A stretch of DNA of 64,000 nt from Alcaligenaceae bacterium (lineage in GTDB: Bacteria > Pseudomonadota > Gammaproteobacteria > Burkholderiales > Burkholderiaceae_B). A program made the position numbers and the translations under genes. A model generated the notes under the pieces. That model was not told the DNA's origin. It did not search any database and worked only from the letters and a program-made list of their open reading frames with translations. Each line of letters starts with the position of its first letter. Position 1 is the stretch's first letter. The stretch is taken from contig JAJUGV010000004.1 in NCBI GenBank assembly GCA_029265795.1, positions 1 to 64,000 on the forward strand, written 5' to 3'. Shown piece after piece: positions 1 through 64,000 of this stretch.

Positions 1-1
1 A

Positions 2-568
2 GGTGAGATCCTTCTCGACGGTGAAAATCTGCTGCAATCCAAGCTCGACATTTCGCTTATCCGGGCCAAGGTGGGCATGGTGTTTCAGAAGCCCACCCCG
101 TTTCCTATGAGTATCTACGACAACATCGCCTTTGGGGTGCGCCTATTCGAGAAGCTCAGCAAAGCCGAAATGGACGAACGCGTTGAGTGGGCACTGAGCA
201 AGGCGGCACTTTGGAACGAAGTGAAGGACAAACTGGGTCAGAGCGGTTACGGACTCTCGGGCGGCCAGCAACAGCGCCTGTGCATCGCCCGGGGTGTGGC
301 GATCAAGCCCGAAGTCTTGCTGCTCGATGAGCCGTGCTCGGCGTTGGACCCCATTTCGACGGCCAAAATCGAGGAGCTCATTGCCGAGCTGAAATCCGAG
401 TACACGGTGGTGATCGTCACCCACAATATGCAGCAGGCCGCCCGTTGCTCTGACTACACCGCCTACATGTATCTGGGCGAGCTGATGGAGTACGGCGAGA
501 CCGATCAGATCTTTGTTAAGCCCACGCGCAAAGAGACGGAAGACTACATTACCGGTCGATTCGGTTAG
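2..568 (+). CDS. pstB: Phosphate ABC transporter ATP-binding protein PstB (5' truncated by window edge)
   Basis: Open frame from base 2; Q-loop [17 protein letters not shown], signature LSGGQQQR, Walker B VLLLDEP, C-terminal [16 protein letters not shown] typical of PstB. Confidence 0.93.
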
Positions 569-700
569 GCGATCTACCCACCATCTCCTTTCAAATCGAG
601 TACCATTCCTTTCGAGCTGCCGCCTTTATGGCGGCAGTCTGATTTATAAGAATATCGCCGCAAGGGCGGTAGGAATGCTTGTATTTTGGAGGAGTTTCAC

Positions 701-2680
701 ATGTCGTCTACCATCAACACCATGCTGGTCGAGAAAAGGGTGATCCACCCTGCACCGGAGTTCGCGGCGAATGCGCGAATATCCAGCATGGACCAGTATC
801 GGCAGTTGTGTGAAGAGGCGGACAAGGATCCGGATGGGTTCTGGCGCCGTCTGGCGGAATCGAATATTGAGTGGCGTAAACCTTTCACGAAGGTTCTGGA
901 TGAATCGCGCGCGCCCTTTTATACCTGGTTCGAAGACGGTGAGCTGAACGTATCCGAGAACTGCCTCGATGTGCATCTGCGCAATGGTAACGGCGACAAA
1001 GTCGCAATCATTTTCGAGGCGGATGACGGCACGGTCGAGAAAGCCACCTACCGCCAATTGCATGCTCGCGTCTGCCGCATTGCGAACGGTATTCGGGCTC
1101 TAGGCTACGGCAAGGGCGATCGCGCGATTCTCTACATGCCCATGTCGATTGAGGCCATTGCCATCATGCAGGCGTGCGCACGACTCGGGCTCACGCATTC
1201 CGTGGTGTTCGGCGGCTTCTCGGCGCGCAGCCTGCATCAGCGTATCGTTGACGTAGGCGCCAAGCTGGTCTTGACGGCGGATGCCCAGCGTCGTGGCGGG
1301 CGCGAGATTCCTCTGAAGGCGGCGGTGGATGAGGCCCTCTCCTATGAAGGCGCCGACGTAGTCGAGAAGGTGGTCGTATATGAACGCACTGGAGCAGAAA
1401 TCCAGTGGGTGGAAGGGCGCGATATTCGCTTGAGCGAAGTCGAGGCCGGCCAGCCGGAAGAATGCGACCCCGTGGCTGTAGAAGCCGAACACCCATTGTT
1501 TGTGTTGTACACGTCCGGGTCTACGGGTAAGCCCAAAGGCGTTCAGCATTCGTCCGCCGGCTACCTTCTGTGGGCCAAAACGACGGCGCAGTGGGTGTTC
1601 GACGCCAAGCCAGAGGATGTTTTCTGGTGCACGGCAGACATCGGCTGGGTGACCGGGCACTCGTACATTACCTACGGAGCCATGGCAGCCGGGTTGACGC
1701 AGATTGTTTTCGAAGGGGTGCCCACCTATCCCAATGCCGGCAGGTTCTGGGAGATGATTCAGCGCCATCGCGTCACCATCTTCTATACCGCACCCACCGC
1801 GATTCGTTCCCTTATCAAGGCATCGGAGCAGAACCCCGAGCATCATCCGCGCAACTACGATCTGTCGAGCTTACGTTTGCTGGGCTCAGTTGGCGAACCG
1901 ATCAACCCAGAAGCCTGGATGTGGTACTACGAAAATGTGGGTGGTTCGCGCTGCCCCATTGTAGATACGTGGTGGCAGACGGAAACAGGAGCGCATATTC
2001 TTACCCCGCTGCCGGGTGCCACACCGCTGAAGCCGGGCTCGTGCACGCTGCCATTGCCCGGGATTGATGCTGCCGTAGTCGACGAGGCCGGCAACGAACT
2101 GCCTCCTGGTGCGGGCGGCTTGCTGGTCATCAGGCGGCCGTGGCCGTCCATGATCCGTGCCGTGTGGGGCGATGAACAACGTTTCCGCACCGGTTATTAC
2201 CCGGAAGAGCTTGGCGGCATGTACATGGCGGGCGACAACGCCCAGCGCGATGAGGACGGCTATTTCTGGATCCTGGGGCGGACCGACGATGTATTGAGTG
2301 TATCGGGACACCGCCTGGGTGGAACTGAGATCGAATCCGCACTTGTTGCCCATGAATTGGTGGCTGAAGCCGCCGTCGTGGGGCGTCCGGACGCTACGAC
2401 AGGCGAGGCTATTGTGGCCTTCATCATGCTCAAGCACCCCGCGGCCGGCGACGCCGAAGCACAGAAGATTGCCGATACGCTGCGCAACTGGGTGGCAAGC
2501 CAGGTTGGGCCGATCGCCAAGCCCAAGGAAATCCGGTTCGGAAACAACCTGCCCAAGACGCGTTCCGGCAAGATTATGCGACGTCTCTTGAGGCTGGTGG
2601 CCGAAGGTAAGGAAATCAATCAGGACACCTCCACCCTCGAGAACCCCGACGTTCTCAAGCAGTTCACCGGCGTGTATTAA
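701..2680 (+). CDS. acs: Acetate--CoA ligase (acetyl-CoA synthetase)
   Basis: [20 protein letters not shown] and [11 protein letters not shown] motifs of the ANL superfamily; length about 659 aa; SD ggagg before ATG at 701. Confidence 0.93.
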
Positions 2681-3581
2681 CCAACCCGAGCGCACGCAAA
2701 TTGGGCAGGCTGGCTTCCGTTGCCGCGATTCCCTGTTCAATAGCGTGCGCCGCCCGGTGAAAGTCCATCAGGCCCAAGGAGGCTAGCCGGGGTGCAATCA
2801 CCGCATCGGCGGGGTCTCCCGCCATGCGGCTGCGCGTAATTCTTACCTGCATGATGTTGATGCTGGTCGAGAGGATGTCAATCAGTGAGGGCATCGGCTC
2901 GGCTTCGTGTTCGCCTGCCGGCAGCAACGACGATAGTGCCTGTGGCAGATGCGCCCGCCATGCGCTGCCCACACTGCTGCGCACCTTCAGCGGACTTTGT
3001 GGCGCAAGATGGCGGCCCAGGATGTCAGTGTTGAGATCCACTGCCAAGACAATATCGGCTTCCATGGCGCGGGCCAGTGTAACGGGAACCGGATTCACCA
3101 GGCCGCCGTCAACCAGTAAGCGCTCCTGGTGCCAGACAGGTGAAAACAGGCCAGGCAGGGCGATGGACGCGCGGACCGCTTCGGTCGTGGAACCGTCCCT
3201 GAGCCAGACTTCCTGGCCGGTATGTAGATCTGTTGCGACCGCGGCAAACGGCAGCTTCAACGCATCGATGGGACAATCCATGAAATGCCGCTGGAAGAAG
3301 CTCATGAGCCGTTCGCCCTTCAGCATGCCGCCGTTCAGGTGAAAATCCATCAGCGACACGATGTCGCGCAGGTTAAGGGTGCGGACCCATTGCTCGAAGC
3401 GGTCAAGTTCCCCTGCCGCATAGGCGGCTCCCACTAGCGCGCCGATGGAGGTGCCGCAGATCAGATCAGGCCGGATACCCGCCCGTTCCAGGGCTTTTAT
3501 CACACCGATATGCGCCCACCCACGGGCGGCGCCGCTACCCAAAACGAGGGCCAGGCGGGGTTGACGGTTAGGGACAATCAC
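2664..3581 (-). CDS. Patatin-like phospholipase family protein (RssA-like)
   Basis: [20 protein letters not shown] oxyanion loop, [13 protein letters not shown] (GxSxG), DGG motif [12 protein letters not shown]. Confidence 0.88.
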
Positions 3582-3597
3582 GCGGTTACCCTGACGC

Positions 3598-3999
3598 TCA
3601 GTTCCAACGGCGCCCCAGCGCGTAGCGACCGCCCCCCAGCATCAGGATGGCAAGGGCGGCCACCAGGAACATAGCCTGCAGTTCCAGACGCCAGCCTCCG
3701 CTGGAGGTGAAACTTGTGAAATGCCCACTATGTGCCAGAAACAGAGCAACCAGCATATTGACCAAGACCAAGGCGGCGCCGAGCCGCGTATAGATTCCCA
3801 GTATTAATAGCAGCGGAGCCAGGACTTCGCCCAGGTAGACGCCCCATGCCAGAAAGGCGGGCAAGCCGCGTACGGCCAGCATGGCTTCAATGCCGCCTAT
3901 GCCATGCCTTATTTTTGCCCAACCGTGAAAGAAAATTAATATGCCAAGTACCAGGCGAAGCAGTAGTTTGGCGAGGTCGTCTAGGGAGTGTTGGGACAT
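3598..3999 (-). CDS. DoxX family membrane protein
   Basis: LLLRLVLGILIFFHGWAKI and four hydrophobic helices, 133 aa. Confidence 0.85.
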   Translation of the reverse strand: MSQHSLDDLAKLLLRLVLGILIFFHGWAKIRHGIGGIEAMLAVRGLPAFLAWGVYLGEVLAPLLLILGIYTRLGAALVLVNMLVALFLAHSGHFTSFTSSGGWRLELQAMFLVAALAILMLGGGRYALGRRWN

Positions 4000-4412
4000 G
4001 GCATTTCAGCATCACGATAGGTCAGGACCAAGCCGGGAAATTGCGAAATATGGATCTTGAAATCTTCATCGCAGGGAATCAGCGCATGCCCTCGTTCGTC
4101 CACAATAATGGTGCTGGGCAGGGCGGCGTTGAGGATTTCTGCCAGCTGCTCCGTCGTGGCATGGGTGCTCAGTGGCAGCAGTTTCTTATTGGCAGCTTGT
4201 GCGGCAAGCACCGCTACCAGATATTCGTGGCAGTAATCAGCGCAAATGGCGACCGTGGTGCCCGGGTTCGGGTCCATATTGGCCAAGGCGACACTCATTG
4301 CCTGTACGGCAACCGCCAGCTCACCGTAAGAAACCGCAACCTCGGAGTCGTCCAGCGCGATGTGTTCACCAAAATTTTCTGCGATGGAATTCAGGTATTG
4401 CACAGGTGACAT
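3981..4412 (-). CDS. Short AMP-binding (ANL) N-terminal domain-like protein, possibly degenerate
   Basis: Internal ATG at 4412 gives MSPVQYLNSIAENFGEHIALDDSEVAVSYGELAVAVQAMSVALANMDPNPGTTVAICADYCHEY..., similar to ANL N-terminus but ends before the P-loop; overlaps DoxX start. Confidence 0.6.
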   Translation of the reverse strand: MSPVQYLNSIAENFGEHIALDDSEVAVSYGELAVAVQAMSVALANMDPNPGTTVAICADYCHEYLVAVLAAQAANKKLLPLSTHATTEQLAEILNAALPSTIIVDERGHALIPCDEDFKIHISQFPGLVLTYRDAEMPCPNTP

Positions 4413-4538
4413 GTTCAGGATCCTTGAGTACGGTTCGGCGCAACAAGTATAGAGAGTCACCTGGGTGAAGTCGTGGTGTATTTCTAAGGAGTTTCCCCAT
4501 GGGGTAAGCTTTCGCATCCTCGACGGAAGGGAAAACCT

Positions 4539-5294
4539 ATGAATCGCATCGGCATCATGGCCGCCTTGCACGAAGAGATCGCCGATCTGCTGGCTACGAT
4601 GGAAGAAGTTAGCATTACACGCATCGGCATGCGCGACTATCACACCGGCTACTTGCATGGGCAGCCCTGTGTCGTCGTGCTGGCGCGTATTGGCAAGGTT
4701 GCGGCGGCGGCGACTGCCGTGACGCTGATACGCGAATTCGGGGTGGATCGTCTCATATTCAGCGGCCTTGCCGGCGGTGTGGCGAGCCATGTCAAGGTGG
4801 GGGATGTGGTGGTGGCGGCTACGCTGCTGCAGCACGATCTCGATGCCAGCCCGCTTTTTTCGCGCCATGAAATCCCCTTGCTGGGCTGCAAGCGCCTTTT
4901 TGTGGATCGTGAGCTATGCAGCCTGATGGAGGCGGCAGCCAGAGGCTATCTGGAAAACGATTGGGCACGGGAGATTTCTCCTGCCACCCGGGACACCTTC
5001 CAACTATCAACACCGGTTTTGCATGTGGGGCTGATCGTCAGTGGTGATCAATTCGTCAATAGTGCCACTGCCGTTCAGGGCTTGCGTCACGATTTGCCCG
5101 ATGCCCTATGTGTGGAGATGGAGGGCGCCGCAGTCGCGCAGGTGTGTCACGAATACGGGGCGCGCTTTGCCGTCATGCGTACGGTTTCCGACAGGGCTGA
5201 CGACGACGCGAGCCACGATTTCAGCGGATTTCTTGCTGCGGTCGCTAGTCATTACTCAGCCGGCATCCTCCGGCGGCTGTTAGATGCAATGTAG
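4539..5294 (+). CDS. mtnN: 5'-methylthioadenosine/S-adenosylhomocysteine nucleosidase
   Basis: IGIMAALHEEI start, LIFSGLAGGV, CVEMEGAAVAQVC, RTVSDRAD motifs. Confidence 0.88.
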   Translation: MNRIGIMAALHEEIADLLATMEEVSITRIGMRDYHTGYLHGQPCVVVLARIGKVAAAATAVTLIREFGVDRLIFSGLAGGVASHVKVGDVVVAATLLQHDLDASPLFSRHEIPLLGCKRLFVDRELCSLMEAAARGYLENDWAREISPATRDTFQLSTPVLHVGLIVSGDQFVNSATAVQGLRHDLPDALCVEMEGAAVAQVCHEYGARFAVMRTVSDRADDDASHDFSGFLAAVASHYSAGILRRLLDAM

Positions 5295-5295
5295 T

Positions 5296-6021
5296 TCAGT
5301 CCAGCTGACCCAGCATCCACGCTAACAGGCCGTCAACCCAGGTGTGCGCGGGAAGCCCCAATGCTTGGCGGATATGTGTCGCACGTTCCCGCAAAACCTC
5401 GAAATCCACGGAAGGTGAGCGCTTGAATGCAATTGCCACGATATTTCCGTCGTGGACTTCGGGCAGCCATGCGACGGACTCGAATGCGGTTTCGATCATC
5501 TGCAGGTGATGCTTGTGTTCCGGCCAGTCGCAGAACAGGTTGACGGTCATCATCCCGTCGCGGGTCAGGCAATTGGCGCAGGCGGCGTAGAAGGCTTCTG
5601 AACTGAGCGCGGGCGCGTGTGCTCGGGCGTCGTAGAGATCGACCTGCAGAATATCCACGCTACGTCGGCGCGAGAAGTCGCCCACAAACTCCAATGCGTC
5701 CATATTGAGCACGCTCAGGCGTTCGTCATTCGGAGGCAGCGCGAAATGTTGGCGACAGGCGTCGATGACTTCCGGATTGAGCTCCACGGCCGTGACGCGG
5801 GCGGGAGCCAGGCGCCGGTAGCAGAACTTGGTGAGTGCACCAGCCCCTAGTCCGAGCTGGACAATGTGTTCGACTTCTTCGCGAAACAGCAGCCACATCA
5901 TCATTTGCTGGACGTACTCCAGCTCGATGTCATCCGGCCGCTCGACGCGCATGGCTCCTTGTACCGCAGGCGTGCCGAAGTGCAGGCTGCGCAGGCCATT
6001 CGATTCTAGAATGGTGAGCAT
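5296..6021 (-). CDS. Spermidine synthase-like / class I SAM-dependent methyltransferase family protein
   Basis: HIVQLGLGAGALTKFCYRRLAPARVTAVELNPEVIDACR and DILQVDLYDARA; start set at MLTILESNG. Confidence 0.78.
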   Translation of the reverse strand: MLTILESNGLRSLHFGTPAVQGAMRVERPDDIELEYVQQMMMWLLFREEVEHIVQLGLGAGALTKFCYRRLAPARVTAVELNPEVIDACRQHFALPPNDERLSVLNMDALEFVGDFSRRRSVDILQVDLYDARAHAPALSSEAFYAACANCLTRDGMMTVNLFCDWPEHKHHLQMIETAFESVAWLPEVHDGNIVAIAFKRSPSVDFEVLRERATHIRQALGLPAHTWVDGLLAWMLGQLD

Positions 6022-6059
6022 TGACAGGTAGGAACAGCTTACGGTCGTAGGTAATGAAT

Positions 6060-6091
6060 AAGGGCTTACGTGCCAAAACACGTAAGCCCTT
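6060..6091 (-). terminator. Intrinsic terminator-like hairpin downstream of tRNA-Pro
   Basis: Perfect 13-bp stem AAGGGCTTACGTG/CACGTAAGCCCTT, 6-nt loop, followed on the - strand by a weak T-rich stretch; 5 nt past the tRNA 3' end. Confidence 0.7.
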
Positions 6092-6096
6092 TAATG

Positions 6097-6173
<77 letters not shown>

Positions 6174-6222
6174 ATAAGCGCGTAACTATAACACAAGTTA
6201 CGCAAAACGTTTCGTCAGCCCC

Positions 6223-7830
6223 CTATGCCGCGGCGGATGGGGCTTGCTCTTCGCCGGCAGGTACTCGCTCGACGAAGACTTTGGCGATGCGTCGGCCATC
6301 AAGCTGAACGATACGGAAGTGAAGTTCATGGGCCCAATGGCGCAGGCTAAAGGTTTCACCGACTTCGGGAAGCTTGCCGAGTTGTTGCAGCAGGAAACCG
6401 GCCACTGTGCTGAAGTCATCGGTTTCGGGAGCGAGCCCTTCCACATCAAGAGTCTGCTCGAAGTGGTGCAGGTCGGTGCCGCCTTCGACAATCCACTGGT
6501 GGTCTGTCTTGGCGATGATGTCCGGCGTTTCATCTTCGTCGGGGAAGTCGCCGGCGATGGCTTCGAAGACATCGATGGGTGTAACCAGCCCTTCGACGGT
6601 GCCGAACTCGTTGATGACGATGACCAGCTGGCCACGCGCAGATTTCAGCGTGTTGATCAGATCCAGCATGCGAATGGTTTCGTGCACGATGATGGGCGGG
6701 CGCAGACGCTGCTCGTTTATCTTGCCATCGACGATGAGATCGGCAACCAGGTCTTTGGAGCGGCCGATGCCGACAATATCATCGAGCGAGCCGCGACACA
6801 CCGGGTAGAAGCCGTGAGGGGTGCGGTTGATGTCGGCAAGAAGGGTTTCGGTGTCGAGTTCCAGATTCAGCCAGCTGATGTCGGTGCGAGGAGTCATGAC
6901 AGAGTGCACGTTGCGCTCGGCCAGGCGTAATACACCACTGACCATGTGCCGCTCTTCATCGGCGAACGGGATCTCGTCGTCGGAGTCAAGCTCGTTATCG
7001 GAAGGTTCCGGCGAGGTGGTGCTGCGTTTACCCAGCATGCGCATCACCGCTTCGGCCGTGCGCTCACGCATTGGGCGGTCAGAGCGCATCAATACCAGAT
7101 TTCGCCGGGCGAGCTGATTGAGAAATTCAATCGTGACGGAGAAGCCAATGGCGGCGTACAGGTAGCCCTTGGGCACCTTAAAGCCGAAGCCTTCCGCCAC
7201 CAGAGAGAAACCGATCATAAGCAAAAAGCCGAGGCACAGAATCACCACCGTGGGATGAGCGTTCACGAAGCGAGTCAGCGGTTTTGAAGCCACCAACATG
7301 ACACCGATCGCGATGATTACCGCAGCCATCATGATCTCAAGGTGTTCCACCATACCGACTGCGGTGATGACCGCGTCCAGTGAAAAGACGGCGTCCAGCA
7401 CCACAATTTGAGTGACGATGATGCCGAAGCTGGCGTAGGCAGGGGACTGTAGTTCGGCATGGCGCTTTCCTTCGACACGCTCATGCATTTCCATGGTTCC
7501 CTTGAAGACCAGGAAGAATCCGCCCACGATAAGAATCAGGTCGCGCCCCGAGAACGCCATTCCGCCTAGATGGAACAGCGGCTCGGTAAGATGGAACATC
7601 CACGAAATAACGGACAGCAGGGCGAGGCGCATGATGAGCGCCAGCGATAACCCCAGGACGCGGGCCTTGTCGCGTTGGTGTGGTGGGAGCTTGTCCGAAA
7701 GAATGGCGATGAAAATAAGGTTGTCGATACCCAGGACGATTTCGAGAACGACCAGGGTCAACAGGCCGACCCATACTGTTGGGTCCAGCAATAGCTCCAT
7801 TACAGTGAATCCGGAAACTGAAAAAGCCAT
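6223..7830 (-). CDS. TerC family membrane protein with CBS pair and CorC/HlyC transporter-associated domain
   Basis: N-terminal TerC helices (EIVLGIDNLIFIAIL, LDAVFSLDAVITAVGM) then CBS and C-terminal domain (MTPRTDISWLNL..., FGTVEGLVTPIDVFEAIAGD). Confidence 0.86.
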   Translation of the reverse strand: MAFSVSGFTVMELLLDPTVWVGLLTLVVLEIVLGIDNLIFIAILSDKLPPHQRDKARVLGLSLALIMRLALLSVISWMFHLTEPLFHLGGMAFSGRDLILIVGGFFLVFKGTMEMHERVEGKRHAELQSPAYASFGIIVTQIVVLDAVFSLDAVITAVGMVEHLEIMMAAVIIAIGVMLVASKPLTRFVNAHPTVVILCLGFLLMIGFSLVAEGFGFKVPKGYLYAAIGFSVTIEFLNQLARRNLVLMRSDRPMRERTAEAVMRMLGKRSTTSPEPSDNELDSDDEIPFADEERHMVSGVLRLAERNVHSVMTPRTDISWLNLELDTETLLADINRTPHGFYPVCRGSLDDIVGIGRSKDLVADLIVDGKINEQRLRPPIIVHETIRMLDLINTLKSARGQLVIVINEFGTVEGLVTPIDVFEAIAGDFPDEDETPDIIAKTDHQWIVEGGTDLHHFEQTLDVEGLAPETDDFSTVAGFLLQQLGKLPEVGETFSLRHWAHELHFRIVQLDGRRIAKVFVERVPAGEEQAPSAAA

Positions 7831-7975
7831 TATAAAGATGGCTGGAAAATGGGTCGCTGGAGTTTTGCGTCTTGACGGGTATTTATGCTCAGGAATAGCA
7901 TAATGTCAGTGCTTGAAGATTACAGTCGCGACACAAGCGCGCCGCGCTCATTCATCAAATCGGAGACATAGCCCA

Positions 7976-9199
7976 ATGATCATGCCCACTGCCCGGCGCC
8001 TGTTGCGGAACCTGGCATTGACGTGCAGCGCCGCCGCCCTGGCTGCAGGCAGCGTTTACGCACAGCAGCCGATACGCATCGGTGAATTGAACAGCTATAA
8101 GACGCAGCCGGCGTTTCTGGGGCCGTACCGCCAGGGTATGGAACTGGCGGTGGAGCAGGTCAACGCGGCAGGTGGTGTCGATGGCCGACCCTTGCAGCTG
8201 ATCATCCGAGATGACAATTCCAACCCCGGCGATGCGGTGCGTACCGCAGAAGAGCTGGTTACGCGAGAAAAGGTCGATCTTCTGACCGGCACGTTTCTGT
8301 CGAATATCGGCCTGGCTGTGGCTGATTACGCCCGTCATCGCAAAGTGTTCTTTTTGGCCAGTGAGCCGCTGACCGACAAGATTGTTTGGGAGCAGGGCAA
8401 CCGCTACACATTCCGGCTGCGGGCCTCTACGTACATGCAGGTGGCCATGCTGATACCGGAAGCGGTCCAGATGAATCGCAAACGCTGGGCCATTGTGTAT
8501 CCCAACTATGAGTATGGACAGTCGGCTGTAGCGACTTTCAAACAGTTGCTGAAGGAGGCACAGCCTGACGTGGAGTTCGTGGTCGAACAGGCCACGCCGT
8601 TGGGCCGCATCGATGCGGGCAATGTGGTGCAGGCAATCGCCGACGCCAAACCCGACGCTCTTTTCAATGTACTGTTTGCGGCCGACCTGGCCCGGTTCGT
8701 GCGCGCCGGCAATCAGCGCCGCCTGCTCGAAAATCTGCCCACGGTCAGTCTGCTGTCGGGTGAGCCCGAGTATCTTGACCCCCTGGGCCGGGAGACACCG
8801 GAAGGCTGGGTCGTGACCGGTTATCCCTGGTATGCGATTGACACGCCCGAACATCAGGCCTTTCTCGACGCTTATCAGGCTCGTTTTGATGATTACCCGC
8901 GACTCGGCACCATCATCGGCTACAGCACTATCCTGTCTTTGGCCGAAGGGCTGCGTGTGGCAGGTTCTACCGATACCGAAGCACTGATAGAGGCGTTTCG
9001 GGGCCTCGAGGTGACGACACCTTTCGGGCCCATCACGTATCGCCCACAAGACCACCAATCCACGATGGGCGCCTATGTGGGCAAGCTGGCGATACAGGAC
9101 GGCCAGGGCGTGATGACGGATATTCGCTACGTAGACGGTGCTACGGTCCTGCCGCCCGACGAGCTGGTGCAGCAGTGGCGACCGGCCGACGCGCGTTGA
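7976..9199 (+). CDS. ABC transporter substrate-binding protein, Liv/urea-type (periplasmic binding fold type I)
   Basis: Signal peptide, IRIGELNSYKTQPAFLGPYRQGMELAVEQVNAAGGVDGRPLQLIIRDDNSNPGDAV; start set at internal ATG 7976. Confidence 0.88.
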   Translation: MIMPTARRLLRNLALTCSAAALAAGSVYAQQPIRIGELNSYKTQPAFLGPYRQGMELAVEQVNAAGGVDGRPLQLIIRDDNSNPGDAVRTAEELVTREKVDLLTGTFLSNIGLAVADYARHRKVFFLASEPLTDKIVWEQGNRYTFRLRASTYMQVAMLIPEAVQMNRKRWAIVYPNYEYGQSAVATFKQLLKEAQPDVEFVVEQATPLGRIDAGNVVQAIADAKPDALFNVLFAADLARFVRAGNQRRLLENLPTVSLLSGEPEYLDPLGRETPEGWVVTGYPWYAIDTPEHQAFLDAYQARFDDYPRLGTIIGYSTILSLAEGLRVAGSTDTEALIEAFRGLEVTTPFGPITYRPQDHQSTMGAYVGKLAIQDGQGVMTDIRYVDGATVLPPDELVQQWRPADAR

Positions 9200-9231
9200 T
9201 GGCTGAGCCGTGACGGCATGAGACTACGGTC

Positions 9232-11112
9232 ATGACGCTGGCATCCCTGGCGGTTCAGGCTCTCAATGGCCTGGCAGAAGCCGCCTCGCTCTTTCTGGTG
9301 GCAGTGGGTCTGTCCCTGATTTTTGGCGTCAGTCGCATCGTCAACTTCGCCCATGGCTCCCTCTATATGCTGGGCCTGTATGTGGCGTGGACCTTGGTTC
9401 AGGCATGGGGCGATGTTGCAGCCGGTTTCTGGGGCGCCATGCTGGCGTCGGCATTGCTCATTGGTTTGCTGGGCGCCATCGTGGAGCTGAGTGTGCTGCG
9501 GCGCATTTACCGGGCACCGGAAATGTTTCAGTTGCTGGCCACGTTCGCGCTCGTTCTAGTATTGGAAGATCTCGCGCTATGGCTCTGGGGCCCCGAAGAT
9601 TTATTGGGTCCGCTGGCTCCGGGTCTGGAAGGGTCGGTGCCGATACTGGGTCGCTACTTCCCGGTCTATGATTTGGTGCTGATCGGGATCGGTGCTGCGG
9701 TATGGCTGGGGCTTTGGCTGCTATTGAATCGCAGTCACTGGGGGCGTCAGATTCGAGCCGCCACGCAGGATCGCGAGATGTTGGGTGCATTGGGGGTCAA
9801 CTCTGCTTGGCTGTTCACCAGTGTGTTCGCTTTGGGTGCTTTCCTTGCGGGGCTGGCCGGAGCGCTTCAGTTGCCCCGGCAACCCGCCAACCTGGGGCTC
9901 GATCTGGCAGTGATCGGCGATGTCTTTGTGGTGGTGGTTGTGGGGGGCATGGGCTCGATTTCTGGTGCAGCGTTGGCCTCCCTTATCATCGCCCAGCTCA
10001 AGGCTCTGTGTATCGCCTTGGGGGTGGTGGAGCTTTTCGGCATACAGGTCGCATTCCCCAAGCTAACTTTGGTGGTGGAGTTCCTGTTCATGGCGGTTGT
10101 GCTGGTGTTTCGCCCATGGGGCTTGCTTGGTAAACCACTAGCATTGTCGCGCACGGCTGCGGGCGCCGAAGCTCCATTACAGCCCGCCGGCCGGGGTCCG
10201 CGTGTCCTCGCCTTAGTCGTCGCTGTCCTGGTTTTGGGGCTACCCCTGCTTTCTGAAACAGTCCCCTACGCAACCGTTATCGCACAGGACATGCTCATTG
10301 CCGTCGTCTTTGGTGTCAGTCTTCATTTCATGATGGGGCTGGGCGGTATGGTGTCATTTGGGCACGCTGCGTACTTTGGCCTCGGCGCTTACGGAGTCGC
10401 GCTGGCTTTCAAAAGTTTCGGTTGGAGCATGGCGGCTTCATTACTGGCGGCACCGGTGCTTGCGGGGGCGGCAGCATTGCTGTTCGGCTGGTTCTGCGTG
10501 CGGCTGGCGGGAGTGTACTTAGCAATGCTCACCCTGGCTTTCGCGCAGATCGTATGGTCGGTGGTGTATCAATGGGATGCGGTCACAGGTGGATCAAACG
10601 GCATGATTGGTGTGTGGCCCGAGCGCTGGCTTAGCGGCGACAGATGGTACTGGTTTGTGGCGGTGGTCGCCATAGTGGTGGTGTGGCTGGTACGGCGGCT
10701 TGCATTCTCTCACTTCGGCCTGGCACTGCGCGCTACGCGCGATTCGGCAATGCGAGCTGATGCGCTGGGTATCAACGTTAAGCGCGTTCAATTGGTGGGC
10801 TTTTGTGTTGCCGGAGTCCTGGCCGGAGTGGCGGGCGGATTATTCGTGTTCTCCAAAGGCGGGGTGTCACCAGAGACGCTGATGGTGAGTACATCAGTGG
10901 ATGCACTCGTCATGGTATTGATGGGGGGCATCCAGCAGCTCGCCGGGCCGGTGGTGGGAGGCGTGGTGTTTACGGCCATGCGCGATTATTTTGTGGGGAT
11001 TACGCAGTACTGGGGAGCGCTTTTTGGGGCCGTCATCCTGCTTATCGTAATGGCGTTTCCCCAGGGCATCGCGGGGCAGTTTGCTCGGTGGTCCGCGAGG
11101 AGGCAAAAGTGA
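9232..11112 (+). CDS. Branched-chain amino acid-type ABC transporter permease, LivH-LivM fusion
   Basis: 626 aa; N half LivH-like (GLSLIFGVSRIVNFAHGSLYMLG), C half LivM-like (MMGLGGMVSFGHAAYFGLGAY, AIRATRDSAMRADALGI-type motif). Confidence 0.9.
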   Translation: MTLASLAVQALNGLAEAASLFLVAVGLSLIFGVSRIVNFAHGSLYMLGLYVAWTLVQAWGDVAAGFWGAMLASALLIGLLGAIVELSVLRRIYRAPEMFQLLATFALVLVLEDLALWLWGPEDLLGPLAPGLEGSVPILGRYFPVYDLVLIGIGAAVWLGLWLLLNRSHWGRQIRAATQDREMLGALGVNSAWLFTSVFALGAFLAGLAGALQLPRQPANLGLDLAVIGDVFVVVVVGGMGSISGAALASLIIAQLKALCIALGVVELFGIQVAFPKLTLVVEFLFMAVVLVFRPWGLLGKPLALSRTAAGAEAPLQPAGRGPRVLALVVAVLVLGLPLLSETVPYATVIAQDMLIAVVFGVSLHFMMGLGGMVSFGHAAYFGLGAYGVALAFKSFGWSMAASLLAAPVLAGAAALLFGWFCVRLAGVYLAMLTLAFAQIVWSVVYQWDAVTGGSNGMIGVWPERWLSGDRWYWFVAVVAIVVVWLVRRLAFSHFGLALRATRDSAMRADALGINVKRVQLVGFCVAGVLAGVAGGLFVFSKGGVSPETLMVSTSVDALVMVLMGGIQQLAGPVVGGVVFTAMRDYFVGITQYWGALFGAVILLIVMAFPQGIAGQFARWSARRQK

Positions 11113-11891
11113 GTGCCTTGTTACAGGTTCGCGGTCTGACTCGCCGCTTTGGTGGCAATCTGGCGGTGAACAGCATCGATTTCGATGTGCATGCCGGCGA
11201 GCTGTTGGCGCTGATAGGGCCTAACGGCGCCGGGAAATCCACGACTTTCAATATGATTAACGGGCAGTTGTCAGCCACCGCCGGCTCGGTACGCTTCGAT
11301 GGGCATGAGCTTCTCGGCTTACCTTCCCACCGGGTGGCGCGCCTGGGTGTGGGGCGGAGTTTCCAGATAGCTGCCACCTTCTCTTCCCTGACGGCACTGC
11401 AGAACGTGCAAATGGCGCTGATCGCGAGCCGGCGACAAGTGTTTTCCTTTTTTTCGCGTGCCGATCGATATGAGCCGGAGCAGGCGATGGCGCTACTTGA
11501 GCAGGTGGGCATGGAGGAGTTGGCCGACCAACCTTGTGCGGATCTTGCCTATGGGGATGTAAAGCGGCTGGAGCTGGCAATGAGTCTGGCCGGCAGCCCC
11601 CGCCTTTTGCTCATGGATGAACCGACCGCCGGCATGGGAACGGGCGAGCGCAATGCATTGGTAGCCATGATCAAGCGCCTAGTGCGCGAACGTAATATGG
11701 GCGTGCTGTTCACCGAGCACAGTATGGATGTGGTGTTCGAGCATGCCGATCGCATTCTTGTTCTCGCGCAGGGGCGACGGATCGCGGAAGGTACACCAGC
11801 TGAAATACGGAACCACCCAGAGGTGCGCGAGGTGTATTTCGGTACCGAGATGGAACCGTCGGCGGTGGTCGGAATGGAGCCTGAAGCATGA
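11109..11891 (+). CDS. livG: ABC transporter ATP-binding protein, LivG-like
   Basis: GTG start overlapping upstream TGA (GTGA); GPNGAGKSTTFNMI Walker A, LLLMDEPTAGM Walker B. Confidence 0.88.
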   Translation: MSALLQVRGLTRRFGGNLAVNSIDFDVHAGELLALIGPNGAGKSTTFNMINGQLSATAGSVRFDGHELLGLPSHRVARLGVGRSFQIAATFSSLTALQNVQMALIASRRQVFSFFSRADRYEPEQAMALLEQVGMEELADQPCADLAYGDVKRLELAMSLAGSPRLLLMDEPTAGMGTGERNALVAMIKRLVRERNMGVLFTEHSMDVVFEHADRILVLAQGRRIAEGTPAEIRNHPEVREVYFGTEMEPSAVVGMEPEA

Positions 11892-12661
11892 CGGAATATC
11901 AGCTAGGGCATCCGGTTCCGGTGGGCTTGCAAGCAGTATCGCCTCTATTGGAAGTGGAGGGGCTCGACGCCTGGTACGGGGCGGCCCGTATCCTGCGGGG
12001 GGTCAGTCTGCAGGTGGGAAGGGGTGATGTAGTCGCCTTGATGGGGCGTAACGGGGCGGGCAAGTCGACGACTTTGAAGGCTGTCATGGGGTTGGTGAAG
12101 CGGCGGGTCCGGCGTTTGAGCTTCATGGGCAAGGATGTCGAGCGTTTGCGGACCTTTGAGATGGCCAAGGCGGGTATGGCGTATGTGCCGGAAGATAGGC
12201 GGGTGTTCACGGAGCTTACTGTCGACGAGAACCTGGCGCTGGGCCGGCTGCCGGAACGCCGGTGGCCGGATGGGAAACCGGCGGTTAACTGGACCCGTGA
12301 AGCGCTATATGACTTATTTCCGGTGTTGCAAAATTTACGACACCGTAGCGCGGGTACGCTTAGCGGGGGCGAACAGCAGATGTTGACTGTGGCACGCGGG
12401 CTGATGGGCAATCCGTTTCTATTGTTGCTGGACGAACCCTCGGAAGGCGTGGCGCCCATCGTGGTCGAGCAGATGGCAGGGATGATACGTGCGCTTAAGG
12501 CGCGGGGCACCAGTATCTTGCTTTCGGAACAGAACCTACCCTTTGCGCGGCGGATTGCAGACCGTGCCTACGTGCTGGAGAAGGGCGTAATTCGCTATAG
12601 CGACAGTATGGAAGTTCTGCTGGCCGACGAAGCCCTTAAGCGTCAGTATCTGACGCTTTAA
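11888..12661 (+). CDS. livF: ABC transporter ATP-binding protein, LivF-like
   Basis: ATGA overlap with livG; GRNGAGKSTTLKAVMGL, LSGGEQQML, LLLLDEPSEGVAP. Confidence 0.9.
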   Translation: MTEYQLGHPVPVGLQAVSPLLEVEGLDAWYGAARILRGVSLQVGRGDVVALMGRNGAGKSTTLKAVMGLVKRRVRRLSFMGKDVERLRTFEMAKAGMAYVPEDRRVFTELTVDENLALGRLPERRWPDGKPAVNWTREALYDLFPVLQNLRHRSAGTLSGGEQQMLTVARGLMGNPFLLLLDEPSEGVAPIVVEQMAGMIRALKARGTSILLSEQNLPFARRIADRAYVLEKGVIRYSDSMEVLLADEALKRQYLTL

Positions 12662-12665
12662 GGGC
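12632..12665. terminator. Hairpin spanning livF 3' end in convergent junction
   Basis: GCCCTTAAGCGTCAG-TAT-CTGACGCTTTAAGGGC, about 15 bp stem with one bulged T/A; no clear U tract. Confidence 0.5.
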
Positions 12666-12672
12666 ATTGGGT

Positions 12673-15600
12673 TCAGGCAACTGCACGCTTAATCTCGTGG
12701 GCGTCGATATCGCCGTTACGATAGCGCTCTAACAACGCAGAACGACGTTCTTCCGCCGTATCCATCGAAGCTTCCTTGATGTGGCCGTAGCCGCGAATGC
12801 TTTCCGGTAAGCGTGCCAGCTCCAGTGCTACGGAAAGTCGGCCCGCGTCCAGACTGCGTTGGAATTCATCAAGCAAGGCGAAATAGTCTTCCACCCACTG
12901 ACGCTCACGACGCCGCTCAGCCGTCTTGCCGAAGGGGTCGAGTGGGGTGCCTCGCAAGCCGCGCATACCGGTAAGCATACGCATGGCCTTAAGCATCCAG
13001 GGGCCGTAACTGCGTTTCATCGGGTGCCCATGCGCATCGCGTTTGGCAAAGCGTGGCGGGGCCATATGAAAACGCAATTGGTAATCCGTACCGGGTTCGC
13101 CTTCGAATGTTTCTCGCAGACGCTCCAGGAAGACGGGGTCGGTGTAGAGGCGGGCGACTTCGTATTCATCCTTGTACGCCATGAGCTTAGCCAGGTTGTG
13201 TGCCACGGCTGTGGTCAGCTTGAGCCTCTCCGCACCGTTAAGGGACGCAGACAGGATGTCCGTTTCCTTTCGTTTGATTGCTTCCACGGCGTCCCGATAG
13301 CGGTGCGCGTAAGCCGCGTTCTGGTAACTGGTGAGCCACTGCATGTTGCGCTCTACGATCTGGTCGAGCGTTTCCGGCATCGCGAGAATACGGGCGGGCT
13401 CGGGCATCAGAGCGTCGGCCCCTTCGTGGGCGGCCCGGCGTCCGCATTCGAAAGCGACAAGATTCTTCTCTACCATGACTCCGTTCAGCTCAATGGCCTG
13501 ACGCAGGCTGGCACGTGTTAGAGGAATCCAACCCTTCTGCCAGGCATAGCCCAGCATCAGGGGATTCGCATAGATGGTGTCGCCCAGATGAGCAAGGGCC
13601 AGGGCGCTCGCATCGATGAATTCGCACTGACTGCCAATGGCTTCCTGCAGGCGGTCGTGGGTCTGTTGTGATGGGAAACGCCAGGACGCGTTGTGGATGA
13701 TCTCGGCAGTAGGGGCGGGGGCGTCGTTCACCACAGCTTGGGTGTGGCCGGCCCGTACCCGTTCAAGAATATCTGCCGCAGTGCTGACGATGGCATCGCA
13801 CCCTAGGAGCAGGCGAGCGCGAGCGGTGGGAATGCGCGTCGAGAGTATGCCTTCCGGATCGTTCGCAATCTGGATGTGGCTGGCCACCGCGCCGCCTTTC
13901 TGGGCCAGGCCTGCCATGTCGAGAACGCACACACCCTTGCCTTCGATGTGGGCCGCCATGCCCAGCAGGTTGCCGATGGTCACGACGCCGGTGCCACCGA
14001 TGCCCGTCACCAGAATGCCGTAGGCGTCGTCGACGTCCGGCAGTACCGGCTCGGGAAGTGGGGTGAGGGTTGCGCTCTTGCTGTCAGAGGCCTGTGCATC
14101 CGCAGATGTCGGCCTGGGTTTGCGTGGTTGAGCGCCTTCCAGTGTGACAAAGCTAGGGCAGTAACCCTTCACGCAGGAAAAGTCTTTATTGCAGGAAGAC
14201 TGATTGATGCGTCGCTTGGTGCCACGAGGCGTTTCCACAGGTTCAACGGAGAGGCAGTTCGAGACGCGTGAGCAATCGCCGCAACCTTCGCAGACATCAG
14301 TATTGATGTACGCACGCAGAGCCGGGTCGGGGTAAGTGCCACGCTTGCGGCGACGCCTTTTCTCGGTGGCACAGGTCTGGTCGTAGATCAGTACGGTCGT
14401 GCCTTCGACTTCGCGCAGCTCACGCTGAATTTGATCCAGTTCGTCGCGGTGGTGAACGGGCGGGTTGCCCTGGAGGCTGATGCCTTTGTACTTCTCAGGT
14501 TCGTCAGTGACAATGACGATACGGCTGACCCCTTCTGCCGCAACCTGGGCGACCAGGGCGGGCACAGTCAGGGTGCCGTCGACCGGTTGACCACCCGTCA
14601 TCGCCACCGCGTCATTGAACAGGACTTTATACGTGATGTTGGCCTTGGCGGCGACGGCGGCACGGATGGCGAGAATACCGGAGTGGAAGTAGGTGCCGTC
14701 ACCTAAATTCACGAAAACGTGTTTTTCCTTGGTGAAGTGTTGCTGCCCGGTCCAGGCTGCGCCTTCGCCGCCCATGTGGCTGAAAGTCTCGGTACGGCGG
14801 TCCATCCAGATTGTCATGTAGTGGCAACCGATGCCTGCCATGGCCCGAGAGCCTTCGGGAACCTGCGTCGAGGTATTGTGGGGGCAACCTGAACAGAACC
14901 ATGGCTTGCGCTCGATGGGCGCAGAAGCCTCCTGTTTGGCTTTGTCCTTGGCATCCAGTATGGCGAGATGGACCGCGATGCCGGTGCGTATATCTTCCGG
15001 AAGGTCAAAGCGCTCCAGGCATTGGGCGATGGCGCGCGCGATATGAGCGGGCGAGAGATCGGCGTGCGGCGGTAGCAGCCATGGGCCGCGCGGTTCCGTC
15101 CATTCACCGCCGCCGTTGCCCCGGTCGGCGAATTTGCCTGAGACACGTGGTCTAACGTCGTCGCGCCAGTTGTATAGCTCTTCTTTCAGAGCGTATTCCA
15201 GAACCTGACGCTTCTCTTCAACAACTAGAATTTCCTGTAAGCCGGTCGCGAATTCGCGCGCGTCCTGCGCGTTCATGGGCCATACGCAGCCCACCTTCAT
15301 GATGCGGATGCCTGCACGTTCGCAGGCAGCGTCATCCAGCCCGAGGTTGCGCAATGCCTCTCGGGTATCGAGATAGGCTTTACCCGCAGCCATGATGCCC
15401 AGCCGGGCTTGTGGCGCGTCCACGACGATGCGGTTCAGGCGGTTACGCCGCACGTAGGCCAGTGCCGCATAAAGTTTGTGATCCAACAGGCGGGCTTCCT
15501 GGGCTAGCGGGGTGTCCGGCCAGCGCAAGTTGAGCCCGTCTGCGGGGAGTGGAAAATCTTCCGGCAGGAGTATCTGCGGCCGTTGCGGGTCAACGTAGAC

Positions 15601-16263
15601 GGAGGCGCTGGATTCCACAACTTCGGTCACGCATTTCATGCCGACCCACAGGCCGGTGAAGCGACTCATAGCCCAGCCATGCAGACCGTAATCCAAGTAT
15701 TCCTGTACGTTCGAGGGATAGAGCAGGGGAATACCGGCGGACATCAGGTTGTGTTCAGACTGGTGTGCCACCGTCGAGGACTTGGCTGCGTGGTCGTCTC
15801 CGGCCAGCACCAGCACACCGCCGTGTCGGGAGCTGCCCGCGGCATTGGCGTGCTTAAGTACATCCATGCTGCGGTCTACGCCCGGGCCCTTGCCGTACCA
15901 AATGGCAAACACGCCGTCGTGAGTGGCATCCTTATACAGATTGACCTGTTGTGTTCCCCAGCAGGCTGTGGCCGCCAGGTCTTCATTCACACCGGGTTGG
16001 AAGACGATGTCTTGTGCCTTGAGGTGATCTTTAGCTCGCCACAGCGCTTGGTCGTAGGCGCCCAAAGGGGATCCACGATAGCCCGAGATGAAGCCGGCGG
16101 TGTTCAAGCCCGCAGCGGCGTCGCGCGCCTTCTGTAACAGGGGCAGGCGCACCAGCGCCTGGGTACCGCTCAGGTAAATACGGCCTTCTTCCAGGGTGTA
16201 TTTGTCGTCCAGCGTAACTGCGTGGCCATGCGGCAAAGCGCTTGCCGGCAGGGGTGCGTTCAT
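12673..16263 (-). CDS. Indolepyruvate ferredoxin oxidoreductase family protein (fused IorA-IorB type)
   Basis: 1196 aa from MNAPLPASALPHGHAVTLDDKYTLEEGRIYLSGTQALVRLPLLQ; TPP-binding MAGIGCHYMTIWMD region, Cys-rich CEGCGDCSRVSNC, gamma-subunit-like GILVTGIGGTGVVTIGNLLGMAAH. Confidence 0.92.
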   Translation of the reverse strand: MNAPLPASALPHGHAVTLDDKYTLEEGRIYLSGTQALVRLPLLQKARDAAAGLNTAGFISGYRGSPLGAYDQALWRAKDHLKAQDIVFQPGVNEDLAATACWGTQQVNLYKDATHDGVFAIWYGKGPGVDRSMDVLKHANAAGSSRHGGVLVLAGDDHAAKSSTVAHQSEHNLMSAGIPLLYPSNVQEYLDYGLHGWAMSRFTGLWVGMKCVTEVVESSASVYVDPQRPQILLPEDFPLPADGLNLRWPDTPLAQEARLLDHKLYAALAYVRRNRLNRIVVDAPQARLGIMAAGKAYLDTREALRNLGLDDAACERAGIRIMKVGCVWPMNAQDAREFATGLQEILVVEEKRQVLEYALKEELYNWRDDVRPRVSGKFADRGNGGGEWTEPRGPWLLPPHADLSPAHIARAIAQCLERFDLPEDIRTGIAVHLAILDAKDKAKQEASAPIERKPWFCSGCPHNTSTQVPEGSRAMAGIGCHYMTIWMDRRTETFSHMGGEGAAWTGQQHFTKEKHVFVNLGDGTYFHSGILAIRAAVAAKANITYKVLFNDAVAMTGGQPVDGTLTVPALVAQVAAEGVSRIVIVTDEPEKYKGISLQGNPPVHHRDELDQIQRELREVEGTTVLIYDQTCATEKRRRRKRGTYPDPALRAYINTDVCEGCGDCSRVSNCLSVEPVETPRGTKRRINQSSCNKDFSCVKGYCPSFVTLEGAQPRKPRPTSADAQASDSKSATLTPLPEPVLPDVDDAYGILVTGIGGTGVVTIGNLLGMAAHIEGKGVCVLDMAGLAQKGGAVASHIQIANDPEGILSTRIPTARARLLLGCDAIVSTAADILERVRAGHTQAVVNDAPAPTAEIIHNASWRFPSQQTHDRLQEAIGSQCEFIDASALALAHLGDTIYANPLMLGYAWQKGWIPLTRASLRQAIELNGVMVEKNLVAFECGRRAAHEGADALMPEPARILAMPETLDQIVERNMQWLTSYQNAAYAHRYRDAVEAIKRKETDILSASLNGAERLKLTTAVAHNLAKLMAYKDEYEVARLYTDPVFLERLRETFEGEPGTDYQLRFHMAPPRFAKRDAHGHPMKRSYGPWMLKAMRMLTGMRGLRGTPLDPFGKTAERRRERQWVEDYFALLDEFQRSLDAGRLSVALELARLPESIRGYGHIKEASMDTAEERRSALLERYRNGDIDAHEIKRAVA

Positions 16264-16421
16264 GGCGCGGTCTCCTCTTGTCATTGTCGTGACACGGTGG
16301 GCGCAGGAGCAAGGGGTACGCCTCAGCCGCCCGTGTGACATTGATGTCTTTTTATGCAGTGTATGCGTGCGTAGCGTTATCGTAAAATCAAATTTTCAGC
16401 TAGCAGGTATCTATAAAACAA

Positions 16422-17324
16422 ATGAAGAACGAGGTGACCCTGCGGCAATTCCGTTACTTCATTGCCGCGGCTACAACGGGGCAGTTTTCTACCGCTGCCA
16501 TTGCCGAGAACGTGTCTCAGTCCGCCATCACAAACGCTGTGCAGAGCCTGGAGCGGCGTCTGCAGCTGCGACTGTTCGATCGACTGCCGCATGGCGTGGC
16601 CCTGACGCCGGAAGGTCAGGTGTTCTTTCACCATGCCCGACATGTGATGGATGCGGTAAGTGACGCCCTGAATCATGCCACGCTAAAACCGCAGGTTATG
16701 CAGGGGACGATACGCCTAGCGGCCACCTACACCGTGCTGGGTTACTTTCTTCCCGATTTGCTTAGTCGTTATAAGCGTAGCTACCCCAACGTGGAGATCG
16801 ATCTTATCGATATGGATCGCCCGACGCTTGAGGTGGCCGTCAAAGAAGGCACGGTGGATATGGGGATCGGGCTCGTCTCCAATCTCAAAAATCGCGATGA
16901 CTATCGATTGCATACGTTGGTGCGTTCACGTCGCCGGGTCTGGGTGGGTGCGGGCCATCCCTTGGCCGATCAGCCCTCTGTGACGCTGGCGGAAATCGCC
17001 CGGCATCCATATATAGTGCTACAGATTGATGACGCCGAAGAGGCGGCCATGCGCCATTGGCCCGACGGTGGAAAGCAATTGAAAATCGCCATGCGTACCG
17101 CATCAATTGAAGCGTTGCGCGGCCTGGTGGCCTACGGCTTTGGTGTGTCCATCTTGGCCGACCTCGTCTACCGACCCTGGTCGCTGGAAGGAAAAAAGAT
17201 CATTGCGCTCCCGATTATCGACCCGATCGAACCCATGGATGTCGGCCTGCTCTGGTCTCCCGCTAAAGAACCCCTGGGCATCACCGACACCTTCCGGCAA
17301 TTCCTCATCCAGGCCTGCGCGTAA
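16422..17324 (+). CDS. LysR family transcriptional regulator
   Basis: N-terminal wHTH VTLRQFRYFIAAATTGQFSTAAIAENVSQSAITNAVQSLERRL and LysR substrate-binding domain. Confidence 0.9.
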   Translation: MKNEVTLRQFRYFIAAATTGQFSTAAIAENVSQSAITNAVQSLERRLQLRLFDRLPHGVALTPEGQVFFHHARHVMDAVSDALNHATLKPQVMQGTIRLAATYTVLGYFLPDLLSRYKRSYPNVEIDLIDMDRPTLEVAVKEGTVDMGIGLVSNLKNRDDYRLHTLVRSRRRVWVGAGHPLADQPSVTLAEIARHPYIVLQIDDAEEAAMRHWPDGGKQLKIAMRTASIEALRGLVAYGFGVSILADLVYRPWSLEGKKIIALPIIDPIEPMDVGLLWSPAKEPLGITDTFRQFLIQACA

Positions 17325-17370
17325 ACTGGGGTCAGACCCCACTTTTAAAGTGGGGTCTGACCCCAGTTTA
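17322..17370. repeat. REP-like nested palindrome
   Basis: Perfect 24-bp inverted repeat TAAACTGGGGTCAGACCCCACTTT/AAAGTGGGGTCTGACCCCAGTTTA with 1-nt spacer; each arm holds GGGGTC-A-GACCCC; related copy at 41382. Confidence 0.85.
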
Positions 17371-17373
17371 CTT

Positions 17374-18678
17374 TTACGGGACGAGCGCGAGGCCGAATCG
17401 GATTTGGGAGCCGGTTTTTTGGTCGTAGCCCAGCAGGGTTTCGTTGTAGCCCTTGAAGTACTGCACGTGAAAATAGCCGTTCATGTTAAGGAAGGTGCGT
17501 TTGAGCGGCCAGGCGGCTTCCAGCTGCGTGCTGTTGCGCCCGCCGCTACCGTGGCGGTACAGGCCGGTAAGGATCAAGCCGTCATCCTGTGCCCACCGCA
17601 GCTTCCAATCTACGTTGCCTACGTAATCCCGGTAGTCTGGGTTTTCTCCCATGCTGAAGTAATGCTTCAGCCGAGGGGCGAACGTAAGAGTGCTGCCATG
17701 ACTTAGGCGGTAATTGAATTCGGGCTGTATATAGTAGAAGTTCTGCGAGCGAGATTGGTCACCGCTCTTGCCGTTGGATTCGTGTTCCACGCCGGCCTGC
17801 AGGCCCAAGAAGAAGGGGCTGCCTTCGGGGCGGAAGACTGCGTCCTGTCGCCAGAACAGGCTGGGCTTGAAGGATGTATCGACAAACGGGTTGGATTCCG
17901 AATGCAGATCCCATAGGGAAGTCTGCGTATAGCCCAAATAGAGCCCGTCCCAAATGCTGGGGTCGCGCGGGTCGTTAGGGGTAAACAGGCGATACTTCAG
18001 GCTGATCTGAAAGCGCGCCATGCGACTATTGTGTCCACCGACATCGAAGTACACAGGTTCATACGGCGAGATAGCGCTGCGAAAACGTTCGAAGCCTGGA
18101 TAGCTTTGGCTGCTCAGGTTCGTGAGGGGGGCGGGCCCTCCCAGAGTCGCCGCACCTGCTTGAGCCACTTCATGTTCCGCAGCCACGGGATCGCCATATA
18201 CCGGGTCACCTTTAGCTGCGTCCAGCACAGGCCCATCTGCTGCCGCAGCGACGATCCGGCCCTCTTCGGTTCCGCTGGTATCCAGTGCCAGCAGCGTGGT
18301 ATCACCTTCCACGTTGACAGCCTGCAGACCTAAAGCGCTTTGGGGTACTACTGCCCGCCATTCGAATCGGACAAAATTGTTGACGGGAATGCTGACGCTC
18401 GGTCTTGCCGTGTTGAGATAGGCGATGCTCCGTAGCGTGTCTCCCCGTTCGCTGCGCCATTGCAGCACGATGGTCGCAGGGGCTGTCCAGTCCATGACGC
18501 TGGGGGTATCGTTGAAGACAATAGCATTGACATGAACGGTTTCACCAGCCGTGGCGTGGTTGCGGTCCAGCGAATAGGCGATTCCTGCCAGACCTGAGAG
18601 CGGCCAGGCCAAAATCAAAGTGGCCGCAATGGAAACGAAACGGCGGGCAAGATGCGTCCAGGGTGTCGGGTTCGGCAT
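17374..18678 (-). CDS. pldA: Phospholipase A (OmpPLA/PldA-like outer membrane phospholipase)
   Basis: C-terminal half YEPVYF...GYTQTSLWDL, GVEHESNGK, YFHVQYFKGYNETLLGYDQ typical of outer membrane phospholipase A; start set at MPNPTPW. Confidence 0.87.
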   Translation of the reverse strand: MPNPTPWTHLARRFVSIAATLILAWPLSGLAGIAYSLDRNHATAGETVHVNAIVFNDTPSVMDWTAPATIVLQWRSERGDTLRSIAYLNTARPSVSIPVNNFVRFEWRAVVPQSALGLQAVNVEGDTTLLALDTSGTEEGRIVAAAADGPVLDAAKGDPVYGDPVAAEHEVAQAGAATLGGPAPLTNLSSQSYPGFERFRSAISPYEPVYFDVGGHNSRMARFQISLKYRLFTPNDPRDPSIWDGLYLGYTQTSLWDLHSESNPFVDTSFKPSLFWRQDAVFRPEGSPFFLGLQAGVEHESNGKSGDQSRSQNFYYIQPEFNYRLSHGSTLTFAPRLKHYFSMGENPDYRDYVGNVDWKLRWAQDDGLILTGLYRHGSGGRNSTQLEAAWPLKRTFLNMNGYFHVQYFKGYNETLLGYDQKTGSQIRFGLALVP

Positions 18679-18835
18679 GAATTTGAGAAAGAATGGAAAC
18701 CTGCAAATGTAGCACCGGCGCCGGATTCCACCGACTACCGATTGTGACTGCAACGGGCTTCTCAGCGAATACTGTGCCCGCACGCGTTTGGTGCTTTGTG
18801 AATGCGACGGTAAAATGCCGTGCTTCCCCTTGGTT

Positions 18836-18912
18836 GCGGCAGTAGCTCAGTTGGATAGAGCACGGGCCTTCTAAGCCTGAGGTCGGGGGTTCGAGACCCT
18901 CCTGCCGCGCCA
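18836..18912 (+). tRNA. tRNA-Arg (anticodon TCT)
   Basis: GCGGCAGTAGCTCAGTTGGATAGAGCACGGGCCTTCTAAGCCTGAGGTCGGGGGTTCGAGACCCTCCTGCCGCGCCA; loop CTTCTAA, encoded CCA. Confidence 0.96.
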
Positions 18913-19042
18913 TCAAATCGGCTCTTTATCGTCCAAAATAATAATTAGTTACACTTTAGAGGGCGTTCGGTGTGCGCCGGTTGTAACGTGAATTAGCGGA
19001 AAATAGCGTCTATTTAATAGAAGTTAAGAGAAAATATAAGAA

Positions 19043-19127
19043 GAAGTGGCAGTTTGCGGCCTCGGTATCCTTGTGGCTAGCCAGTCGACTTCCTAAGATT
19101 GGCGATTTTTAATCCGAGGGCCACTTC
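19043..19127 (+). promoter_or_regulatory. Candidate structured 5' leader of bioB
   Basis: GAAGTGGC (19043-19050) pairs with GCCACTTC (19120-19127); CCTCGG (19060-19065) pairs with CCGAGG (19114-19119), which contains the likely SD. Confidence 0.4.
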
Positions 19128-20123
19128 ATGGAAGTCACCGCAGTCTCCCGTGAGGCGGGTGTTTGGAATATCGCTTCCGTAACGGAGCTGTTCGACACCC
19201 CCTTTATGGACTTGATCTATCGCGCGCAGCAGGTTCACCGAGACCATCACCCCGCGAATCAAGTGCAGCTGTCCACGCTGATGTCAATCAAGACGGGCGC
19301 CTGTACTGAAGACTGCGCGTATTGTCCGCAATCCAAGCACCATGAAACCGATCTGGCTGAAGAAGCGAGAATCGCCAAACTGGAAGAGGTTCTCGCGGCG
19401 GCACGTGCGGCCCGCGAACAAGGCGCGCAGCGCTTTTGCATGGGGGCCGCATGGCGCTCTCCCACGGAGCGTCAGCTGGACGATGTGATTGAAATGGTGC
19501 AGGCCGTAAAGGCCCTGGGTATGGAAACCTGCGTCACATTGGGCATGCTGAAACCGGGGCAAGCACAACGCTTGCGTGATGCCGGCCTGGATTATTACAA
19601 CCATAATCTTGATACATCGCCCGAGTTCTACGGCAACATCATCACCACCCGAACGTATGAGGATCGCCTGAATACTCTTGAGTCAGTTCGCGACGCGGGT
19701 ATCAAGGTCTGTTGCGGGGGGATTGTCGGCCTGGGTGAATCACGACGCGAGCGCGCCGGGCTGATTGCACAGCTTGCGAATTTGAATCCCTATCCCGAGT
19801 CGGTGCCTATCAACAATTTGGTTCGGGTGGAAGGTACGCCGTTGGCTGACGTACCGGCCGTAGATGAGTTCGAGTTCGTACGCACGATAGCCGTAGCTAG
19901 AATCACCATGCCTGAAGCGGTTCTGCGTCTTTCCGCTGGACGGACGGACATGAGCGATACGATGCAGGCCCTGTGCTTTATGGCAGGCGCCAACTCTATC
20001 TTCTATGGCGACGAGCTGTTGACCACCGCTAACCCGCAACAGGAGAAAGACCGCCAACTAATGGAGCGGCTGGGCCTGGAGGTGATGGACATGCAGGCAG
20101 CCGCTCAAGCATGCACCAGCTGA
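19128..20123 (+). CDS. bioB: Biotin synthase
   Basis: Radical SAM CxxxCxxC motif [56 protein letters not shown]. Confidence 0.97.
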
Positions 20124-21154
20124 GACTCCTTGGGGGACTGGGCGACCGCACGGGGGTAGTACCCCTCGGTGTGGATGAGCTCGGGCCGCGCGCCTAGTGC
20201 CATGGCAGCTTGCTTGCAGTTTTCAACGAATTCTGGGCTGCCGGCAATAAAGACACTGTGGCCGGAAAGGTCGGGGAACTGCTGGTGCAGGATATCCGGG
20301 ATTCGGCCATGCAGCATTCCTTCATGGTGCTCGCGGGTTAGCGTCGGCATGAAGCGAAACCGCCGGTGGCGCGCCTGCAGATAGCTGATGAGCCCCTGCG
20401 CGTAGACGTCCTGCGCAGTGGGGGCAGAAAACAGCAGACGCACAGGCTGCTTGAAACCGCGCCGCAATGCGGTTTCGGTCAGTGACAGAATTGGTGCCAG
20501 GCCCGAGCCGGCCGCCATACACAGGATGGGTGTCTCGACCGCCGGGTCCCCAATGAAAGTGCCATAGGGGCCGGCGACCTTGATCATGTCGCCCACCTGC
20601 ACCGTATCATGCAACCAGCCGCTCGTAACGCCGTGCGCTTCGCGCGTAATATGAAGCGTAAGTTCGCCGTCCTGCCGCGGCGCATTGGCCAGCGAGTAAG
20701 AGCGTTCGGGAATGCCTTGGGAAGGGTCGCCCAGCATGATGTACTGGCCGGGCCAGAAGCGCATGATATTACCCAGCGGCCTGAGACGAAGTTCCACAAT
20801 GCGAGGGGTGCGTGGGATCTTTTCCGTCACCAGGTGCAGCATATTTTGGCGCGGAGGAAAGAGCTTGGGCTTCGCATCTGCCGTGCCCCATTCGATAACC
20901 AACTCTTCGCTTAAAGGCTTGGCCATACACATCAGGCCCATGCCTTGGCTGCGTTCTTCGTCTGACAGGGCCATATCCAGCACCATACCCTGATCAAACT
21001 CGCCCTCCAGCACCTTCACTTTGCATTCGCCGCAGGCACCCGCACGACAGTTATTAGGCATGGCGAAGCCCGCTTTTTCCACGGCGGAAAGCACGGTTTC
21101 ACCCGGCGCACACTCAATTTCATGCCCGGAGGGCTGTAGCTTAATACGACTCAT
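20105..21154 (-). CDS. 2Fe-2S ferredoxin / FAD / NAD(P)H oxidoreductase (oxygenase reductase component)
   Basis: [16 protein letters not shown] 2Fe-2S motif, [12 protein letters not shown] motif, [17 protein letters not shown]-binding motif. Confidence 0.9.
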
Positions 21155-21241
21155 GGCTGTCTTCCTGTGGACGGAGCCGCGGAAATGGCCCGCGACCCCT
21201 CGGGAATATTCGGCATACTTGCGGCGGAGCAGACGCTGCGA

Positions 21242-22267
21242 CTAGAACACCGGGATGATGTCGTCCATATCGACATCGGTGACTTCCTGCCCGGATATGC
21301 CGACCTCCGGGATGGCGGGGAAGGGGATGTCGTATTTATCGAGGACACCCTTCAGATTCAGCATGGCTTTTTTCCAGTTTTCCTTCTTCTGCTCGTAGCT
21401 TGGAATATGGAAACCGGCGTCTCGTGCTACGTCTTCCGCGGCGCGTTGGACTTCGATGAAGTCATCAGGCAGATCCCAGAAATCGGCCGGCGGCTCGAAC
21501 AGCACGGCGGATAGGAACAGATAGCCTGCGCGCACTTGCTTGGTGATGATGGCCTTGTTGCTGAGATCCATTTTTGGGTAGTCGCGCTCCATCAGAGCCA
21601 TACAGATCGCCATGTGGCGTCCTTCGTCGCGACCGATGTTACGGAACGCCTCCTTGAAGACCGGTTCGCTACACCCACCGGCCATCTGCTGGAAGATGGT
21701 CGCGGCAGCGATCTCGCCCATCAGAAATGAGCTGAACAGTACAGCAAGATCGTATTTGGGAACGGCACTCTTGTAACCGTTCCAGTATCGACCGCCGTTG
21801 TAGTAAAGCCAGGAGGCGTTGCGATGTAGTTTGCGCCCCAATTCCGTCTTGGGTTCATAAGTAAGTGGGTCTGGATGCTCGAGGAGCTTCGTGATGGCCA
21901 ACCCACACATTTGTTCGTGGTTCTGTTCGTCGCGAGTGACCGAGAAGAAACAGCGGCGAACAGCGTCTTCTTCGTGCACCTCGTAGGTTTTGATGAAGGC
22001 TTCAGCGAAGACCGGGGGAGCGGACGCATCAAAGACCGACAGTAGCGTCCACCAATACGCGATCGCTTCGCGTTCTTCCCAGGTGTAGTCATCAGGGTTG
22101 AAGGTGTCCCAAGGCAGGTCCTTGGGGTTCCATGCCTCACGTAGTGAGGCGTCCCAGATTTCCTCAAGCTTGGCGGTTCCTGCATGCCAAGACAGTGGAT
22201 AAACATTGGGCTGAGGAGTTTCGGGGGGGTAGGACATCTGTTGCGCGAGCTTCTCTGTGTGGCTCAT
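21242..22267 (-). CDS. Ferritin-like/R2-like diiron oxygenase family protein
   Basis: Two ExxH motifs (RDEQNHEQM, GRDEGRHMA), each with a Glu about 30 residues upstream (TYEVHEE, MGEIAA); start set at MSHTEKL. Confidence 0.75.
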   Translation of the reverse strand: MSHTEKLAQQMSYPPETPQPNVYPLSWHAGTAKLEEIWDASLREAWNPKDLPWDTFNPDDYTWEEREAIAYWWTLLSVFDASAPPVFAEAFIKTYEVHEEDAVRRCFFSVTRDEQNHEQMCGLAITKLLEHPDPLTYEPKTELGRKLHRNASWLYYNGGRYWNGYKSAVPKYDLAVLFSSFLMGEIAAATIFQQMAGGCSEPVFKEAFRNIGRDEGRHMAICMALMERDYPKMDLSNKAIITKQVRAGYLFLSAVLFEPPADFWDLPDDFIEVQRAAEDVARDAGFHIPSYEQKKENWKKAMLNLKGVLDKYDIPFPAIPEVGISGQEVTDVDMDDIIPVF

Positions 22268-22375
22268 GTTCGTCTCCTGTATGACGGCGCGGCGGCGCCT
22301 TTCCTCTTTTAATGATGTGTGCGCCCCCTCATGCAGGGCTGACAGCAGCAGGACGCATGCTTCGAGCGCAGACAT

Positions 22376-22435
22376 GATTCGTATGATGACTCTATTCTTA
22401 ATGTATGTCAATTAAAGCGTATCATCATACAATTC
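22376..22435. promoter_or_regulatory. Candidate operator upstream of diiron oxygenase
   Basis: GATTCGTATGATGA (22376-22389) and TCATCATACAATTC (22422-22435): inverted repeat, 12/14 matches. Confidence 0.5.
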
Positions 22436-22523
22436 TGTATCGCAATGGGTTGCGAAGCAGTGTGCCCACGCGAATCGGCGCGAACCGGCGCGGCGTTACT
22501 CAGGCGTATCGCTATTTAAGGCG

Positions 22524-23465
22524 TTAGCGGGGTAGGCCGCCAAAGCGGGCGTAGAAGAAGTCGGCCGTTGGTTGAGCGTCCGCGTCTTCTTCGAGCAGTG
22601 CCGCCATGATGTATTCCTCAGCGCGCTTATAGGTGGCCGCGTATATGTCGCGGCACAGCTCGTATGCGGTCTTGCCGGCCCAGCCGGCTGGCAACAGCTC
22701 TATGGGGAGTCGCGGGTCATGCAGTAGCGCACGGCGATACTCGTGAACGAGCAGGCTGCGAATAATGAAGGCAATTTCCGGCGACAACATCGACCCGCAT
22801 TGCTGGATCAGTTTTGGCAGCTCGCTGAAATGATCGATGAAGGTGTGGTAGTTCTGACTGATTTCGTCCAGTGCCCAATATTCTCCCACCAGTTCGGAAA
22901 GAGGGCGGCTGCTGAAATCGTGCGCCTGTTCCATGGTGCTGACGAAGACATCACGTTGCACACCGTAAGACTGCAGGATTTCGCGCAGGATCTCGTTATC
23001 GGGGTTGGGGTGCACGAAAACCGTAGGAGAAAGCGCGCTGAACCCTTCCCAGTTCAGCTCCTTGCGCAATTCGCTGCGGGTCTGCGGGTTCAATGTGCCG
23101 GTCGTCGCAAACACGAGGGTCCAATGACCCGGCCAGGCCAGATACGTAGGTGAATAAACGCGTTTGTACGCGCGCGCAAAGCGGCGTTCGGCGCTTTCGC
23201 GCAAGGTGTAGATACTGCGTCGACCCTCGCGGCGCCCGCTCAACCAGCCGTCCTCGGCCAGTCGGAAAACACTGGTACGCACGAGACGATCGCTGATCCC
23301 GAACGGAGCTAACAAGCGGATTAGGCTACCCAGCCACAATGCGCCTCCGTGGGGGCGAATGGCGTCGCCAAACAGCGTCATGACCAGGGATTTGGCTCTG
23401 GGCGGGTTGGTTTCAAGAAACCGTTCCGCCCAATCCTGCAAGGCACTCAGTTCGGTTGTAGGCAT
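22524..23465 (-). CDS. PaaX family transcriptional regulator
   Basis: SLVMTLFGDAIRPHGGALWLGSLIRLLAPFGISDRLVRTSVFRLAEDGWLSGRREGRRSIYTL typical PaaX N-terminus. Confidence 0.9.
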   Translation of the reverse strand: MPTTELSALQDWAERFLETNPPRAKSLVMTLFGDAIRPHGGALWLGSLIRLLAPFGISDRLVRTSVFRLAEDGWLSGRREGRRSIYTLRESAERRFARAYKRVYSPTYLAWPGHWTLVFATTGTLNPQTRSELRKELNWEGFSALSPTVFVHPNPDNEILREILQSYGVQRDVFVSTMEQAHDFSSRPLSELVGEYWALDEISQNYHTFIDHFSELPKLIQQCGSMLSPEIAFIIRSLLVHEYRRALLHDPRLPIELLPAGWAGKTAYELCRDIYAATYKRAEEYIMAALLEEDADAQPTADFFYARFGGLPR

Positions 23466-23549
23466 CTGTACTCGTAATGCAATTTATTTTAATTATGCAG
23501 GAATTTCGGCATAAGTTGAAAACTGTATCATTCGGGCACCCGGCAGAAC

Positions 23550-25004
23550 TTACAGATAGGGGCTAGCCAGCCAAATGATGCGGTTGCGCAGGCGTTTGCG
23601 AAATGGGATTGAGGCCAAGGTGTCGAGCGTCACCATTTCCGCGTGTGCAATCTCCAGATCGATCAGGTCTTCAATACGCCGCGCCAGAGGCCTGCTGTAA
23701 ATTTCCATGTCCAGCTCGAAGTTCAGCCGCAAGCTGCGAGGATCCAGATTGGACGAGCCGATCAGGCTCCAGGCGCCGTCAATCGTGGTGAGCTTGGAGT
23801 GATTGAAGTTGCCCGCAGTGCGCCATACACGGCATCCGGATCGTACGACCTGATCCAATTGTGCAGTCATAGCGTAGTTGACCAGCCGCAAATTGTTTTG
23901 GCCCTGAATGACGATGTCCACTAAAACCCCACGCCGCGCGGCCGTGTTGATCGCCCCCAGGAGGACCTGATCAGGCAGGAAATAAGGCGACTGTATGCGG
24001 ATGTGGTGTTGTGCAACGGAAAGCGCCCCCAGCAGCAGGCTGTGAGTACTTGCCATATATCGGTCGGGGCCGGAATGGATGCAGCGGGCCGCCACTTGCG
24101 GCTCGGGCGGATCCCAGTCGGTGGCGACCCATTGCTCAAATGGCAAGGTCTCTTTAGTAGTGAACTCCCAGTCGTGAGCGAACACGGCCATTAGCTGCGA
24201 CACTACAGGGCCTTCCACCATGAAGTGAGTATCATTTGCCGCAGCCGGCCCGGCAACGGTCGAAACGAAGCTTTCGCGAATGTTCATGCCGCCGGTGAAG
24301 CCGATGCGACCATCCACCACCAGAATCTTGCGGTGACTTCGCAGGTTCGCGTAGGCAGTGCGGATTCCCATGGGGTTGGTCATGAACAGAGCATAGGGAA
24401 TGTGGTTCCGCCTTAGTGCCCATGTGATAGCCGGCTGGGAATAGCGCACCCCGACGGCATCAATGAGCACGCGGATCTCGACACCTCGCTCACGGGCTCG
24501 GGCCAAGGCTTCGACGAACAATCTGCCTTGCGTATCGTTATCGAAGATATAGGTTTCCAGAGCGATGCAGTGCTTCGCGTCATCGATGGCTGCAATCATG
24601 GCCGGATAGGCTTCATCGCCACTACGCAAAATACGCACAAAGTTTCCGTCCAGAAGAGGAAACCGGCTTAGCCCATCACTGAGCTTGTGCAAAGCCGTGA
24701 ACTGTGGCGCAGCCAGGTTCGCTACATCGATGGGGGTGAGCGCGTTATCTGTTGTGCATTGTGGCAAGCTGCGATTGCGTTGATCGGAAATGTGATCGTG
24801 ACGGATACGATTGATGCCCGCTATCAAGTAGATGAAGGGGCCGAGCAGCGGAGACATGATAATGACGCCCACCCACGCGATCGCCGCCCTGACGTCCGTC
24901 TTCGTCATGGCAGCGTGAATAGCGGCAGAGCCGCCTACCGTAATGCTCAGAAGCAAGACTAGATGCGGCCAGTACTCGTCAAGCAGCAGTTGGAGTGTGG
25001 TCAT
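23550..25004 (-). CDS. cls: Cardiolipin synthase (phospholipase D family)
   Basis: N-terminal TM helices and two HxK motifs (HRKILVVDGRIGFTGGMN, HSKLTTIDGAWSLIGSSNLDPRS). Confidence 0.92.
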   Translation of the reverse strand: MTTLQLLLDEYWPHLVLLLSITVGGSAAIHAAMTKTDVRAAIAWVGVIIMSPLLGPFIYLIAGINRIRHDHISDQRNRSLPQCTTDNALTPIDVANLAAPQFTALHKLSDGLSRFPLLDGNFVRILRSGDEAYPAMIAAIDDAKHCIALETYIFDNDTQGRLFVEALARARERGVEIRVLIDAVGVRYSQPAITWALRRNHIPYALFMTNPMGIRTAYANLRSHRKILVVDGRIGFTGGMNIRESFVSTVAGPAAANDTHFMVEGPVVSQLMAVFAHDWEFTTKETLPFEQWVATDWDPPEPQVAARCIHSGPDRYMASTHSLLLGALSVAQHHIRIQSPYFLPDQVLLGAINTAARRGVLVDIVIQGQNNLRLVNYAMTAQLDQVVRSGCRVWRTAGNFNHSKLTTIDGAWSLIGSSNLDPRSLRLNFELDMEIYSRPLARRIEDLIDLEIAHAEMVTLDTLASIPFRKRLRNRIIWLASPYL

Positions 25005-25159
25005 GCATACACCGTATCGCCGGCAGGATGTCGCAGGGATGCGGCGAGTTTACCCGAGCCGGGCCGCGGCCCGATTTTTGCTTCGATAGCAGCGAAGGCA
25101 GTTTCGTTGTGCCGCGGCATTCCGCTTGCGGTACCAAGCTCTAAACGAAGGAGACTCAT

Positions 25160-25231
25160 ATGCGTACGATATTACTGTGGCTGCTCGGCGTGCCTATTCC
25201 TATCATTCTTTTGATACTTCTGCTCACATAA
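25160..25231 (+). CDS. Small hydrophobic single-helix membrane protein (23 aa)
   Basis: ATG preceded by AAGGAG; MRTILLWLLGVPIPIILLILLLT*; followed by intrinsic terminator. Confidence 0.6.
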   Translation: MRTILLWLLGVPIPIILLILLLT

Positions 25232-25264
25232 GTGAGTCGCATGGAAGCGGCGGCCAGAAACCAG

Positions 25265-25290
25265 AAAGCCCGCATGTTGCGGGCTTTTGG
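25265..25290 (+). terminator. Rho-independent terminator
   Basis: AAAGCCCGCA-TGT-TGCGGGCTTTTGG. Confidence 0.85.
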
Positions 25291-25366
25291 TTAACGCATG
25301 CGGCGGTGTCCGCATGGTGAGCATGTTGATTTAGCGCGGCCCTGCAGGTGAAGGCCAGAAATTTGG

Positions 25367-25443
25367 TGGGGTGACCGATGGGACTCGAACCCACGACAAC
25401 CGGAATCACAATCCGGGGCTCTACCAACTGAGCTACGGTCACC
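25367..25443 (-). tRNA. tRNA-His (anticodon GTG)
   Basis: GGTGACCGTAGCTCAGTTGGTAGAGCCCCGGATTGTGATTCCGGTTGTCGTGGGTTCGAGTCCCATCGGTCACCCCA; loop TTGTGAT, G-1 encoded. Confidence 0.95.
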
Positions 25444-25652
25444 ACTGGCAGCTGGAAAGACTACCCCTAACGGGGTGGTGCCCAAGCACCTAACAAAATG
25501 GCGCTGCTGCAAAAGAAAAGCGATTCTAGCATAAATTTGTGCCGGCATGCCAAAGCGGCTTTTTCCAATGCAGGAGTGGGTGTTTGCTCAGGTTTGCCCG
25601 TCCGATGTATCGTAGGGCTACACTGCCCAACAAGAACGTTAGGAAGCGATAT

Positions 25653-26279
25653 ATGGCTCAACTCTTCGTCGTTCATCCAGAAAATCCGCAGTCGCGGCTG
25701 CTGAACCAGGCCGGTCAGTTATTGGCGGAAGGCGGTTTGGTGGCTATTCCCACCGATTCTAGTTATGCCGTGGTTGCTCGGCTGGACGACAAGTCCGCCG
25801 CCGATGCCCTGCGCCGGCTGCGTGGCCTCGACGAGCGCCATCACCTAACTCTGTTATGCCGTGATCTTGCCGAAATCAGCCATTTCGCCCGTGTAGATAA
25901 CCGCCAGTACCGTTTCCTGAAGCTGGCGACCCCCGGTTCCTATACCTTCATTCTGGAAGCCACCAAAGAAGTGCCTCGCCGGGTGTCTCATCCTTCACGC
26001 AAGACCATCGGTATCCGTGTGCCGGACCACCGTATCACGCTCGATTTCATCGAGGCCGCGGGTACACCGCTTGTTTCCACCACGCTCATTCCCGACGGCG
26101 AAGAAGATCCCTTGAACGATGCCCAAGAAATTTTTCAGCGTTACAGCGGGCAGCTGGCTGCCGTTGTCGATGGCGGGGCATGTTCCCTATCACCCACCAC
26201 TGTTATAGACCTGACCGGTTCAGTACCCGAAGTGCTGCGCGTAGGCCAGGGCGATCTTGCTGCAGTAGGACTTGACTGA
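25653..26279 (+). CDS. L-threonylcarbamoyladenylate synthase family (YciO/Sua5)
   Basis: GGLVAIPTDSSYAVVARLDDKSA, RKTIGIRVPDH, SPTTVIDLTG motifs. Confidence 0.88.
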   Translation: MAQLFVVHPENPQSRLLNQAGQLLAEGGLVAIPTDSSYAVVARLDDKSAADALRRLRGLDERHHLTLLCRDLAEISHFARVDNRQYRFLKLATPGSYTFILEATKEVPRRVSHPSRKTIGIRVPDHRITLDFIEAAGTPLVSTTLIPDGEEDPLNDAQEIFQRYSGQLAAVVDGGACSLSPTTVIDLTGSVPEVLRVGQGDLAAVGLD

Positions 26280-26288
26280 CACCCCCTG

Positions 26289-26939
26289 ATGTCCGACCTC
26301 ATCCAGACGATCACGGTCTATGCGCTTCCCGTGCTTTTCGGTATCACCCTCCATGAAGCGGCCCATGGGTATGTAGCGCGTATGTTGGGTGATCCGACCG
26401 CCTGGCAGGCCGGACGCATCAGCCTGAACCCGGTTCGGCATATTGATCCCATAGGCACCATCGTCGTGCCGCTCTTCCTGCTGTTTTCCACCAAACTTAT
26501 GGGTGGGGCCGGCTTATTGTTCGGTTGGGCCAAGCCGGTACCGGTAGACTGGAGCCGGCTGCGCAATCCGAAGCGAGACATGGCCTGGGTAGCGCTGGCG
26601 GGTCCTGCATCTAATTTAGTCATGGCCATCATCTGGGCCATCGGGCTGCGTCTGATGGCCGAAGCGGGGGCGTCCGCCTCGGATTTCTGGGCGCGTATGG
26701 CCATCGCCGGCGTCCAGGTCAATCTGATCCTCATGGCGCTTAATCTCGTGCCGCTGCCGCCGTTGGATGGGGGGCGTATCGTCTGTAGCATTTTGCCCAA
26801 TCAGCTCGCCTATCAGTATTCGCGGATTGAGCCCTACGGTATTCTCATTCTGATTCTGCTGATGGTCACGGGCATGCTGTGGTTCTTTGTGAGCCCGTTT
26901 CTGCTGTTTGGTCAGACTATCGTAAAGTGGTTTCTATAG
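26289..26939 (+). CDS. Site-2 protease family protein (peptidase M50)
   Basis: ITLHEAAHGYVARMLGD (HExxH), NLVPLPPLDGGRI. Confidence 0.92.
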   Translation: MSDLIQTITVYALPVLFGITLHEAAHGYVARMLGDPTAWQAGRISLNPVRHIDPIGTIVVPLFLLFSTKLMGGAGLLFGWAKPVPVDWSRLRNPKRDMAWVALAGPASNLVMAIIWAIGLRLMAEAGASASDFWARMAIAGVQVNLILMALNLVPLPPLDGGRIVCSILPNQLAYQYSRIEPYGILILILLMVTGMLWFFVSPFLLFGQTIVKWFL

Positions 26940-27055
26940 AGTGGGCAGTCGCCTGGGCTTTACAACTTCGACATCAATGCGAGTAAACTTGCAGGTCAGG
27001 TTCGGCTGGGGCATCTGCATGTCACGCCGATGAGTTAGCGGAGATCACTAGAAAT

Positions 27056-27958
27056 ATGGCAAGCACGGATTCCTCGATTCCCATGTTACAGGGCAGCATG
27101 GTGGCCCTCATTACACCCATGCATCCTGACGGCAGCCTTGATCTTGATGCTTTCCGAAAACTTATCGACTGGCATATCGCCGAAGGCACCGATGCCCTGG
27201 TCGTGGTAGGCACATCCGGCGAATCACCGACGGTCGACTTCGACGAACATTTCGAGGTTATCCACGTTGCCGTCGAGCACGCTGCGGGCCGGATTCCCGT
27301 AATTGCAGGGGTGGGGGGCAACTCCACCTCCGAAGCCATAGAGCTGTCCGAGCACGCGCGCAAGGTCGGGGCGCAGGCGGGCCTGTCGGTGGTGCCGTAT
27401 TACAATCGCCCCACACAGGAAGGGCTTTACCAGCACTTCCGCAAGATCGTTGAAACGGTGGATCTTCCCATGATCCTCTACAACGTGCCTGGGCGCTGTG
27501 TGGCCGACCTGGCTAACGAAACGGTGCTGCGCCTGGCTCAAGTGCCGAATATTATTGGTATCAAAGATGCCACCGGCGATATCGCTCGCGGTGCATTGCT
27601 ATTACGTGATGCGCCCGACGACTTCCTGATATTCAGTGGTGATGACGCAACGGCGGCGGCCCTCATGTTGCTCGGCGGGCACGGCAATATCTCCGTCACC
27701 GCCAACGTGGCGCCACGCCTCATGCATGAACTGTGCGCGGCCGCAATTGCGGGGGATGTGCCCCGCACACGAGAAATCAACGCACGTCTGGCACAACTGA
27801 ACAAGGTGCTGTTCGTGGAGGCCAACCCGATTCCGGTCAAATGGGCTGTAGCCGAAATGGGCCTTACCAAGCTTGGGTACCGGCTGCCTCTGGTGCCTCT
27901 GTCGGCCCAATATCACGATCTTGTTCGCACATCCCTGAAAGAAGCAGGTTTACTCTGA
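27056..27958 (+). CDS. dapA: 4-hydroxy-tetrahydrodipicolinate synthase
   Basis: [50 protein letters not shown]. Confidence 0.96.
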
Positions 27959-27960
27959 AC

Positions 27961-29091
27961 ATGACCACTCACTTCAAGAAGACATGCAGGCTGGGTTCGG
28001 CGATCGGCCTGAGCGCGTTGCTGCTGGCCGGCTGCTCCTCCATGAACCAGATGCTGGGGCTGGAAGAGCCTGTCGATTACAAAAGTACGGTGTCCGGCGA
28101 CCCGCTGAGCATCCCGCCTGATCTCACACAGGCTAACCGGGACGCCCGCTATGTCGCGCCCGCCGGTGTTACCACCTTCTCCGAATATGCGGCTGCGCAA
28201 AGCAACCGCCCGGCGGTGGGTGAGACCCAGGTTCTTCCTCAGCACGAAGACATCGAGGTCAAGCGTGACGGCGACCTGCGCTGGTTGGTGGTCAGGCGAC
28301 CCGTCGAAGCCATTTACCCGCAACTGCTTGAGTTCTGGAACGATCAGGGCTTTACCATTCGCTCTGAAGACCCGCGCACGGGCCTTATTGAAACCGATTG
28401 GGCCGAAAACCGCGCCAAGATTCCGGAAGGTTGGATTCGTAAGGCTCTGGGGGCCATTATCGATCAGGTCTTCGACAGTGGAGAACGTGAACGCTTCCGC
28501 ATGCGCCTCGAGCGCGTGGGCGACGGTGTGAGCGAAATCTACATCAGCCACCAGCACATGTACGAGCAACCCGCCAGCGACGGTACCTCGTTCCGCTGGG
28601 TACACGGTAAAGAAGACCCGGGTCTGAATGCGGCGATGCTGGCGCGTCTCATGGTCTATCTGGGTACTGACGTTCAGCGGGCGAGCTCGATGGTGGCCGA
28701 AGCGGAAAAGGTCGATACGCGGCCATCGGTCGAGGCCTTGTCAGACGAAGTCGCCCTGGTGCTCTCCGAACCCTTCGACCGTGCATGGCGTCGTGTCGGT
28801 GTGGCCATTGATTCGGCGGGTTTCTCAGTGGAAGATCGCGACCGCTCCACAGGCGATTACTACATTCGCTATCTGGACGTCGACCTTGGCCAGAAGATCG
28901 AGCAGCCAAACATCTTCACTCGCATGTTCGGCGGCAAGAACACTGCCGAACCGGTTGCTTACCGCATTAATGTGAGCGAGCAGGGTAGCAGGTCTAGGGT
29001 CACCGTGAGGGATACCAACGGTGTAATGCAAGAAGACGACACCGCCAAGCGCATACTCGCGGTCCTGGTGGAGCATATGGCGGTTAACTGA
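27961..29091 (+). CDS. bamC: Outer membrane protein assembly factor BamC (lipoprotein)
   Basis: Lipobox LLAGC, PPDLTQANRDARYV, downstream of dapA as usual. Confidence 0.9.
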   Translation: MTTHFKKTCRLGSAIGLSALLLAGCSSMNQMLGLEEPVDYKSTVSGDPLSIPPDLTQANRDARYVAPAGVTTFSEYAAAQSNRPAVGETQVLPQHEDIEVKRDGDLRWLVVRRPVEAIYPQLLEFWNDQGFTIRSEDPRTGLIETDWAENRAKIPEGWIRKALGAIIDQVFDSGERERFRMRLERVGDGVSEIYISHQHMYEQPASDGTSFRWVHGKEDPGLNAAMLARLMVYLGTDVQRASSMVAEAEKVDTRPSVEALSDEVALVLSEPFDRAWRRVGVAIDSAGFSVEDRDRSTGDYYIRYLDVDLGQKIEQPNIFTRMFGGKNTAEPVAYRINVSEQGSRSRVTVRDTNGVMQEDDTAKRILAVLVEHMAVN

Positions 29092-29114
29092 TCGCCACCC
29101 TGTCCAGGTATCAG

Positions 29115-29155
29115 AAAAGCTCCGGCCAATGCCTGCATCGGCCGGAGCTTTTTTA
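29115..29155 (+). terminator. Rho-independent terminator after bamC
   Basis: AAAAGCTCCGGCC-N12-GGCCGGAGCTTTTTT. Confidence 0.9.
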
Positions 29156-30346
29156 TCAGTCTTCCAAATAATGCAACCAGCCTTCCGCTATCCAATCGCG
29201 CAGGGCGGCCTCTTCCTTGGGCTTTAATTTCGCTAGCAGTTGGTCGGAACACACCAGGACACGCTCGTCGGCGAGTTCGCGCATACGCCGACTGGCTTTC
29301 ACCGGTGCGACTTCGCCATTGATATAAAGCTCCTTGTCGTAGTACATCATGCGGGTACAGCGGTCTAGCTCGAATCGGCCTGTTGCGGGCAAGGGCTCTT
29401 CATCCGGCAGAATATCGTCGCCGGGGATGAAATAGGCATTATTCGGCAGTTCGGTCAGCCATTGCCCCAGGAAGCGTGCCGCCTGCTTGCGGCCCATCGG
29501 GAGTTTTCGGGTGACGTCAACAGTGGTGTCTATCAGGTTCTGGGGCAGCTCTGCCGGTGTGGTGGTGGCCGGCGTGCCAGGGTCCTTGTAGGTGTCGTCC
29601 AGCACAGGCCCGGGGATAACGGGTCGGGCATATAAGCCGTCGTCGTTACCCAGATTGGCCATGAGCTGGTCAGATACTGCATGCAGCATGCCGTAGGCGA
29701 GGGCGCCGTGTGCCGGAGCCCGAAAGCCGATAGATATGGTCATGCAGTTGTGGGTTTCTGCAATCCCGTCGTGAGCCACGTGCGGAGGGAGGTACAGCAT
29801 GTCGCCGGGTTCGAGCACAAATTCCTGTTCAGCCTCAAACCGTTGCAGGATCTTGCAGGGTAGGCCGGGAATAAGGTCCAGATCGGCCTGCTGGCTGATG
29901 CGCCAGCGGCGCTTCCCGTGGCCTTGCAGCAGGAAGACGTCGTAGCTGTCGAAATGTGGGCCCACGCCGCCGCCTTTGGTGGCCACGCTGATCATGACAT
30001 CATCCAGCCGCGCGTCGGAAATGAACCGAAAGCGACGCATGAGTTCGGCCATGCCGTCGTCATGCAGGTCCACGCTCTGAGCAAGAACCGTCCAACCGGG
30101 CTGGCGGGCGGAAGGCAGCTTCTTGAAGGGGCCCGTGTCCATCTTCCAGGTGTCGTCTTCCTGCCAAATCATTCTGGACTCCACCTCTTCGCGTTTCACA
30201 AGATTGCGGATGTCCACAGGGCGCAGGTTGGGCTGATAGTCGGGAATGGCCTGGCGCACCAGCAGAGGCTGCTTTTGCCAGTAGCGGGTCATGAACTCCT
30301 GCGGAGTGAGCCCGCCGAGCAGGATAAGAGGTTGGTCGATATTCAT
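29156..30346 (-). CDS. roxA: JmjC/cupin ribosomal oxygenase, YcfD/RoxA-like
   Basis: [26 protein letters not shown] (HxD), [17 protein letters not shown]-terminal dimerisation/winged region. Confidence 0.85.
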
Positions 30347-33000
30347 GATGAAATTTCTTCGTGTAGTGCGTAGAGCAGGTCGAGCGCTTCGCGTGGGCTC
30401 AGGCTGTCGGGGTCGATGTCGAGCAGTTTATCCCGCAGGGAAAGCGCGCGTTCTACCTCGGGGTGTGTGCTGCCGGCTGAGTCGGACGTGTCGCGTGAGT
30501 CGTTGTCGGCCGGGTCCTCGCCGGCGCTACCCGCCCCAAACAGATCGAGCTGCGGGGTGGCGACACCTAGGGCTTCGAGACGCGACAGTTCGCGGCTTGC
30601 ATGCCGGATGACCGGCGCAGGAATACCGGCACGTTGCGCGACCTGAATACCGTAGCTGCGGCTGGCGGGGCCTGGTCGCACTTCATGCAGGAATACGATG
30701 CCTGCCGACGATTCAGCGGCGGCCAGGTGCACATTGGCAGCTGTGGGGGCTTCAGATGGAAGCCGGGTTAACTCGAAATAATGGGTGGCGAACAGGGTAA
30801 GCGCTTGATTATGGTGTAGAAGCCGGTGTGCAATCGCCCAGGCGAGCGCCAGGCCATCGTAGGTGGACGTGCCGCGTCCGATCTCGTCCATGAGCACAAG
30901 ACTGTGGGTGGTGCTGGACTGCAGAATCGCCGCGGCCTCAGTCATTTCCATCATGAAGGTGGAGCGCCCACCCGCCAGATCGTCACCCGCGCCGATACGG
31001 GTGAAAATACGGTCAATATCACCGATGCGCGCCGTTGTAGCGGGAACGAAGCTGCCCGTTCGCGCCAGCAGGGCTATGAGGGCTACCTGACGCATGTAGG
31101 TGGACTTTCCGCCCATGTTGGGGCCGGTAATCAGCAGCATGCGCTGGGCCGGCGCCAGTGTGCAGTCGTTGGGCGTGAAGCGCTCGATGCTACGCTCGAC
31201 CACGGGATGGCGTCCTGCTTCGATCACGATTTCCGCCGCGTCGGTGAGCTCGGGTGCGACCCAATCATTATCACGGGCATGTAAGGCCAGCGACGCAAGG
31301 GCGTCGATTTGCGCCAGTGCCGAGGCGCAGGCGCTTAGCGAGCTTGCGTATTCCACCATCGTGTCGAGCAATTGGTCGTACAACCACTTTTCGCGGGTCA
31401 AACTGCGCTCTTGGGCCGAAAGCACTTTGTCTTCCCAGGTCTTAAGCTCGGGCGTGATAAAGCGTTCCGAATTCTTGAGCGTCTGACGACGGCGATATTC
31501 GTCCGGCACCTTGTCTGCCTGGCCTCGGGAAACTTCGATGAAGAAGCCATGAACGCGGTTGTATTCCACGCGCAGGTTGGGAATTCCAGTCCGTTCGCGC
31601 TCGCGTGCTTCCAGTTCCATCAGGAATTCGCCGCTATCAGTGGCCAGGCGACGCAGGTCGTCCAGCTCAGCGTCATATCCGGCAGCCAATACCCCACCAT
31701 CGCGCACCTGGGCCGCCGGCTCTTCGGCAATTGCACGTGCGAGTAGTTGTGTCGCATCGGGATCTACCGCCAGCTGCGTACGCAAGTGTTGCAACGACTC
31801 ACCCCCGCGGTAGCGTTGAGCCAGCAACTGTATGAGTTCCGGCAACTGCTGCAGACAGTCGCGCAGACTCGCCAGCTCGCGGGGGCGTACGGAGCGCAGC
31901 CACAGCCTGGTGGCAATTCGCTCAAGGTCCGGCATTCGTTTCAGATGGCGGCGCAATATATCCAGAGGTTCCTCAGCTTCCAAACCCTCTGCCGGCTCGG
32001 GTGACAACAGCGAGGTAATGACATTTTGGCGTTCCAGTACCGCCTGCCTGTTGCGCAGAGGTTGATGCAGCCAGCGGCGTAGCAGACGGCTGCCCATTGG
32101 GGTGGCGCAGTGGTCCAGCACAGAGAAAAGAGTAGGGCCGTCTTCGCCGCTGATGGTGTCAGTGATCTCGAGGTTGCGCCGAGTTACGGGATCCAGGACA
32201 ACATACTCGCCGCCGTGGTCAACTTGAATCCCATGCACATGTTCCAGCGCCTGGCTTTGCGTGTGACTGACATAGCGCAGCAGCGCTCCGGCTGCACACG
32301 CTGCGACCGGGACCTCTGACAGCCCCAAGCCTTGCAGACCCTGTACCTTGAAATGCGTTTCCAGGACATGAGTGGCACTATCCAGCTCGAAATGCCAGTC
32401 GGGGATGCGGCTGAGCGTCGCCTGGCTATCGGGCAGTTCGCGGGCGTTTTCGGCGCAGACCAGTTCGGCCGGATCGACCCGGTGCAGCTCGGTTTCCAGC
32501 ATGTCCGGGGCGCATTCGGTAACGCGAAATTCCCCGTTGGCGACATTCATCCAGGCAAGCCCGCAGCGTTCCCGCCGACCCTTGCCCTGGGCCCATACCG
32601 CTGCAATCATGCGATCGGCCTTGCTGGGCAACAGCGCATCGTCTGTCAGTGTTCCCGGCGTCACGATACGCACGATTTTCCGTTCTACCGGCCCTTTGCT
32701 GGTTGCCGGATCGCCGACCTGTTCGCAGATGGCAATGGATTCGCCGAGCGCGACCAGCCGTGCCAAATAGCTTTCGACTGAGTGAAAGGGCACGCCGGCC
32801 ATTGGGACGGGCTCGCCGTTGGACATTCCACGCTTGGCCAGTGTCAGATTTAGCAGCCGCGCGCCGCGTTCCGCGTCTTCGTAGAACAATTCATAGAAGT
32901 CACCCATACGGTAGAACAGCAAATGCTCGCCCGCCTGCGCTTTTAAGCGAAGGTATTGCTGCATCATGGGAGTGTGGCCGGAGAGATCGGGTTGCGTCAT
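30343..33000 (-). CDS. mutS: DNA mismatch repair protein MutS
   Basis: [55 protein letters not shown]. Confidence 0.97.
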
Positions 33001-33136
33001 CAAGAACCAGAGAAAATACGTGTGACGCCGGCGCAGTGCGGGCCAGGACATGGGCCGTGGCACCCGTATTGCGCCGGCCGGGAAAGTGAGCTCGAAAACG
33101 GCATTGTAGTAAGGAACCGGCTTCGTAGCGGCATCC

Positions 33137-33847
33137 TCAGTCTAGCGACAGTAGGGCGTCTAGATCCTGAATAGTGATTTTGCGCTGGCCTGATTGGCGT
33201 ATCCAGCCGGCCGCTTCAAATTCCCCAAGTCGGCGACTGACTGTTTCAGGGGTGGTGCCCAGGAAAGAGGCGAGATGGCGTCGGCTCATGGGCAGAGAGA
33301 ACTCCGCAGAGCCTTCCTGTTGCGCCAGTCCTGCCAGGTACTGTGCCAGACGGGCGTTGATCGAGGCCGTAGCAATGGCAGCCGTCTGTTTTTCGCTGGT
33401 GTCTAGGCGGCGTGACAACTCTGCAAGCATGTGCAGGCTGATGTCCGGATACTGCAGGAGCAGTTCTCGCAGGTCCACCTGACGAATGGTGCAGACTTGC
33501 GAGGCCTGCATGGCCTGGGCATAGGAGTCGTGGCTGCTGGAAGAGAACAGTGCGAGCTCGCCGGCGAAATCCCCTGGTTCCAAAATGCGCACGAGCTGTT
33601 CCTTACCGGTTTCGGCCAGCCTGTACACCTTGATTCGGCCTGTGTGAACGATGAACAGGCTGTCGGATGATTCGCCGGCCCGGTGAATGAATTGCCCTCG
33701 TTCGTAGTCACGCATACGAGCTTTGTTGGAGATGACCGTGAGCGCTTCCGGGGAGAGATGATTAAACACGGGAACATGAGACACACATAGGGCAGGGATG
33801 TGCTCATGATGGGCATCGGCATGTAGGGAAGCAGGGGTGTTCTTCAT
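33137..33847 (-). CDS. Crp/Fnr family transcriptional regulator
   Basis: cNMP-binding fold [10 protein letters not shown]-type motif and [28 protein letters not shown]; lacks the N-terminal FNR Cys cluster. Confidence 0.87.
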
Positions 33848-33854
33848 GCCGGAA

Positions 33855-34835
33855 TCATGCCGGGATGTTCCGGTCTGACGGTCGTTGCAGATCCAATACC
33901 GGCCCCAGGGGAACAATACCGTTCGGATTAATGCTCTTGTGGCTGCGGTAATAGTGCTGTTTGATATGGTCGAAATTGACCGTTTGTGCCACGCCCGGCC
34001 ATTGATAGAGTTCGCGTGTATAGCTCCAAAGATTCGGGTAGTCCACCAACCGCTTCAAATTGCATTTGAAATGCCCGTGATAGACGGAGTCAAAGCGAAT
34101 AAGGGTGGTGAACAGTCGCCAGTCGGCTTCGGTAATACGGTCGCCAACGAGATAGCGCTGGCGGGCAAGCCGGGCCTCGAGCTTGCCCAGATAGGAAAAC
34201 AGATTTTCGACTTCCTGCTCGTAGACTTCCTGTTGCGTGGCGAAGCCGACTTTGTACACGCCGTTATTGATGGCGTCATAGACTTCTGCATTGATCGCAT
34301 CTATCTGAGGCAGTAGTTCTGCGGGAGCATAGTCGCCTTGCGCAGCGCCGACTCCGTCAAACGCCGAATTCAGCATGCGGATGATCTCGGCCGATTCATT
34401 ATTCACGATGGTGTTGCTCTTCAGGTCCCATAGCACCGGTACGGTCACGCGCCCGCTATAGCCCGGCTCGGCATGCAAATACACTTCGTAGAGATACCGT
34501 GCTTGGGCCACGGGGTCTTTCACCACTCCCGGAGCCGGCTCGAATGTCCATCCATGATCGCCCATATACGGGTTCACCACCGAAACACTGATCATGTCCT
34601 GTAGGCCTTTCAGGGCGCGGAAGATCAGAACACGGTTGGCCCAAGGGCAGGCCAGCGATACATAAAGGTGATAGCGTCCCGCTTCGGCCTTGAAGCCGCC
34701 GGCGCCGCTCGGGCCGGGCGTGCCGTCCGGCGTGACCCAATTGCGGAATTGGGCGTCGCTGCGCACGAACCGGCCCCCCGTACTGCTGGTGTCATACCAT
34801 TGATCGTGCCATTTGCCGTCTATCAGTAATCCCAT
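33855..34835 (-). CDS. Glutathionyl-hydroquinone reductase / GST family (YqjG-like)
   Basis: YHLYVSLACPWANRVLIFRALKGL active-site Cys, NNESAEIIRML, long C-terminal GST domain. Confidence 0.9.
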   Translation of the reverse strand: MGLLIDGKWHDQWYDTSSTGGRFVRSDAQFRNWVTPDGTPGPSGAGGFKAEAGRYHLYVSLACPWANRVLIFRALKGLQDMISVSVVNPYMGDHGWTFEPAPGVVKDPVAQARYLYEVYLHAEPGYSGRVTVPVLWDLKSNTIVNNESAEIIRMLNSAFDGVGAAQGDYAPAELLPQIDAINAEVYDAINNGVYKVGFATQQEVYEQEVENLFSYLGKLEARLARQRYLVGDRITEADWRLFTTLIRFDSVYHGHFKCNLKRLVDYPNLWSYTRELYQWPGVAQTVNFDHIKQHYYRSHKSINPNGIVPLGPVLDLQRPSDRNIPA

Positions 34836-34871
34836 GACTGGCCCCCATTTATTGAATGCTTACGAGGGGCT

Positions 34872-36821
34872 TCAGGCCTCCATTGCGGGCAGTGCAATGG
34901 TGAATGTCGAGCCCCGCCCCTGAATGCTGCTGGCAGTTATTGTGCCCCCATGACGCTCGATGGTAATACGTACGAACGCGAGCCCCAAGCCTGCACCGCT
35001 GGTTTCAGCGGGCATCTCTGCCGTTACGCGAGCAAAAGGTTCGAATATGCGGCCAAGCTGGTGTTCAGGGATACCGGGCCCCTGATCCTGAATCGCGATC
35101 TCCCAGGTAGCGCCCTTACGGGCGAGCCTGCAGTGCACTGTTGTATGTTCAGGGCTGTACTTGACGGCGTTGTCTAATAAATTGCGCAGTGCTCTTCCCA
35201 GAAGCTGGTGATCTCCTTCAACCCAGGCGGGCTCTGACGGTACGTTCGGCATTACGCTGATGCTGCGCCGGCGGCTGACTTCCCACCCAGCATCGCAGGC
35301 TTCCTGCAACAGGCCCCCCAGGTCCAGGAGGCGCTTATTAAGCGGCAGACACTCCGCTCGTTCCAGTTGCACAAAACCATCCATTAATGCAAGTGTGTCT
35401 GCGGCACGCTGTTCAATGCGGCTCAGCAGGGCTTGTGTGTCGCGGCTCTCAGGCTCACGGCGCTGCATCTCGATCAGCGCGAGAATGGCATTCTGTGGTG
35501 CACGTGCGTCGTGCGACAGGAAGCGCAAAGTCTCTTCACGCTTTTGTTGTGCGTGCCGGAAGCGGGCAATCGCCTGATGCAGCAACCGGACCCGCGCGGG
35601 TAAAGAGCGATCGACCGTGATGGGCATGGCGTCGCCGATGACGCCCGCATTCCCCGGAATGGCGCGTCGCAGGTGTTGAAGCTCACGGTCGATATGTTGC
35701 AACGAGGCCTCCTGGCTGCGCCAACTCCATAACGGGAAAGCCAAAGCGATGCCAATTAAGCCGCTGGTGACGGGCAACCACACGTGAGTGGAAATGAGTA
35801 GAACAACGGCCAGCAGTGCCCATAGCGAAATGATGCTGAGGGTCGCAAGAAAAGAATGCCGCGGTGAAAAGCGCCTGACTGCTAGGCAGGTAAGCAGGAC
35901 CGGCAGAGCATTCAGAAGGGCGGACGCCCAGGCCGGCAGTGTGCGAATCCACGTGTCGTGTTTCAGCGCCAGCATGCCGTTTGCCATGATTTCCACACCG
36001 GACATGGTCTGGCCGTCTGTTGTCATGGGGGTGGGATATGTATCTCCGAGGCCCGAACTCCATGCCCCGACAAGGACCAGGCGGTCGCGGAAGTGATCGC
36101 TCGGGACATCGCCACGCAACACGGAGGCGTAGGAGTAGAAGGGAAAGTGGCCGGCCGGCGCCCGAAAGGGGATGCGTAGGCTATCGTCGGGGCGAATGGA
36201 TTTTTCGGACTGGCCATGCATGGCGACAACAAAGTGCTGCACGCTGCGGTTATCCGAAAGCGTGCGTTGCAGTGTCAGTGAGCGGACAGTGCCATCGCTA
36301 TCGGGATAAATATTGATGTAACCCAGCCCCGCTGCGGCATTCGCCAGGACCGGCAGCGGCATATGCAGGCCTTGCGGCGCTCCAGGCTGATGCATAATGA
36401 AGGTTGGCAGCACCACACGCCCGTGTTGCGTGACGGCCTGTGCGAAAGCATGGTCGCCTTCAGGGTTGTCGGGATTCGGTTCACTGAAGACGATGTCGAA
36501 GCCTACGCGCCTGGCTTCACTTAACCGGCCCAATAATTCGGCGTGAACGCTGCGGTGCCAGGGCCATCTCCCCAACGCATCAATGCTGCCATCGTCTATG
36601 GCAATGATGACAATGTCATTGTCCCCCGGGTCGTTCGGCCAGGCTCGCAGCACGCCGTCATAAAAGGTGTCGTCAAGCCGTGCTATGCCGGTCTGTTCGC
36701 TATAGAGGCCGACCAGCAGCGTTGTCAGGACTGTCAGGAATGTAATCGCCAGCCATTCCGCATGAACCCGTTTTTCGAGTGAACTCCAAAACGTGGTGTC
36801 GGAATCCGGGTGGCTGGGCAT
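34872..36821 (-). CDS. CHASE2 domain sensor histidine kinase
   Basis: CHASE2: RLDDTFYDGVLRAWPNDPGDNDIVIIAIDDGSIDALGRWPWHR; H-box RFLSHDARAPQNAILALIE; NLLDNAVKYSPEH and GAGLGLAFVRITIERHGG. Confidence 0.92.
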   Translation of the reverse strand: MPSHPDSDTTFWSSLEKRVHAEWLAITFLTVLTTLLVGLYSEQTGIARLDDTFYDGVLRAWPNDPGDNDIVIIAIDDGSIDALGRWPWHRSVHAELLGRLSEARRVGFDIVFSEPNPDNPEGDHAFAQAVTQHGRVVLPTFIMHQPGAPQGLHMPLPVLANAAAGLGYINIYPDSDGTVRSLTLQRTLSDNRSVQHFVVAMHGQSEKSIRPDDSLRIPFRAPAGHFPFYSYASVLRGDVPSDHFRDRLVLVGAWSSGLGDTYPTPMTTDGQTMSGVEIMANGMLALKHDTWIRTLPAWASALLNALPVLLTCLAVRRFSPRHSFLATLSIISLWALLAVVLLISTHVWLPVTSGLIGIALAFPLWSWRSQEASLQHIDRELQHLRRAIPGNAGVIGDAMPITVDRSLPARVRLLHQAIARFRHAQQKREETLRFLSHDARAPQNAILALIEMQRREPESRDTQALLSRIEQRAADTLALMDGFVQLERAECLPLNKRLLDLGGLLQEACDAGWEVSRRRSISVMPNVPSEPAWVEGDHQLLGRALRNLLDNAVKYSPEHTTVHCRLARKGATWEIAIQDQGPGIPEHQLGRIFEPFARVTAEMPAETSGAGLGLAFVRITIERHGGTITASSIQGRGSTFTIALPAMEA

Positions 36822-36828
36822 GATGGGC

Positions 36829-37935
36829 TCAGTAAGCGTTCAAATACACCTGCCCGCCGTGTCCGGCTACCACGGGCCGGCCATTGCTGCTGAGCAGCAC
36901 CGGTTGACCTTCAAACGAGCGGGCGGCGTCGGGACCCATGAGGTTATCGGGACCAATTGCCCGAACCAGCACATACTGAGTGCCCGGCCCATAAGCGGAG
37001 AAATGAATGTCTTCGACCGACGCAAAGTGTTGGCTGGAGCGTGGACGGGTCCCATCGGGATCGTCTGCGACGCGCACAAGATAGCCGGAAGCGCCGGGTA
37101 CCGGCTGAACGCTTATTTGCCATCCGCGCGGGCCACGTTCAGGTTCACCCAGTTCGGGTGCGGCAGGCAGATTGCGTACGGTACCCATGACGCCATCCGC
37201 ACCGGTCAGCACACCTTGGCCGGGGCGCAGCAATGCCTTCCCGAAGCTGGCTGCACCCAGGTGAGCAAGCCCGCTCAAGACTTCCGTCTGTGCACTCGAG
37301 CTATCGCGATGTACCCGCAGCCGTGTGCCCCGCACCCCGGTAATGGCGACAGGGGTACGAATCTCAAACCGGCCGACTCCTGTGTTTTGCGGTGCCACCC
37401 ACGACTCCACTGACCCTTTTTCAACAGAAAGTATCGTGTCCGTAAGCCCGGTGCCCTTGAAGGCCTGCAGTCGCTCGATGGCAATGGTGGAGCTTCCCGG
37501 CAAAGTCAGCGTGCTGCCGTCAGTCAGCTGGACAGTGGCGAATGCACCGGCTGCCGTCGCCAATGAGCCGCCTTCTGGTAGTTCCTGACCGGTATATGCC
37601 CGATTGCCGTTGATGAGGACCTGGCCACTGGTATGCAGCAAGCGAGCAGGTGCTGGCTCTTCAGGAATCATGGAAAATGGAATGCGCAGGACTTTACCGA
37701 TAGGTAAGGCCAGTGTGTCGGCGACATGGTTGATTTGCTGCAGAGCGGGCCAGTTCTGAGGTGAGCTTGTATACCTCAGCGAGAGCTCCAGCAAGGTATC
37801 GCCCTTCACCACACGATAGAGAAAGTCATCACCGTCGGCGCCGGCGGGCTGCGCCGAAAGCGCGGTGGGGACGAATGTGATTAGGGCGAAGAGGCATTTC
37901 ACCAGTGTGCCGCGCAGGGCCGGAGTCAGTGTCAT
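36829..37935 (-). CDS. FecR domain protein with N-terminal LysM domain
   Basis: Signal peptide; LysM YRVVKGDTLLELSLRYTSSPQNWPALQQIN; FecR VQLTDGSTLTLPGSSTIAIERL. Confidence 0.87.
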   Translation of the reverse strand: MTLTPALRGTLVKCLFALITFVPTALSAQPAGADGDDFLYRVVKGDTLLELSLRYTSSPQNWPALQQINHVADTLALPIGKVLRIPFSMIPEEPAPARLLHTSGQVLINGNRAYTGQELPEGGSLATAAGAFATVQLTDGSTLTLPGSSTIAIERLQAFKGTGLTDTILSVEKGSVESWVAPQNTGVGRFEIRTPVAITGVRGTRLRVHRDSSSAQTEVLSGLAHLGAASFGKALLRPGQGVLTGADGVMGTVRNLPAAPELGEPERGPRGWQISVQPVPGASGYLVRVADDPDGTRPRSSQHFASVEDIHFSAYGPGTQYVLVRAIGPDNLMGPDAARSFEGQPVLLSSNGRPVVAGHGGQVYLNAY

Positions 37936-38648
37936 AGCGTGTCGTTATGGGAGGGGTCGTTGCTGCCTAGCAGTTCCAGCCGGTAGCCCAATGCATAGGA
38001 GGCGCTGAGTCGCACACCGTTCTCAGGCTTTAGCTGCAGTTTGCGGCGGATATTCGACAGATGGGTGTCTATGGTGCGGGAAGTAGCAGGGATGTCGCGG
38101 TTCCATACCGAGCTGCTGAGTACGTCACGCGAGAACAACTGGCCGGGGTTACGCAGAAAAAGCAGTGCTAGCTCGAATTCCTTCGGTGCCAGCTCGACCG
38201 CCTCCCCATTGAGTTCGATGCGTCCGTTGGCGGGATCGACCTGATATACCGCACAGCGAAATGGCGTATCCTGGACAGGCAGCCTTGCGGTGCGCCGTGC
38301 CAACGCCTGTACGCGGGCGAGCAGTTCGGCTTCACGCACGGGTTTGATGATGTAGTCGTCTGCTCCGGCATGCAGAGCCGCAACCAAGTCACTTTCTTCG
38401 CTGCGATTCGTGACGAAAATCACTGGAATGTCGTGGCCTAGGTTAGAGCGCACCCAACGCAGGACATCGAAGCCGGAAATGTCAGGGAGTTCCCAATCAA
38501 TTAGCAGGAAGTCGAAAGTTTTTTTAGCAAGCGCTGCCAGATAGTCTCTTCCGTTTGGAAATACCGTACACCGATGCCCCATTTTGGAAATGATGGACTG
38601 AATCAGTTCACCCTGGGCGAAATCATCCTCAACCGAAGCGATGTGCAT
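37932..38648 (-). CDS. OmpR-family response regulator
   Basis: Receiver DFLLIDWELPDISGFDVLRWVR and trans_reg_C DTHLSNIRRKLQLKPENGVRLSASYALGYRLE. Confidence 0.93.
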   Translation of the reverse strand: MHIASVEDDFAQGELIQSIISKMGHRCTVFPNGRDYLAALAKKTFDFLLIDWELPDISGFDVLRWVRSNLGHDIPVIFVTNRSEESDLVAALHAGADDYIIKPVREAELLARVQALARRTARLPVQDTPFRCAVYQVDPANGRIELNGEAVELAPKEFELALLFLRNPGQLFSRDVLSSSVWNRDIPATSRTIDTHLSNIRRKLQLKPENGVRLSASYALGYRLELLGSNDPSHNDTL

Positions 38649-38758
38649 GCAGAAGCCAAGTCGTTTTTATAAGAGTTCAAGGTTCGTCTTCCTGTAATGA
38701 TACTGGATGGAATGTTTTGTCACGAGTCGTGGCAGCCAACTATCGGGGATATCCGCTG

Positions 38759-39838
38759 ATGAGAGTTCTTTTCCGGACGTTGTTGCTAGCGTTCAGCGCA
38801 GCGCTCCTGATTGCCGTTGTTTACCGCCCCAAACCGCTGGAGCAACAGCTAGTCCACTTGCAGTTGCAGCAATCGATCCCCCACTATGCGCCTGAAATGG
38901 CCGGGGAGCCTGTTGAACTGCAGGCATTGATGCTGATGTACGCCCATGACCCCGTTTTGCTTGCGAAAGCCAGGCTTGCCCTAATGCGCTATCCAGCAAT
39001 GGCACAGCAAATTCTTTTGCAATTTGGCGAGCTTCCGACCTTTCAGGGTGTGCTGAAGAGGTATGGGGAAGACGTGCTGCTGCCCATTCAATACTTTCTG
39101 GAAAATGAAGTTCGCACACTTGAGATCATGCATGGCATGAGCGAAACGGCGAAAGCCGTGGTGTCCACCTTGAGGGGGTGGTGGGACGGCGAGACGGCAG
39201 GGGAAACGGCCACCGGGCGGCTGAGCCCTGAAGATAGGGGCTGGTATGCCGTGCAATTCATTGACTCTGAAGGCTACGACTTTATGGGGCAGTTTGTGCT
39301 CACTCAGGAAGGAAAGGTCAGCTGGTTGCAGACTGAACGGGTGCTTGAAGGCATCAACCGCTTCTTTGCGAGTGGGCTTAAAGGGTTGGAAACACGCTTT
39401 CGCCGCGATGCCGTTATTGCTCCTTCTGATGTGGGCTGGGCCGCCATGGATATTGCCATCGGCGTCGGCGCCTTCAAGCTATTACGTATGGGCCGTGTCG
39501 GGACGGCGGGGCGCTCGTTGACGTTCTCCCAACGCTCCGCCGTGCTCGGTGCTGGGCTATGGCGGGGAACGCTGATGGGTGCTCGAGTGGTTAAGTACGG
39601 TGCTCCCGCAGTGCTGGCCTATATGGCGCTGCGGCATCCGAGCATCATCAATTCTGTGCTGGCGGCTGCAGCGGAACGGCTTGGTGTACCGGTGAAGGTG
39701 ATGCAGCTCGGAGGCTGGACACTGTTACTGTTTCCTGTCTTCCTGGTTCTGCGCTGGTTGATCGGTCCGCTCGCATGGTTATTAGCGGCTTCGGCAAACT
39801 TGCTGCGTTGGGGCGAAAAGCGTCTGGTGAGCGCATAA
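38759..39838 (+). CDS. Conserved-looking hypothetical membrane-associated protein
   Basis: 360-aa ORF from MRVLFRTLLLAFSAALLIAVVYRP; N- and C-terminal hydrophobic helices; no family recognised. Confidence 0.7.
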   Translation: MRVLFRTLLLAFSAALLIAVVYRPKPLEQQLVHLQLQQSIPHYAPEMAGEPVELQALMLMYAHDPVLLAKARLALMRYPAMAQQILLQFGELPTFQGVLKRYGEDVLLPIQYFLENEVRTLEIMHGMSETAKAVVSTLRGWWDGETAGETATGRLSPEDRGWYAVQFIDSEGYDFMGQFVLTQEGKVSWLQTERVLEGINRFFASGLKGLETRFRRDAVIAPSDVGWAAMDIAIGVGAFKLLRMGRVGTAGRSLTFSQRSAVLGAGLWRGTLMGARVVKYGAPAVLAYMALRHPSIINSVLAAAAERLGVPVKVMQLGGWTLLLFPVFLVLRWLIGPLAWLLAASANLLRWGEKRLVSA

Positions 39839-39966
39839 ACCTTGGCGACACGATCGGTCCAGCGCGTGGATGGCTAAGGCGGAATGGGCTGGGCCGCAGG
39901 TCCGAAAGTCGTTAATCTAGGGGCCTCATTTCTCTTGCCGCAAGGCCAACTTACTCTTACTCCGTC

Positions 39967-40782
39967 ATGTTGCCCGTCAATACATTTAAGAAGGCCCTGC
40001 GTTCGGGGCAAGCCCAGATAGGTGTCTGGTCTACGATTCCTTCCCCTTTCGTTTCCGAGCTGGTCGGTGGCGCCGGTTATGACTGGGTCCTGCTCGATAC
40101 TGAACACACCCCCAATGATGTGCCGTTGATGCTGTCTCAGTTGCAGGCGCTGGCGGCCGCCCAGCCGGCGCAGGGGCGACCCGCGTCGCACGCAGTGGTG
40201 AGGCCTGCTTGGAACGATCTGGTTCTTATCAAGCGCTACCTCGATCTTGGCGTGCAGACGCTGTTACTTCCCTTTGTGCAAAATTCAGATGAAGCACATG
40301 CAGCCGTACAGGCCATGCGATACGCACCGGAAGGGATCAGGGGAATGGGCGGTTCCATGCGGGCCTCGAATTTCGGTCGTACACACGATTACATCCAGCG
40401 TGTGACAGATGAGCTATGTCTGCTCGTTCAGGTAGAGACCGCCGAGGCCTTAAGCAATCTGGAATCGATCGCGAATGTCGAAGGGGTCGACGGGGTGTTC
40501 ATTGGCCCCGCTGATTTATCGGCAAGTCTGGGCTACCCCGGTCAGCCGGGTCACCCCGAAGTCACCCGCATCATCGACGATGCCATTCGTCGCATCCGTG
40601 CCTGTGGCAAAGCGCCGGGCATTCTGATGACTAACGAGGCGCGCGCGCGCGAGTGCCTGGAGTTGGGTGCACTATTCGTTGCCGTGGCGTTGGATACAGT
40701 CCTGCTTCGCGATGCCCTCGACTCCACCGCCGCTCGTTTCTGTGCTGGCACGCAGGCGCCGGCGCACTCCAGCCCATATTGA
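39967..40782 (+). CDS. HpcH/HpaI aldolase family protein
   Basis: FKKALRSGQAQIGVWSTIPSPFVSELVGGAGYDWVLLDTEHTPND, VETAEALSNLESIANVEGVDGVFIGPADLSASLGYPGQPGHPEV. Confidence 0.93.
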   Translation: MLPVNTFKKALRSGQAQIGVWSTIPSPFVSELVGGAGYDWVLLDTEHTPNDVPLMLSQLQALAAAQPAQGRPASHAVVRPAWNDLVLIKRYLDLGVQTLLLPFVQNSDEAHAAVQAMRYAPEGIRGMGGSMRASNFGRTHDYIQRVTDELCLLVQVETAEALSNLESIANVEGVDGVFIGPADLSASLGYPGQPGHPEVTRIIDDAIRRIRACGKAPGILMTNEARARECLELGALFVAVALDTVLLRDALDSTAARFCAGTQAPAHSSPY

Positions 40783-40847
40783 ACAGACGGCTTGGTGGGC
40801 CCTACTCATCATGGCTTATAATTACCAAAAGTAACAAGGAGTAAAAA

Positions 40848-41372
40848 ATGCTGAGCGATTCTCGGGAACGGTACGGCAGTATTTCGCGCTGGTTTCATTG
40901 GGGTATGGCCGTGTTGCTTGTCTGGCAAGGGATGAAATTTTTCGATCGCATCAGCGACGGCGAACATTGGGTCGGACAGACACTGGTTCCTTGGCACGTT
41001 CGCATTGGCTCGCTGCTGCTTTTGCTGGTGGTGCTGCGTATTGTCTGGGCATTAAGTCAGCGCGGTGTGCGTCCTATCCAGGATCCTGCCACTGCCGCTC
41101 TGGTCAAGGTCGGCCATTTCCTTATGTACGTCGCCATGCTATTGATGCCGCTCACGGGAATCATGTACCTGGTGGGTCGTGGCTTTGGCTGGAGCCCCTT
41201 CGGCATTCAAATTATTGCCAAGGGCCCTGAAATTCCCTGGATGGCCAGCATCGGCGGCACTGTGCATTCCCCCTTGGCGTGGATTCTGCTCATCATGGTC
41301 ATCGCACACATCGGCATCGCCCTGGTCCACCAGTTTGTGAAGAAAGACGGCGTACTGCGCCGCATGCTTTAA
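40848..41372 (+). CDS. Cytochrome b561 family protein
   Basis: RWFHWGMAVLLVWQGMKF, HVRIGSLLLLLVVLRIVW, HSPLAWILLIMVIAHIGIALVHQFV with conserved His. Confidence 0.9.
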   Translation: MLSDSRERYGSISRWFHWGMAVLLVWQGMKFFDRISDGEHWVGQTLVPWHVRIGSLLLLLVVLRIVWALSQRGVRPIQDPATAALVKVGHFLMYVAMLLMPLTGIMYLVGRGFGWSPFGIQIIAKGPEIPWMASIGGTVHSPLAWILLIMVIAHIGIALVHQFVKKDGVLRRML

Positions 41373-41381
41373 AAAATGTAA

Positions 41382-41404
41382 AAACTGGGGTCAGACCCCA
41401 GTTT
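41382..41404. repeat. REP-like palindrome, second locus
   Basis: Perfect AAACTGGGGTC-A-GACCCCAGTTT, sharing AACTGGGGTCAGACCCCA with 17322-17370. Confidence 0.85.
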
Positions 41405-42329
41405 CCCCGGTTTCGACCCATTTGGCGGGCCAGGCGCCGGATTCGACCATGTCTCTGATGACGCGGAGTATGAGTTGAATGACGGCGTCTCGGGCGACTG
41501 AGCTTGGGCGTGTGGTGTTGATGGTGCATACGACGCGGCGTGCCATCTGCCGGCTGGCGATTTCTGTGGTTTGCAGCCGGCCCTGTTTGGCTTCTTCGGC
41601 TACGGCACCTAGTGGAAGGATGGTATGGCCGATTCCGGCCTCGGTGGCGCGCTTGACGCTGCTTAGGGATTCAATTTCCGCCACCACATTCAGCTCCAGC
41701 CCTTGCAGGGCACAGGCATCCTCAATGATGCGCCGCAGGCCGTGCTCACGACCCGGCAACACCAGGGGCAAGCCCGCCAGCCCGGCCATACTGATTTCGT
41801 GCGGTAAATCGCTTAGTGGCTCCGACACCAGCACCAGCTGATCGTCCAGAAGTGGAAATTTGGACAGACCCGTCTCTTGTACGTCGTCGTATAGCAGAGC
41901 CAGGTCCAGTCTTCCCGACAGCAGACGTTCGCGTAAGAATCCGCTATAGGCCTCCACAATCTTCAATTTCACCCCAGGCAGTTGGTCGCGACAGGCGCTT
42001 AGAATCGGCATCGTTGCTGCTAATGCCACCGTCGTGGTCAGGCCTAGCGCCACCTCGCCGCGGGGCACGGTGGCCGATTCACGTACTGCTAAACGCGCCC
42101 GCTCGGCGTCGGCCAGTACTACACGCGCGTGTTCCAGGAAAACCTTTCCCGCTTCAGTCGGCGTTACGCCGCGACTGGAGCGCTCCAGCAGCCGCGCCCC
42201 CAACTCTTGCTCAAGTGCAGTGATCTGCTGCCCCAAGGCCGGTTGCGCAACATGCAGACGACCAGAGGCCTTAAGCAAGCTGCCGGCCTCGCAGGCAGCA
42301 ACGAAATAGCGAAGTTGACGAAGCTCCAT
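41391..42329 (-). CDS. LysR family transcriptional regulator
   Basis: MELRQLRYFVAACEAGSLLKASGRLHVAQPALGQQITALEQELGARLLERSSRGVTPTEAG. Confidence 0.92.
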   Translation of the reverse strand: MELRQLRYFVAACEAGSLLKASGRLHVAQPALGQQITALEQELGARLLERSSRGVTPTEAGKVFLEHARVVLADAERARLAVRESATVPRGEVALGLTTTVALAATMPILSACRDQLPGVKLKIVEAYSGFLRERLLSGRLDLALLYDDVQETGLSKFPLLDDQLVLVSEPLSDLPHEISMAGLAGLPLVLPGREHGLRRIIEDACALQGLELNVVAEIESLSSVKRATEAGIGHTILPLGAVAEEAKQGRLQTTEIASRQMARRVVCTINTTRPSSVARDAVIQLILRVIRDMVESGAWPAKWVETGETGV

Positions 42330-42427
42330 GGCGCAGGGCTAGACCTTTTACGTATAACCGATAGGTCAAATAAGTATTTCACAAATATCTCTGATGTTTG
42401 CACAATATGCTCATCAAGGAGAACAAT

Positions 42428-43588
42428 ATGTTTACTGAAAGCGACGAATATCAGGATATCCGCGATGCGGTGCGGCAGCTGTGTCGCCAGTTCCCAGACG
42501 AATACTTCCGCCGCATAGACGAGCAAAGGGGCTATCCCGAAGAGTTCGTGAGCGCCCTGATGGAAGCGGGGTGGCTGTCGGCCATGATTCCCGAAGAGTA
42601 CGGCGGCACTGGCCTGGGGCTGACGGCGGCGTCGGTCATCATGGAAGAGATCAACCGTTCGGGCGGAAATGCCGGAGCCGTTCACGGTCAGATGTACAAC
42701 ATGGGTACGCTGCTGCGCAGCGGCAGTAAAGAGCAGAAAGAAAAATATCTGCCGGCCATCGCTGCAGGCAAACTGCGCATTCAGTCGATGGCGGTGACCG
42801 AACCCACGACGGGAACCGACACCACCAAGTTGAAGACGACGGCGGTAAAGAAGGGCGATCGTTACGTGGTTAACGGCCAGAAGGTCTGGATCTCGCGGGT
42901 ACAGCATTCCGACCTCATGATTCTGCTCGCGCGTACCACGCCGCTTTCTGAAGTGAAGAAAAAGTCCGAAGGGATGTCGATCTTTATTGTGGATCTGCGC
43001 GAGGCCGTCGGTAATGGATTGACGGTCCGCCCCATCCCCAATCTCGTGAATCACGAAACCAACGAGCTTTTCTTTGAAAACCTGGAAATCCCCGAAGAGA
43101 ATCTGATCGGCGAGGAGGGCAAGGGCTTCAAGTACATCTTGGAAGGCCTGAATGCAGAACGTACCTTGATCGCCGCTGAATGTATCGGTGATGGATATTG
43201 GTTCATCGAGCGTGCGCGCAACTATGCCAACGACCGTATCGTTTTTGACCGTCCGATCGGCATGAATCAGGGCGTGCAGTTCCCCATCGCTGATGCCTTT
43301 ATCGAGATCGAGGCCGCAAACTTAATGCGCTTCGAGGCGGCCCGCCGTTTCGACGCCCATAAAAGCTGTGGTGCCCAGGCAAACATGGCCAAATATTTGG
43401 CCGCCAAGGCCAGCTGGGAGGCGGCGAACGTCTGTATGCAGACGCACGGCGGTTTCGGTTTTGCCAACGAATACGATATTGAGCGTAAGTTCCGTGAAAC
43501 GCGTCTCTATCAGGTGGCGCCGATTTCCACCAACCTCATTTATTCCTATATTGCCGAGCACGTGCTCGGTTTGCCCCGATCATTCTGA
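42428..43588 (+). CDS. Acyl-CoA dehydrogenase family protein
   Basis: AVTEPTTGTDTTKLKTTA, QKVWISRVQHSD, MQTHGGFGFANEYDIERKFRETRLYQVAPISTNLI. Confidence 0.93.
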   Translation: MFTESDEYQDIRDAVRQLCRQFPDEYFRRIDEQRGYPEEFVSALMEAGWLSAMIPEEYGGTGLGLTAASVIMEEINRSGGNAGAVHGQMYNMGTLLRSGSKEQKEKYLPAIAAGKLRIQSMAVTEPTTGTDTTKLKTTAVKKGDRYVVNGQKVWISRVQHSDLMILLARTTPLSEVKKKSEGMSIFIVDLREAVGNGLTVRPIPNLVNHETNELFFENLEIPEENLIGEEGKGFKYILEGLNAERTLIAAECIGDGYWFIERARNYANDRIVFDRPIGMNQGVQFPIADAFIEIEAANLMRFEAARRFDAHKSCGAQANMAKYLAAKASWEAANVCMQTHGGFGFANEYDIERKFRETRLYQVAPISTNLIYSYIAEHVLGLPRSF

Positions 43589-43596
43589 GATCCGCC

Positions 43597-44778
43597 ATGT
43601 CACGACCCCTTGACGGCATTACTGTCATCACACTGGAACATGCCATCGCGGCGCCATTCTGCACACGGCAGCTGGCCGACCTGGGTGCGCGTGTCATCAA
43701 GATCGAGCGCCCCGGCGTGGGTGACTTCGCCCGTGGCTACGATGAACGCGTCAACGGCCTGTCTTCGCATTTCGTCTGGACCAACCGCTCCAAGGAAAGC
43801 CTTACGCTGGATTTGAAGCACCCCAATGCCAAGAAGGTACTGGCAAAGCTGCTGGAAGGGGCCGATGTTCTGGTGCAGAATCTGGCGCCCGGCGCCGCCG
43901 CTCGCCTTGGCCTGTCATACGACGATCTGCATACCACCTACCCCGGCCTGATTGTTTGCGGCATTTCCGGCTACGGCGAGGACGGCCCTTATCGCGACAA
44001 GAAAGCCTACGACCTGCTGATACAGAGCGAATCCGGTTTTCTTTCCGTCACGGGTACGCCGGATGAACCGGCCAAGGCGGGCTGTTCCATCGCTGATATC
44101 GCTGCCGGCATGTACGCCTACAGCAGTATCCTGGCGGCGTTGGTTCAACGCGGCAAGACCGGCAAGGGCGCCAATATTGAAGTCTCCATGTTAGAGAGCA
44201 TGGTGGAATGGATGGGCTTTCCTCTGTACTACGCTTTCGACGGTGCGCAGCCACCGCAGCGTGCCGGGGCGGCGCACGCCACCATCTTCCCGTACGGGCC
44301 CTTTCCGGCCGGCGACGGCATATCGGTCATGCTGGGTCTGCAAAACGAGCGCGAGTGGGCCGCGTTTTGCACGACGGTTCTTGAGCAACCTGAGCTGGCA
44401 AAAGACGAGCGCTTTTCGTCGAATTCGCGCCGAGTAGAAAACCGTGACACCCTGCGTGCGTTGATCATTGAGGCATTTTCCGGGCTCACCGCCGATCAGG
44501 TCGTACAGCGGCTTGAGCAAGCCCAGATCGCCAATGCACGGGTCAATGACATGCATGATGTCTGGAACCACCCGCAGCTGAAAGCTCGCCGCCGCTGGAG
44601 CTCCGTGCCGACCGCAAACGGTCCGGTGCCGGCTCTGCTGCCCCCGGGCAATAACAACAACTTTGCCCCGCGTATGGATGGAGTCCCCGCCCTAGGTGAA
44701 CACACCGAACTCATCCTGCAAGAACTAGGTTGGTCGGCACAGGCCATCACGGTTTTGCGTGAAGAAGGCGCGATCTGA
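43597..44778 (+). CDS. CaiB/BaiF (family III) CoA-transferase
   Basis: PLDGITVITLEHAIAAPFCTRQLADLGARVIKIERPGVGDFARGYD, SLTLDLKHPNAKKVL, ISGYGEDGPYRDKKAYDLLIQ. Confidence 0.93.
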   Translation: MSRPLDGITVITLEHAIAAPFCTRQLADLGARVIKIERPGVGDFARGYDERVNGLSSHFVWTNRSKESLTLDLKHPNAKKVLAKLLEGADVLVQNLAPGAAARLGLSYDDLHTTYPGLIVCGISGYGEDGPYRDKKAYDLLIQSESGFLSVTGTPDEPAKAGCSIADIAAGMYAYSSILAALVQRGKTGKGANIEVSMLESMVEWMGFPLYYAFDGAQPPQRAGAAHATIFPYGPFPAGDGISVMLGLQNEREWAAFCTTVLEQPELAKDERFSSNSRRVENRDTLRALIIEAFSGLTADQVVQRLEQAQIANARVNDMHDVWNHPQLKARRRWSSVPTANGPVPALLPPGNNNNFAPRMDGVPALGEHTELILQELGWSAQAITVLREEGAI

Positions 44779-44789
44779 CTCGTGCAGTG

Positions 44790-45335
44790 TCAGCGTTTGA
44801 TGTCGTTAACCTGGTTCAGGCCAAGCTCAAGCCTTTTGGTATAGAGCAGGTCCGAAGTATCGCGTGCCGATTGGCTGACATCGGCCGTCAGCCGTGCAGA
44901 ATCGGCAGCCGGAGCTGAAAAATAAAAATCAAAAACGACATCGCGCTGCGCAATGCGCCATTGCCCGTCGCGTCGCGTTACATGATCTAAATACCGGCCG
45001 ATGGAATGATTGTCTACGGCGGTGTCAGGGTGGGCCGGGTCATGGACACGCTGGTGGCATGAGAAGGCGCTTTCCACCAACGCACTATCCTGGTCAATGA
45101 ACTCGATGAGGATATTGGTGATCAGGTGGATGGAGCGCGAAATGTCGGCATGGCGCTTTTCCAGCGAGGAGATAAAACCGTCAATGTCGCCTTTATAGCT
45201 GCCATGGTTGTCCCACGCATCGGGATGGTAGGTGTCTCGGACCATTGCCCAGTCGCGGCGGTCTACGCCCCGCGCATAGCGATACAAGTTCTGTTTGATG
45301 TCGTGGATGTCGGCAAGCTGCTGAGGGCTTGGCAT
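44790..45335 (-). CDS. NTF2-like / SnoaL-like nuclear transport factor 2 family protein
   Basis: DIHDIKQNLYRYARGVDRRDWAMVRDTYHPDAWDNHGSYKGDIDGF typical of the SnoaL_4 group. Confidence 0.87.
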   Translation of the reverse strand: MPSPQQLADIHDIKQNLYRYARGVDRRDWAMVRDTYHPDAWDNHGSYKGDIDGFISSLEKRHADISRSIHLITNILIEFIDQDSALVESAFSCHQRVHDPAHPDTAVDNHSIGRYLDHVTRRDGQWRIAQRDVVFDFYFSAPAADSARLTADVSQSARDTSDLLYTKRLELGLNQVNDIKR

Positions 45336-45355
45336 GAGCGGATCCTGATTGCAGT

Positions 45356-45763
45356 TTAGTTCGCAGGCTCAAATAACGGCACCAGGTTGCCTTCACCATC
45401 GTCTTCGAAGAACACCTTGACTCGCATACCGATATGCAGCGCCTCAAAGTCTTCGGTGACAAGGTTCGACATCATGACCGGGCCTTCATCGAGTTTGACA
45501 TAGCCAATGGCATAGGGAATTTTGGCTCTGCGCATAATGGTAAAGCTGTAGATTTCGCCTTGCCCGCTTGCGGTTTCCCATTCCACCTTGTCTGAGAGAC
45601 AGCGGGGGCAGACGGGGCGAGGATACCAGTGGGGCTGATCGCAGCTGCGGCAGTACGGCAGCTTGAAGACGCCTTGGGCCGCGGCATCCACGAAGGGTTT
45701 CGAGCCGGGCTGCCGCGGTGTGGCGATCAGTTTGTGCCCTCCCTTACTATTCAAGACACTCAT
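45356..45763 (-). CDS. Zn-ribbon/OB-fold (DUF35) protein, partner of thiolase-like enzyme
   Basis: YCRSCDQPHWYPRPVCPRCLSDKVEWETASGQGEIYSFTIMRRA; start set at MSVLNSK. Confidence 0.88.
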   Translation of the reverse strand: MSVLNSKGGHKLIATPRQPGSKPFVDAAAQGVFKLPYCRSCDQPHWYPRPVCPRCLSDKVEWETASGQGEIYSFTIMRRAKIPYAIGYVKLDEGPVMMSNLVTEDFEALHIGMRVKVFFEDDGEGNLVPLFEPAN

Positions 45764-45767
45764 TGAA

Positions 45768-46937
45768 TCAGACCCTTTCCAAGATAAGAGTGGTGCTGCC
45801 GTGGCGTGTGCCAATGGAGCCGCCTGTACCCTGGGCGAGAGCCAGCGTACAGCCGGGTACTTGAACGGCGGGATGTGCTTCGCCACGCAGTTGTCGCACG
45901 GCCTCAATAATTTTTGTAATACCGCCACGGTTGGCAGGGTGGTTGTTGCACAGCCCGCCGCCGTCCGTATTGAATGGCAGCTTGCCCACACCGGAAATCA
46001 AGTTGCCGTCCATGACGAAGCGGCCGCCTTCCCCTTTTTTGCAGAAGCCGAGATCTTCGAGTTGCAGCAATACGGTGATGGTGAAACTGTCATAGATTGA
46101 AGCGTATTGGATGTCAGCAGGCGTCACGCCCGCTTCGGCGAAGGCAGCGGCACCCGACCATCTTGCGCCTGTGTAAGTTAGGTCGACATCGCCCGACATC
46201 TGCCCCTTGACGGCTTCGCCCGCGCCCAGCAATTGAATAACCGGACGCTTCAGTTCGCGGGCGATTTCGGGGCGTGCCACCAACAGGGCGCCGCCGCCGT
46301 CGGAGATGACACAGCAATCGAGCCGGTGCAGAGGATCCGCCACCATGGGCGACTCGAGCACTTGATCGACGGTCACTACGTCACGCAACATCGCTTGCGG
46401 GTTGTACTGGGCGTGATGTGAGGCGGCCACCTTAACCCACGCCAGTTGTTCGTTGGTGGTGCCGAACTCGTGCATATGGCGTTTGGCAGCCATGGCGTAC
46501 AGATTGGCGGTAGCCGGCCCGTAAGGCCGCTCCCACTCCAGATCAGGTTGATCCGGGTTACCCGCCCGAGGTGCAGTACCGGTCGCCATGCCACTGCTGC
46601 GCGGCCGGCCTGCCAGGGTGATGAGGGCAATATTGCATTTGCCCAACGCAATGGCCTGTGCTGCATGCGACACCAGGGCCAGGTAGGAACTGCCGCCGAT
46701 GTCAGTGGAATCAACATGGCGTACGCGCAGATCCATATAGTCGATCATGGACAAGGGCCCCAACCCGGGCGCGTCTCCTGAGCAGAAGTAGCCGTCGATG
46801 TCGTCCTTGCTAAGGCCGGCGTCTTCCAGTGCACCCCTTGCACATTCAGCATGCAATTGGGCAACGGATTTGTCGGGGGCGTGCCGGGTCGGGTGTTCAT
46901 ATGCGCCGACAATGCAGGCGCGTCCCTTGATGCTCAT
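45768..46937 (-). CDS. Thiolase-fold protein (acetyl-CoA acetyltransferase/lipid-transfer protein-like; Ltp2-type aldolase candidate)
   Basis: IVGAYEHPTRHAPDKSVAQLHAECARGALEDAGLSKDDIDGYF, thiolase fold spacing; nucleophilic Cys not evident (STDIGGSSYLALVSHA). Confidence 0.85.
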   Translation of the reverse strand: MSIKGRACIVGAYEHPTRHAPDKSVAQLHAECARGALEDAGLSKDDIDGYFCSGDAPGLGPLSMIDYMDLRVRHVDSTDIGGSSYLALVSHAAQAIALGKCNIALITLAGRPRSSGMATGTAPRAGNPDQPDLEWERPYGPATANLYAMAAKRHMHEFGTTNEQLAWVKVAASHHAQYNPQAMLRDVVTVDQVLESPMVADPLHRLDCCVISDGGGALLVARPEIARELKRPVIQLLGAGEAVKGQMSGDVDLTYTGARWSGAAAFAEAGVTPADIQYASIYDSFTITVLLQLEDLGFCKKGEGGRFVMDGNLISGVGKLPFNTDGGGLCNNHPANRGGITKIIEAVRQLRGEAHPAVQVPGCTLALAQGTGGSIGTRHGSTTLILERV

Positions 46938-46977
46938 TCTTGTCTCTTCCTGGTTGGTGTACTGTTCTACACACAGG

Positions 46978-47970
46978 TCATTGGGGCTCCATGCCTGCCG
47001 CTTTCATGGTTTCAGCCCAGCGCTGCCGCTCGGTTTCGATCAATTGCGCGAACTCTTCGGGTGAATTGCTGCGAACAGTGTAGGCGATATCCGCCATGCG
47101 TTTAATGACGTCTTCGTTCTTCAGAACAGTGCGAATCGCTTCGTTATAACGCGCCACAATTGCGGGATCCGTTCCTTTCGGCAAGAAGATGCCCGACCAG
47201 GTTTCCGCCTCGAACCCGTCGAATCCCAGTTCGTGCATCGTGGGCACATCGGGCAGCAAAGGATGGCGTTCTAGGGAAGTCACGGCAAGCACTTTGACCC
47301 TCCCTGCGTCGGCAAGCGCCTTGGAGCCGGGTACCGTATCGAAAGCCACTTGGATATCGCCGGCCAGCAGCGCCTGCACCACGGGCCCGTTGCCCTTATA
47401 GGGTACGTGCGTCATGGGGAGGCCGGTTTCCTGCTTGAAGTACTCAGTGATGAGGTGCAGTGAACCGCCTGCGCCCGAGGTGCCGTAGAACAGGGCCTCG
47501 GGGTTGGCTTTGCCGTATTCCACGAGCTCTTGTACGGAGTTGAAGGGAGTGTCGTTGTTGGCCACCAAGGTGTAGGGGCCGGCCACCATCTGAATCACCG
47601 GAATGAGGTCGGTACGTACGTCATAGCCGGGTTGCTTGATGGTGTTCGGATGCACCGCCACAACACCCGTGTTTAAAAGAATCGTGTGTCCGTCCGGCGC
47701 AGATCGAGCAACGTAGGCGGCGCCCAGTGCGCCCGCGACGCCGGGCTTGTTTTCCACGACGACAGGCTGCCCCAGCTCTTCGGCAAGGTGAGGTCCGATA
47801 ATGCGGCCTACCGGATCGGTTGAGCCGCCCGGTGCAAACGGAATGATCAACGAGATCGGGCGCGTAAACATCTTGGCATCCTCGGGCTTGGATGCCTGCG
47901 CCGTGGCGGCAGATAGGGACAGCGCGCCGGCACCCAGCAACAGCATCAGACGGGAAAACTTCATGGTCAT
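46978..47970 (-). CDS. Bug/TctC family tripartite tricarboxylate transporter substrate-binding protein
   Basis: Signal peptide; ISLIIPFAPGGSTDPVGRIIGPHLAEELGQPVVVENKPGVAGALGAAYVARSAPDGHTIL. Confidence 0.94.
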   Translation of the reverse strand: MTMKFSRLMLLLGAGALSLSAATAQASKPEDAKMFTRPISLIIPFAPGGSTDPVGRIIGPHLAEELGQPVVVENKPGVAGALGAAYVARSAPDGHTILLNTGVVAVHPNTIKQPGYDVRTDLIPVIQMVAGPYTLVANNDTPFNSVQELVEYGKANPEALFYGTSGAGGSLHLITEYFKQETGLPMTHVPYKGNGPVVQALLAGDIQVAFDTVPGSKALADAGRVKVLAVTSLERHPLLPDVPTMHELGFDGFEAETWSGIFLPKGTDPAIVARYNEAIRTVLKNEDVIKRMADIAYTVRSNSPEEFAQLIETERQRWAETMKAAGMEPQ

Positions 47971-48019
47971 CTCCTCGGTTTAATCAGCCAGTCGGCTCTT
48001 TTCTAGGGGGTAAGCAAGG

Positions 48020-48826
48020 TCAGGTATTCATGCTCTGCAAAGCATGCAGGGGTGAAATGGCGAGACCGCCGTCGACGAGCAGGTCTTGCCCGGTGACGAA
48101 CATCGATGCGTCGCTGGCCAGAAAGGCGACAGCGTCCGCAATATCAAAGGGGTTGCCGAAACGGCGCAGGGGCAGCATGGCCAGGCGCGCCGACACCTGC
48201 TGCGCGTTCTGATAATGGTTGTCGGACATGGGGGTACGCACCATGCCGGGGCTTACGCTGTTCGCCCGCACGCCGCGCGGGCCCCATTCGGCGGCCATTT
48301 GCCGGGTAAGGCCGCAGAGTGCGGCTTTGCTGGCGGCATACGCGCCCACCCGAGTGGGCATGCGTGCGCCGATGGACGCGACATTGACAATGGATCCGGA
48401 TGCCTGCTTCAGCATGGCTGGTGCCAGTGCCTTGGCACAGAGGAAAGCGGCCCTGACATTGACGCTGAATACGGCGTCCCAGTCCTCCAGCGGCAAGGCT
48501 TCCAATGGTGTGGGAGCCGTCTTGATGCCGGCGTTGTTCACTAAAACATCGCAGCGGCCGAACCGCTGCAGGACGTCGTCGGCCAGAGCTTCGACAGCGT
48601 CGGCCTGTGTGATGTCGCAGACTTTGGCGAGGGCGGTACACAGGCCGTTGGCAACCGTTACCGGTTCTATATCGACCATGACCACAGTCGCTCCCATACC
48701 GCAGAGGCGTTGAGAGATCGCCCGCCCCAGGCCGCCGGCAGCTCCGGTGACTACGGCCACGCGCCCGCTCAGGCAGTTGGCGTCAAAGGCAAGGACGGGA
48801 GAGGAATCACTGCGTTCAGACGTCAT
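48020..48826 (-). CDS. SDR family oxidoreductase
   Basis: VAVVTGAAGGLGRAISQRL, LVNNAGIKTAP, YAASKAALCGLTRQMAAEWGPRGVRANSVSPG. Confidence 0.93.
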   Translation of the reverse strand: MTSERSDSSPVLAFDANCLSGRVAVVTGAAGGLGRAISQRLCGMGATVVMVDIEPVTVANGLCTALAKVCDITQADAVEALADDVLQRFGRCDVLVNNAGIKTAPTPLEALPLEDWDAVFSVNVRAAFLCAKALAPAMLKQASGSIVNVASIGARMPTRVGAYAASKAALCGLTRQMAAEWGPRGVRANSVSPGMVRTPMSDNHYQNAQQVSARLAMLPLRRFGNPFDIADAVAFLASDASMFVTGQDLLVDGGLAISPLHALQSMNT

Positions 48827-49793
48827 CAGTCTGCTCCGGTTCAGCTAGGTTCGGGGGGTTGGCGGCTGCAGTGGACCGTTCGTGCCGCGTTTCAATACGA
48901 CTGAGGGCTTCTGCAAGGAAGTCGATAAAGACACGCACTTTCAGCGGCTGCATACGGCTGTCGCGAAACAGGGCGTACACGCCATGGTCGAAAGTGGTGT
49001 TAGTGAGTTCGTATTCCGGTAGAAGTCGTACCAGTCGGCCGGCCTGCAGATCGTCGGCGACGGCCCAGTCGGCGAGCAGGGCGATGCCTTGCCCGCTCAC
49101 GGCCGCCAGGCGCAGGACTTCACCATTATTGGAATGTACCGACCCTCGCACAGCGAGTTCTCGTTCTTCATTGCCCACCCGGTAGCGCCACGAAGTGGGT
49201 TCGCTGGCCAGTCGATAGGTCAGACAGTTGTGGCCGCGCTCGAGATCCTCTGGAACCTTGATGGGTTGGCGCGTGCTCAGGTAGTGTGGGCTAGCGACCA
49301 CAATGCGTTCACCCTCTGCCAGCTTGCGCGCGACATAGGAGGAGTCGCCAAGTGGTGCGAGCCGGAGGTCCACGTCGTAGTTCTGTTCGATGAGGTTGAC
49401 GGGCGTCTCGGACAGATGCAGATCAATGGTCATGTCCGGGTAGCGCGCAGAGAAGCTGCGTAGTAGTGGGGCGATCAGCCGTATCCCCAGTAACGTTCGC
49501 GAATGCACTCGTAAATGGCCCTCTGGCACATGCTTGATGTTGCGCACAAGGCTTTCAGTTTGTGCAACGTCGTCAAGCAAGCTTTCCATGCGGGAATAAA
49601 ACAGCAAACCCGCTTCCGTCGCCTTCAGTTCGCGACTATTACGGTCTATTAGTCGAATACCAAGCTCCTGTTCCAGCGCATTGATGCGACGGGAAACCGT
49701 GGCGGTGGAGAGGCCTAAAGCGCGTCCCGCCGCCGTGAGGCTTCCTTTTTGCACGGTCAGAACGAAGATACGGAACGTGTCGAACGCTTTCAT
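48816..49793 (-). CDS. LysR family transcriptional regulator
   Basis: MKAFDTFRIFVLTVQKGSLTAAGRALGLSTATVSRRINALEQELGIRLIDRNSRELKATEAG. Confidence 0.93.
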   Translation of the reverse strand: MKAFDTFRIFVLTVQKGSLTAAGRALGLSTATVSRRINALEQELGIRLIDRNSRELKATEAGLLFYSRMESLLDDVAQTESLVRNIKHVPEGHLRVHSRTLLGIRLIAPLLRSFSARYPDMTIDLHLSETPVNLIEQNYDVDLRLAPLGDSSYVARKLAEGERIVVASPHYLSTRQPIKVPEDLERGHNCLTYRLASEPTSWRYRVGNEERELAVRGSVHSNNGEVLRLAAVSGQGIALLADWAVADDLQAGRLVRLLPEYELTNTTFDHGVYALFRDSRMQPLKVRVFIDFLAEALSRIETRHERSTAAANPPNLAEPEQTDDV

Positions 49794-49911
49794 ATCTGCT
49801 TCTGCTGCAAAAAGAGGGAGCCGGGCTGTACGTGCATGAGTCTGTCGTTGTCTCGATTCATGTTGGTGTTTTAAGTCTGAATAATTGTTGCCTGAAGAAG
49901 CGGTTTCTAGA

Positions 49912-49926
49912 TTGCAGTTTCTGCAA
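49912..49926. promoter_or_regulatory. Candidate LysR-type operator (T-N11-A dyad)
   Basis: Perfect TTGCAG-TTT-CTGCAA inverted repeat in the divergent intergenic region 49794-50057. Confidence 0.6.
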
Positions 49927-50057
49927 ACCTATTGTGCAGAGTATGAAGGTCTTGGGAGGTTTCTTGAAGCCTAGAATTTCGAGAAGTGCAGAATTGCCGC
50001 CCCACCCAGTGTCGGTGAGCGATCCTGAAAGACAGTAGCTACAACGTGGAGACGTAT

Positions 50058-51140
50058 ATGGAGCTCGATTTCGGCATTTTCATTCTGATGCAGCAACGCA
50101 ATCAGAACAAAACCGCGGCGCAAATCATCAGGGAGGCGGTGGAGCAGACGGAGGTGGCTGACCAGAACGGCTTTGCTGCAGCTTGGTATGCCGAGCACCA
50201 CTTTTCCAATTACGGTCTGTGTCCGTCCCCGCTGATGATGGCCGCTTATTGTGCCGGCCGTACCAAACAGATCAGAGTCGGTTCGGGGGTGGTTATCGCT
50301 CCGCTTTATACGCCGGCCCGGCTGATCGCCGAGATCGGTCTGGCCGACCAGCTTTCCGGCGGCCGTCTCAATTTGGGCATCGGTGGCGGCTACCAGCAGT
50401 TTGAGTTCGAGCGTTTCGGCGTCAGTCTGGAAAATGCAAAGGAGAAAACGCTGGAAATGCTCGACATGATCGAGCTGGCATTGACTCAGAAGAAGTTCGA
50501 GTACGACGGCGAATATTTCAATCAGCCGGTGACGGCAATCAGTACACGCCCGGCTCAGAGCCCGCTGCCTCCGGTGTGGATCGCCAGCGGTGATCCCTTG
50601 CTGATGCGCCGGGCATTGCGCTCCGACTATCACGTGTTCATTTCCGGGGGGCTGGGCGGCAGCAAACGGCTGGGCGGTTTTCGGGAATCCATCGACGCAT
50701 TAGCCACCAGCGAGGGCAAGGATCCAGCCAAGGCCAAGGTGGCAATGCTGCGTTTTGCCTATGCCAGCGATAACAAAGCCGAAGTTGAACACTATGTTGA
50801 TTGCGCCCGTTATCAGCAGCGTATCGCGGTCAGCCTGAAGCGTCGGACCGAATCGGTGGAAGACGATTACATGGTGACCGAGCAGCCTTATGACGATGAA
50901 TTGCCCTTCGAGAAACTGATGCGCAATCTGCCGGTCGGGTCGGTGGATACGGTGATTGAGCGGCTGCTGACGGATATTCGTGCTGTTCGTCCGGTGCATG
51001 TGGCGCTGCAGACCCAGGTGGGTGATTTCGATCACCAATTGATGCTCAAGCAGCTCGAACTTTGGAATCGCGAGATCATCCCGACGATTCGGCAAGAGCT
51101 GGCGCGCGACAAGGCGGCCTCTGCGGAGGTGCAAGCGTGA
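50058..51140 (+). CDS. LLM class flavin-dependent oxidoreductase (luciferase-like monooxygenase)
   Basis: MELDFGIFILMQQRNQNKTAAQIIREAVEQTEVADQNGFAAAWYAEHHFSNYGLCPSPLMMAAYCAGRTKQIRVGSGVVIAPLYTPARLIAEIGLADQLSGGRLNLGIGGGYQQFEFERFG. Confidence 0.93.
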   Translation: MELDFGIFILMQQRNQNKTAAQIIREAVEQTEVADQNGFAAAWYAEHHFSNYGLCPSPLMMAAYCAGRTKQIRVGSGVVIAPLYTPARLIAEIGLADQLSGGRLNLGIGGGYQQFEFERFGVSLENAKEKTLEMLDMIELALTQKKFEYDGEYFNQPVTAISTRPAQSPLPPVWIASGDPLLMRRALRSDYHVFISGGLGGSKRLGGFRESIDALATSEGKDPAKAKVAMLRFAYASDNKAEVEHYVDCARYQQRIAVSLKRRTESVEDDYMVTEQPYDDELPFEKLMRNLPVGSVDTVIERLLTDIRAVRPVHVALQTQVGDFDHQLMLKQLELWNREIIPTIRQELARDKAASAEVQA

Positions 51141-52348
51141 CGAGCGGCGTTGCGAAGGAAAACCGCAGGCCGCTCGAGGGCATCCGTGTTCTGGATGTCA
51201 GTCGCGTGCTTGCCGGCCCGTTCTGCGGGCAGATGTTGGCGGACATGGGGGCGGATGTCATCAAGGTCGAATCCCCGGAAGGCGACGAGAATCGTCAGTG
51301 GGCGCCCATTACTGAAGACGGCGAAAGTTGCAACTTCATGAGTGTGAACCGCGGCAAGCGTGGTATTTCGCTGAATCTTAAAGCGCCTGAAGGTCAGGAA
51401 GTGCTTTATGCCCTGCTCGAAAACACCGATGTCCTGCTGCACAGCTTTCTGCCCAGTCGTGCCCGCATGCTTGGTATAGAGGAAGTAGCGCTGCATCAGC
51501 GCTTTCCCAATCTGGTCATCTGCAGCGTTTCTGCATTTGGCGCGCGTGGGGATCTCGCGGACCGGCCCGGCTATGACGCCTTGTTCCAGGCGTTCTCCGG
51601 CATCATGTCCTTCACGGGCGAGCGCGACGGCGGTCCGGTGAGATCGGGTGTGTCCTTCGTCGATATGACGACCGGCATTCTCGCGTACTCGGGTGTCGTG
51701 ACCGCGTTGATGGGACGCGCCTTGACGCAGCGGGGCACGATTGTGCGGGCTTCGCTGCTGGAAACAGCTGTCTCTCTGCTGGGTTATCACGGCGTGGGCT
51801 GGCTGCAGACGGGTGCTTTACCTCGTCGTGAAGGGTCCGGCCTGTGGAGTCTGGTGCCTTACCAGGTGTTCCGTTGCCAGGATGGCGAAATTCTGACTGG
51901 CGCGCTTAATGACGGCACATGGCGCAAGCTGTGCCGGGCCGTGGGGCGGAGCGACCTGGAAAATTCCCCCGAACTGGCCACGAATGCGGGTCGGCTGGCA
52001 CAACGTGACGCCGTGATTGCCGAATTCACGCAAATCTTTGCGACGGATACCGTGGCAAACTGGATGCGTCGTTTGGAAGCCCAAGGGGTCCCGGTCGCGC
52101 CGTTGCACACCATCGCCGATGCACTGACTCATCCTCAAAGCCTCGCCAACGAAATGGTGGTTGAAGTAGACGGCGGCGATGGTAAGACCCTCAAACTGCT
52201 GGGTACCGGCTTCAAAGTGGGTGATGGGCCACAACATTCACCTCGGCGACCTCCTCGGTTGGGCGAGCACGCCGAAGAAATCCTAAGAGAAATAGCCGGC
52301 TTTGACACCGACCGTATCGAGGCACTGCGCAGCAAGGGAGTCATCTGA
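51137..52348 (+). CDS. CaiB/BaiF (family III) CoA-transferase
   Basis: GTG start overlapping upstream TGA; PLEGIRVLDVSRVLAGPFCGQMLADMGADVIKVESPEGDENRQW. Confidence 0.93.
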   Translation: MTSGVAKENRRPLEGIRVLDVSRVLAGPFCGQMLADMGADVIKVESPEGDENRQWAPITEDGESCNFMSVNRGKRGISLNLKAPEGQEVLYALLENTDVLLHSFLPSRARMLGIEEVALHQRFPNLVICSVSAFGARGDLADRPGYDALFQAFSGIMSFTGERDGGPVRSGVSFVDMTTGILAYSGVVTALMGRALTQRGTIVRASLLETAVSLLGYHGVGWLQTGALPRREGSGLWSLVPYQVFRCQDGEILTGALNDGTWRKLCRAVGRSDLENSPELATNAGRLAQRDAVIAEFTQIFATDTVANWMRRLEAQGVPVAPLHTIADALTHPQSLANEMVVEVDGGDGKTLKLLGTGFKVGDGPQHSPRRPPRLGEHAEEILREIAGFDTDRIEALRSKGVI

Positions 52349-52349
52349 C

Positions 52350-53132
52350 ATGGCGGGCGTGTCGATTCACATCACGCAGGGTGTCGTCACCTGCACGCTG
52401 GATAACGGGCAGCGTCGAAATGCTTTGACCGCCGGCATGTTGGCCACACTTATCGAGACGCTTAAGCAAGCTCAAACCGATAGCGCTCTGCGCGCGGTTG
52501 TCGTCCGTGGTGCAAATGGCACCTTTTGTTCAGGTCGTGATCTGAGTGAACTCGACGCACAAAGGGATCACCGCCCCTCGCCCGAAGACGCCATTGCCCC
52601 CGTTACGCAGCTCGCGCGGGCGATGCACGCCTGTCCCGTACCGACTCTTGCGGTAGTGGAAGGCAAAGCGGTCGGTCTGGGGGTCGCGCTGGCAAGCTGG
52701 TGCGACATGGTCATTGCTACTGATTCCGCGCTGTTTTCAATCCCGGAAGCACGCGCGGGCGTGCCGCCGACCTTTACTGCAGTGTCTCTGGCACAAACGC
52801 TTGGGCAGCGTCGGGCGCTGTCCCTATGTCTTACCGGACGCCCTTTGAGTGCGACGCAGGCCCAGTCCTTTGGTTTGGCGCATTTTGTGTTTCCCGATGC
52901 CGACTTCGAAGCGCAAGTGCAAAACTTAGTACAGGACCTGCTCAAAGGGGGCCCGAATGCGCAACGCCACTGCAAGGCGCTGCTTGGGCAAGTGGGAAGC
53001 GACGCTTTCGATGCCGCCATTCAGCTCGCACAGCGGGCCGCTATCGACGCGATGGGAAGTGCAGAGTCGCAGGAGGGCATTCAGGCTTTCAAGGAAAAGC
53101 GCCCGCCCGCTTGGTACAAGGGCGGACTTTGA
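52350..53132 (+). CDS. Enoyl-CoA hydratase/isomerase family protein
   Basis: Crotonase motifs: NGTFCSGRDLSEL, AVVEGKAVGLGVALASWCDMVIATDSALFSIPEARAGVPP. Confidence 0.92.
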   Translation: MAGVSIHITQGVVTCTLDNGQRRNALTAGMLATLIETLKQAQTDSALRAVVVRGANGTFCSGRDLSELDAQRDHRPSPEDAIAPVTQLARAMHACPVPTLAVVEGKAVGLGVALASWCDMVIATDSALFSIPEARAGVPPTFTAVSLAQTLGQRRALSLCLTGRPLSATQAQSFGLAHFVFPDADFEAQVQNLVQDLLKGGPNAQRHCKALLGQVGSDAFDAAIQLAQRAAIDAMGSAESQEGIQAFKEKRPPAWYKGGL

Positions 53133-53165
53133 ACAATTTGATGATCAAAACACTGGAGGTGGACC

Positions 53166-54110
53166 ATGGCTGCCGATAAAGGCCAGGACAAAGATATGAA
53201 TATGGCGGGCAAGGTAGCGGTGGTGACCGGAGCCGGCCGCGGCATTGGGCGGGAAGTTGCACTGACTCTCGCTCGCCGGGGGGTCAGCGTCGTCGTCAAC
53301 GATGTCGGTGCTTCACTGGACGGCCGCGAGGAAGGCGAAAGCCCCGCCGCCGAAGTTGTGCGCCTGATCACAGAAGAGGGTGGGCAGGCAGTCGCGAACC
53401 GGGCCAGCGTGGCGGAATGGGAATCTGCTGCGTCAATCGTTCAGCAGGCCATCGACTCCTTCGGTCGCATTGATTACGTGGTGAACAATGCGGGCATTCT
53501 GCGCGACAAAATCTTTCACCACATGGATCCCGCAGACTTCGAAGCCGTAGTGAAGGTGCATCTCTTCGGTTCGTTCTATGTGAGTCGGGCTGCCGCTCCG
53601 CATTTCCGTAAGCAGGAGAGCGGTGCGTTCGTACATATGACCTCGACGTCGGGTCTGATCGGCAGCATCGGCCAGGCCAATTACGCGTCGGCCAAGCTGG
53701 GCATTGTGGGCCTGTCGCGTTCACTGGCGTTGGAAATGTCCCGCTTCAATGTCAGGTCAAACTGCATTTCTCCAAGCGCTTTCAGTCGCATGATCGAGTC
53801 CATTCCCGGCGCTTCGCCCGAAGAACAGGCGCGCAATCTGGAGATGCGCCGCTCACGCACCCGACCTGAGCAAATTGCGCCGGTCGCCGCCTACTTACTG
53901 AGCGATGCCGCGAAACACATTAGCGGGCAGATCATCGGCGTGCGAGGCAACGAGTTGTACTTGTACAGTCAGCCTCGCCCGGTACGAATTCTTCAGAACA
54001 GCCAAGGTTGGGATCAGCAAAGCCTGACCGAGCAGGTGGGCGAAGGCTGGCGGTCTTCCTTCATCCCGCTAGAGCGCACACGCGATGTCTTTCCCTGGCA
54101 GGCCCAGTAG
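53166..54110 (+). CDS. SDR family oxidoreductase, MFE-2/17beta-HSD4-like
   Basis: KVAVVTGAGRGIGREVALTLARRGVSVVVNDVGASLDG, VNNAGILRDKIFHHMDPADFEAVVKVHLFGSFYVSRAA, YASAKLGIVGLS. Confidence 0.9.
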   Translation: MAADKGQDKDMNMAGKVAVVTGAGRGIGREVALTLARRGVSVVVNDVGASLDGREEGESPAAEVVRLITEEGGQAVANRASVAEWESAASIVQQAIDSFGRIDYVVNNAGILRDKIFHHMDPADFEAVVKVHLFGSFYVSRAAAPHFRKQESGAFVHMTSTSGLIGSIGQANYASAKLGIVGLSRSLALEMSRFNVRSNCISPSAFSRMIESIPGASPEEQARNLEMRRSRTRPEQIAPVAAYLLSDAAKHISGQIIGVRGNELYLYSQPRPVRILQNSQGWDQQSLTEQVGEGWRSSFIPLERTRDVFPWQAQ

Positions 54111-54127
54111 CTCGGCAGGAGTCCGTA

Positions 54128-55015
54128 GTGATCAAACGTGAAACGCTGATGAACTGGCCCTTTGACGAAAAGGTTCACGCTTATACCAAGCGGGATGCCA
54201 TGTTCTATGCCCTGAGCATCGGATTCGGCAGCGATCCAATGGATCCGACGCATTTGAACCATGTTCTGGAAGACAACACGCGTGTCTTTCCCACCATGGC
54301 GCTGGTACTGGCGCATCCCGGCCCCTGGACGGCGGATTCGGCTACCGGCGTCAACCGCAAGGGCGTGGTGCATGGCGAACAGCGCCTGGTGATTCATAAG
54401 CCCCTGCCGGCAGAGGGCACCGTGCGCTCACGCAATCGAGTCACCGCCGTGATCGACAAGGGCGAAGGGAAGGGCGCAGTGATCCACACCGAGCGCAATC
54501 TCCACGATGTGAAAACAGGTGAGTTGCTGGCAACCATCCAAGGAACTACTTTCTGCCGACGCGATGGGGGGTTTGATAAGGAGGGGGGCGGGGTCGAAGC
54601 ACCCGTCCGTCCGGAACCCCCGGCCCGGCCGGAGCGGCCCTGCGATGTATCTGTAAACATGCCCACGTCGGCGGGGGCCGCACTGCTGTATCGGCTCAAT
54701 GGGGATTACAACCCGATTCACTCGCATCCCGAGGCCGCCAAAGCTTCCGGGTTTGAACGTCCCATCACCCATGGTCTGCTGACGCTGGCGCTGGCTGCGC
54801 GGGCATTGGAAGCCGAGTGTGCACCCAGTTCGCTCATTGAGATCAATGCGCGCTTTTCGTCGACCATGGTGCCCGGGGAGACGCTCCATGTCGAGATCTG
54901 GCATGGGCGCGAAGGTGAGGTTTGGTTCCGGGGCCTTTGCAAGGAACGAGGCGTCGAGGTGCTGTCGAAAGGCTACGCACGGCTCGCTCACATTGAACAG
55001 GAAGCGGCATCATGA
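54128..55015 (+). CDS. MaoC family dehydratase (double hotdog, MFE-2 hydratase-like)
   Basis: GTG start; N-terminal VHAYTKRDAMFYALSIGFGSDPMDPTHLNHVLED; C-terminal YRLNGDYNPIHSHPEAAKASGFERPITHGLLT hydratase 2 motif. Confidence 0.9.
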   Translation: MIKRETLMNWPFDEKVHAYTKRDAMFYALSIGFGSDPMDPTHLNHVLEDNTRVFPTMALVLAHPGPWTADSATGVNRKGVVHGEQRLVIHKPLPAEGTVRSRNRVTAVIDKGEGKGAVIHTERNLHDVKTGELLATIQGTTFCRRDGGFDKEGGGVEAPVRPEPPARPERPCDVSVNMPTSAGAALLYRLNGDYNPIHSHPEAAKASGFERPITHGLLTLALAARALEAECAPSSLIEINARFSSTMVPGETLHVEIWHGREGEVWFRGLCKERGVEVLSKGYARLAHIEQEAAS

Positions 55016-55380
55016 AAGTCATTCGATTGCAAACTGCATTTCTGGTTTCCGCTGACATGGATGCCCAGAGCCGGTTCTACGAGCAGGCGTTGGGGCTCAA
55101 ACTCAAGTTCCGTGATGGTGATCGCTGGGCACAATACGATGCCAACGGCACCAGCATTGCTTTGGCCAGCCGCGAGGAGGCGCACCCCGCTACGCAAGGT
55201 GCGGTGCTGGTGTTCGAGGTCGAAAATTTCGACGGTGTGGCTGAGCACATCGAGCGACATGGCGGCCTGTGCCTAGGAGTACGCGACATGGGATCGCACG
55301 GTGCCGTGCTGTCGGCTAAGGACCCGAACGGCAATATCGTTCAGTTCTTTTGCCGGGCGGGGACGGAGCCAACGCGCTGA
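55012..55380 (+). CDS. VOC family protein (glyoxalase/bleomycin resistance/dioxygenase fold)
   Basis: FLVSADMDAQSRFYEQALGLKLKFRDGDRWAQYDANG, KDPNGNIVQFF; ATGA overlap with upstream gene. Confidence 0.9.
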   Translation: MKVIRLQTAFLVSADMDAQSRFYEQALGLKLKFRDGDRWAQYDANGTSIALASREEAHPATQGAVLVFEVENFDGVAEHIERHGGLCLGVRDMGSHGAVLSAKDPNGNIVQFFCRAGTEPTR

Positions 55381-55391
55381 AGGAGCACACT

Positions 55392-56363
55392 ATGCAAATC
55401 TGCAAGAACGACCCGCAAATCGCCGCCTTTGATCCTCGGGAGTTCCGACGGGCACTGGGAACCTTCCCTACAGGTGTGGCCATCATTACCACAGTCACCG
55501 CTGCGGGGGTGCCGGTAGGTCTCACCTGCAACTCCTTTAGCTCGGTGTCGCTGACTCCCCCGCTGGTGCTGTGGAGTCTGCGGCGCGAGAGCAGAAGTCT
55601 GCAGGCATTTCGGGAGTCCAGCCATTTTGCGATCAATATCTTGTCAAAAGGGCAGAGTGTATTGTCGTCGCGCTTTGCCAGCAGCAAGATCGCCGACAAG
55701 TTCGAAGGGGTGTCTTACACCGCGGGAGCCGGCGGAGCCCCCATTATTGATGGCTGCCTGGCCCGTTTTCACTGCCGCAATTTTGCTGAACATGAGGCCG
55801 GGGATCACATCATTTTCATCGGGCAGGTCGAAAGATTCGACATGACGGCGGATGTCGAGCCGCTGGTCTTCTATCAGGGGGATTACATGACCCTGGCCCA
55901 ATCACTGAGCGAGATCGGCGCGAACGAAAATATTTCGATTCCCGAACTCATTGACGCTCGGGCACGTATTTACAGAAGCCTGTTGGAGCTGGCGTGCGTG
56001 CATGGCAGCGAAGAAGACTTCGACGCGATCGAGCGGCACCTGGTGGCCATGGAAGTGCTTACGAAACGCGAGGCAATGGTAGACCGGGCTCATGCCGCAC
56101 TACACTTTTTCAAGTTGATCACGAAAGCGGCCCACAACGAACCGCTGACCGTGGTGGCCCAATCGCTGGATACGCTCATGCATCAGGCGGTAAACGACCA
56201 GGCCATGACCATGAGCTGGCCGTCAATGTTTCAGCCGGAACTCATTCCCTTGCGTCAGCGTATGCTCGAGGCCATGCGTGCCCGAGATGCCGGCGCCGCC
56301 ATTGAGGGGCTGGATGAATACTTTATGCAGGTGCGGCGTTATCAGAATGCTCGCACCCGCTGA
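55392..56363 (+). CDS. Flavin reductase family protein with C-terminal FCD (GntR effector domain)-like extension
   Basis: N-terminal FRRALGTFPTGVAIITTVTAAGVPVGLTCNSFSSVSLTPPLVLWSLRRESRSLQAFRESSHFAINIL; C-terminal about 150 aa helical, LIDARARIYRSLLELACVHGSEEDFDAIERHLVAMEVLTKREAMVDRAHAALHFFKLITKAAHNEPL. Confidence 0.85.
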   Translation: MQICKNDPQIAAFDPREFRRALGTFPTGVAIITTVTAAGVPVGLTCNSFSSVSLTPPLVLWSLRRESRSLQAFRESSHFAINILSKGQSVLSSRFASSKIADKFEGVSYTAGAGGAPIIDGCLARFHCRNFAEHEAGDHIIFIGQVERFDMTADVEPLVFYQGDYMTLAQSLSEIGANENISIPELIDARARIYRSLLELACVHGSEEDFDAIERHLVAMEVLTKREAMVDRAHAALHFFKLITKAAHNEPLTVVAQSLDTLMHQAVNDQAMTMSWPSMFQPELIPLRQRMLEAMRARDAGAAIEGLDEYFMQVRRYQNARTR

Positions 56364-56369
56364 AAACAC

Positions 56370-57509
56370 ATGAACGCAGACAGGAGCCCACTGGTGTCAA
56401 GTCGCTTGTTCTCGCCACTGCAGCTGCGGTCGCTCACCTTGCCCAACCGAATTGTGATCTCGCCGATGTGTCAGTACAGCGCCGTTGAAGGCAATGCTAA
56501 CGATTGGCACCTGTTGCATTTCGGGCAGTACGCAGTTTCCGGCGCGGGCCTGTTCATTATTGAGGCAACGGCAGTGGAGCCCGAGGGCCGCATCACCCCC
56601 GAATGTTTAGGGCTCTGGAATGATGAGAACGAAGCCGCGCTGCGCCGGGTGTTAGATACGGTGCGACCGTTTGCCTCGATGCCCTTCGGTATCCAGCTTG
56701 GACATGCAGGGCGCAAGGCCTCGGTGCGACGCCCGGGTCTGGGGCGCGGAAGCCTCACCCCCGAAGAGGGCGCATGGCAGACCAAAGGCCCCAGCACGCG
56801 TCCCTATGGGCCCGGCTGGCCGATACCCCAGGCGCTCGATCGGGCAGGCATGCAGCGGGTCATCCAGGCATTTGTTCGAGCTGCCCAACGCGCAGACCGG
56901 TTGGGCTTGGATCTTCTGGAAATTCATGCCGCGCACGGTTATTTGCTCAGCTCATTTCTGTCGCCGCTGGCTAACGACCGAACGGACGAATACGGGGGCA
57001 GTCAGATAAACCGCATGCGCTTCCCCCTTGAAGTGTTCGCGGCGGTACGTGAGGTGTGGCCACACCATAAACCCATGGGCGTCCGGTTTAACGGTAGTGA
57101 TTGGAACGACGCCGGGCTGACATTGCAAGACGGCATCGCTTTTGCCAACGAGCTTAAGCGGGGCGGCTGCGATTATGTGGATATTTCTTCGGGCGGGAAC
57201 GCGCCGTCGCGTATCCCGTTACGGCCGGGTTATCAGGTGCCATTTGCAACCGGCATTAAGCAAGCAGTAGACATCACCACCATGTGTGTGGGTCTGATTC
57301 GCGACCCTCATCATGCCGAGGCCATCGTCGCAAATCAGGAAGCTGATCTCGTCGGTATTGGCCGGGGTATGTTGAACAACCCGCGCTGGGCCTGGCATGC
57401 CGCCGAAGCTCTTGGCGCTCCCTTTGAAGTGCCGCATCAGTATCTGCGCGGCGCAACCAGCGAGGGCGTACCGTCGCAGGACATGGTCATGGTGAAGGAT
57501 CCCGTCTGA
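56370..57509 (+). CDS. NADH:flavin oxidoreductase/NADH oxidase, OYE family (YqjM/NamA-like)
   Basis: LFSPLQLRSLTLPNRIVISPMCQYSAVEGNANDWHLLHFGQYAVSGAGLFIIEATAVEPEGRITP, IHAAHGYLLSSFLSPLANDRTDEYGG. Confidence 0.94.
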   Translation: MNADRSPLVSSRLFSPLQLRSLTLPNRIVISPMCQYSAVEGNANDWHLLHFGQYAVSGAGLFIIEATAVEPEGRITPECLGLWNDENEAALRRVLDTVRPFASMPFGIQLGHAGRKASVRRPGLGRGSLTPEEGAWQTKGPSTRPYGPGWPIPQALDRAGMQRVIQAFVRAAQRADRLGLDLLEIHAAHGYLLSSFLSPLANDRTDEYGGSQINRMRFPLEVFAAVREVWPHHKPMGVRFNGSDWNDAGLTLQDGIAFANELKRGGCDYVDISSGGNAPSRIPLRPGYQVPFATGIKQAVDITTMCVGLIRDPHHAEAIVANQEADLVGIGRGMLNNPRWAWHAAEALGAPFEVPHQYLRGATSEGVPSQDMVMVKDPV

Positions 57510-57547
57510 CGCTTCGGCACAAATCGGCGCCGGCCGCCGCGGGCGGC

Positions 57548-57578
57548 TTGACCTTCCCATGATGGAAAGGTTTATGCT
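57548..57578 (+). promoter_or_regulatory. CueR-type promoter/operator of copA
   Basis: TTGACC - 19 bp - TATGCT with dyad ACCTTCC-N7-GAAAGGT at 57551-57571. Confidence 0.85.
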
Positions 57579-57625
57579 GGCAGTATTCAATAGAACGATA
57601 GAACCGCTGAATACTGGAGCCGATC

Positions 57626-60109
57626 ATGACATCCGGGCAATCCGCCGCGAATCATCTTGCTGTCACTCTGCCGATCGAGGGCATGAGCTGCGCTTCCTGT
57701 GTCGGGCGTGTGGAAGCCGCACTTCGCAAAGTGGAAGGCGTACGTAAGGTCGCTGTGAACCTTGCGACCGAGCGCGCGGAAATTGAAGTTCTGGCAGGCA
57801 CCAGCCGGCAATCGCTTATTGAGGCGATCGAGCGAACCGGCTTCGATGTGCCATCCAGCACGATCGAGCTGGCGGTCGAGGGCATGAGCTGTGCGTCTTG
57901 TGTCGGGCGCGTAGAGGCTGCGCTTCGCAAGGTGGAAGGCGTGCGTGAAGTGAGCGTCAACCTCGCGACAGAGCGGGCTACGGTTCAGGGCACCGCGGAA
58001 ACACAGGCGCTGGAAGCCGCATTAGAAGCTGCCGGCTACGATGTGCGCCCCATTGACTCCACCGCCGATTCGGGCATGGAAGACGCAACACTCAAGAAGG
58101 ACGTAGAGCGTGAGGAACTGCGGCGCGATTTCCTGCTGGCCGTTGTTCTGGCGCTTCCGGTTTTCGTGCTGGAGATGGGCGCACACATGATTCCCGCTGT
58201 GCATGGCCTTATTGAATCGACGATAGGCATGCACAACAGCTGGCTGATTCAGTTTGTGCTCACTACCCTGGTGCTGGTGTTGCCCGGGCGCCGTTTCTAT
58301 CAGAAAGGGCTGCCGGCATTGTTGCGTGGCGGCCCGGACATGAACTCGCTGGTTGCAGTAGGTACCTTGGCCGCCTATGGCTACTCCGTCGTGGCGACTT
58401 TTGCTCCGGCGCTACTGCCGGCGGGCACAGTGAATGTGTACTACGAGGCCGCGGCGGTGATCGTCGCCCTCATTCTGTTGGGTCGCTTCCTGGAGGCCCG
58501 CGCCAAGGGTCGTACCTCCGCTGCCATACAAAGGCTGGTGGGCCTGCAGGCCAAGACGGCACGTGTGCGGCGTAACGGGTCCATGCAGGAAATCCCCGTT
58601 GCCGACGTGGTGGCAGGAGATCTTGTCGAAGTGCGTCCGGGCGAACGCATACCGGTGGACGGTGAACTCGTCGAAGGCGAAAGCTATGTCGACGAGTCGA
58701 TGATCTCGGGTGAGCCCGTACCGGTCGCGAAGACTGAAGGTGCACAGGTGGTGGGCGGCACGGTCAACCAGACAGGCGCTTTCACTTTCCGCGCGACGGC
58801 GGTAGGAAGTCAAACTGTTCTGGCGCAGATTATCCGCATGGTTGAGCAGGCTCAGGGTTCCAAGCTTCCCATACAGGCTATGGTGGATAAGGTCACCATG
58901 TGGTTTGTGCCCGCTGTCATGGCGGCAGCCCTGCTCACGTTTCTGGTGTGGCTGGTGTGGGGGCCGACACCCGCGCTCACCTATGCCCTGGTGAACGCGG
59001 TCGCTGTGCTGATCATTGCCTGCCCCTGCGCCATGGGCCTGGCGACGCCCACGTCCATCATGGTGGGCACGGGCCGGGGTGCCGAGATGGGTATCCTCTT
59101 TCGCAAGGGGGAAGCCTTGCAGCGTTTGCGCGATGCAAAGGTCGTAGCCGTAGACAAGACAGGTACGCTCACGGAGGGCAGGCCGGTATTAACCGACCTG
59201 GAAGTGGCTGAAGGGTTCGAACGCGCGACAGTATTGGCTCACATCGCTGCAGTCGAAGCGCGTTCCGAGCATCCTATTGCACGCGCCATCGTAGAGGCCG
59301 CCGAGTCTCAAGGGCTGACCCTGCCTGCCATTGACGGCTTCGATTCAATCACAGGGTATGGCGTGCGTGCACTGACGGGAGATACCAAGATAGAAATCGG
59401 AGCCGATCGCTACATGCGTAAGCTGGGCCTGGACGTGGCGCCCTTTGCTCAAGTTGCAGAGCGTCTCGGCCAAGAGGGTAAGTCTCCTCTTTATGCAGCC
59501 ATCGGCGGAAAGCTGGCAGCGATTGTGGCAGTTTCAGATCCTCTAAAAGAAACGACGCCGGTGGCCATCGCTGCGCTGCATGAGCTTGGGCTTAAGGTAG
59601 CCATGATCACCGGCGACAACGAACGTACGGCGAAGGCAATCGCCCGCAAGGTTGGCATCGACGAGGTCATTGCAGAAGTGTTGCCTGATGGAAAAGTCGA
59701 TGCCGTTCAGCGTCTGCGTGCTGAACACGGTGCTGTCGCCTTTGTGGGGGATGGCATTAATGATGCGCCGGCACTCGCGGAAGCCGATGTCGGCCTGGCC
59801 ATCGGAACGGGTACTGACATCGCTATCGAAGCCGCAGATGTGGTGTTGATGTCCGGCAGCTTGCAGGGGGTGCCGAATGCTATTGCGCTGTCGCGCGCCA
59901 CCATCGGCAATATCCGGCAGAACCTTTTTTGGGCATTTGTCTATAACACCGCGCTCATCCCCGTGGCGGCGGGCGTGCTATACCCTGCCTCGGGCATTCT
60001 GCTGTCACCCATTTTTGCAGCGGGCGCCATGGCGTTATCCAGCGTATTTGTACTGGGGAATGCTTTGCGGCTGCGCCGCTTTCAGCCGAATAATGTAGAG
60101 GCAGCTTAA
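57626..60109 (+). CDS. copA: Copper-translocating P1B-type ATPase CopA with two HMA domains
   Basis: Two [22 protein letters not shown] motifs, [13 protein letters not shown] (CPC), [26 protein letters not shown]. Confidence 0.96.
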
Positions 60110-60522
60110 TGAATATCGGTGAAGCGGCCCGTGCAACGGGCGTATCGGCAAAGATGATCCGTTATTACGAAGAGATCGGCCTGATCCCAGAAGTTGCCCG
60201 TACACCCGCCGGTTATCGCGCCTACTCGGAAAGTGACCTCCATCGGCTCATCTTCGTGCGGCGTGCACGTGACCTGGGGTTTTCGGTCAAGGAAATCGCC
60301 GATCTGCTGAGTCTTTGGGGCGATCGATCGCGTCATAGTGCAGACGTCAAGCGTATCGCCCAGGCACATATCGAAGATCTGCGAAAGAAAATCGCTGAGC
60401 TGCGTGAAATGGTGGACACACTGCAGACTCTGGTGGACTGCTGCGCCGGAGATGAGCGGCCGGACTGCCCGATTCTGGAGGGCCTGGAGCAGGACCTTCC
60501 CCGGTGTACCGGGGGAACCTAA
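60109..60522 (+). CDS. cueR: Cu(I)-responsive MerR family regulator CueR
   Basis: NIGEAARATGVSAKMIRYYEEIGLIP and C-terminal metal loop VDCCAGDERPDCPILEGL; TAATG overlap with copA. Confidence 0.95.
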   Translation: MNIGEAARATGVSAKMIRYYEEIGLIPEVARTPAGYRAYSESDLHRLIFVRRARDLGFSVKEIADLLSLWGDRSRHSADVKRIAQAHIEDLRKKIAELREMVDTLQTLVDCCAGDERPDCPILEGLEQDLPRCTGGT

Positions 60523-60528
60523 AGATGC

Positions 60529-60723
60529 TTACGCTGCCTTCGGAGGAAAACCAGCGTCGTTGAGCGCGGCCTCTATCTGTTCGCGACTGGCTGATGTGGC
60601 AACTTCGAGTTTGCGGGTGGGCGGATCTGCCTTGACCTCTGCCTGGGGGTCCACTGACTGAATGGCCTTAGTGACACCCCGTACGCACCCGCCACAAGTC
60701 ATGTTTTCTATATGGAACTGCAT
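60529..60723 (-). CDS. copZ: Copper chaperone CopZ-like (HMA domain protein)
   Basis: MQFHIENMTCGGCVRGVTKAIQSVDPQAEVKADPPTRKLEV; 64 aa. Confidence 0.9.
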   Translation of the reverse strand: MQFHIENMTCGGCVRGVTKAIQSVDPQAEVKADPPTRKLEVATSASREQIEAALNDAGFPPKAA

Positions 60724-60748
60724 AGGGTTCTCCTGAAGAAATGTGGGA

Positions 60749-60779
60749 AGCGTAAACCTTCCCACAATGGTAAGGTCAA
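60749..60779 (-). promoter_or_regulatory. CueR-type promoter/operator of copZ
   Basis: - strand TTGACC - 19 bp - TACGCT; dyad ACCTTCC-N7-GTAAGGT at 60756-60776. Confidence 0.82.
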
Positions 60780-61735
60780 GAGGCGGGGCTGTCCGCCTCA
60801 CGCATCGTAATCAATCTGCCAATACGGGCGAGCAGGGCGGTGACGATGATGGCCACTGCCAATCTTGTCCATACGATCGCGGACAGGTCGGCGCCCATCA
60901 GGATTATCAGAAGGGTGTCTTCGATGATGCTGTGGCACAGGCCGAGGAAGGCCATCGTTAAAAAGATGTCACGACGTGAGAGCTTGCCGGTCTGCGCTTC
61001 ACGAATCAATAAGCCTGCGCCGATGCTCAGACCCAGAGTAATGCCGATGATGGTGACATTACTGGCTTCTCGGCCGATGCCGATCAACCGCAGCAAGGGG
61101 GCAAGCATCGAGTGCATCAGACGCTCGATGCCCAGCACCTTCAAGATACGCAACAGGGCCATTAGCGCGACAATGACCGCAAACATCACGGCTAGCGCCT
61201 TGAGCTGGTTGATTGCCCACGCAGCTAGCGTGGGGTCGGTGACTTCGGGGCGCCATAGCATGGCGGCGGGTTCCTGTAGGCTGCCGGTCGCTGAGTAAAC
61301 GACATTCAGCAATGCGCCTGTAAACAGGGCTCCGCCGAGCCGAATCATTAATGTGGCGCGCCAGGGCACACCGGTGGCTTTGGCGACTGCGCCTTCTACG
61401 GGCAGTGCGTGCGCCATCAGAATCATGGTGCCTAATACGCTGACCTGAGCGATTGTGAGGGGTGTGTCGAACGATAGGTCTGCGAAGAGGGCGAGACCTG
61501 TATAGATGTTGGTGAGCAAGACGGCTGCCCATACGATCCCGACTTCCGCGGGGAGCCCGACCAGCTGCATGACAGGTTCCAGCAGCATGGCCAGAAACTG
61601 TGTGCCGCCCATCATATCCAGTGCCTTCACGATGATCAGGGCGGGGATCATCAAGCGGATCAGAACTAAATAGGATGAAAAGGCGTCATGAAACAGCCGC
61701 TTTACCGCTGCGGCCATTGCGGCGAATTGAGGCAT
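60776..61735 (-). CDS. Nucleoside recognition (Gate) domain-containing membrane protein
   Basis: Multiple TM helices; FDTPLTIAQVSVLGTMILMAHALPVEGAVAKATG and SIGAGLLIREAQTGKLSRRDIFLTMAFLGLCHSIIEDTLLI. Confidence 0.78.
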   Translation of the reverse strand: MPQFAAMAAAVKRLFHDAFSSYLVLIRLMIPALIIVKALDMMGGTQFLAMLLEPVMQLVGLPAEVGIVWAAVLLTNIYTGLALFADLSFDTPLTIAQVSVLGTMILMAHALPVEGAVAKATGVPWRATLMIRLGGALFTGALLNVVYSATGSLQEPAAMLWRPEVTDPTLAAWAINQLKALAVMFAVIVALMALLRILKVLGIERLMHSMLAPLLRLIGIGREASNVTIIGITLGLSIGAGLLIREAQTGKLSRRDIFLTMAFLGLCHSIIEDTLLIILMGADLSAIVWTRLAVAIIVTALLARIGRLITMREADSPAS

Positions 61736-61816
61736 CTACAAAGTAAAAGGGGACAAGCGAAGAGGGCGGCAGGCAGCGTGGCTGCACTGCCGGCGAATGC
61801 TGGGGTTTACCCGTAT

Positions 61817-62530
61817 TCACTTAGTATAGCTGCGATCCCCGAATATTGCGGAGCCGATGCGTACTTCTGTGGAGCCTTCGGCAATAGCGAGGTCGTAGTC
61901 GCCACTCATGCCCATCGATAAGCGACCCAATTCTATGCCCGGAATCCCCAGTTTCTTCATCTCATCGCGTAGTTCGCGCAAGCGACGAAAGCAGGCCCGT
62001 ACCGCGTCGGGTTGCGGGTCGTTGACGGCCATGGTCATGAGCCCGCGCACACGCAGGCTGGGCGTGTGGCTGGATAAATAGCTGAGAAAGTCTTCGAGTT
62101 CGAGCGGGTCCAGGCCGAATTTGCTTGGTTCGTTGGAGGTCTTGACCTGTACTAAAGCATCCAGGGTGCGCCCTTCAAGTTGCAGCCGCTTTTCCAGCGC
62201 GTCGGCCAGTGACTGACGGTCAAGCGACTGGATTTCGTGTGCGTATCTGGCGATGTCGCGCGCTTTGTTGGTTTGCAGGTGGCCGATCATTACCCACTGT
62301 ATTTCGCTGCCGGCCAATTCCTTGGACTTGTCGCGGATATCCTGCGCTTTGTTCTCACCGAAGCGACGCATGCCGCTAGCGATGGCTTCCTGAATAGCAT
62401 CAACGCCGAAAGTCTTGCTGACCGGAAGCAGAGTGACGCTGCCGGCCGGCCGGCCGGAAGCCAGGGTGAGTTCGTCGATGCGTGCCCGTAATGCCGCGAT
62501 GCGGGTGGAAATGGTAGAGGCTTTACTCAT
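61817..62530 (-). CDS. YggS family pyridoxal phosphate-dependent protein
   Basis: VTLLPVSKTFGVDAIQEAIASGMRRFGENKAQDIRDK, WVMIGHLQTNKARDIAR, LSMGMSGDYDLAIAEGSTEVRIGSAIFGDR. Confidence 0.95.
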   Translation of the reverse strand: MSKASTISTRIAALRARIDELTLASGRPAGSVTLLPVSKTFGVDAIQEAIASGMRRFGENKAQDIRDKSKELAGSEIQWVMIGHLQTNKARDIARYAHEIQSLDRQSLADALEKRLQLEGRTLDALVQVKTSNEPSKFGLDPLELEDFLSYLSSHTPSLRVRGLMTMAVNDPQPDAVRACFRRLRELRDEMKKLGIPGIELGRLSMGMSGDYDLAIAEGSTEVRIGSAIFGDRSYTK

Positions 62531-62532
62531 AT

Positions 62533-63552
62533 TTACAGCTGTGGACTTGCAGAGCCGGCCCTGGATTTCAGATTGTCGCGCAGACCGGCAAGAATTTCGT
62601 AAGAGCGCAGGCGTGCCTGGTGATCGAACATGTTGCAGGTAATGATCAGTTCGTCCGCCCCGGTACGATTGATGAATTCCTGCATGACATGCGTAACCGT
62701 GGCGGCACTACCGATTGCCGCGCAAGATAAGACATTATCCAGCATGGCTCGTTCGTGAGGAGCCAGGCTTTCGGTGTACTCGGCGATGGGCGGGGGCAGG
62801 CGAATGGGTTTTCCATTGCGCAGGCTTACGAAGGATTGCTGCCAGGATGACGCTAGGAAGTGGGCATCGTCGTCAGTGTCTGCAGCAAACACGTTGTAGC
62901 CCAGCATGACGTAAGGCTGGGCCAGATATTTGGAAGGCCGGAAATTAGCCCGGTAGGTCGCGATGGCCTGCATCAGCATCTGGGGCGCAAAATGGGATGC
63001 AAACGAGTAGGGCAGACCCAGGTACGCAGCCAGCTGGGCCCCGAAAAGGCTCGAACCGAGTATCCAGAATTCCGGCGCAAGGCCTTTACCGGGCACGGCG
63101 GTGACTGGTAAACGTGACTCTTCCGAGAAGTATTCCATCAGTTCGAGCACATCTTGGGGGAATGCTTCAGGGTCCGTGTTGAGGTGGCGGCGCAGGGCAC
63201 GGGCCACCACCTGATCGGAACCCGGTGCGCGGCCCAGGCCAAGATCGATCCGGCCGGGGTATAGCGATTCCAGTGTGCCGAATTGTTCGGCGATTATGAG
63301 CGGTGAATGGTTGGGCAACATGATGCCGCCGGCGCCCACACGGATAGACGATGTGCCGCCTGCGATATGGCCGATAAGCACGGAAGTGGCGGCGCTGGCG
63401 ATGCCAGGCATGCCATGGTGCTCGGCCAGCCAAAACCGGTGAAAGCCCAGCGCTTCGACATGACGGGCCAGCGACAGACTATTGCGAAATGATGTCGCCG
63501 CATCACTGCCTTCGTTGATGGGCGCCAGATCGAGAACGGAAAGTATGGTCAT
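62533..63552 (-). CDS. LLM class flavin-dependent oxidoreductase (YhbW-like)
   Basis: [111 protein letters not shown]. Confidence 0.94.
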
Positions 63553-63553
63553 G

Positions 63554-64000
63554 TCAGGATAGTACAACGCCGCGACCCACACGGGCTCCCACCACCATTT
63601 CGGTGACCCAGTTCACCAGGATCGACGTGTAGGCTTGCTGGCAAGTTTTGTCTGTCAGCGCATGATCTGCATTGTCGATGACCCGGTGAGTGAGTGAATG
63701 GGAATTCTGGAACGCTGCTCGGTAGCTCATGATTGTGGAATGAGGAACCAAATGATCGTTTTCGGATTCCACCAGCAGAACGTCACCGCGAAACTGCATA
63801 CAGGCCATAAGCGCACGGTTTTCGCGGGCGGGAACGAAGCGGCTGCGGTATTGAGCCAGATCGTGGCGGTCCAGTTTTCGCTTGGGCGTGTCCCATTGCT
63901 CGTCACGATAGAGTGAGGGTACGCGCAACGACAGCCATTGCACCGGACGCAGGGTGGTCAGGATAGTAGATAGGTAGGCGCCGTAACTCGTTCCCACCAC
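63554..64000 (-). CDS. Alpha/beta hydrolase (N-terminus beyond window edge)
   Basis: Nucleophile elbow GTSYGAYLS, catalytic acid region [14 protein letters not shown] and DNADHAL; frame open at 64000. Confidence 0.8.

Follow-up and report, generated by a model that had tools for sequence, protein, structure and literature searches.

A thiolase-fold/DUF35 gene pair from an Alcaligenaceae bacterium probably belongs to the DUF35-dependent retro-aldolases, within an uncharacterised clade for which a distinct catalytic pair is predicted

The closest described systems are thiolase-fold retro-aldolases that have a DUF35 partner. TcLtp2, with ChsH2, is a cholesterol side-chain aldolase (6ok1), and CtSal, with Shy, is a bile-acid side-chain aldolase (9myr, PMC12329534). 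A glycine takes the place of the thiolase nucleophilic cysteine in both; the authors of the Sal paper equate CtSal Gly89 with that residue, and a glycine in place of the cysteine is said to exclude thiolysis (PMC12329534). Tyr294 of TcLtp2 and Tyr302 of CtSal are catalytic, the C304S variant of Sal is inactive, and the DUF35 partners differ in their zinc sites, ChsH2 having a canonical four-Cys ribbon in contrast to the C3H1 site of Shy (PMC12329534). For Ltp2-type aldolase activity, the DUF35 protein is indispensable (PMC12502768). A non-steroid substrate is cut in this way during ibuprofen degradation, where a retro-aldolase encoded by the ipfDE gene pair cleaves the ibuprofen dihydrodiol (PMC9195938). 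SCP2-type thiolases (6hsj) and BbsAB share the fold with these proteins, and BbsAB has a DUF35 partner as well, but they carry a nucleophilic Cys, an HD[C/A]F motif and a GHP-type His.

The pair analysed here lies in a 64-kb window (the whole stretch of 64,000 nucleotides under study) that forms part of a draft genome of 3.35 Mb in 185 contigs, ~94.6% complete by estimate. Its thiolase-fold ORF (45768-46937, minus strand; 389 aa), a candidate retro-aldolase catalytic subunit, carries a thiolase-type annotation and reads VDSTDIGGSSYLALVSHAAQ. The protein is a member of NCBIfam NF006010/PRK08142, a subfamily without an assigned function, scoring 743.6 bits over residues 1-388 against a curated cut-off of 462, and Pfam Thiolase_C_1 matches it with 171 bits. 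Between its stop (45768) and the ATG (45763) of a stand-alone DUF35 gene (45356-45763, minus strand; 135 aa) there are 4 nt. The encoded protein, the predicted partner subunit, combines a zinc ribbon and an OB fold (zf-ChsH2, 46.3 bits; OB_ChsH2_C, 68.8 bits), and the ribbon has the canonical four-Cys form, C38-x2-C41-x10-C52-x2-C55 (45599-45652, minus strand). The original prediction had thus named the right downstream neighbour, although it gave the spacing as 5 bp. Among 92 loci of relatives, a DUF35 gene lies directly downstream of the thiolase-fold gene in ~90, a count made up of 85 strict cases and 5 in which the DUF35 match runs a little way into the end of the thiolase-fold gene or had been attributed to a second copy within the locus; the partner is absent only from L052 and L068. 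Two more thiolase-fold/DUF35 pairs occur in the same genome (L001, 158-1345 on contig C124; L003, 1329-2501 on C127), with thiolase-fold proteins 41% and 43% identical to that of the window, Gly at the Cys position, and YDSF/His and YDAF/His, respectively. A search in phages returned no match, an open-access literature search on PRK08142 or 4u4e found nothing, and an RB-TnSeq paper held no fitness lead attributable to the window thiolase-fold gene.

It had been proposed by eye that Gly replaces the nucleophilic Cys of SCP2-type thiolases in this protein, and alignment with 6hsj, BbsB, two archaeal thiolases, TcLtp2 and CtSal bears this out. Gly82 (codon 46692-46694, minus strand) falls on the nucleophile Cys of SCP2-thiolase 6hsj (NNNCSTGSTAL) and on CtSal Gly89. 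The same alignments place no alternative Cys at the nucleophile position, and a one-residue shift in register would bring Ser83 there, again not a Cys. Since 84 of 85 relatives have Gly at this place, the residue is neither a sequencing error nor an isolated mutation. Ser83 itself, replaced by Cys in 14 of 110 Gly-type rows, was considered as a nucleophile and rejected: it is Gly82 that aligns with the thiolase Cys and with CtSal Gly89, and position 83 varies among Ser, Cys and Ala inside an otherwise conserved clade. The only sampled sequence with neither Gly nor Cys at the nucleophile place is a thiolase-fold protein at locus L106 (1492-2727), which has Ser there together with HDAF/His.

Further along the protein, a YDSF motif (Tyr282-Asp-Ser284-Phe285; 46083-46094, minus strand) stands in place of the HDCF motif that holds the second catalytic Cys of SCP2-type thiolases; Tyr is found in 85/85 relatives and Ser in 83/85. 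Tyr282 aligns with the catalytic bases Tyr294 of Ltp2 and Tyr302 of Sal, where thiolases have His, and Ser284 aligns with CtSal Cys304 and Ltp2 His296. The GHP-type catalytic His of thiolases is retained as His333, within NNHPANRGG (codon 45939-45941, minus strand; His in 83/85 relatives), and aligns with Ltp2 Tyr344 and Sal Gln352; it is a candidate proton donor. The window protein keeps one catalytic feature of SCP2-type thiolases, lacks their nucleophilic Cys, and has what Ltp2, Sal and IpfD share: Gly at the Cys position, a catalytic-type Tyr in YD.F, and an adjacent DUF35 gene or domain.

These substitutions go together across the superfamily. In an alignment of 82 sequences, all 61 with Gly82 have Tyr282, as part of a YD[S/A/C/H]F-like motif, and all 21 that carry Cys or Ser at 82 have His at 282. 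A maximum-likelihood tree of 80 sequences, from which three motif stretches had been removed, separates the Gly/Tyr and Cys(Ser)/His groups at 100/100, and a repeat by quick search with IpfD added gave the split an SH-aLRT of 100. On the Gly/Tyr side are TcLtp2, CtSal and IpfD, that is, all three enzymes with retro-aldolase evidence; on the opposite side are all reference thiolases (SCP2-thiolase, the benzoylsuccinyl-CoA thiolase BbsB and archaeal thiolases). Because the Gly/Tyr pattern is clustered on the tree, the covariation amounts to approximately one ancient change and not to 82 independent ones. Together with 4u4e and PRK06158, the window protein falls in a clade of 50 rows (100/97); every member has His at position 333 and either Ser or Ala at 284, and we found none that has been characterised. 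The PRK08142 part of this clade comprises 35 rows (100/100) from proteobacteria, actinobacteria and haloarchaea, and it can therefore use neither the Tyr/Tyr pair of Ltp2 nor the Tyr/Cys pair of Sal.

Comparison of folds points in the same direction. A Foldseek search against the PDB ranked 4u4e first, followed by Sal (9myr), Ltp2 (6ok1) and then Cys thiolases, so that the structure prediction called for by the original prediction puts both aldolases ahead of the Cys thiolases, just after an uncharacterised protein. The AlphaFold2 monomer model of the thiolase-fold protein has a mean pLDDT of 81.7 and a pTM of 0.86, with low-confidence stretches at 113-139 and 326-336; the latter is the active-site loop that holds His333, the geometry of which is therefore unproven. 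The top-ranked structure, 4u4e, is a 'putative thiolase' from Sphaerobacter thermophilus whose function, like that of PRK06158 and PRK08142, is unassigned. It is 42% identical to the window protein in the fold search and resembles it in having Gly at the nucleophile place, YDSF and His at 333, but it belongs to a sister clade and reads SYTHPGMY where the window protein reads CNNHPANRGG.

The window pair also differs from the described aldolases. Ltp2 has YDHF and a second tyrosine, Tyr344, where the window protein has Ser284 and His333, and the window DUF35 protein, four-Cys like ChsH2, is unfused to MaoC; against the Ltp2 model PRK07855 the window protein scores 219.6 bits, with a cut-off of 469. 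The description of the pair as Ltp2-like holds for the Cys-to-Gly replacement, the conserved DUF35 gene and the position, together with Ltp2, Sal and IpfD, on one side of a branch with full support, but does not extend to Ltp2 itself, from which the pair is set apart by this score and by its own Tyr/Ser/His set. Sal has YDCY with an essential Cys304, and Gln352, in contrast to YDSF with Ser284 and Phe285, and His333; Shy is fused to a hydratase (MaoC) and has a C3H1 zinc site, whereas the window DUF35 is stand-alone with Cx2Cx10Cx2C. Given the inactivity of Sal C304S, Ser284 is no simple substitute for Cys304.

A described non-steroid system is encoded on pIBU218, where the IpfD candidate gene lies between genes for dioxygenase subunits and a DUF35 gene with a CoA ligase gene, in agreement with the order ipfABDEF; its naming as ipfD is based on this order and on the known make-up of the cluster, not on a record label. 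IpfD-IpfE resembles the window pair in its Gly/YD.F pattern and adjacent stand-alone DUF35 gene, but IpfD has Glu-Gly in place of Gly-Gly, YDAF, and Tyr at the 333 position, and it groups with a separate 52% relative. Its Ala at the 284 place hints that a functional residue there can be dispensed with in some cases, provided that the one at 333 is able to act. A 52% relative of IpfD, from an Acidocella MAG (L042, 10410-11585), has a DUF35 neighbour and lies a few kb from a PRK08142 pair. A second pair on pIBU218 (L165, 3498-7116), 58% identical to TcLtp2 with YDHF/Tyr, adjoins CoA-transferase and enoyl-CoA hydratase genes. A further thiolase-fold/DUF35 pair of the Gly type, in which YDDF is combined with Gln at 333, immediately follows tfdA and a gene for an acyl-CoA synthetase on a Cupriavidus oxalaticus IncP plasmid (2,4-D; L164, 2483-4089).

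With gaps of at most ~50 nt, the minus-strand genes for LysR, SDR, TctC, thiolase-fold, DUF35 and SnoaL proteins could form one transcription unit. The putative first gene of this operon encodes a LysR regulator (48816-49793; Pfam LysR_substrate) and overlaps the start of an SDR dehydrogenase gene (48020-48826; adh_short_C2, 218 bits); a TctC-type solute-binding protein gene (46978-47970; TctC, 231.9 bits) precedes the pair by 40 nt, and a gene for a SnoaL_4-fold protein (44790-45335; SnoaL_4, 77 bits) lies 20 nt past the DUF35 gene. The SnoaL_4-fold protein weakly resembles the beta subunits of ring-hydroxylating dioxygenases and is ruled out as a conserved partner, no homolog being present at the 92 loci of the relatives. 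On the plus strand are an acyl-CoA dehydrogenase (42428-43588; Acyl-CoA_dh), a candidate for the step before the pair, and a class III CoA-transferase (43597-44778; CoA_transf_3, 377 bits), a candidate for substrate activation. A second plus-strand group (50046-55015) encodes an LLM oxidoreductase, another CoA-transferase, an enoyl-CoA hydratase, an SDR resembling the dehydrogenase part of MFE-2 (53166-54110; best NCBIfam match PRK07791, below cut-off) and an MFE-2 hydratase-2/MaoC protein (54107-55015; MaoC, 83 bits; MFE-2_hydrat-2_N, 69 bits), a candidate maker of beta-hydroxyacyl-CoA. The window thus has neighbours able to produce such a substrate (acyl-CoA dehydrogenase, MaoC and enoyl-CoA hydratase). 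In the relatives, the neighbouring genes are likewise catabolic, encoding acyl-CoA dehydrogenases (some in adjacent pairs), hydratases, CoA ligases or transferases, TctC and SDR proteins. Beyond these genes, the window encodes a protein that combines a flavin-reductase domain with an FCD domain (GntR-type effector) and lacks a DNA-binding domain (55350-56363, plus strand), next to an FMN oxidoreductase gene.

What is directly observed is which residues stand in the active site and how well they are conserved, where the protein falls on the tree, what fold it has and which gene it is paired with; from this we infer a reaction, roles for Tyr282 and His333, and a substrate class. On balance, we favour the reading that the window pair is a DUF35-dependent beta-hydroxyacyl-CoA retro-aldolase that acts through a Tyr282/His333 pair, probably on a substrate other than a steroid. 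This substrate, probably a branched or ring-bearing acid, would be activated by a CoA-transferase and desaturated by an acyl-CoA dehydrogenase before a MaoC/crotonase enzyme adds water. The pair would then cut the beta-hydroxyacyl-CoA into a ketone or aldehyde and a short acyl-CoA (acetyl- or propionyl-CoA) without forming a covalent acyl-enzyme. Tyr282 of YDSF is predicted to act as the base that removes the beta-hydroxyl proton, after which the C-alpha/C-beta bond would break; the acid that reprotonates the enolate would be His333, retained from thiolases where Ltp2 has Tyr344. Gly82 may provide room for the beta-hydroxyl where thiolases carry their nucleophilic Cys. As Sal requires Cys304 and Ltp2 a second Tyr, the acid step proposed for the window protein is a new assumption.

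If the neighbouring SDR is a beta-hydroxyacyl-CoA dehydrogenase, the pair might instead meet a beta-ketoacyl-CoA and cleave it by a Cys-independent retro-Claisen reaction, with water or CoA as nucleophile and Tyr282/His333 in acid-base roles. PRK07791/MFE-2-like SDRs do occur near the pair in many loci, sometimes with an MFE-2 hydratase; an SDR like that at 53166-54110 is on the same strand and within 1.5 kb of the pair in 15 loci, the window has both SDR and hydratase genes (53166-55015), and the thiolase His is retained. No nucleophile is evident for such a reaction, however, the thiolase His282 of HDCF is replaced by the tyrosine of the retro-aldolases, and the characterised Gly/Tyr relatives perform retro-aldol cleavage, so that we consider it unlikely. 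The SDR might just as well have the ketone or aldehyde product of retro-aldol cleavage as its substrate, or serve a different turn of the pathway. Our confidence in the retro-aldolase reading is nevertheless kept moderate because the SDR neighbours could supply beta-keto substrates. Retro-aldol cleavage rather than thiolysis, as originally predicted, is the best reading of the residues and the side of the tree for what is a deduced activity, while the adjacent SDR leaves room for a beta-keto substrate.

In another reading, the nucleophile has moved to Cys330 and the protein is a thiolase or acyltransferase. Cys330 (codon 45948-45950, minus strand), three residues before His333, is Cys in 81 of 85 close relatives and in 95 of 110 Gly-type rows and is replaced outside the clade; but the nearest clade, with 4u4e, has Ser there alongside the same Gly/Tyr/His set, the loop is unresolved in the AlphaFold2 model, and we know of no thiolase-fold enzyme that uses this position as nucleophile, which makes this reading quite improbable. 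We give similarly little credence to operation in the synthetic direction, as an aldol or Claisen-type condensation serving biosynthesis rather than breakdown: PhlABC and the HMG-CoA synthase complex show that synthetic enzymes can have DUF35 partners too (PMC12329534), but the neighbours of the pair are catabolic (TctC, CoA-transferase, acyl-CoA ligase, acyl-CoA dehydrogenase and hydratases). That the pair cleaves steroid side chains, as Ltp2 or Sal proper, is extremely improbable despite the common fold, partner and Gly/Tyr pattern, given the score far under the PRK07855 cut-off, the different catalytic pair and the separate clade; a search for a KshA-type ring hydroxylase found none in the genome, which, for a single marker in an assembly 94.6% complete, is weak evidence.

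The retro-aldolase reading has implications beyond this locus. The window pair is likely a member of the DUF35-dependent thiolase-fold retro-aldolase group, within an uncharacterised clade and with a predicted catalytic pair of its own. Members of the PRK08142/PRK06158/4u4e clade occur in proteobacteria, actinobacteria, Sphaerobacter and haloarchaea and are annotated as thiolases or acetyl-CoA acetyltransferases, and we see an even chance that the clade as a whole consists of non-steroid DUF35-dependent retro-aldolases that employ a Tyr base and the retained thiolase His as acid, unlike Ltp2 (Tyr/Tyr) and Sal (Tyr/Cys). The catalytic pair of the PRK08142/PRK06158 family may not yet have been described and, if the proposal is true, would be a third way to build an acid-base pair on one scaffold. 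Enzymes of this kind would also be candidate aldolase catalysts, one relative of which (4u4e) already has a crystal structure. A widespread bacterial and haloarchaeal family is probably misnamed: hundreds of genes named as acetyl-CoA acetyltransferases or thiolases would perform another reaction, and breakdown pathways predicted from them would be wrong at the cleavage step. Thiolase-fold retro-aldolases would then reach beyond steroids and ibuprofen, into common soil bacteria and haloarchaea.
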